A DNA stretch of 26,847 nt, from positions 1 through 26,847 of the IMG/VR virus record IMGVR_UViG_3300013137_002261. The stretch is one strand, 5' to 3'. Below are positions 1-26,847 of the stretch, piece by piece (positions within the stretch are counted from its first letter, which is position 1; each line of letters starts with the position of its first letter). Source of the DNA: a virus. The notes beneath the pieces are model-generated. The model was not told the origin of the DNA, did no database searches, and saw nothing but the letters and a program-made list of their open reading frames with translations. A program made the translations under genes and the position numbers.

Positions 1-362
1 GGAGGAAATTGTTGAGTTATAACAACCGTATTAATAAACCTAGTTACCTTAAAGTTATCAGTACCAAAATTAATCTCTGATGAGAGAATAATCAAGGATA
101 TAATAAACCTAAGGAGATTCCAATAAAGACTAACTGACTCACTTTTTCTAGCCTTTAGAATAGCTAAATGATAAACTATTGTATTTAGCAATACATCTGC
201 TGCATTTTCTTTTAGTGCTAAAATAGTATTCTTAATTCTACTATACTCTTTACAAAGATTAAGAGATTTAATAATAATATCAGACGATGACCTCTCTACT
301 ACCCAGGAGATTTTTTGAAACTCATCAGCAGTAAACTCTAGTACTTGAACCTCATTTGACAT
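1..362 (-). CDS. Unknown phage protein, 3' part outside window
   Basis: An open frame reads leftward from an ATG at 362 to the window edge without a stop, giving at least 120 codons. The protein begins MSNEVQVLEFTADEF. It is rich in Leu, Ile, Ser and Lys, with likely helical stretches (for example NTIVYHLAILKARK) and no cysteine cluster or nucleotide-binding motif in the visible part. The start overlaps the stop of the upstream zinc-finger gene by 11 bases, typical of this compact gene string. I do not recognise the family. The length, the position and the lack of a competing frame make it a likely real gene, although its C-terminus is not visible. Confidence 0.6.
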   Translation of the reverse strand, partial: MSNEVQVLEFTADEFQKISWVVERSSSDIIIKSLNLCKEYSRIKNTILALKENAADVLLNTIVYHLAILKARKSESVSLYWNLLRFIISLIILSSEINFGTDNFKVTRFINTVVITQQFP

Positions 363-759
363 AGTACTTTCCTAGTTTAGGAAGCCGCTGCTGCACTGGC
401 TTTATAAGAGCTACTGGCGGTATCTTAATTTCTTTCTCACAAAAACAGCAAATCTTTCTGCGCTCTCCCTCTAACGGATAGAAAAAACGACTATGCAAGC
501 ATAGTTTCGTCCCTATGATGGGATCGGCACTTTCTATTCTGCATAAACCGTACTTCTTCGTATAAATACGAACAATTCCACCTGAGAGCTTCCAACGAGC
601 AGATGCCAGTACACCTACTAAATTAGAAGCCCCAGGAGGAACTATAATCCTACACCTCTTTGTGATTGAACCACAGACGGAACAAATCTTATAATCCCAA
701 TTATCTGCATTGCAGATTGGGCACTTTTCGTCAAAATATTCTTCTAGAGTTATATTCAT
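352..759 (-). CDS. Small zinc-finger protein, unknown function
   Basis: The 135-residue protein has an N-terminal four-cysteine zinc ribbon, CPIC at about residues 13-16 and CSVC at about 26-29. A second cysteine group, CCFC, lies near residue 104. Between them is a basic, mixed beta-like segment. Such ribbons usually bind nucleic acid or protein, but no specific family is recognised. The gene sits four bases after the stop of the SH3-like gene upstream and overlaps the start of the partial gene downstream. Its Shine-Dalgarno match is weak, so it may depend on translation of the gene before it. Confidence 0.65.
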   Translation of the reverse strand: MNITLEEYFDEKCPICNADNWDYKICSVCGSITKRCRIIVPPGASNLVGVLASARWKLSGGIVRIYTKKYGLCRIESADPIIGTKLCLHSRFFYPLEGERRKICCFCEKEIKIPPVALIKPVQQRLPKLGKYYVK

Positions 760-763
760 AATT

Positions 764-988
764 TTAAGTGCCTAGAAGGGACTTTAGGAACTCAGTATCT
801 CTAATGAGATTTGACATCTCATAAAAACCTTCAGCCCCTGAATCCCACCGTACCTTACAATAACCCTTTGCTAGCAGGGTAACAATCTCTCCTGTTTTGT
901 ATCCTTTTCCCGAGGGAAGAAAAACACGCTCACCTTCCTTGTAATCTGTGCTAAATATCTCATTCAGCACAGAATTGATGTCATCCAT
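764..988 (-). CDS. Small SH3/Tudor-like barrel protein
   Basis: A short protein whose core (GERVFLPSGKGYKTGEIV, then a KVRWDSG strand) looks like an SH3, KOW or Tudor-type small beta barrel. Such folds typically bind nucleic acid or peptides; this is a pattern judgement only. An ATG at 1003 is also in frame. The ATG at 988 is preferred because GGAAGGA lies five bases before it, while the upstream ATG has no Shine-Dalgarno site. From 988 the protein has 74 residues. It is the first gene after the terminator at 1055-1094, yet no clear promoter was found in the 60 bases between them, so read-through may supply its mRNA. Confidence 0.65.
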   Translation of the reverse strand: MDDINSVLNEIFSTDYKEGERVFLPSGKGYKTGEIVTLLAKGYCKVRWDSGAEGFYEMSNLIRDTEFLKSLLGT

Positions 989-1054
989 TGCGTTCCTTCC
1001 CATAGCAAAACGCTAGGAAATCTAAGATTACCGTGCATAACACAAAATCTCAAG

Positions 1055-1094
1055 CACAAGAACAAAACGGGAAAGGTGATTAGCCTTTCCCGTT
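1055..1094 (-). terminator. Rho-independent terminator after the 140-residue gene
   Basis: A perfect 11-bp inverted repeat (AACGGGAAAGG at 1066-1076, CCTTTCCCGTT at 1084-1094) with a 7-base loop. On the minus strand the stem is followed by TTTTGTTCTTG, a T-rich tract. It lies downstream of the gene at 1129-1551. Confidence 0.75.
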
Positions 1095-1104
1095 CCATTC
1101 TTAC

Positions 1105-1125
1105 TAAGTACACATCGTGTACTTA
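1105..1125. other. Perfect 9-bp palindrome beside the terminator
   Basis: TAAGTACAC at 1105-1113 and GTGTACTTA at 1117-1125 are exact reverse complements around a 3-base centre. The site falls between the stop codon of the 140-residue gene and its terminator. It could be an operator-like dimer-binding site or an extra 3'-end hairpin that protects the mRNA. No T-tract follows it. Confidence 0.5.
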
Positions 1126-1128
1126 TGC

Positions 1129-1551
1129 TTAAGCACTAGCAACATCAGCCTTTTTAGCACGCGACTTGCGTTCCTTCTGAGAAGGAGTACGAGCGCGTGG
1201 CTTATAAGCCTGAAGATCCTCAGTCAAACGAAGGATCGTAACTTCCTTTTCCTCCCCAGTTTCCTTATCCTTAACCTTCTTCTGGATAATCATCAGGGGC
1301 ATCTGGCGGTTAACGATAAGCGTGCGTAATGCCGCACGAGTACTAGCCGCCGTCTTCTCTGGAGACTTGGAAGTATCGTCCCCTAAATCAATCTTAACCT
1401 TGAGGAGCTTAAACTCCCCAGTTTTTTCATACACCTTCATAAGGGACTCCAATGCACTTGCCAAGTACTCATCATACTTGGATGATCGGGTTCGAACCTT
1501 ACGAGTCACTTCATAATCGCCAATATCAAAATCCTCAAATGTAATTTCCAT
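1129..1551 (-). CDS. Unknown phage protein with basic C-terminal tail
   Basis: A 140-residue protein. The N-terminal half is acidic and mixed (MEITFEDFDIGDYEVTRK). The C-terminal 30 residues are strongly basic and Pro/Ser/Lys-rich (PRARTPSQKERKSRAKK), as in nucleic acid-binding tails. The start at 1551 is supported by GAAGGAAG upstream. The gene is a single-gene unit, with its own promoter (1620-1648) before it and a terminator (1055-1094) after it, which suggests strong or separately timed expression. No family is recognised. A DNA-binding or nucleoid-like role is a guess from composition alone. Confidence 0.75.
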   Translation of the reverse strand: MEITFEDFDIGDYEVTRKVRTRSSKYDEYLASALESLMKVYEKTGEFKLLKVKIDLGDDTSKSPEKTAASTRAALRTLIVNRQMPLMIIQKKVKDKETGEEKEVTILRLTEDLQAYKPRARTPSQKERKSRAKKADVASA

Positions 1552-1619
1552 AACTACTTCCTTCTTTTTTTTCTAGCTAGAGCTAAGGTGTAGACTACTT
1601 GCCGTCACCTTCTACGCGG

Positions 1620-1648
1620 ACAATAACCAGCTTCTAAGAGCCTGTCAA
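1620..1648 (-). promoter_or_regulatory. Sigma70-type promoter
   Basis: On the minus strand a perfect -35 box TTGACA (1643-1648) is followed by a 17-bp spacer and the -10 box TATTGT (1620-1625). The start codon at 1551 lies about 70 bases downstream. Confidence 0.7.
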
Positions 1649-1652
1649 GCCC

Positions 1653-2576
1653 CTAGCTGTCGAAATCAACAACGTCCGCGTCGATTGTTGAATCGACTGA
1701 AAAATCTGCATCCGCATCAAGAAAAAGCCCTTGATCCTTGTTCTTGGCTCGCCACTCATCAGCCCACTCCCTAGGAGGAGTCTCTATCCAAGCACGAGCC
1801 AATACCGCAGCACGATCGGTAACCTTACGGAACACCTCATAATTCTCACGCCCTAAAACATGAGTAGCAACACTCGTCATACCGTTATATACATCCCAAA
1901 TGGATGGATCTTCTCTCTTCACGTTTGCCATGACATTCTCCACAAAGAACTTTGAAAACATTTGTTGCTTACGACAAACTTCAAACGCAGACAACACATC
2001 ATTTTTAGTTGTTCTAACATTTGCCATCAACTTGAAGATGGCCTCCAAGTCCTTAAAATTATAAATTAGCTTTAAAGCTCCTTTGAGAAGGGTCTCTTGA
2101 TCAATTTTTCCAAGATGGACCTTACGAATAGACATCCATTTTTCAGGAATTTTCAATCCATTTTTACATACAAGACGCTTACCTTCAAGCGTCATACCTA
2201 CACGAGACGATCCATCAAGAGAATTCTGAAATATCACTGCACACTCTACGAGATCTCCTTCCTCAACCTCAACTTTAATCATGGGTACATTTACGATTAG
2301 ATACATCCTAGCACCATGCTCTGTAACCCTGATATTGCAAGTTAAGGATGTAACATCAAATTCTCTTTCTAGAGATCCAATCGTATCAACAAATGTTCCC
2401 CAGACATCTTTATGCTGAAGCAATTTATATTTTGGGGATACAACTCCAAATACCCGCCCACTATCTGCTCTAATAATGATTGCACGCTTCTTATCTTCAA
2501 TTACCGAACCATCAAGTAATTGTACTCTCAGTGGTTCCTTTACCACTGGAAAATCAATTTCTTCCGGAATTCTCAC
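1653..2576 (-). CDS. DUF932 family phage/plasmid-like protein
   Basis: The protein matches the DUF932 family in general layout: an N-terminal region with GVVSPKYKLLQ, a middle domain with a CNGL-type segment (LVCKNGLKIP), and a helical C-terminal part. The family is widespread in phages and plasmids and has no settled function. The C-terminus here is strikingly acidic (DADADFSVDSTIDADVVDFD). An ATG at 2588 is in frame but has no Shine-Dalgarno site. GGAGG lies just after that ATG and five bases before an in-frame GTG at 2576, so the GTG start (307 residues) is preferred. The gene has a likely promoter at 2642-2670 and probably runs as its own unit. Confidence 0.85.
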   Translation of the reverse strand: MRIPEEIDFPVVKEPLRVQLLDGSVIEDKKRAIIIRADSGRVFGVVSPKYKLLQHKDVWGTFVDTIGSLEREFDVTSLTCNIRVTEHGARMYLIVNVPMIKVEVEEGDLVECAVIFQNSLDGSSRVGMTLEGKRLVCKNGLKIPEKWMSIRKVHLGKIDQETLLKGALKLIYNFKDLEAIFKLMANVRTTKNDVLSAFEVCRKQQMFSKFFVENVMANVKREDPSIWDVYNGMTSVATHVLGRENYEVFRKVTDRAAVLARAWIETPPREWADEWRAKNKDQGLFLDADADFSVDSTIDADVVDFDS

Positions 2577-2641
2577 GAAAGCCTCCATCGGGAAAAAAAG
2601 AAAAAGATCGTAGTGCGGATCGGCCCCGAGCCGACCTAGAC

Positions 2642-2670
2642 GCTGTACCAGTACTCCGCGTGCGTGTCAA
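2642..2670 (-). promoter_or_regulatory. Probable sigma70-type promoter for the DUF932 gene
   Basis: Minus-strand TTGACA (2665-2670), a 17-bp spacer and a weak -10 box TACAGC (2642-2647). The -35 box is perfect but the -10 box is poor. It sits in a GC-rich gap of about 170 bases between the methylase and DUF932 genes. Confidence 0.5.
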
Positions 2671-2758
2671 GGGCTTTAGATGCCGATACGCAGAATCGTG
2701 CATGCGCAGCATCTACGTGCTCTAATGTACGCGCGAGCGTTAGATCGCGCAACAGGCG

Positions 2759-3625
2759 TTAGGGCGCGCAAGGGGCGCTATCGGCGCTATTCGGCAGTAA
2801 ATACGTGGAAATAAGTAGCTCGGTTACCGATCCTCTTTCCGCGCCTTTACACGAGACCGTACGCTTGTTCTTTACAAGCTCGACCCGAGTAAACTGGTAA
2901 AGGGCGCGCGTAAATTCCGTGTTAGAATTGGAAATTAACATTTTCACATTAGGATATTCTTTACTCATTTTTTCTACTAAAAACGCCAGCTCATAATGAT
3001 CTTCTTCTTTAAAAGCATCACTTGTATATTGAGAGTACGTTCCATAATAAGGAGGGTCACAATAAATGAAAATAACTTTATTTTGAATTTTCTTTGGATA
3101 CACTTCCATTGATCTAAATGGTGCCGCTGTACAATTAATACTTAAGTTGTGTTCCATAATTAAAGTTCTTAATTCTGCTATTTGCTCTAGCTCAGCATCA
3201 AAGTTACTTTTAGCCATACGCCCAAAAGGGACATTAAACTCACCATGTCTATTAACTCTATACAATCCATTAAAACCTAATTTGTTCAAAAAAAGTACCC
3301 TAGCTGCTCTTTCTTCTGGAAAGATTGGGTCCATTTTTCTTACGGCATAATAGTCTTTTTCTGTATTTTTATAGGTTGTAAGAAAATCTTTAAATATACT
3401 CAGATCCATCTTTAAATCAAAGATTACAGTATAAAAATTAATCAACTCCTCATTAGTATCAGTGAGATATACTACCACATTTTCCAATTCATCTATAATC
3501 TCAAAAAATAAGGCCCCACTACCAACAAAAGGCTCTACATAGACATCGAAGGTTTCAGGAAGTCGCTTATAAAGTTCAGGTGTAAGATAGCGTTTACCTC
3601 CGCACCATTTCAAAATAGGCTTCAT
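2759..3625 (-). CDS. dam: Dam-like N6-adenine DNA methyltransferase
   Basis: A 288-residue D12-class adenine methylase. Visible motifs are KWCGGKR (residues 6-12, motif X), EPFVGSGALFF (31-41, the AdoMet-binding motif I) and CDPPYYG (189-195, catalytic motif IV DPPY). Length and motif order fit the Dam/DpnM family, which methylates adenine in GATC. The exact target cannot be read from the sequence. A phage Dam usually protects its DNA from host nucleases that cut unmethylated sites, or marks it for packaging or repair. It follows the terminase small subunit by 21 bases, with a GGAG Shine-Dalgarno site. The last 60 or so bases are more GC-rich than the rest of the gene. Confidence 0.93.
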   Translation of the reverse strand: MKPILKWCGGKRYLTPELYKRLPETFDVYVEPFVGSGALFFEIIDELENVVVYLTDTNEELINFYTVIFDLKMDLSIFKDFLTTYKNTEKDYYAVRKMDPIFPEERAARVLFLNKLGFNGLYRVNRHGEFNVPFGRMAKSNFDAELEQIAELRTLIMEHNLSINCTAAPFRSMEVYPKKIQNKVIFIYCDPPYYGTYSQYTSDAFKEEDHYELAFLVEKMSKEYPNVKMLISNSNTEFTRALYQFTRVELVKNKRTVSCKGAERGSVTELLISTYLLPNSADSAPCAP

Positions 3626-3646
3626 CTAAAAAATCTTCTCCTTATA

Positions 3647-4300
3647 TTAAGTATCCTCTATTGCTCCTAATAGTTCTTTTTTAGAAGCAACATTAACTAC
3701 ATCGGTTTTTACATAAATTGGAGCATCTTCTTCAGTTGGAGGTTCAAAATGAACATCAATAGCTTCCTTTCCCTCATTAAGCTCAGCTGCTAATCTAGCA
3801 ACATCGTGTCGTTTTTCATGCACAAAAGCTTTTGGCTGCTCTATTCTACTTCTAGAAGCAGCATCTACCATAAAACTAATTAAGCTCTCTGCCTCTTTCT
3901 TTTCTATTATCGAAACAGTAAAAACATTGTCAGTTTTAGTGGCTTGCTCAAGGCGCTTGACAATGCGCCCAGAGTCCCCAAGAGCCTTCAAAGTTAACTC
4001 TCTAGTTCTTAAAATTCTATCTATAAGTAAAGCTTTTGTTCCTACCTTATTTTCTGGAACTGCCTCTAAAAGACCCCAAAGTTCCGCTTCAAGATCTTTA
4101 TTGGCTTGAAGTAACTCATTCATATGAATGTCTGCATTAGGCAATACGAAATTAGGATCACTGCGCATTTCTTCACAGTAATCCCTTGCTGTTCTAACAC
4201 TTATATTGAATTTATTTGCTATATCTATAAACGGGTGCCCTTTCAGATACTCTTTGTATACTGACACCTTTAAAAGTAAATTTACAGGTATATTATTCAT
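3647..4300 (-). CDS. Putative terminase small subunit
   Basis: A 217-residue protein directly downstream of the large terminase. Near the N-terminus, IDIANKFNISVRTARDYCEEM looks like a helix-turn-helix of the kind small terminases use to bind the packaging site. The middle is helical and coiled-coil-like, and the C-terminus is acidic. Small terminases are poorly conserved, so the call rests on the N-terminal helix-turn-helix, the size and the neighbour. A TTG at 4315 is in frame. The ATG at 4300 is preferred because it overlaps the large subunit stop in a TGATG junction, which suggests translational coupling. It would recognise phage DNA and hand it to the large subunit. Confidence 0.65.
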   Translation of the reverse strand: MNNIPVNLLLKVSVYKEYLKGHPFIDIANKFNISVRTARDYCEEMRSDPNFVLPNADIHMNELLQANKDLEAELWGLLEAVPENKVGTKALLIDRILRTRELTLKALGDSGRIVKRLEQATKTDNVFTVSIIEKKEAESLISFMVDAASRSRIEQPKAFVHEKRHDVARLAAELNEGKEAIDVHFEPPTEEDAPIYVKTDVVNVASKKELLGAIEDT

Positions 4301-6003
4301 CACTCTACAAAACAAAAGAAACTAGTATCGTGTGGAACATGATCCATTGCCTGCATACAGTATGCAAAAGCATGCAAAAAGTGAGGATCGTCACTAAGAT
4401 TCACCCATCTATATGAAATCCTTCCTGCTTCAGAGCGCTCTTCTTTTCTTACCACTCCAGTTATATGCTTAAATAGCATATCCTCACACACATAAGTAGG
4501 CTTTATAATACCCCTATCATCTCTACATAACTGTATTAACCCTCTAGGATTAGGACAGACTACCTCACCTCGTTTCCAATACCCCATTGCAGCATCTAGA
4601 AGTTTATACCTATCAAATGATACAACTCCTATCCCATGCTCCGACATACCACGAACTCTCATACTGTGCCCAACCTCGTCTGACCATCTTCCTAGCTTAT
4701 CACTATCTTTATAGTGGGCAAGAAACACTCTACCTCTAAAAGCCTGTTCAAACAGTCGAGCAGAGTTCGTATCAGGTAAGTGGTCACAAACAGCCATACG
4801 CACATTATACTTGTGCATACGCTCATAAAGAAAAGAAAAAACATTAAGCTCTTCGTTCCCGCGTTTATAGTCTTCTAAAGTAGCATCAATTATTTCTGCG
4901 TGTATAAGTTGCCGCTTACCGTTTACAAACTTAGCTACTACTAGATGAAGCTGTCCTTGCCTCTGGTCCACTCCCATAAAACAATTAGATTTATCTGCAT
5001 CCCACTCCAAAACTGGGTCCACACATGCAACCAAATCCTGAAGATCAATAGGTCTACCACGGGGCTCTATATACGGAAGACCGAGACCAGCGTTATAGAA
5101 TTCTTCTAAATTTTTCGTTTGGTGATATTCATCAATAAGTTTTTCAGGTATATAAAATGGAGACATCATCTTATGGATATGCCACCCATCTATCAAAGAA
5201 CTAGGATTATGTTTGATATACACCCCATCTTGTGGATCAACGATATAATATCCACATTTGGGGCATTGATAAACATAATCTTTTCCTTTTTTGACGATAC
5301 ACCTAGGGAATTCATGGGCGAGACGAATACCGTCAGAGCATCTACACCGTGTATGCCAATACTGCTGGTTGCTTCGCTTGAAGTAGAAGTCAATAGTGTC
5401 ATTGGGAACTCCAGCAGTTGAAAACTTAAAAGTATGTGGATAAGGAGAAGCTGAAATGCGCTGCTCTACTTGATAGATATCATTAAGAGTCATAAGACGT
5501 ACTTCATCTAAAATAAGCACATCAAATGGAAATGAATCCTTAGTCAAGGAACCTTTCATATACAAAAGATATAGAGAAGATTCACCAAACTGCTTAAGCA
5601 GCACTGTATCAACATTACCAGAAGCATTCAAAGAGTTCGCGTACTCCGGTATAGCTTGAATCAGAGGATTCAGTCTATCCTTACTAAACTTTTCGATGCC
5701 GTCCTTGGCTGGGAGGTAGTAGGCGACCTTCAGAGGAATCCTCGGCCCCTGGAAGGTGGCAAAGACGGCTTTGTGGCACGCCTCCAGGATACCATATACC
5801 GTCAGCCCGACCTGCGCCGACTTCATTATTACTTTGTGATTATTGTTAGAAGCAAAGATCGGAATAAGATATTTACGAAGATCAAAAGTAAAAGGACGCC
5901 TATCAACCTCGAACTGAGTAGTCAAAGCCCAAACAAATAAATTTTCTTTACGTAAAGCAGAAATTTTCTCAGGAGTAAGTCGTTTGAGCAGATCTTCGTC
6001 CAT
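4300..6003 (-). CDS. terL: Terminase large subunit, GpA type
   Basis: The packaging motor ATPase and nuclease. Counting from an in-frame TTG at 6018 (572 residues), the Walker A-like motif is KSAQVGLT (66-73), the Walker B is VLILDEV (167-173), a Cys-rich zinc segment has CRC and then CPKCGYY in the middle, and the nuclease domain begins near FMGVDQRQ. The SAQVG form of Walker A and the zinc segment are typical of the lambda GpA family, many of which cut at cos sites. The actual packaging mode is not visible here. The ATG at 6003 is preferred as start over the TTG, giving 567 residues. It opens the terS-terL-dam block. The 160 bases upstream hold no confident promoter. Confidence 0.93.
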   Translation of the reverse strand: MDEDLLKRLTPEKISALRKENLFVWALTTQFEVDRRPFTFDLRKYLIPIFASNNNHKVIMKSAQVGLTVYGILEACHKAVFATFQGPRIPLKVAYYLPAKDGIEKFSKDRLNPLIQAIPEYANSLNASGNVDTVLLKQFGESSLYLLYMKGSLTKDSFPFDVLILDEVRLMTLNDIYQVEQRISASPYPHTFKFSTAGVPNDTIDFYFKRSNQQYWHTRCRCSDGIRLAHEFPRCIVKKGKDYVYQCPKCGYYIVDPQDGVYIKHNPSSLIDGWHIHKMMSPFYIPEKLIDEYHQTKNLEEFYNAGLGLPYIEPRGRPIDLQDLVACVDPVLEWDADKSNCFMGVDQRQGQLHLVVAKFVNGKRQLIHAEIIDATLEDYKRGNEELNVFSFLYERMHKYNVRMAVCDHLPDTNSARLFEQAFRGRVFLAHYKDSDKLGRWSDEVGHSMRVRGMSEHGIGVVSFDRYKLLDAAMGYWKRGEVVCPNPRGLIQLCRDDRGIIKPTYVCEDMLFKHITGVVRKEERSEAGRISYRWVNLSDDPHFLHAFAYCMQAMDHVPHDTSFFCFVE

Positions 6004-6122
6004 AGTTACTTGCACCAATACTTTACAAAACCAAAAGTACTAGCCAATTTCACAGCACTAATACAATATAAATACCAGTTAATAATAGCGCAGCTACCAA
6101 GCTGAATTCTTTTTCCGCACCT

Positions 6123-6162
6123 TATAAAGTAAAATACCCCGGCTACTTTATTCACCGGGGTA
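6123..6162 (-). terminator. Rho-independent terminator after the NYN gene
   Basis: Stem TACCCCGG (6135-6142) and CCGGGGTA (6155-6162) with a 12-base loop. On the minus strand it is followed by TTTTACTTT. It separates the recombination operon from the terminase block. Confidence 0.75.
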
Positions 6163-6182
6163 CTTATCTCCGCTAGAAGCCT

Positions 6183-6731
6183 TTAATCCGAACTAACCGC
6201 ATCAGGACTATTATAATTTTCCTCAAATACGCACTCCTTAGGAATATGAATAATCCCATCTGCGTCAATACCAAGAGCACGCTTAGCACTATTATGACAA
6301 ACCAACACAACCTTCTTAGCGCCCTTTTCACGTAAGAAGTCAGTTAATGATGCTAAATCACTATCACCAGTGATTAATACCAAAACATCATAATCATCAA
6401 TCCCCGCTAAAGCATCAATAGTAATATCTACTTTACGAGATTGATAGCCAGTAACCTCTGACTTATATAGTTTCTTATCAATCTGAAGATCACAGCTTAC
6501 AAGTCTAGAAACAAACTTATAAGCATCATTTTTCTTGTCAATAGACAAATAAGCCCTACCTGCACCACCAGTACTCTTACCGTTTACAATCTCAGCAATT
6601 GTCCCGTTGCCAAGGGCCTCCTTTACAAATTGAATGAGAGCAGAAAACTTAATCTTTGAAGACCTGTTGTAAACTACCTTTGTATCAGACCACAAAGATA
6701 GAATATCATACACTATAAAATGACGACTCAT
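6183..6731 (-). CDS. NYN-domain (PIN-like) putative ribonuclease
   Basis: A 182-residue protein with the NYN/LabA (DUF88-like) pattern: KVDITIDAL at 100-108 and DVLVLITGDSDL at 115-126, which hold the conserved acidic residues (D102, D123, D125) of the PIN-like metal-binding site. A glycine-rich strand (REKGAKKVVLV) follows. NYN proteins are usually RNases. The N-terminus (MSRHFIVYDI) is less like the usual FIDGxN start; D9 may be the first acidic ligand, so activity is not certain. A good Shine-Dalgarno site (AAGGAAG) precedes the ATG. It is the last gene of the unit that contains SbcC and the PD-(D/E)XK nuclease, and it ends at a terminator. Confidence 0.78.
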   Translation of the reverse strand: MSRHFIVYDILSLWSDTKVVYNRSSKIKFSALIQFVKEALGNGTIAEIVNGKSTGGAGRAYLSIDKKNDAYKFVSRLVSCDLQIDKKLYKSEVTGYQSRKVDITIDALAGIDDYDVLVLITGDSDLASLTDFLREKGAKKVVLVCHNSAKRALGIDADGIIHIPKECVFEENYNSPDAVSSD

Positions 6732-6732
6732 T

Positions 6733-6834
6733 TTACTTCCTTATTACATTGCTCTTACACGTACAGTGTAAGAGAATATGCCCACAACTTGGACATTTTG
6801 GTAATGGCTTTTCCGGTTTATCTTGAGAGCGCAT
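6733..6834 (-). CDS. Tiny 33-residue zinc-ribbon-like protein
   Basis: A small open frame fills the gap between the nuclease and NYN genes: MRSQDKPEKPLPKCPSCGH, followed by HCTCK and a short tail. The four cysteines (CPSC ... CTC) could bind one zinc. The ATG at 6834 lies inside the end of the nuclease gene, with AAAGG seven bases upstream, and the stop falls two bases before the NYN start. A perfect 9-bp hairpin (6752-6774) is embedded in its coding sequence. It is short enough that chance cannot be ruled out, but the cysteines, Shine-Dalgarno site and spacing all fit a real gene. Confidence 0.5.
   Translation of the reverse strand: MRSQDKPEKPLPKCPSCGHILLHCTCKSNVIRK
6752..6774. other. Perfect 9-bp hairpin before the NYN gene
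   Basis: CTCTTACAC (6752-6760) and GTGTAAGAG (6766-6774) are exact reverse complements with a 5-base loop, 21 bases upstream of the NYN start codon. No T-tract follows on either strand, so an intrinsic terminator is unlikely. An mRNA processing or control element is possible. Confidence 0.45.
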
Positions 6835-7429
6835 CTATTAACCTTTCTGGTGAAATTTTCAATAAATGAGAAAACTCAATAATCATTATTTCACCAACCA
6901 GCACAAGAAAAGGGTATTTCGGAAGAGCGCCTGTGTCAAGAGAAGAGGTTGCCAATATTGCATTAAGAAGCCACCTAAACCGATCTACTGGCAATGCCAC
7001 GAAAATTTCACTATGTGAGGATTTAAATACAACAAGAGGAATACGCTTTTCAGTACATGCCTCTTTAGCTTGTTTCCAAAATTTCCATATAAATGACGTA
7101 TGTTTAGGAATTGTATGGAATTTTAACTCTGTATAATTTTTACATTCTATAGCAAACGGGAAATTTGTAGCATTAGTGCAAACATCTCCTGCAAAATCAA
7201 AGCTAGAGTTTAGCAGTGATCCTCCAGATTGTGGAGTTCTGTGAAATGCAGATCCCCACCACTTGCTAAGAAGCCTACACACAGTACGCTCAAAAAGTGC
7301 ACCTTTAGCCTTTGCACGCTTACCCGCTGCAACTCGTATATCTGATTTAGACTTAAATACAGGATTATTGCCTAAAAGCTCTACATCCGAGGAAACAAGA
7401 TCCTCTTCATCTACAAATTCGAGGTCCAT
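6818..7429 (-). CDS. PD-(D/E)XK nuclease, Holliday resolvase-like
   Basis: A 203-residue protein with a PD-(D/E)XK nuclease core: GALFERTV (E47), a resolvase-like HRTPQSGGS segment (63-71), an acidic residue in FAGDV (D82) and FAIECKN (E95, K97). The order E, RTPxSGG, D, ExK matches phage and archaeal Holliday junction resolvase-like nucleases, so branched DNA is the likely substrate; the exact structure cut is inference. The N-terminal segment MDLEFVDEEDL is separate from the nuclease core and is shared with RecA in this window. It sits downstream of SbcC in the recombination operon, with AAGGA as Shine-Dalgarno site. Confidence 0.8.
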   Translation of the reverse strand: MDLEFVDEEDLVSSDVELLGNNPVFKSKSDIRVAAGKRAKAKGALFERTVCRLLSKWWGSAFHRTPQSGGSLLNSSFDFAGDVCTNATNFPFAIECKNYTELKFHTIPKHTSFIWKFWKQAKEACTEKRIPLVVFKSSHSEIFVALPVDRFRWLLNAILATSSLDTGALPKYPFLVLVGEIMIIEFSHLLKISPERLIDALSR

Positions 7430-7446
7430 TTTATTATCCTTATTAA

Positions 7447-7740
7447 TTAAGGTAATGACGCAACTGTACCTCCAGCTGCAACAACATCTTCTTCAGCACT
7501 ATCTTCACCTGTAGTAGTAAGAAGCTCCTCCTTAGGAACCCCCACATCAACAACAGGCTCTTTACGCTTAATTATACTTTTACCATTTAACTCTATAAAT
7601 TCAAACCTTTCCCTTATAAACTCTGCTACATCTTTAAATGTAAGTAAATATTTAAACGCACCAATCGCATCAAATTGTTGTGCTTCAACTACACGCCGCA
7701 CTTCTTTGCGCATTTTCTTAGCTTTAGCCTCTTTTCCCAT
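7447..7740 (-). CDS. Small protein, basic N-terminus and acidic tail
   Basis: A 97-residue protein starting with a basic helix (MGKEAKAKKMRKEVRRVVEAQ), with a mixed middle part and an acidic, Val/Gly-rich tail (GEDSAEEDVVAAGG). No known family is recognised. It starts one base after the sbcC-like stop region with AAGGA upstream, and is followed closely by the nuclease gene, so it is translated with the recombination genes. A structural or regulatory partner of SbcC or the nuclease is possible by position only. Confidence 0.65.
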   Translation of the reverse strand: MGKEAKAKKMRKEVRRVVEAQQFDAIGAFKYLLTFKDVAEFIRERFEFIELNGKSIIKRKEPVVDVGVPKEELLTTTGEDSAEEDVVAAGGTVASLP

Positions 7741-7741
7741 A

Positions 7742-9682
7742 CTATTTAATCCTTGTTCCTACAGCAGTTCTTTCCAGAACAATTTTATTTTGGAAAAAAG
7801 CACTATAATCATTTACATGTGTAACAACAAAAATACTTGAGTACTTTGAACTTAGAAACCTTAATAGGTCTAACACACGAGCAGCACCAGCTGGGTCCAT
7901 GCCGTCGAACGCCTCATCCACGCACAAGATTGAACCACTCATCCCGTGTCTCGATGCTAAAAGATTAGAAAGTGCTAACATAATCGCTAAATTTACTCGT
8001 CTTAGTTCACCAGTTGAATTCAGACCAACACAAGGTGCACCTGAAGAATTAATAATTTGAAGTTTAATTTTGTTTTTTAACGCTCCATCCTTGTTTTTAA
8101 GATCTGCTGTGATTTCTGCTGTAATTGCGCCTCCTACCAAGAGACTTAAATATTGCTTTATATATTTGTTTAATATTGGAATATATGCTTTAAATAACTC
8201 TCTTGGTACACCTGATCTAGAAAAAGCCCCCTCCCAGAACCGAAGTATATCCAATTGGCGCTCTGTGTCTAGAACTAAAGCATCTAGCTCCTGAAGCTCT
8301 TTGGAAAGAGACTCTTTTTTCTCTTTCAAAGAAAGGAGAGAAGCATCTGAACCATAAACAGAAGATTCGGCTTCTTCAATCTGAGAAGATATTAAATGTG
8401 CTTCATTAACAGCCAAATCAAGATTACTTTTTTGTTTATAAATCTCTTTAGTAACCTCAGAAATTTGTCTTTCTATCTCAGATAGACGTTTTACTGCAAC
8501 TTTCTCTTCCTGTAAGAAGAAATCGTATTCAACTTTAAATTCATTATTTTTTTGGCTATGCTCCAGCTCTAGAGCAATCAACTCATTTTCAATACTATTT
8601 TTAGTAGTTAGCGCTTCTGCGCATTCAAGGTCTAGCTCTGCTATGCGCTTATCACGGGTAGTCGTATCAATCTCGGACCCACAGTAGTCGCAAACACCTT
8701 CAAGTCTTAAAAAAAGCTTTTTCTTTGCTTTATTTATAGTTTCTATAGAGTGCCTACATTCTTCAATACGTTTTTCTAATAAAAACGTATCTTCTCGCTG
8801 CTGTAGCCTTACTCTATGATCTGCTTCAGTCATAGAAGCCAACTTAGCTCTTAAATTAAGAAGCTCTTGCTCAAGCCCACCTTTCTCAGGAATAGAAAGA
8901 CCTTTCAAAAGTTCTTCTATCTCATCTATTCTGTTTAAAGCTTTCTCTAATTTCTCTGCTAAAGCAGCTATTTTAGCTCTTTTTAAGATATTAAATTGAG
9001 ATTTATCTGCTTCTAATTTAGATATAGTAGATATAGTATCTACCAATAGTGTGTTAATTGTTACAAATTTACTCTTATAAGTAGCTAAATTAGGTACGGA
9101 AATCGCTAATTTTGCTTTAGTTCGTTTAAGAGCTTCATCAAATCTAGAAAAATCAATAATATCATATAAAAGATCTGCTTGCTCTGAATCAGACATCTCT
9201 GAAAAATGCTTTACTCTAGAAATCGGTCCTTTACCAAAGAAAAAAGCGTTAATAAACGTATCAAAACTAACACCGATAAGCGTTAAAATAATAGAATCTA
9301 CAGAATCACCTTCTCTAGTGTTCCTTAGATCTACTGGAATACCGTCTACAGTAAGATAAACCTTATTTTTATGTATATCATGTTTCCTGTATCGTGTAAT
9401 TTCATATGTCTTACCATCTTTCTCTAAAAGGAGCCTACCCATGCAATTTTTCCCTGCATGAGCGTTTACAACATCGTCTAAATAATCAATCTTATTGATA
9501 GTTGTTCCATAGATAATCCACGGAATCGCACCAATCACAGAAGACTTACCTACACCGTTATTGTTAAAGCCTTCAGCAGCAACATTCTCTGCTGTGATCT
9601 CAACAATGCCTCGGTTAGCGAGAGGAAGGTCTAGTTCACGAATAGCACAAAAATTCTCTAGATGTAGGTTCAGAAAATGCAT
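7742..9682 (-). CDS. SbcC/Rad50-like (T4 gp46-like) recombination ATPase
   Basis: A 646-residue SMC-like ATPase. The Walker A motif is NNGVGKSS (41-48) near the N-terminus. Long coiled coils flank a single zinc-hook CDYCG (C331, C334). The C-terminal part has the ABC signature-like NSTGELRR and a Walker B, ILCVDEAFDGMD. Length and order fit phage gp46 or small SbcC proteins. With the SbcD-like nuclease encoded just upstream it would form the Mre11-Rad50-type complex that resects DNA ends for recombination-dependent replication. AGAG lies five bases before the ATG. The zinc-hook predicts dimerisation through one shared zinc ion. Confidence 0.93.
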   Translation of the reverse strand: MHFLNLHLENFCAIRELDLPLANRGIVEITAENVAAEGFNNNGVGKSSVIGAIPWIIYGTTINKIDYLDDVVNAHAGKNCMGRLLLEKDGKTYEITRYRKHDIHKNKVYLTVDGIPVDLRNTREGDSVDSIILTLIGVSFDTFINAFFFGKGPISRVKHFSEMSDSEQADLLYDIIDFSRFDEALKRTKAKLAISVPNLATYKSKFVTINTLLVDTISTISKLEADKSQFNILKRAKIAALAEKLEKALNRIDEIEELLKGLSIPEKGGLEQELLNLRAKLASMTEADHRVRLQQREDTFLLEKRIEECRHSIETINKAKKKLFLRLEGVCDYCGSEIDTTTRDKRIAELDLECAEALTTKNSIENELIALELEHSQKNNEFKVEYDFFLQEEKVAVKRLSEIERQISEVTKEIYKQKSNLDLAVNEAHLISSQIEEAESSVYGSDASLLSLKEKKESLSKELQELDALVLDTERQLDILRFWEGAFSRSGVPRELFKAYIPILNKYIKQYLSLLVGGAITAEITADLKNKDGALKNKIKLQIINSSGAPCVGLNSTGELRRVNLAIMLALSNLLASRHGMSGSILCVDEAFDGMDPAGAARVLDLLRFLSSKYSSIFVVTHVNDYSAFFQNKIVLERTAVGTRIK

Positions 9683-9683
9683 A

Positions 9684-9887
9684 TTAACTCTTTATAATAG
9701 AAATAGTAGAAAGAACTACGCTTGGTTCATCGATTACATAAGAACACTTCACTGTAGGAGCAGGCCACTCTTTATCACACTTAGCACATATATATATACC
9801 AAGTCGTGGGTGTATACAAGCAATCTCCTGTTTTCCATGAATACTACACTCACACATGATATCTTTCATGTCTTTTTGTTTATTCAT
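9684..9887 (-). CDS. Small zinc-binding protein
   Basis: A 67-residue protein with several cysteines and histidines: CECSIHGK (12-19), then ACIHPRLG, CAKCDKEW and a single Cys. This pattern fits a zinc ribbon resembling short phage zinc-finger proteins that bind DNA or protein. The start ATG overlaps the SbcD stop in an ATGA junction, and the stop lies two bases before the sbcC start, so it sits inside the SbcD-SbcC pair. That position suggests a helper of the nuclease complex, but nothing in the sequence proves it. Confidence 0.7.
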   Translation of the reverse strand: MNKQKDMKDIMCECSIHGKQEIACIHPRLGIYICAKCDKEWPAPTVKCSYVIDEPSVVLSTISIIKS

Positions 9888-10954
9888 GCCTCCTCTCCTT
9901 GATATAACCCAATACCAACACTAGTTACTGTTTCCTTATCTATTTTACCTGAATACATCTGTACTACATAATCTTCTAGAACTGTAATAGGGTCTATTAT
10001 CTCTAACTTATCCTGTGTACAAATCTTGAACTCAAGCTCCTCCTTGTCCTTAACAAGAATTGCACTCACAGACAAAGCCCCCATCGTTTTCAATTCCTTG
10101 GTAAACTCCACCAGGTCCGTTTGGTCATCATCTTTTTTATAAGCAATCGTAATAAACTTATTACTAGGGTCTATAGTGTCTCTTGGAGATATGACCACAA
10201 ATTCAGGTGCACTTGTCCTAACCCGCTCAAACGTATTAGCATCTGAATCAAACACCAAAAAACCTTTACTGTGTCCACGATCACCGAGATCATGCTGAAG
10301 CAACGATCCAACATAAACTGCATTAGGCATTCCTCCAATATGCTGATGTATGTGATAATGTCCAGCAAAAATGTAGTCAAATGGTACATTGAGATCTTCC
10401 TTTTTGAGATCAGATTTTAATCTGTAATCAGCAGGCCCTACCATAGCACCATCTACTGAATGATGAAATAATAAATACTTCTTAGCCTTTACTGGAGCCT
10501 CTACCTCTGCCCAGTGCTTAGCATAACCTAACCTTTCTCTGGTTAGCTCAACGCTCTCAGAATAAGGAACACCCCAAAAAAGACAATCACTAAAAGATGT
10601 AAAGCTTTCGTTTAAAACAATAACATTACTTAGATACTGAAATGGAAGCAAGCTATGTATATGCCCACCTTCATCTACTTGATCATGATTTCCAGGAATC
10701 ATAATAAAAGTTAGATCATCATACTTGGCTATTAAAGAAAATACAGAAGAGTATACATCTATATATATCTTTTTTGGAACATGAAAGAGATCACCACAAA
10801 ACACTATCAATTTAATATCATTTGTTCGTGCATAAGAACACATCTGCACAAATGCTGCCATAGCATCTTCAAGTCTAGAATTAATCCCATTCTTGATAGT
10901 ACTGTGTTGAGGCCAGTTATGAAAATGAATATCAGAGCATACTATAAATTTCAT
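9884..10954 (-). CDS. SbcD/Mre11-like (T4 gp47-like) nuclease
   Basis: A 356-residue calcineurin-like metallophosphoesterase. The metal-binding motifs are in order: CSDIHFH (D8, H10), FCGDLFH, PGNHDQ and AGHYHIHQ. These provide the two-metal centre of Mre11-type exo/endonucleases. Length is close to T4 gp47. It pairs with the SbcC-like ATPase at 7742-9682 to process double-strand breaks. The C-terminal third has an acidic and lysine-rich character without a clear motif. Its stop overlaps the start of the zinc-finger gene, linking translation of the complex. Confidence 0.93.
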   Translation of the reverse strand: MKFIVCSDIHFHNWPQHSTIKNGINSRLEDAMAAFVQMCSYARTNDIKLIVFCGDLFHVPKKIYIDVYSSVFSLIAKYDDLTFIMIPGNHDQVDEGGHIHSLLPFQYLSNVIVLNESFTSFSDCLFWGVPYSESVELTRERLGYAKHWAEVEAPVKAKKYLLFHHSVDGAMVGPADYRLKSDLKKEDLNVPFDYIFAGHYHIHQHIGGMPNAVYVGSLLQHDLGDRGHSKGFLVFDSDANTFERVRTSAPEFVVISPRDTIDPSNKFITIAYKKDDDQTDLVEFTKELKTMGALSVSAILVKDKEELEFKICTQDKLEIIDPITVLEDYVVQMYSGKIDKETVTSVGIGLYQGEEA

Positions 10955-11002
10955 TGTGTCTCTTATGTAATTTCTTTTTATTTAGTAACATCGCCCATAA
11001 TT

Positions 11003-11503
11003 TTATCTTCCAAACGCTCCCGATGGAAGTCCACCCGTGGACCCAAAACCACCTTCACTTCTATCAGTTTCAGATAGGGCATCAACAACAGTAAATAATG
11101 CTGTTACTATGGGTGCAAATACCATTTGTGCGATTCTATCACCCTTCTTAATCTGAACAGCATTAAGACCTAAATTAGCTAGTATTACTCCAATTTCTCC
11201 TCTGTAGTCTGAATCTATAGTTCCTGGAGAATTTAAAACCATAATCCCATGCTTTAACGCCAACCCAGACCTGGACCTAATCTGTGCCTCATACCCACGA
11301 GGAATCTCAACGGCAATCCCAGTCTTTACTAGCTTAGCTCTACCAACTTTAAGCATTTGATCATGTGCAGCTACTAAATCAAAACCTGACGCTCCCGGTG
11401 TCGCCTGTTTAGGAAGGTCACTCTCGGCACTCCCGTGCAAGAACCTTATCTTCACCTCTATTGCCAATTGCCCGTTCACTTCCTCTATAAGTTCTCGAAT
11501 CAT
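11003..11503 (-). CDS. dut: Deoxyuridine 5'-triphosphate nucleotidohydrolase
   Basis: A 166-residue trimeric-type dUTPase that converts dUTP to dUMP and pyrophosphate, keeping uracil out of phage DNA and feeding dTMP synthesis. All five family motifs are present: PGASGFDLVA, RSRSGLA, GTIDSDYRGEI, GDRIAQMV and the C-terminal RSEGGFGSTG that closes over the substrate. The start at 11503 is supported by GGAAGGA upstream. It gives an N-terminal extension of about 16 residues before the usual family start, and that extension is read in a frame overlapping the end of the upstream 94-residue gene. It lies immediately upstream of the SbcD-like gene. Confidence 0.95.
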   Translation of the reverse strand: MIRELIEEVNGQLAIEVKIRFLHGSAESDLPKQATPGASGFDLVAAHDQMLKVGRAKLVKTGIAVEIPRGYEAQIRSRSGLALKHGIMVLNSPGTIDSDYRGEIGVILANLGLNAVQIKKGDRIAQMVFAPIVTALFTVVDALSETDRSEGGFGSTGGLPSGAFGR

Positions 11504-11702
11504 TTGCTTTTTCCTTCCAAAGTTTTAACCACATTGTATATAAATGCCCACCACGAATAATCATTTCAATATCAACCTCCAATTCTTCAATCTTTTTTAT
11601 ATCAGCCTCCCATTGCTTGATAAATGAAACTAACTCATCACTTGTTTTATACTCTTCTAGTTCTTTTACGTAAAGAAAGAGTGTTTTGAACCAATCTTTC
11701 AT
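11418..11702 (-). CDS. Small helical protein, unknown
   Basis: A 94-residue protein with a helical, charged N-terminal two thirds (YVKELEEYKTSDELVSFIK, then EADIKKIEELEVDIEMI) that looks coiled-coil-like. A polar tail follows. GGAG seven bases before the ATG supports the start. The last 86 bases overlap the start of dUTPase in another frame, so the tail composition is constrained by dUTPase. No family is recognised. It belongs to a run of three overlapping small genes between recA and dut. Confidence 0.55.
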   Translation of the reverse strand: MKDWFKTLFLYVKELEEYKTSDELVSFIKQWEADIKKIEELEVDIEMIIRGGHLYTMWLKLWKEKANDSRTYRGSERAIGNRGEDKVLARECRE

Positions 11703-11847
11703 TTATTTGCTCCATCTTAAAATTCCCACCCATAATAATACAGTTATTCCATACAAACTCAAAGGCATCAGTAAACTTAGCTGCTTCGTACACGACGTAC
11801 CACACGCATCCGCGTCTTAATTGATGCTTTACTAATACTTTTGGCAT
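11647..11847 (-). CDS. Small unknown protein in an overlapping gene chain
   Basis: A 66-residue frame that covers the gap between the 172-residue gene and the 94-residue gene, overlapping them by 71 and 56 bases. The central part (WYVVYEAAKFTDAFEFVWNN) has the aromatic and hydrophobic pattern of a folded protein, while the N-terminus and C-terminus lie in the overlaps. The Shine-Dalgarno site is weak. No family is recognised. It is kept because no other frame explains 11703-11776 and the composition looks coding. Confidence 0.45.
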   Translation of the reverse strand: MPKVLVKHQLRRGCVWYVVYEAAKFTDAFEFVWNNCIIMGGNFKMEQINERLVQNTLSLRKRTRRV

Positions 11848-12295
11848 TTACTAAGCACACAGTTAAAGGTACAACTTTAAAATCTTTTTCATACAACTCT
11901 AATTTAACTAAATGTTGCTGATACCAACCCTCTTCAACTCCAGTCCATATCAAGTATTCATACTTACAATTTCTAAAAAAGTGCTCATTAACAATGAGTT
12001 GATTTATACTACCCTTACATATTTTAGACCGTACAAACACTACCTTATGTGGTAAGAAGCACGCTTCCCTAAATTCAAATTTTAGAAAATCAATAGGTAC
12101 TGTACAAAATAAAGTAGTGGGAATATCATTCCTTGCTTTATGCAGGTACTTAATAATCTCAATATCAATATATCCCTCCAATCTAAGATAGATCTCAGTA
12201 GGGTTATGGTCTTCAATGGCTTGATCTATAATTCTATGCAACTTAGGAATATCAGTAGATACAATACATCGATCTCCAGTGAATCCTACTATCAA
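11777..12295 (-). CDS. Unknown protein with Rossmann-like N-terminus
   Basis: A 172-residue protein. It starts with a hydrophobic strand and a glycine turn (IVGFTGDR), followed by helix and strand alternation (PTEIYLRLEG, PTTLFCTVPIDFL), which resembles a Rossmann or SLOG-type nucleotide-binding fold; this is a weak judgement. The C-terminus is basic (KTRMRVVRRVRSS), in the segment overlapping the next gene. The start is a TTG that overlaps the recA stop (TTTTGATAG), with AGG seven bases before it, so it is probably translated with recA. No confident family. Confidence 0.6.
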   Translation of the reverse strand: MIVGFTGDRCIVSTDIPKLHRIIDQAIEDHNPTEIYLRLEGYIDIEIIKYLHKARNDIPTTLFCTVPIDFLKFEFREACFLPHKVVFVRSKICKGSINQLIVNEHFFRNCKYEYLIWTGVEEGWYQQHLVKLELYEKDFKVVPLTVCLVNAKSISKASIKTRMRVVRRVRSS

Positions 12296-13341
12296 AATAA
12301 ACCTACCTCTTTTCCGTGTGCCTCTACTCTATCAAGGTTGGCAGCCACCCACTCGCGTGCCTTCTCTTGTCCTATTGCTATCTTTTCCCCTAAAAAGGTA
12401 TATGTCTTATTATTTTGTTCAATAATACCATTAGCCAAAAACAAATCAAAATATTCATTTTGCTTATCAATACCCGAAGCAAAAAGAAGTCTATACTCTG
12501 CAATTTTAAAAGGTGCTGCTACTTTATTCTTTATTACAGTAACTTTAGTGTTTATTCCTATCGGAATATCACCATCCTTCAATGTTTCTTTCTTGCGCAC
12601 ATCTAATCTAATTGAGGCATAAAACTTTAAAGCTTTCCCTCCTGGCGTTGTTTCTGGGTTACCATAAAGTACCCCTACCTTTTCACGTATCTGATTAACA
12701 AACATTGTCAGAACATTATGCTTAGCACCCACAGTCGCAAGCTTCCTTAGCTCTTTCGACATCAACCGTGCCTGAAGCCCAATGGTCACGTCACCCGCCT
12801 CACCATCAAGCTCCTTCCGCGGCACCAAAGCCGCCACAGAATCGATCAACACCACATCAATTCCTGCGTCAATCAGCTCGAAAAGTGTATCAAAAGCATC
12901 CTCTGCGGAATCAGGCTGCATCAACAAAAGTGTCTCAAGATCAACACCAACATTCTCTGCCATTGTAACAGAAAATGCATGCTCCGCATCTATCATTGCA
13001 CAAACATAACCCATTTTCTGAGCATTAGCAATGACAGATAAACAAAGAGTGCTCTTACCTGTGGATTCCACACCAAATATTTCTACAATTCTTCCTTTAG
13101 GCAGCCCCCCTATTCCGAGAGCACAATCAAGATTATAACTCCCAGTCTTAATTATATTTTCTTCCCCTATCTCTATATGAGAAGAAGAAGCGACTGTAAA
13201 AATCTCACGCTTCTTAGACTTCATATGAGACTGAATTTTAGTAAGCTTACCTGAGTCTATAACTTTAGAAGAAGCTTTATCCTCTCCAGCCTCTGTAATT
13301 CCCGCTAGATCTTCTTCATCCACAAATTCTAATTCAGGCAT
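12292..13341 (-). CDS. recA: RecA-family recombinase
   Basis: A true RecA-type strand-exchange ATPase: Walker A GVESTGKST, MIDAEHAF, Walker B VVLIDSVAAL, IGLQARLMSKELRKL, the L2/NQIREKVG region and PGGKALKFYASIRLDVRK. It forms filaments on single-stranded DNA and drives recombination-dependent phage replication. An in-frame GTG at 13353 exists, but GGAG lies six bases before the ATG at 13341, so that start is used (349 residues). The protein then opens with MPELEFVDEEDL, an acidic N-terminal tag shared with the nuclease at 6818-7429. The usual acidic C-terminal tail of bacterial RecA is absent; the end is KEVGLF. A perfect 11-bp hairpin lies just upstream of the ribosome site. Confidence 0.94.
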   Translation of the reverse strand: MPELEFVDEEDLAGITEAGEDKASSKVIDSGKLTKIQSHMKSKKREIFTVASSSHIEIGEENIIKTGSYNLDCALGIGGLPKGRIVEIFGVESTGKSTLCLSVIANAQKMGYVCAMIDAEHAFSVTMAENVGVDLETLLLMQPDSAEDAFDTLFELIDAGIDVVLIDSVAALVPRKELDGEAGDVTIGLQARLMSKELRKLATVGAKHNVLTMFVNQIREKVGVLYGNPETTPGGKALKFYASIRLDVRKKETLKDGDIPIGINTKVTVIKNKVAAPFKIAEYRLLFASGIDKQNEYFDLFLANGIIEQNNKTYTFLGEKIAIGQEKAREWVAANLDRVEAHGKEVGLF

Positions 13342-13353
13342 GGTTTGCTCCAC

Positions 13354-13385
13354 GCTAGGAGCGGCAGTTTCCCACCGCTCCTAGC
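13354..13385. other. Perfect 11-bp hairpin in the recA leader
   Basis: GCTAGGAGCGG (13354-13364) and CCGCTCCTAGC (13375-13385) are exact reverse complements around a 10-base loop. It fills the gap between the SSB gene and recA and ends two bases before the GGAG of recA. There is no T-tract after the stem on either strand, so it is not a classic terminator. It may regulate recA translation, or attenuate or process the mRNA. Confidence 0.65.
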
Positions 13386-13393
13386 ATAATATT

Positions 13394-14296
13394 CTACTTA
13401 TTCTTCTGTGCTTGACGTGCTCTCAACTCTGCAAGCTTTTCTCTCATAGTATCTGATGCAGAGGGCGTAACAGGCATTTCCTCAGGTGCAACAGACAACA
13501 TCGCCACAGGTGCGCTATCATCTGTAAGATTAGGGGCCATTTCACGCGCTATTTGAGCATTAAAAGACGAATCAGGCATCTGCCCAAAACGAGCCTTTTG
13601 AGCCTCATAGGTCATTTCTTCTGGGGCAAGAAGCTCATGAAGTTGATGCATATGTGGCTGTAGTTCTTCCCAAGAGAACGGAAGCTCTTCCTCCTCCAGA
13701 ACTTCAAACTCGGTTTTCTGAGCACCGGCAATGCCAGAACCTGCATCTGTTTTATAACAGGTAATGCGTACTGAGCGCCCACTCTTAAGATCGAAAACAT
13801 CCCCGTACATGTAGTTAATACCCTTACGATCCTTCTTGAGGATTTCTTTAGAAAGATCCTCAAATTGAGCCTTAGTTGCTTCCCATATCTGCACACAAGG
13901 AGCACCCTCAGCAGTAACAAGATTATCCATATCAATAACATTATAGGCATGCTTACGTGAAGGAAGCATATCCCTACCTGCTTGCCTTACCTGCGGATCT
14001 TTCGATCCGAACCAATCCCACGCTTTCTCGCAATCAAAGCATGGCTTACCAAAATGTTCCTTCTGGCACCACCCAGGACTACGCTGCCCAGGCACCTTGA
14101 AGTGCTTCACAACACGAAACGTAACAGTCTTACCGTAAACAGGGTGCTCAGGTGCCCACGGTGGCAAAATCCGAAGAATATATACCTTAGGATCTTTCTT
14201 TGAATCACCAGCGACAATCTTAAATCGTTTAATCTTGTCTCCACCCAATGAAGCTAAATAATCATTTTCAAGTTGACTAAGAATTTCATTTCCCAT
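13394..14296 (-). CDS. gp32-like single-stranded DNA-binding protein
   Basis: A 300-residue protein with the layout of phage gp32-like SSBs: an OB-fold core beginning around KVYILRILPPW, a zinc-binding insert (HFKVPGQRSPGWCQKEHFGK followed by PCFDC) and the NVIDMDN strand after a basic segment. It coats single-stranded DNA during replication and recombination. The distal part is acidic (EVLEEEELPFSWEEL), but the last 20 residues are basic and Ala/Gln-rich (MREKLAELRARQAQKNK), unlike the acidic tail of T4 gp32. AAAGG lies before the ATG. It sits between the UvsY-like gene and recA, which fits a recombination unit. Confidence 0.85.
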   Translation of the reverse strand: MGNEILSQLENDYLASLGGDKIKRFKIVAGDSKKDPKVYILRILPPWAPEHPVYGKTVTFRVVKHFKVPGQRSPGWCQKEHFGKPCFDCEKAWDWFGSKDPQVRQAGRDMLPSRKHAYNVIDMDNLVTAEGAPCVQIWEATKAQFEDLSKEILKKDRKGINYMYGDVFDLKSGRSVRITCYKTDAGSGIAGAQKTEFEVLEEEELPFSWEELQPHMHQLHELLAPEEMTYEAQKARFGQMPDSSFNAQIAREMAPNLTDDSAPVAMLSVAPEEMPVTPSASDTMREKLAELRARQAQKNK

Positions 14297-14322
14297 TTTT
14301 ACACCTTTATTCCTTTCTAAGT

Positions 14323-14742
14323 TTAAATTCCACGAGTGGAAAGCATTGCAATTCTTTCCATTGACGTAAACTTCTTCTCAAGAGCCTTACAAAAAGCTTT
14401 GAGCCTTTCCTCTACCTCTGTTGCCTTGTGGTATGCGATAGCCACAGTTTGTACATCTTTATCTACAGTCACCCAAGCTTTATACAACTCCTCTGTAGGT
14501 TTAATCCCCGCAGGAGGACTATTACGAAACTCAATCTGCTTAGCAGCCTTCAAACGCTCCAACTTATACCTACCAAGCTCATTAAAGCTTGATAAACGCG
14601 CAAGATTGTCAGTATACATCCACAGCACCTGTGGAAACTGTGCAAATTCTGCTACCGGATGATCCTGGTCTATATCCAATAGATTCTCATCTATGTATAC
14701 ATCTCCAAACTCCGGTACGGATAAAGCCAACTGCCGTGCCAT
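14323..14742 (-). CDS. Putative UvsY-like recombination mediator
   Basis: A 139-residue protein resembling T4 UvsY in size and layout: an early DVYIDENLL segment (UvsY has DVFID), a helical middle part, a VDKDVQTV segment in the position of UvsY's ADKDVLKV, and a helical C-terminus. UvsY loads the recombinase onto SSB-coated single-stranded DNA. The similarity was judged by eye from memory of UvsY and is weak in the middle. The context supports it strongly: it is the first gene of a unit followed by SSB and RecA. A perfect AAAGGAGG lies eight bases before the ATG, and a promoter lies just upstream. Confidence 0.6.
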   Translation of the reverse strand: MARQLALSVPEFGDVYIDENLLDIDQDHPVAEFAQFPQVLWMYTDNLARLSSFNELGRYKLERLKAAKQIEFRNSPPAGIKPTEELYKAWVTVDKDVQTVAIAYHKATEVEERLKAFCKALEKKFTSMERIAMLSTRGI

Positions 14743-14768
14743 GATCTGCGCCTCCTTTGCGCCAACGT

Positions 14769-14798
14769 AACGTATCAGAGAGCCAGTCCCCCTGTCAA
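14769..14798 (-). promoter_or_regulatory. Probable sigma70-type promoter for the SSB-RecA unit
   Basis: A perfect minus-strand -35 box TTGACA (14793-14798), an 18-bp spacer and a weak -10 box TACGTT (14769-14774). It lies 27 bases upstream of the UvsY-like start, between it and the polymerase gene. Confidence 0.55.
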
Positions 14799-14805
14799 GT
14801 CCTAC

Positions 14806-16854
14806 TTACATCGTGAGAAAGTCTTGATTTTTGTACGAAATTTTGTCGTACAAATTTCTAGGAGCAATCTTCAAATCTGCCAAAATTGGAATCTCAAAGT
14901 TCCAATTAGAAAAAATAGCAAGTATAGGTTCAACTAAATGTTGCTCCTCTCTGTGCCATTCGAAAATAATTTCATCATGGATGTTACCAACAAGTCGTGT
15001 CCGTGCTCCCTCCTCAAGCAAAAATTCATAACAATTAGTCATAATAGTCTTAAAAATATGAGCAGCACTACCCTGAATCATAAAATTAACTGCCTGACGC
15101 AGCATTTCTTCCATCTCAAATTCATCAGTAGTTGTCTTTAGAGCCGGCAATCTTCGAACATGCCCAAACATTTCCTTAACATAGCCATTTCTAGTAGCAA
15201 AATTTCTTACAGCAGAAACAAACGCAGCAGCAACATCATAGGTCTTCCAGTAAATATTAATATATTCAGCGCAATCCTTTACAGACTTAAAAATATTTGC
15301 CTCCTTCAAAAGAATACCTTGAAATTTTTTCGCACCGCATCCATAAAAAGCTGAAAAATTCAGCTGCTTACCAACAGTACGCTGCTCTTTGGTAAGCTCC
15401 TCTGCTGTAACTCCAAACAAGCCACAACCAGTTTGTGCATGTAAATCTATTCCATGCTTATATGCATAAATCATCTTAGGGTCTTTAGAGTAAATAGCTG
15501 CAAGCCTAAGCTCTATTTGACTTAAATCACAGCACACATATATAAACTGATCACTTTCTGGCACAAGTGCGCGCTTAATAGGCGCGCCTCTGGGCCAATT
15601 CTGCATATTAGGATTAGACGAGGAAAGTCTTGATGTTACTGCAACTATCTGATTGTACGAAGTATGCAACTTCCCATCTTTAGTTACTCTATCTAAAATA
15701 CCATTACAATACGTGCCTACAACCTTATTAGCCTCTCTAACATCTAAAATATCTTTAACTATCGGATAACGTTTCTTAATAAAGCAGAGAGAAAGTTCAT
15801 CTGTTTTCATTTCTCCAGATTTCTTAGAAATCTTTCCAGTATCGATCCCTTTGGATTTAAAGGCAGAAATAAGTTGTTTGGTTGAAGCAACATCAAACTT
15901 GAAACCAAAAAAATCATAAATCTTTTTAGACGCAACACGCTCTATTTCTACATATGTATCCTGGATCTTCTTAATAGCATCTTTATCAACCCTGAATCCT
16001 TGGATCTCCTGATCTAAAAGACAAAGAAGCGTGCGTCTTTCCTGCTCATACAGTGCAGCAAACCCTTTAGCCTGAAGTTCAGCCTTAAACAATTGATAGA
16101 GATCAAAAGTGTAAACAGCATCCTTACATGCATAAGGTGCCATCAATGAAATAGGAATTATAGCGTATGAAACATACCTCTTCTTTGCCTCAGGAAATAT
16201 CTTTCTAGCGGCCTCCATGTATGCCTCTAGAATACCCTCTTCGTTTGCTGCTCCTTTAAATAAGAAGGTATCAGCTAGTACTTTTAGTTTATGCGATCCA
16301 TTTTCATCTAGAAGAAAATGTTGACAAGCAGTATCTTCTACGTTTAGAGGAAAATACTTACATGCTGTATAAAACTTTTTACAATCAAACTTCGCATTAT
16401 GCAATACCCATTTTATCTCTGGGTCTAAAAATAGATCTGAAAGTTCATCCCATAAGACTTTCTCCTGAAATTGTTTTTCACTTGTTACATGCTTAATAGG
16501 AATATAATAAGCAGAGGCGTCCCCAAACGCTAATGAAACACCAATAATCCAATCATCATAGTCAAGACCAGTCGTTTCGGTATCTATAGCCACTAACTTA
16601 TAGTTTTTTATCTTAGGAATAACCTCATGTACAAAATCATAAACCGATACAATCGTTTTTAGATTAATTTTCTTATAGTACTCAGAGCTTGCTTGGACAA
16701 TTCCTCTAGTAACAGATTTAAGGGCAGCCTCTGTTATAGGGATCGTTGCTGGATCAAATTTATGAGAAAATAAAAAATCTGTAGATGATTTAATGCCCTT
16801 AGAATCTATACCTAGCTCAAAGGCCATTTGATTTTTTAATGGTTTTCTCGCCAC
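14806..16854 (-). CDS. Family A DNA polymerase with 3'-5' exonuclease
   Basis: A 682-residue replicative polymerase. The proofreading domain has AIDTETTGL (D91, E93), LHNAKFDCK (D157) and YACKDAVYTFD (D245). The polymerase domain has motif A CDLSQIELR (D443), motif B RTVGKQLNFSAFYG (492-505) and motif C NIHDEIIFEW (HDE at about 626-628). No 5'-3' exonuclease domain is present, as in T7-like and many other phage polymerases. All catalytic residues are visible. The start is a GTG overlapping the end of the zinc-ribbon gene, with AAGG six bases before it. It is the last gene of the helicase-primase-polymerase run. Confidence 0.95.
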   Translation of the reverse strand: MARKPLKNQMAFELGIDSKGIKSSTDFLFSHKFDPATIPITEAALKSVTRGIVQASSEYYKKINLKTIVSVYDFVHEVIPKIKNYKLVAIDTETTGLDYDDWIIGVSLAFGDASAYYIPIKHVTSEKQFQEKVLWDELSDLFLDPEIKWVLHNAKFDCKKFYTACKYFPLNVEDTACQHFLLDENGSHKLKVLADTFLFKGAANEEGILEAYMEAARKIFPEAKKRYVSYAIIPISLMAPYACKDAVYTFDLYQLFKAELQAKGFAALYEQERRTLLCLLDQEIQGFRVDKDAIKKIQDTYVEIERVASKKIYDFFGFKFDVASTKQLISAFKSKGIDTGKISKKSGEMKTDELSLCFIKKRYPIVKDILDVREANKVVGTYCNGILDRVTKDGKLHTSYNQIVAVTSRLSSSNPNMQNWPRGAPIKRALVPESDQFIYVCCDLSQIELRLAAIYSKDPKMIYAYKHGIDLHAQTGCGLFGVTAEELTKEQRTVGKQLNFSAFYGCGAKKFQGILLKEANIFKSVKDCAEYINIYWKTYDVAAAFVSAVRNFATRNGYVKEMFGHVRRLPALKTTTDEFEMEEMLRQAVNFMIQGSAAHIFKTIMTNCYEFLLEEGARTRLVGNIHDEIIFEWHREEQHLVEPILAIFSNWNFEIPILADLKIAPRNLYDKISYKNQDFLTM

Positions 16855-16855
16855 A

Positions 16856-17167
16856 CTATACCTTCTTTATTCTGCTATTTATAGGTGTAATCTCTCCTTC
16901 GCGCCTTCTAGTGAGAGCAGAAAAGTCTCCATCTGCCATTTGCGTTGCTATTTCTCTATGAATACGGGCATTGTCAGCTACTGCACGCTTATGTATAGCG
17001 TTTTGCATAGAGTCTGAATCAGATAATTTTGCAAGATATGGAGCGCCTATACAACGCACATAAGGCTCTCCGCACGCACACAGTATTATATCGTTCCGCT
17101 CCTCAAATTTAACATCTTTTTCTATTGAACTTCCGCAAGTTTTACAGACGTAATCATAGGTAGGCAT
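16856..17167 (-). CDS. FmdB-type zinc-ribbon protein
   Basis: A 103-residue protein beginning MPTYDYVCKTCGSSIE, then CACGEPYVRCIGAP. This is the pattern of the FmdB/CxxC_CxxC_SSSS putative regulatory family, which carries an N-terminal rubredoxin-like zinc ribbon. The rest is helical and polar. The family's role is not defined; a DNA- or protein-binding accessory is likely. It overlaps the gene before it by 46 bases and sits directly before the DNA polymerase start, so it is probably co-translated with the replisome genes. Confidence 0.8.
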   Translation of the reverse strand: MPTYDYVCKTCGSSIEKDVKFEERNDIILCACGEPYVRCIGAPYLAKLSDSDSMQNAIHKRAVADNARIHREIATQMADGDFSALTRRREGEITPINSRIKKV

Positions 17168-17670
17168 AACGTGTCCTCTTTGTGTGCACGCACAATTTGT
17201 ACTCTAGAGATCGCTATTTTATCACGAATAACTGTTATTATCTCATTAACATCCTCAGTAGTTTTTATTGTGTAAGATTTAGCTCTATAATTATCTGTAT
17301 ACACCTTAATTAAAATTCCAATATCAACATTTTCTAAAGGTAATTCATATAGATATAAAATTTTGTTTTTGCTTAATTTTAAAAACCCAACCGCACTCTT
17401 CGCCTTTTTATCTATGTGCACCAAACACGATAAGCTCTTTAATCTGTGCACAAGCAATGCCATTGCTTCCGCATTTCTATTTACGTTAAAAAACCCATAC
17501 GCTGCAAAATGCAGCATGTCTATACGCCTGTATGCCTCCTCTACTATAGGCTTTGCTAATGCTGATACCTCTATACAAGCATCTTTATGCTCGCACCCCC
17601 TCACAGGACAGGTCATTACCCCTATAAGGAAGTTTGAAAAGCAATCAGGTCTTCTTCTAGAAATTAGCAT
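17122..17670 (-). CDS. Unknown protein with N-terminal cysteine cluster
   Basis: A 182-residue protein with CPVRGCEHKDAC near residue 21, a possible zinc or metal-binding group, then an alternating helix/strand region rich in hydrophobic residues. No known family is recognised. It begins next to the primase stop with no clear Shine-Dalgarno site; an internal ATG at M19 is a possible alternative start. Position between primase and polymerase suggests a replication accessory. The C-terminal part overlaps the FmdB-like gene in a different frame. Confidence 0.65.
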   Translation of the reverse strand: MLISRRRPDCFSNFLIGVMTCPVRGCEHKDACIEVSALAKPIVEEAYRRIDMLHFAAYGFFNVNRNAEAMALLVHRLKSLSCLVHIDKKAKSAVGFLKLSKNKILYLYELPLENVDIGILIKVYTDNYRAKSYTIKTTEDVNEIITVIRDKIAISRVQIVRAHKEDTLCLPMITSVKLAEVQ

Positions 17671-17671
17671 A

Positions 17672-18628
17672 TTAATGTATTAATGCGTAGACTAAGTTTA
17701 CAGAACGGGGATTACCAATAGTTGCATACGCCTCTCTTATTAAAGACTCTGACGCCTCGCCAGGATCTTTTGCATCCACGAGCATCACATCAGCATTGGG
17801 AAGCTCTTTAGCGGTTTTTACTGTAGTAGCTAAAGCGTCCTTATCCCAGCAGATAACAACTCGTTCAAACATTTTCAGAATGTTACGTTGTCCGGCTGAC
17901 AAGTTCTTAGTAAAAGAAGCCACTACCTGGCACCCAGGTAGTGCCCTTTCTACGGAAAAGAGATCAAATACACCTTCAACAACAATAATTTCTCTAGTAT
18001 TACATACTGAATCTTGGTTATAAAATGCGCTGTTATATTTAAAATCTAAAGGAAAAAGATAAGGGCGATAAAGTGCGTCTTTATACCTGCGCTTATACTC
18101 CGCCTTACTAAGCAATGTTCTTGCAGTCCAACCTATATTCTTTCCATGTACAACTACAGGAATTATAATTCGCTCTTGATAGAGCCCAGCATAACAAAAA
18201 TGAAAATCATGATGCTCAACTTGCTCTATTGTTAGTCCTCTGTTGAACAGATACTCTAAAGCCCGCACTCCTATAGAATCTATTTCACGTACACCACTCT
18301 CAGTAAGTACTGAGCGCGTATATCTAGGCAATGCAATCTCTGAAAGCTCTGTATCAAGAACCTTAGGAGTTGGCTTCAAAACCTCAGCATACTCATTAAC
18401 ATCAAAATTATCACCAAATAATGTCTTGAATAGCTTTACTAAATTTCTTGTTTTATACCCACAACGAAAGCAGTGGGCACTACCTTTCTTTGGATTTATG
18501 TAGAGTTTGCCTTTTTTATCAGGAGTTTTTTGTGTAAATCCACAGTACAGACAATTAATGCGGTATTCACCCTTAGCTTTTTCATTGGCAGTTCTAGGAT
18601 AACTAATACTCGCAAGAAGACGCATCAT
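17672..18628 (-). CDS. DNA primase with zinc ribbon and TOPRIM
   Basis: A 318-residue DnaG-like primase. It has an N-terminal zinc ribbon (CLYCG at 26-30, CFRCG at 53-57) that recognises the template, and a TOPRIM core with VVEGVFDLFS (catalytic Glu), the CWDKDALAT motif and KDPGE. It makes RNA primers for lagging-strand synthesis and probably acts with the DnaB-like helicase encoded immediately upstream. The first of two ATGs overlaps the helicase stop, and GAGG lies six bases before it. The protein is shorter than bacterial DnaG, lacking the C-terminal helicase-binding domain, as is common in phages. Confidence 0.92.
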   Translation of the reverse strand: MMRLLASISYPRTANEKAKGEYRINCLYCGFTQKTPDKKGKLYINPKKGSAHCFRCGYKTRNLVKLFKTLFGDNFDVNEYAEVLKPTPKVLDTELSEIALPRYTRSVLTESGVREIDSIGVRALEYLFNRGLTIEQVEHHDFHFCYAGLYQERIIIPVVVHGKNIGWTARTLLSKAEYKRRYKDALYRPYLFPLDFKYNSAFYNQDSVCNTREIIVVEGVFDLFSVERALPGCQVVASFTKNLSAGQRNILKMFERVVICWDKDALATTVKTAKELPNADVMLVDAKDPGEASESLIREAYATIGNPRSVNLVYALIH

Positions 18629-19914
18629 CCATGTCCTCGCTTAAAAAGCTGCGTATGCCCAAAATTAGTATCAAAGTCAAATGTTAAAAACTTTCTTCCG
18701 CCACGTTGTTTTAGTATCGTTATTCTAGCTTTGTTTTGCTTGTACTCTTCGTCTGTTTGATCCAACATTAATAAACAATCTACGTGATGATAAATTTCAA
18801 GTGATTTCCCCACATGTTTAACAGTCTTGTTCTTTAATCCCAAACCTTCTCGATTTGCTTGGGCTGCTGTCACAATACAAATATCATCCTCAGTACACCA
18901 CCCATGAAGCTGAGCGAATATCTTACCTATTGCTGAATATTCCTCCATCCCCCTGAAATCATGCTTGAGAAGCGCCGCATAGTCAATCAAAACTAACCTT
19001 GGTGCCATCCCTTTAACTTTCAAAGAAGAATAATGTGCTCTTAGCTCTTTAATAGAAACTCCCATAGAAGGAAATTCTTTAATAATAAGCTTATTATCAA
19101 AAATAGTCTTTATTTGATCCATTAAAAGCTTTGTTTCTTTTGGGTATTCAATATAAGCTAATTCATTCAACCCTAAACTAGTATCAATACGCTCTGCTAC
19201 CTCTTCTTCAGGCATTTCTAACGTGTAGTATACTATGGACTCATTATTAGCAAGTACATTAAGCTCAGCCAAGTCTTTTAACCACATAGACTTGCCCTGC
19301 CCACCCTCGGCTACTAAGCAGTAAAGCCTTTTAGTACTAAGCCCCCCATATCGTAGAACTTCATCTAGAGCCCCTAACCCTGACGTATATATTCTGTGTG
19401 CCTCTGGGCTTTTAGTTATTCGTTTCTCAATGCCCTCAGCATAATTAGTTCCGGTCCCTTGTGTAAATTCAAGTCTAGTTCTAGCCTCTTGCCAACGTTT
19501 ATCCAATTCTTCAAACTGGTCTAACTGATAAAGTGCCGGTGACTCCAGAATTACCTTTTTCCATTCCATCTTCTTTAAGAATGGAACTACCTTATCAATA
19601 ATATAAGGCTTATCTTCCTCAGAAGGAAAAATCTGATTAGACTCCACAAGAGAAATAGCTGAAGAAACAGCATTCTCATCATGGGCATCTGCCCTAATTG
19701 CCATTTCCTCAACAATTACATCTACAGATGGGGTTTCCTTATAATCAATAACACAATCCCTAACTATTGAGAATATAAATCCTAACCCAGGATCTTCAAA
19801 GTACTCCGGTAAGATAAACTGCGACCCATATGTAGCAAATTCTTTATTTGCTAGCATTAGGTGCAACAACTTTAATTGAAATTTCTTAGAAAATGAGAAT
19901 GTAGAAGTAGCCAC
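18625..19914 (-). CDS. DnaB-like replicative helicase
   Basis: A 429-residue hexameric helicase of the RecA-fold DnaB/gp41 type. The N-terminal helical domain resembles the DnaB N-domain. The motor has Walker A AEGGQGKSM (202-210), VYYTLEMPEEEVAERID, Walker B LVLIDYAALL and the DnaB-type ITILKQRGGRK near the C-terminus. It unwinds the fork and partners the primase downstream, with which it overlaps by four bases. The start is a GTG with a weak ribosome site, so the precise N-terminus is less sure than the family. Confidence 0.93.
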   Translation of the reverse strand: MATSTFSFSKKFQLKLLHLMLANKEFATYGSQFILPEYFEDPGLGFIFSIVRDCVIDYKETPSVDVIVEEMAIRADAHDENAVSSAISLVESNQIFPSEEDKPYIIDKVVPFLKKMEWKKVILESPALYQLDQFEELDKRWQEARTRLEFTQGTGTNYAEGIEKRITKSPEAHRIYTSGLGALDEVLRYGGLSTKRLYCLVAEGGQGKSMWLKDLAELNVLANNESIVYYTLEMPEEEVAERIDTSLGLNELAYIEYPKETKLLMDQIKTIFDNKLIIKEFPSMGVSIKELRAHYSSLKVKGMAPRLVLIDYAALLKHDFRGMEEYSAIGKIFAQLHGWCTEDDICIVTAAQANREGLGLKNKTVKHVGKSLEIYHHVDCLLMLDQTDEEYKQNKARITILKQRGGRKFLTFDFDTNFGHTQLFKRGHG

Positions 19915-19939
19915 TATATAAGGCTTTTATAAAAGAAAT

Positions 19940-20374
19940 TTAAATTAGGTTAAACCTCTTCAAGATCTCCAAAGGAACAGCAGGATCTTGAGCATTAATT
20001 GGTTTAGCCTGCATATGTGTAAGCTTCATAGAACTATAGCGTTTACCACTTAAATACTCCTTTTTATTAGAAAATGATAATAAGTTTTGTAAAGATACCT
20101 GCTCACCCCTCGCTAACGCCCGTGAATAGTTCCAGCCTATAAAATCCAAAGCCTTAATATCTGCGTCTACGCATCTTACAGAAAAAATGAAAGATGCTAT
20201 AAAAAGCGTAGAACGGTATAATGACCCAATGTCTCTCAGTACTGTCTTAATGAAAGCAGATGTAGGAATCAGTTCAATCAACAAGTCCATGACAGGTGAA
20301 ACAAACTCAATTTCCTCTGTTGAAATACCAGCTTGCACCCGATATCGCACATAAGCCGCAACATTGTCCGCCAT
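19940..20374 (-). CDS. Unknown protein preceding the replicative helicase
   Basis: A 144-residue, mainly helical protein with no motif that I recognise. A hydrophobic central stretch (STLFIASFIFSV) looks like a buried helix rather than a membrane span, since it is flanked by charged residues. The strong Shine-Dalgarno site (GGAGG, seven bases before the ATG) points to high expression. The gene lies 26 bases before the DnaB-like helicase, where many phages encode a helicase loader; that role is suggested by position only. A possible promoter lies just upstream. Confidence 0.65.
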   Translation of the reverse strand: MADNVAAYVRYRVQAGISTEEIEFVSPVMDLLIELIPTSAFIKTVLRDIGSLYRSTLFIASFIFSVRCVDADIKALDFIGWNYSRALARGEQVSLQNLLSFSNKKEYLSGKRYSSMKLTHMQAKPINAQDPAVPLEILKRFNLI

Positions 20375-20398
20375 CTGTGCCCCTCCTGCTCAGTCACC

Positions 20399-20427
20399 AT
20401 CAGACCACAAGTCACCCGCAGAGACAA
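20399..20427 (-). promoter_or_regulatory. Possible promoter before the helicase operon
   Basis: Minus-strand TTGTCT (20422-20427), a 17-bp spacer and TCTGAT (20399-20404), four of six matches in each box. It sits in a GC-rich 58-base gap between the J-domain gene and the 144-residue gene. Weak on sequence alone. Confidence 0.3.
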
Positions 20428-20432
20428 TCCCC

Positions 20433-20786
20433 CTACGATCCTGGACGCGAGCGCATGTAAGCTGCCACCAGAGCCATATACAATTCAGTGTCCCCACCCT
20501 GGTCAGGATGAACCGCATGCGCGAGCCTCTTATACAGGGCATCAGCATCTTTAGACGCTAAAAACCAATCTTCCAATGACGTAGAAGAAAGATCTAATGT
20601 AATTCCTTCTTTAAAAAATCTAGGTAATTCTTTATACTGTTTACAAGTAATTCTAGCTACAAACAAGCCCCCTTTTTCTTGTTCAAAGATAGCTTTATCA
20701 TGAGAAACTATGTCTCTGTATAGAGGATACAGATCCTTACGAATAAAGATAATAATATGCTCTTTATTAAACTTTATATTAACCAT
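20433..20786 (-). CDS. Protein with C-terminal J domain (DnaJ-like)
   Basis: A 117-residue protein whose last 40 residues match a J domain: LYKRLAHAVHPDQGGDTELY, then helix MALVAAYM. The HPD tripeptide (93-95), which activates the ATPase of Hsp70, is intact. The J domain is at the C-terminus and lacks a clear helix IV. The N-terminal 75 residues (starting MVNIKFNKEHIIIFIRKDLY) are an unknown domain with strand-like hydrophobic stretches. By analogy with lambda replication it could recruit host DnaK to remodel a replication complex; its position two genes before the helicase fits. AGTAGG lies five bases before the ATG, which overlaps the previous stop. Confidence 0.8.
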   Translation of the reverse strand: MVNIKFNKEHIIIFIRKDLYPLYRDIVSHDKAIFEQEKGGLFVARITCKQYKELPRFFKEGITLDLSSTSLEDWFLASKDADALYKRLAHAVHPDQGGDTELYMALVAAYMRSRPGS

Positions 20787-21168
20787 ACGTACCTACTAAC
20801 ATAAGTTTAGTAAAACTTATATTTTCACCTTGCATATTCTTTCCTGACTCTACTGTAATCTTAGCAAGGTGAGCTATATAGTTATAAGGAATATCTGCTG
20901 TACCTGGAGTAATTTCTGGATATTTACATCTGCCTGGAAGAAGCCCTTGTGCTGTATCTACCACAATCCGCAAAGTTTGATCTTTATTTTCAATAATACG
21001 TCCAACAAAATTTATTATAAACCTAGATTTTGTAGAAAAAGCTGAAGGAGCCGATACAATAAATACCTCAAATGCTGACCTAGAAGACTTCACTAAAGGA
21101 TAATTAGAATACATTTCCACGTAAACAACATCACCAGGAACCAGCTTTGAAATTAAAAAATTAGGCAT
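20779..21168 (-). CDS. Unknown beta-rich protein
   Basis: A 129-residue protein with a beta-rich pattern (PGDVVYVEMYSNYPLV, FIINFVGRIIEN, LRIVVDT). It may be a small barrel-like domain, but no family is recognised. The Shine-Dalgarno site is weak. The ATG lies within the last codons of a possible 29-residue leader frame (21161-21250). The stop overlaps the start of the J-domain gene, so the two are probably expressed together. Confidence 0.65.
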   Translation of the reverse strand: MPNFLISKLVPGDVVYVEMYSNYPLVKSSRSAFEVFIVSAPSAFSTKSRFIINFVGRIIENKDQTLRIVVDTAQGLLPGRCKYPEITPGTADIPYNYIAHLAKITVESGKNMQGENISFTKLMLVGTYG

Positions 21169-21250
21169 CTTTTTTTAGCAGTCCAATGTGAATTATCAAT
21201 CTCGTGTAAAATTTATATGTCCGAAAAATTGTCCTCATTCTACTATTCAT
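21161..21250 (-). CDS. Possible 29-residue leader peptide
   Basis: A short frame (MNSRMRTIFRTYKFYTRLII, then a few more residues) sits in the 129-base gap and ends across the start codon of the 129-residue gene. It is basic and hydrophobic. Its Shine-Dalgarno site is poor. The coupling position is the main support; chance is a real alternative. Confidence 0.25.
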   Translation of the reverse strand: MNSRMRTIFRTYKFYTRLIIHIGLLKKDA

Positions 21251-21297
21251 GAGTATATTCTCAATCAGGTTAAGTCACTTACATCCCATCTGAAAAA

Positions 21298-21921
21298 CTA
21301 AACATCGCGAGTCACCCTTGTACGAGTATAAATAGCTAATACACTCCCAATAAATCTGTGTTCACTATCTTGTGGAACAAGCTTGTGCCTAAGTGTAGTT
21401 GAGTCATGTACTGATATACTCTTAGAACTTACATACCTATCTAGGTTGTTAGCATAAATAACAGCTGCATCCTCAATATCATGCCCTATCACACGAGAAA
21501 AATACATTAACGTACAATCAGACGCTCCTTCTTTCTTTAATAAAGAAAGAAATAGATAATGCTCCTTCTCTAGAGGAAGTTCTATCACTTCCACATCAAA
21601 ACAAAGAAATGCATTAGGGCTGGGCTCTACAGGAGCCCGCACAAAAACAGACGGAGATCTAGGCTCATTATTTATAATAATGTTTCCTGTGTAATCTTGG
21701 GTGATTGTATCAATGTCTATCGAGCACGATGCTTCAGATGTGTATCCGAAATTAGATACAGGCCCCTCACACCACATCATATATCGATCATAATCAAACT
21801 CTGGCCTAGCTATAGAATGTGGCATACTCATAAAATGCTTAGCCGTAAGCTCCATCTCCCGGTCAAACAAAGACGAAACTGAGTACAGCTTCGGCGTGAT
21901 ATAGTGCGTAACTTTTAGCAC
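21298..21921 (-). CDS. Unknown protein, 5' end uncertain
   Basis: A 207-residue protein from a GTG at 21921, with mixed strands and helices (VFVRAPVEPSPNAFLCFDVE, EHYLFLSLLKKEG) and no recognised motif. The reading frame stays open upstream for another 15 codons to the helicase stop and looks coding there (YDWFEFDGAFNKEYSV), yet has no in-frame start. An ATG at 21963, with GAG seven bases before it, is one base out of frame. The native gene may therefore begin there, with one base missing in this sequence. The ribosome site of the GTG itself is weak. Confidence 0.6.
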   Translation of the reverse strand: MLKVTHYITPKLYSVSSLFDREMELTAKHFMSMPHSIARPEFDYDRYMMWCEGPVSNFGYTSEASCSIDIDTITQDYTGNIIINNEPRSPSVFVRAPVEPSPNAFLCFDVEVIELPLEKEHYLFLSLLKKEGASDCTLMYFSRVIGHDIEDAAVIYANNLDRYVSSKSISVHDSTTLRHKLVPQDSEHRFIGSVLAIYTRTRVTRDV

Positions 21922-21966
21922 AGAATATTCTTTATTAAATGCCCCATCAAATTCAAACCAGTCATA

Positions 21967-22155
21967 TTAATTCTCGTCTATATGAATAGTAAATGACTTG
22001 TTTTTGCTATACTCACTAATTCTATGCTCTGAATGATCCAGTAAGGACTTGTGCGTAGCATCAATAAAGTCGTGTATTTGCAACCGATCTGCATGTCCAC
22101 CCTTACGAAGTCCTCGCCCTGATCGCTGATGCACCTTTATTACAGATTCTCCACC
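21967..22155 (-). pseudogene. C-terminal part of the UvsW-like helicase, shifted frame
   Basis: This frame has no start codon of its own but continues the helicase: GGESVIKVHQRSGRGLRKGG contains motif VI (QRxGRxxR) with its arginine finger, followed by LQIHDFIDATHKSLLDH and a polar tail to a stop at 21967. It is joined to the upstream part by a -1 shift at the four-G run at 22154-22157. Whether the joined protein is made by ribosomal frameshifting, or the gap is a mutation or sequence error, cannot be decided here. Confidence 0.8.
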
Positions 22156-23354
22156 CCAGCCATTATCAATACATCAATCTCAGGAATATCGATTCCTTGA
22201 TCAAATATGGTAGAAGCAATTATTGTAGGACAATCACCAGCTCTAAACTCATCAACAAGTATTTTTCTTTGAGCTACTTTGGTCTTTCCACTCAAAAAGG
22301 GAGCATCTAATGCGCTGCTAAAAATCTCACCATGAGCGATTTCTTTAACTAAAATCATCGTCTTTAACGAGTCTTCTTCAGCCTTAGACGCTATCTCAAT
22401 AATCAAACTATTTCTATAATCATTATTTACTATCCCATTCTGAACTGCAAAAACGTAGTCGCTTCCCCAAAGATCGTGACTTTCAATCGTGTGCATATAC
22501 ACGTCAGTTGCCAACAAAAAATCTTTTTCTACTAATTCATCTACAGGAATAAAAGAAACAACAGGGCCAAGTAAAGCCACTATGTCCATATTTTTGTTAT
22601 CGTCACGACTTAATGGTGTCCCTGACAACCCAAACCGCCAAGGAGCAAACGTCTTATTTATCACAGTTTTAAAAGTTGTAGCTGCTGCTGTGTGACACTC
22701 ATCCACAACTAATACATGAACCTGTGCCAAGTACTGAAGTAGCCCCAAGTCATGATTCTTAACCCCACTTGCTAATGTATCCACACTGGCTATAGTAATA
22801 TCTCCAAATACAAGATCCCCAGCAATACACTTAGTCACTCTTTTATTGGGGCAGTACTTTTTATATATATCATAGGTTTGTTCAACTAAAGACTTACCCC
22901 TAACAAGAAAAAGCGTAGGAAGGTCTATTGCCTGTACGACCGCAACGGATACAAGGGTCTTGCCTGCTCCCGTGGCAGCACCTAGAATGCCCCGCCCCGC
23001 TGCAAGTAACGCCTTTATACCTCTCAATTGATAATCACGAAGCTCAACTCCTTCAATTGATATCTTATCAAGATCATAAGAATATGTATACCCTGTATTG
23101 TCATTTACAACTACAGGTACTCCAACCATCGTACGAATCAAACTTTCTACAACAGGAAGAAATCCTGTAGAAAATCTACCAGCCTTAGCATCGAAAAATC
23201 TATAATACCCATCCCACTTCTTATTTTTAAATGCAGTACTAAACCAATAGTTCTTAGCCTTGTACGCTAAATTTTTATACAAAAAAGCATAAACTTCTGC
23301 ATCTGGAGATACTGTACATTTATCTAACCTCTTATCTATAACTATAGATCGCAT
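22140..23354 (-). CDS. UvsW-like SF2 DNA helicase, frameshifted before motif VI
   Basis: A 404-residue superfamily 2 helicase. It has an N-terminal region resembling the UvsW start, the Q-like LRDYQLRGIKALL, Walker A GAATGAGKTL, motif II VDECHTAAA, motif III FGLSGTPL, and motif V TIFDQGIDIPEIDVLI. UvsW-type helicases unwind branched DNA and RNA-DNA hybrids and help switch from origin to recombination-dependent replication. The frame ends early at AGVENL, just where motif VI should follow; motif VI is present in the next frame (21967-22155). The start ATG overlaps the stop of a 51-residue gene in a TAATG junction. Confidence 0.88.
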   Translation of the reverse strand: MRSIVIDKRLDKCTVSPDAEVYAFLYKNLAYKAKNYWFSTAFKNKKWDGYYRFFDAKAGRFSTGFLPVVESLIRTMVGVPVVVNDNTGYTYSYDLDKISIEGVELRDYQLRGIKALLAAGRGILGAATGAGKTLVSVAVVQAIDLPTLFLVRGKSLVEQTYDIYKKYCPNKRVTKCIAGDLVFGDITIASVDTLASGVKNHDLGLLQYLAQVHVLVVDECHTAAATTFKTVINKTFAPWRFGLSGTPLSRDDNKNMDIVALLGPVVSFIPVDELVEKDFLLATDVYMHTIESHDLWGSDYVFAVQNGIVNNDYRNSLIIEIASKAEEDSLKTMILVKEIAHGEIFSSALDAPFLSGKTKVAQRKILVDEFRAGDCPTIIASTIFDQGIDIPEIDVLIMAGVENL

Positions 23355-23509
23355 TAATTACTCCAAATAAATATAAACGAAAATCCAACCTGCCATGAAT
23401 GTAAAAGAACTCTTTTCTTTTCGTTCATATTGTTATTCAAATATGTAACCAACCTATCTATTTCACCAGGAGTTGTAGCTCTTAATGTAAATACTTCTAC
23501 GTTATTCAT
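23354..23509 (-). CDS. Small 51-residue unknown protein
   Basis: A short frame beginning MNNVEVFTLRATTPGEIDRL and ending with a hydrophobic, aromatic segment (SWQVGFSFIFIWSN). GGAG lies four bases before the ATG, and the stop overlaps the helicase start in a TAATG junction, so it is well placed for coupled translation. It accounts for most of the 188-base gap between genes. No family is recognised. Confidence 0.6.
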   Translation of the reverse strand: MNNVEVFTLRATTPGEIDRLVTYLNNNMNEKKRVLLHSWQVGFSFIFIWSN

Positions 23510-23542
23510 TATGCTCCACAAATACCACAAACAGTGGTTTAT

Positions 23543-23989
23543 TTATCCAATTTCAAATTCCCAACTTTCATGATGTTGCTTCCAGCTCTTTTGTTCTGGA
23601 TGTTGCTTCTTAAAAAGATTTAAAATAGCTCGCCTATTAATTCTTTTTAATACGTAAATATCATCAAGAGAATCGCTAGTAAAAGCAACACCTCGTTGTA
23701 CACCACTCTCCTCCCAGGTCAAGACTAAAAGTTTGACTTTCTCCTCCTTAATAAATGGAAAATCAAAAAAGCTAATAACTCTAGAGATTATTCTACGTAA
23801 ACAAAGATTTCTATCTAGATGACAGCTTGCCACACCTGAATCCGAAGCTTGACAACGTACACACGCCAGTCTAGGAACAGCCGTATCCCTAGAAATAAGC
23901 TTGCATTCATATGCAAACTCATCCAAAGACATTAAAACAGCTGTAAAACCGTTACTGGACTTGAGAGCATGAGCAACAATACGAGGCAC
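23543..23989 (-). CDS. Unknown protein with a cysteine cluster
   Basis: A 148-residue protein with ACVRCQASDS and SCHLDRNLC at about residues 42-63; the Cys/His residues may bind a metal. The C-terminal 30 residues are polar and basic with many His, Gln and Lys (KKQHPEQKSWKQHHESW). No known family is recognised. The start is a GTG with GAGG six bases before it. It follows the secreted protein at 24010-24465 by 20 bases. Confidence 0.65.
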   Translation of the reverse strand: MPRIVAHALKSSNGFTAVLMSLDEFAYECKLISRDTAVPRLACVRCQASDSGVASCHLDRNLCLRRIISRVISFFDFPFIKEEKVKLLVLTWEESGVQRGVAFTSDSLDDIYVLKRINRRAILNLFKKQHPEQKSWKQHHESWEFEIG

Positions 23990-24009
23990 GCGCGACCTCT
24001 TCCTCCCCC

Positions 24010-24465
24010 TTAGGGGCGAGTCACGCTATACACCAAAGTGGCACCAATGGCAAGCCCCAAAGCACCAAAAACGTAAGGGCGCCACGCTGGCACGGACGAT
24101 GCAGACAACTCCGCGAGATCTAGGCGAAGTTGGTCAATAGTTCGGTCTTTAACTTCGATTACACCTGTGTAATAGGTGCGCATAATAGCTTTATCAGCAT
24201 CACACTTACTACGGTCAATAGCAGCAACACTGTCTTTAGACTTAAGCTTAACTAGACAAGCCGCCTCACACTCCTGTGCAGCTGATACTAACCGCATGGA
24301 GGCATCTCCTGTAAGACAGTATCGTGTAACAGTAAAAACTACAGACTTACGGGCTGGAACCGTTATTCGTGGCAACTCACTTTCTTGTGCGCTTACGGGG
24401 CTCGCGGTTAATAACAGCATCAAGAGCGCTATTGACTGCCTCAGGATCTTTTGAAAGAGCTTCAT
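24010..24465 (-). CDS. Secreted, C-terminally anchored protein (spanin-like layout)
   Basis: A 151-residue protein with an N-terminal signal peptide (hydrophobic SIALLMLLLTASPVSA, then QES, a likely signal peptidase I site), a Cys-containing exported domain, a short coiled-coil-like segment (EVKDRTIDQLRLDLAEL) and a C-terminal membrane span (YVFGALGLAIGATLVYSV). Its first 30 codons are read inside the 3' end of the coiled-coil gene at 24377-24742 in another frame. That resembles overlapping Rz/Rz1 spanin genes, but there is no lipobox cysteine, so a spanin call is only a possibility. The second repeat copy has a stop at the fifth codon of this frame, so only this copy is functional. Confidence 0.7.
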   Translation of the reverse strand: MKLFQKILRQSIALLMLLLTASPVSAQESELPRITVPARKSVVFTVTRYCLTGDASMRLVSAAQECEAACLVKLKSKDSVAAIDRSKCDADKAIMRTYYTGVIEVKDRTIDQLRLDLAELSASSVPAWRPYVFGALGLAIGATLVYSVTRP

Positions 24466-24774
24466 TTTTATCGCTCACTTCAGCAACAGCCGCAGCTATC
24501 CTTTCTGGTTCCGTTTCGAGGATTGCTGCTTTATCTGCATTGCTTTTCGTTTGAGAGTTAGCAAGTGCTGCATCTCGCTCGGACTCAAATTTAGATATTT
24601 CTTCTCTTTCTTCTTTTCCCCTAATAAAAAGCTTCTTAAGAATTGCCAAAGCTGGATTAGCCTTTGATAGAGCAAGATATCCTGCTACTATGACAAGGAT
24701 ACCCAGAAGCCACTTCCAATACTTATAAATAAATTTAAACATTATTTACCTTTTACAGCTTTATACCAAAGATT
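24367..24774. repeat. 408-bp tandem repeat, copy 1 (intact)
   Basis: First copy of a direct tandem duplication with a period of exactly 408 bases (for example CTA at 24685 and 25093). It carries the full coiled-coil gene and the last codons of a copy of the upstream membrane gene (NLWYKAVKGK). Against copy 2 I count 26 base differences in 24367-24649, none in 24650-24759, and one at 24760. Confidence 0.9.
24377..24742 (-). CDS. Membrane-anchored coiled-coil protein, intact repeat copy
   Basis: A 121-residue protein with one N-terminal membrane span (KWLLGILVIVAGYLAL) followed by a charged, Ala/Glu-rich helix (KEEREEISKFESERDAA and onward) and a basic tail (REPRKRTRK). The layout (N-terminal anchor, long helix outside) is that of a phage i-spanin such as Rz, or of a membrane-anchored accessory protein. 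AAAGG six bases before the ATG supports the start. A disrupted tandem copy lies upstream, about 87% identical in the shared protein part. The next gene starts inside its 3' end. Confidence 0.75.
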   Translation of the reverse strand: MFKFIYKYWKWLLGILVIVAGYLALSKANPALAILKKLFIRGKEEREEISKFESERDAALANSQTKSNADKAAILETEPERIAAAVAEVSDKNEALSKDPEAVNSALDAVINREPRKRTRK

Positions 24775-25075
24775 TCGTGGCAACTCACTTTCTTGTGCGC
24801 TTACGGGGCACACGATTAATAACAGCATCAAGAGCACTATTGACTGCCTCAGGATCCTTTAAAAGAGCTTCATTTTTATCACTCACCTCAGCAATAGCCA
24901 CAGCTATCCTTTCTGGCTCCGTTTCGATGATCGCTGCTTTATCTGCATTACTTTTCGCTTGAGAGTCAGCAAGTTCTGTATCTCGCTCGGACTCAAGTTT
25001 AAATATTTCTTCTCTTTCTTCTTTTCCTCTAATAAAGATCTTTTTAAGAACTGCCAGAGCTGGATTAGCCTTTGA

Positions 25076-25250
25076 TAGAGCAAGATATCCTGCTATCTTT
25101 CTAGTGCGCACAAGTGTGCACTGGTAGTTCCTGCTTCGTCCAAGCCGGTTTCATTAGAGCCGAAGCTCTAATCAGAGCCTTCTTGTCCACAGGCGTAACT
25201 TCCCCCGTAGCCCGAGGTACTGGTTTCAGGTTGATTGCCGCGTTTACGTC
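25076..25250 (-). ncRNA. Predicted TnpB guide (omega/re) RNA
   Basis: TnpB proteins use an RNA made from the 3' end of tnpB through the element end, with the flanking DNA as the guide. Here the tnpB stop (25101) is only five bases before the element boundary, so the scaffold must lie within the tnpB coding end. The near-palindrome AGTGCACACTTGTGCGCACT (25102-25121 region) could form part of it. The guide would be the minus strand just left of 25095, beginning CAGGATATCTTGC. The extent given is approximate and inferred from the family. Confidence 0.35.
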
Positions 25251-26297
25251 CCGGTCGTGGACAACCCCACACGTAGGGCACGCCCACTCGCGCACACTTA
25301 ACGGCAGCTTCTTCAAGACATGCCCACAATCAGAACAGGTCTTGGACGACGGGAACCAGCGGTCGTGAACCACGATTTCGGCCCCGTACATTGGCGCTTT
25401 ATAGGTCAACTGCCAACGCAGTTGACCCCACGCTTCATCTACAATCCGCCGCGCCAACTTGTGGTTTCGGACCATGTTCTTCACGCACAAATCCTCGATC
25501 CCGACAGCTTGGTTCTCGCTGACAAGTCTCGTGGTTAGCTTATGCACATAGTCCGACCGGATGTTGGCGATGCGGTTGTGAAGTCGCGCCAGCTTCATAA
25601 CCGACTTCCGTCGGTTGTTACTTCCTTTCTGCTTTCTACTGTGACAACGAGACAGCCGTCGCAGCCGCTTGAGATTATTACCCAGAGCTTTCGGCCCTTG
25701 AACAACCTCGCCAGTAGACAGTGTGGCCGTAGCCTTGATTCCGAGATCCACACCGACGACACCATCGGCGATCCTCTGCTTGTGAACTTCGCCTATCTCT
25801 ACCTGAACGCTGATGTGCCATTGGTCGGCTGTGCGGGAAACCGTTGCCCCGAGTACCTTACCCTCGAAGCGCAATTCCTCCCACATCTTGACCCAACCGA
25901 TCTTCGGTAGGTGTACTCGCTTCCCGTCGAATCGGGCCTTGTCGCAAGCGACGTAAAAGCTGTCCCTCGACTTCCCCTTCTTCTTGAACCGGGGATAGCC
26001 CGGCTTCTCGCCGTTCTTCACGCGGCGAAAGAAATGGTTGAACGCTGCTTGAAGGTCGTCAAACGGTCGCGCATGAGCGTCCCGGTGGATGTCGCGCATC
26101 CAAGGCCACCGCTCATACTTCTCAGTGTTGAACTGCTTCTTGAGACTACGACCAGTCGGCTTCTCGCCCGCCTTGTAGGCCGCCTTCCAGCGCACTAGCG
26201 CCTCGTTGTAGACGAACCGAGCCGTCCCGCACGCCCGTAGGAAGTAGTCCTCCTGCTGAGCATCGGGCACGAGTCGGATTCGGTGGGCGAGGATCAC
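25101..26297 (-). CDS. tnpB: TnpB RNA-guided nuclease, catalytic residues intact
   Basis: A 398-residue TnpB (IS200/IS605 and IS607 OrfB). It has the N-terminal helix-turn-helix-like OrfB region, RuvC I GVDLGIKAT (D184), RuvC II GIEDL (E278), a zinc finger CSDCG (321-325) and CPTCG (340-344), and RuvC III HDRDVNAAINL (D350). All three catalytic acids are present, so the nuclease should be active. TnpB cuts DNA matching its guide RNA beside a short flanking motif and helps the element persist. The start is a GTG overlapping the tnpA-like stop (GTGA). Its high GC content differs sharply from the phage genes and marks recent transfer. Confidence 0.92.
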   Translation of the reverse strand: MILAHRIRLVPDAQQEDYFLRACGTARFVYNEALVRWKAAYKAGEKPTGRSLKKQFNTEKYERWPWMRDIHRDAHARPFDDLQAAFNHFFRRVKNGEKPGYPRFKKKGKSRDSFYVACDKARFDGKRVHLPKIGWVKMWEELRFEGKVLGATVSRTADQWHISVQVEIGEVHKQRIADGVVGVDLGIKATATLSTGEVVQGPKALGNNLKRLRRLSRCHSRKQKGSNNRRKSVMKLARLHNRIANIRSDYVHKLTTRLVSENQAVGIEDLCVKNMVRNHKLARRIVDEAWGQLRWQLTYKAPMYGAEIVVHDRWFPSSKTCSDCGHVLKKLPLSVREWACPTCGVVHDRDVNAAINLKPVPRATGEVTPVDKKALIRASALMKPAWTKQELPVHTCAH

Positions 26298-26494
26298 GGC
26301 TTCAACGCTTCCTTCAACGACTTTTTGTAGTTCCGAAGTCCGTAGAGGTGTTCATCAAGCACGGCCTGTGCGTATGCGCGTCGCCCGGACGGCAGTCGTT
26401 CCGCCTGCAACGTGCCTTCACGATCCCAGCGCTGGAGCGTGCTCCTGCTTCGCCCTAAGTACTCCGCTGCTTTGCCGACAGAAAACATCTTCAT
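26294..26494 (-). CDS. tnpA: Truncated IS607 TnpA: MerR-like HTH only
   Basis: A 66-residue protein matching the N-terminal DNA-binding domain of IS607-type transposases: MFSVGKAAEYLGRSRSTLQR, then WDREGTLQAERLPSGRRAY. The serine recombinase domain that should follow (about 130 or more residues, with its YARVSS-type active site) is missing. There is no room for it in any frame, because tnpB starts at the stop. This indicates an internal deletion or a reduced form. The piece could still bind the element ends or its promoter and act as a repressor, which is inference. The ATG has no clear Shine-Dalgarno site. Confidence 0.8.
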   Translation of the reverse strand: MKMFSVGKAAEYLGRSRSTLQRWDREGTLQAERLPSGRRAYAQAVLDEHLYGLRNYKKSLKEALKP

Positions 26495-26502
26495 GGTGCT
26501 TA

Positions 26503-26531
26503 TGTTTAGCGTATTCTGGGTACGTTGTCAA
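26503..26531 (-). promoter_or_regulatory. Promoter of the tnpA-tnpB unit
   Basis: Minus-strand TTGACA (26526-26531), a 17-bp spacer and TAAACA (26503-26508), close to the sigma70 consensus. It lies inside the element, so it travels with tnpB, and it is only eight bases from the tnpA start. Confidence 0.65.
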
Positions 26532-26605
26532 TAGCTAGATTCACGCTCCTACTATGACAAGGATACCCAGAAGCCACTTCCAATACTTATAAATAAATTT
26601 AAACA

Positions 26606-26847
26606 TTATTTACCTTTTACAGCCTTATACCAAAGATTATGCACCAGTACTGAAGCTCCACCCAAAAGTATACCATAGATCCATTTTGATGATAAAGGTG
26701 CTTCTAAGTAGGAGGTCCCAGGCAACGGAATATACACAAGGAATATGCCATACAAATACGGAAGTAGTGGCACAAAGCGCCTACCTTTACCCTTAAAAAA
26801 AGCCGGTAAAAGCTTTTGCACTAAGTGTACAAGGAAGAAAATTACAA
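26606..26847 (-). CDS. Multi-span membrane protein, holin-like, 5' part outside
   Basis: The frame is open to the window edge, so the gene starts beyond 26847; a GTG at 26821 is an internal alternative. The visible part has about three hydrophobic spans: VIFFLVHLVQKLLPAFF, then VPLLPYLYGIFLVYIPL, then WIYGILLGGASVLVHNLWY, with basic residues between them (FKGKGRR). Small multi-span proteins next to coiled-coil and exported proteins are typical of phage lysis cassettes, but no endolysin is visible and the holin call rests on topology only. The stop overlaps the start of the split repeat gene (TAATG). Its last 10 codons were duplicated with the 408-bp repeat. Confidence 0.6.
   Translation of the reverse strand, partial: VIFFLVHLVQKLLPAFFKGKGRRFVPLLPYLYGIFLVYIPLPGTSYLEAPLSSKWIYGILLGGASVLVHNLWYKAVKGK

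What the first reader, a model, noticed from the sequence alone, without database searches (positions are those of the whole stretch)
24650..25121. TnpB guide would perfectly match the intact repeat copy in the same genome
The element sits in the second of two tandem copies, with the tnpB end at its left edge. By the established TnpB rule, the guide is copied from DNA just outside that edge. That flank is identical to copy 1 for 38 bases (24650-24687). In copy 1 the site is uninterrupted, so it is equivalent to the empty target that TnpB cuts. The phage thus carries an apparent self-target 408 bp from the element. Cutting there could drive copying of the element into copy 1 or deletion between repeats, unless the flanking motif, TnpB expression or phage proteins prevent it. 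A TnpB with an adjacent duplicated self-target inside a phage would be a natural test of TnpB-driven homing and gene conversion.
Basis: partly seen in the sequence, partly recalled or inferred. Interest (0 to 1): 0.85.

Follow-up and report, generated by a model that had tools for sequence, protein, structure and literature searches.

The report
Phage TnpB element with spared near-target
A phage carries an RNA-guided cutting gene (TnpB) inside one of two neighbouring copies of a gene; its guide matches the intact copy perfectly, but one changed DNA letter beside that site makes it look like the element's own end, so the intact copy is probably not cut.

Summary
The identity is real: 38 bp beside the element's tnpB end (25058-25095) equal copy 1 (24650-24687). 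The element is an IS607-derived remnant of 1456 bp: intact TnpB, a conserved RAGATH-18-like guide-RNA scaffold, and a TnpA cut down in frame to its DNA-binding part. The guide would match copy 1 over 32 nt. Yet copy 1 is probably not a working self-target. The 6 bases next to the element (TAGCAG) are also the element's own right end; GCAG is invariant in 19 relatives. Targets instead carry (A)GGAG: near-identical copies in Bacillota begin exactly there, 12 of 21 relatives sit in Shine-Dalgarno position before an ORF, AGGAG is a published TAM of related TnpBs, and this element's left flank has it. Copy 1 has AGCAG: one G-to-C change at TAM position -3, the only difference from the left flank over the nearest 78 nt. 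To TnpB, copy 1 is the same as the element's own right junction, which must be spared. Guide match confirmed; self-cutting not supported. The most novel reading left open is that copy 1 is a TnpB-resistant scar of abortive homing or element loss. The TAM and cleavage are untested for this protein.

The parts
24366..24773 (-). Copy 1 of the 408-bp tandem duplication, uninterrupted
24377..24742 (-). Intact 121-aa orphan gene of copy 1; no Pfam, PHROG or phage match
24682..24686 (-). Copy 1 sequence at the TAM position: AGCAG, predicted non-TAM (C at -3, plus-strand base 24684)
24662..24681 (-). 20 nt of copy 1 identical to the predicted guide (identity runs 32 nt, 24650-24681)
24774..25089 (-). 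Copy 2, part downstream of the element (3' part of the interrupted gene)
25070..25089 (-). Predicted guide GATATCTTGCTCTATCAAAG, copied from DNA just outside the right end
   Evidence: right end invariant, then variable sequence in relatives:
25092..26547 (-). IS607-derived element, 1456 bp (equivalently 25090-26545; shared core AG)
   Evidence: copy 1 as empty site plus family ends:
25090..25095 (-). Right end TAGCAG, the end of the reRNA scaffold; GCAG invariant in 19 aligned relatives
25090..25220 (-). RAGATH-18-like reRNA (omega RNA) scaffold overlapping the 3' end of tnpB; weak Rfam match at 25128-25193
25101..26297 (-). tnpB, 398 aa, RuvC residues D184/E268/D350 and zinc cysteines conserved
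26294..26494 (-). mini-TnpA, 66 aa: MerR-type DNA-binding domain joined in frame to the C-terminal tail of TnpA; serine recombinase domain missing
26546..26550 (-). Left flank AGGAG, predicted TAM of the original target in copy 2
26548..26638 (-). Copy 2, part upstream of the element (5' part of the interrupted gene and upstream region)

Best explanation
A transposase-defective IS607-derived element inserted into copy 2 of a tandemly duplicated phage gene at an AGGAG site. Its TnpB and guide RNA look intact and would cut element-free versions of that AGGAG site, for example in co-infecting sibling phages, which favours keeping or copying the element. Copy 1 is spared despite a perfect 32-nt guide match because its motif is AGCAG. 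AGCAG is also the sequence at the element's own right junction, where C instead of G at TAM position -3 keeps TnpB from cutting its own locus. Shown here: the ends, the guide match, the motifs and the conserved scaffold. Inferred: expression, cleavage activity, and that this protein does not cut AGCAG sites.
For: Copy 1 and the right junction are identical over TAGCAG plus 32 nt, and copy 1 differs from the left flank only by C/G at -3 over 78 nt. GCAG at the right end is invariant in 19 aligned relatives and followed by variable sequence. 12 of 21 relatives have an ATG-led ORF 4-10 nt after GCAG against 0.87 expected, 0 of 3000 random sets, as if the original targets were GGAG Shine-Dalgarno sites. 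Bacillota RAGATH-18 elements compared as near-identical copies at unrelated sites begin exactly with AGGAG (identity outside 11/40 and 7/40, inside 38/40 and 37/40) and end with AGTAGCAG. RAGATH-18 IS607 TnpBs have experimental TAMs AGGAG or GAGGG, and any single change in AGGAG abolished cutting by ISFba1 TnpB (PMC11061315). The other Bacillota right-end class reads AACGG, which against TAM GAGGG again has C for G at -3. Scaffold helices covary: 10 of 13 pairs have changes on both sides, reached by 0 of 500 shuffles. TnpB catalytic residues are conserved.
Against: The TAM of this exact TnpB has not been measured. It is only a distant relative of the chain taken to be ISFba1 TnpB (8iaz, E 2.3e-50), and its residues aligned to the published TAM contacts are not the same, so its specificity could differ. 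Several phage left ends were located with the help of GGAG itself; only the Bacillota left ends and the start-codon test are free of that circularity. The Rfam RAGATH-18 match is below its gathering score (22.2 against 44.9 bits). That the two right-end classes pair with the two published TAMs is my inference. Expression in the phage is unknown.
Confidence: 0.75

Rival explanations
1. One reading: copy 1 is a functional self-target; TnpB cuts it and drives copying of the element into copy 1 or deletion between the repeats.
For: Perfect guide match over 32 nt; intact nuclease residues and scaffold.
Against: Copy 1 lacks AGGAG and equals the element's own right junction over 6+32 nt, so a TnpB that cut copy 1 should also cut its own element. 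The published relative lost all activity with any single TAM change.
Confidence: 0.08
2. Copy 1 is a TnpB-resistant scar: its site was once AGGAG and was cut or occupied, and abortive copying from the element's right end, or loss of the element by deletion between the TAG repeats at its two ends, left TAGCAG. This is an origin story compatible with the best explanation, not an alternative to the sparing of copy 1.
For: The differing base equals the right-end base, and deletion between the TAG repeats would give exactly the copy 1 sequence CATAG-TAGCAG-GATATC. Around the site the copies differ at 2 of 123 bases (24684 and 24760) against 26 of 284 elsewhere (hypergeometric P 0.003), as local gene conversion would leave.
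Against: A point change or an older paralogue difference gives the same base. Constraint on the N-terminal segment could explain the low divergence; synonymous codons alone give only P 0.02. No sibling phage was found to show the ancestral state.
Confidence: 0.12
3. The element is dead or silent in the phage, so the guide match has no consequence of any kind.
For: The transposase catalytic domain is lost; the element is a GC-rich insert in a low-GC phage; there is no evidence of expression.
Against: tnpB is open and conserved at catalytic and zinc positions and the scaffold is intact. Loss of TnpA with TnpB kept is common in this group: 16 of 21 show no TnpA match.
Confidence: 0.3

Closest known systems
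RAGATH-18-associated IS607 TnpB (ISFba1 and relatives, PMC11061315)
   Same: TnpB with a RAGATH-18-type guide RNA; AGGAG is the published TAM and this element's left flank; Bacillota elements of this kind share the TAGCAG-type right end
   Different: Scaffold overlaps the tnpB coding end here, while that paper describes it as separate; Rfam score below cut-off; phage location; TnpA reduced to its DNA-binding part
ISXfa1 IS607 TnpB (PMC10711439)
   Same: Serine-recombinase family with a dinucleotide core; flanking bases form part of the scaffold
   Different: GG core and TAM GGG there; AG core and GCAG right end here
TnpB gene drive of insertion sequences in plasmids (PMC11870625)
   Same: Guide copied from the insertion site directs cutting of element-free copies
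   Different: IS200/IS605 in plasmids and tested there; IS607-derived in a phage and only inferred here

Membership tests
IS607 family element | TnpA serine recombinase with N-terminal MerR-like DNA-binding domain | tested here: not met
   Only the DNA-binding domain and the C-terminal tail remain (66 aa), so it is called IS607-derived, not an autonomous IS607
IS607 family element | tnpA-tnpB overlap and a dinucleotide core without long target duplication | tested here: met
   Overlap at 26294-26297; shared core AG by comparison with copy 1 and family ends
TnpB RNA-guided nuclease | RuvC D-E-D triad and zinc ribbon | tested here: met
   D184, E268, D350 and cysteines 321, 324, 340, 343 conserved; Pfam OrfB_IS605 and Cas12f1-like TNB above cut-off
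TnpB RNA-guided nuclease | reRNA scaffold at the 3' end of tnpB ending at the right end | tested here: met
   Conserved, covarying scaffold ending in GCAG
TnpB RNA-guided nuclease | Guide RNA made and target cut | not testable with these tools
   Needs small-RNA data and a cleavage assay
RAGATH-18 RNA (RF03064) | Rfam gathering score | tested here: not met
   22.2 against 44.9 bits, at the expected place and orientation
   Guide match met over 32 nt; AGGAG absent, AGCAG present. The TAM itself is inferred

The most novel reading that the evidence does not exclude
Copy 1 is a natural TnpB-resistant allele made by the element itself: abortive homing or element loss wrote the right end's non-TAM base into the target, so the same C-for-G at -3 that protects the element's own junction now protects the second gene copy.
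Probability: 0.12. Interest if true: 0.75.

Novelty: new member of a known kind. Interest (0 to 1): 0.5.

Why it matters
One locus shows how an RNA-guided transposon nuclease could tell its own end from a target by one base at TAM position -3, and it offers a natural matched pair (AGGAG flank, AGCAG copy, same guide match) in one genome to test this. If the scar reading is right, it would be a natural case of a target escaping a transposon-encoded drive. As a self-targeting TnpB it would not be a good test system, because the target is probably not recognised.

Tried and rejected
Phage relatives through the duplicated gene and the terminase: none close, so no empty sibling site. Nucleotide relatives of the element: only distant. 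An empty site for relative L215: the search found only itself. The alternative that GAG belongs to the left end and the target is GCAG, which would need no base change in copy 1: rejected because Bacillota copies begin to match exactly at AGGAG and because reconstructed targets are Shine-Dalgarno sites only with GGAG. Assembly chimera of two strains: judged unlikely because the joint at 24773/24774 shares only a few bases with either parent context (sequence read directly); reads are not available. GCAG near the start of tnpB in L094: not counted as a left end, because the sequence after it reads as the start of tnpB.

Full report
Observation. The window is a 26,847-bp linear virus record. A 408-bp unit is duplicated in tandem; copy 1 (24366-24773) is uninterrupted and copy 2 is split by a GC-rich element. 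The only good matches to the 20-nt guide in the window are the element's own right junction and copy 1; the next has 5 mismatches.

What the element is. On the minus strand it reads mini-TnpA (26494-26294), TnpB (26297-25101), right end. TnpB has three TnpB-type domains above Pfam cut-offs, and D184, E268, D350 and zinc cysteines are conserved among its relatives. The 66-aa protein aligns to the N-terminal DNA-binding part of full IS607 TnpA and to its C-terminal tail, with the recombinase domain missing in frame; the Geoalkalibacter plasmid relative has a different internal deletion. Of 21 elements with the same right end, this one included, two keep a full TnpA, three keep a part and 16 show no TnpA match. 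The element is IS607-derived and cannot move by its own transposase.

Guide RNA. Rfam gives a weak RAGATH-18 match at the expected place (22.2 bits, cut-off 44.9). The strand folds better than shuffles (z -2.39, 3 of 200 as good) into a closing stem, a UUCG hairpin and a terminal hairpin. In 19 relatives the closing stem and terminal hairpin show changes on both sides in 10 of 13 pairs, which no shuffle reaches, and slid controls fall well below. The alignment is of divergent sequence that is partly coding, so this supports the RNA without proving it.

Ends and motif. All 19 aligned relatives end in GCAG, followed by variable DNA. In 12 of 21 an ATG-led ORF begins 4-10 nt after GCAG, against 0.87 expected: these elements sit in ribosome-binding sites, so the original target most likely had GGAG where the right end now has GCAG. 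Independent support comes from Bacillota RAGATH-18 elements: near-identical copies at unrelated sites start to match exactly at AGGAG and end at AGTAGCAG. The TnpB of one of them has 8iaz as its best solved match (E 1.8e-106). I take 8iaz to be ISFba1 TnpB because its N58/N59, K77, K80 and N118/N119 fit the published TAM contacts with an offset of 3; that is inference. Published TAMs of this group are AGGAG (18 of 22 strains) and GAGGG (4 of 22), and each single change in AGGAG abolished cutting by ISFba1 (PMC11061315). The second Bacillota right-end class ends in AACGG. In both classes the right end differs from the TAM by C for G at -3, if the classes pair with the TAMs as their sequences suggest. 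ISXfa1, with TAM GGG and a GG core (PMC10711439), is compatible.

Consequence for copy 1. Left flank: CATAGTAGGAG. Right junction: GATAGCAG then GATATCTTGC. Copy 1: CATAGTAGCAG then GATATCTTGC. Copy 1 equals the right junction over 6+32 nt and lacks AGGAG. Every element of this kind carries its own guide sequence beside its right end and must not be cut there; the same reasoning spares copy 1. So the guide match is real, the self-target is not supported, and the TAM assay is the decisive test.

How copy 1 came to differ. Over 24650-24772 the copies differ at 24684 (the TAM base) and 24760, 2 of 123, against 26 of 284 in the rest of the unit (P 0.003). One search gave 1 of 123 because it compared 24684 with the right end instead of the left flank. 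Constraint on the N-terminus, an older paralogue difference, a point change, element loss between the TAG repeats, and abortive homing are all possible. I give the last two together 0.12.

Limits. No sibling phage, no reads, no expression data and no assay. Phage left ends were located partly by GGAG. The residues of this TnpB that align to the ISFba1 TAM contacts are not the same, so its specificity might differ.

Noticed in passing
L268-L314 (Bacillota genomes): Two right-end classes of RAGATH-18 IS607 elements, ending AGCAG (or GGCAG) and AACGG; each would differ from the published TAMs AGGAG and GAGGG by C for G at -3, a possible general self/non-self rule.
   Followed up: partly
L041, L046, L055, L056, L062, L067, L069, L210, L212, L215, L227, L235: These elements end 4-10 nt before an ATG-led ORF, that is in Shine-Dalgarno position.
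   Followed up: yes
window 26294-26494; L011 2151-2504: TnpA reduced by different in-frame internal deletions that keep the DNA-binding domain and the overlap with tnpB.
   Followed up: partly
L046, L044: The first 7-8 bases inside the putative left end repeat the right flank, more than the AG core; unexplained.
   Followed up: no
L048/L118, L070/L101: Two TnpB genes of this kind in one phage contig.
   Followed up: no
window TnpB residue 118: Cysteine where close relatives have asparagine in the FYVANDK motif, near the region aligned to TAM contacts.
   Followed up: no
window 24010-24465 and 24377-24742: Two overlapping small orphan genes with apparent membrane segments, an arrangement reminiscent of lysis genes; no database match.
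   Followed up: no
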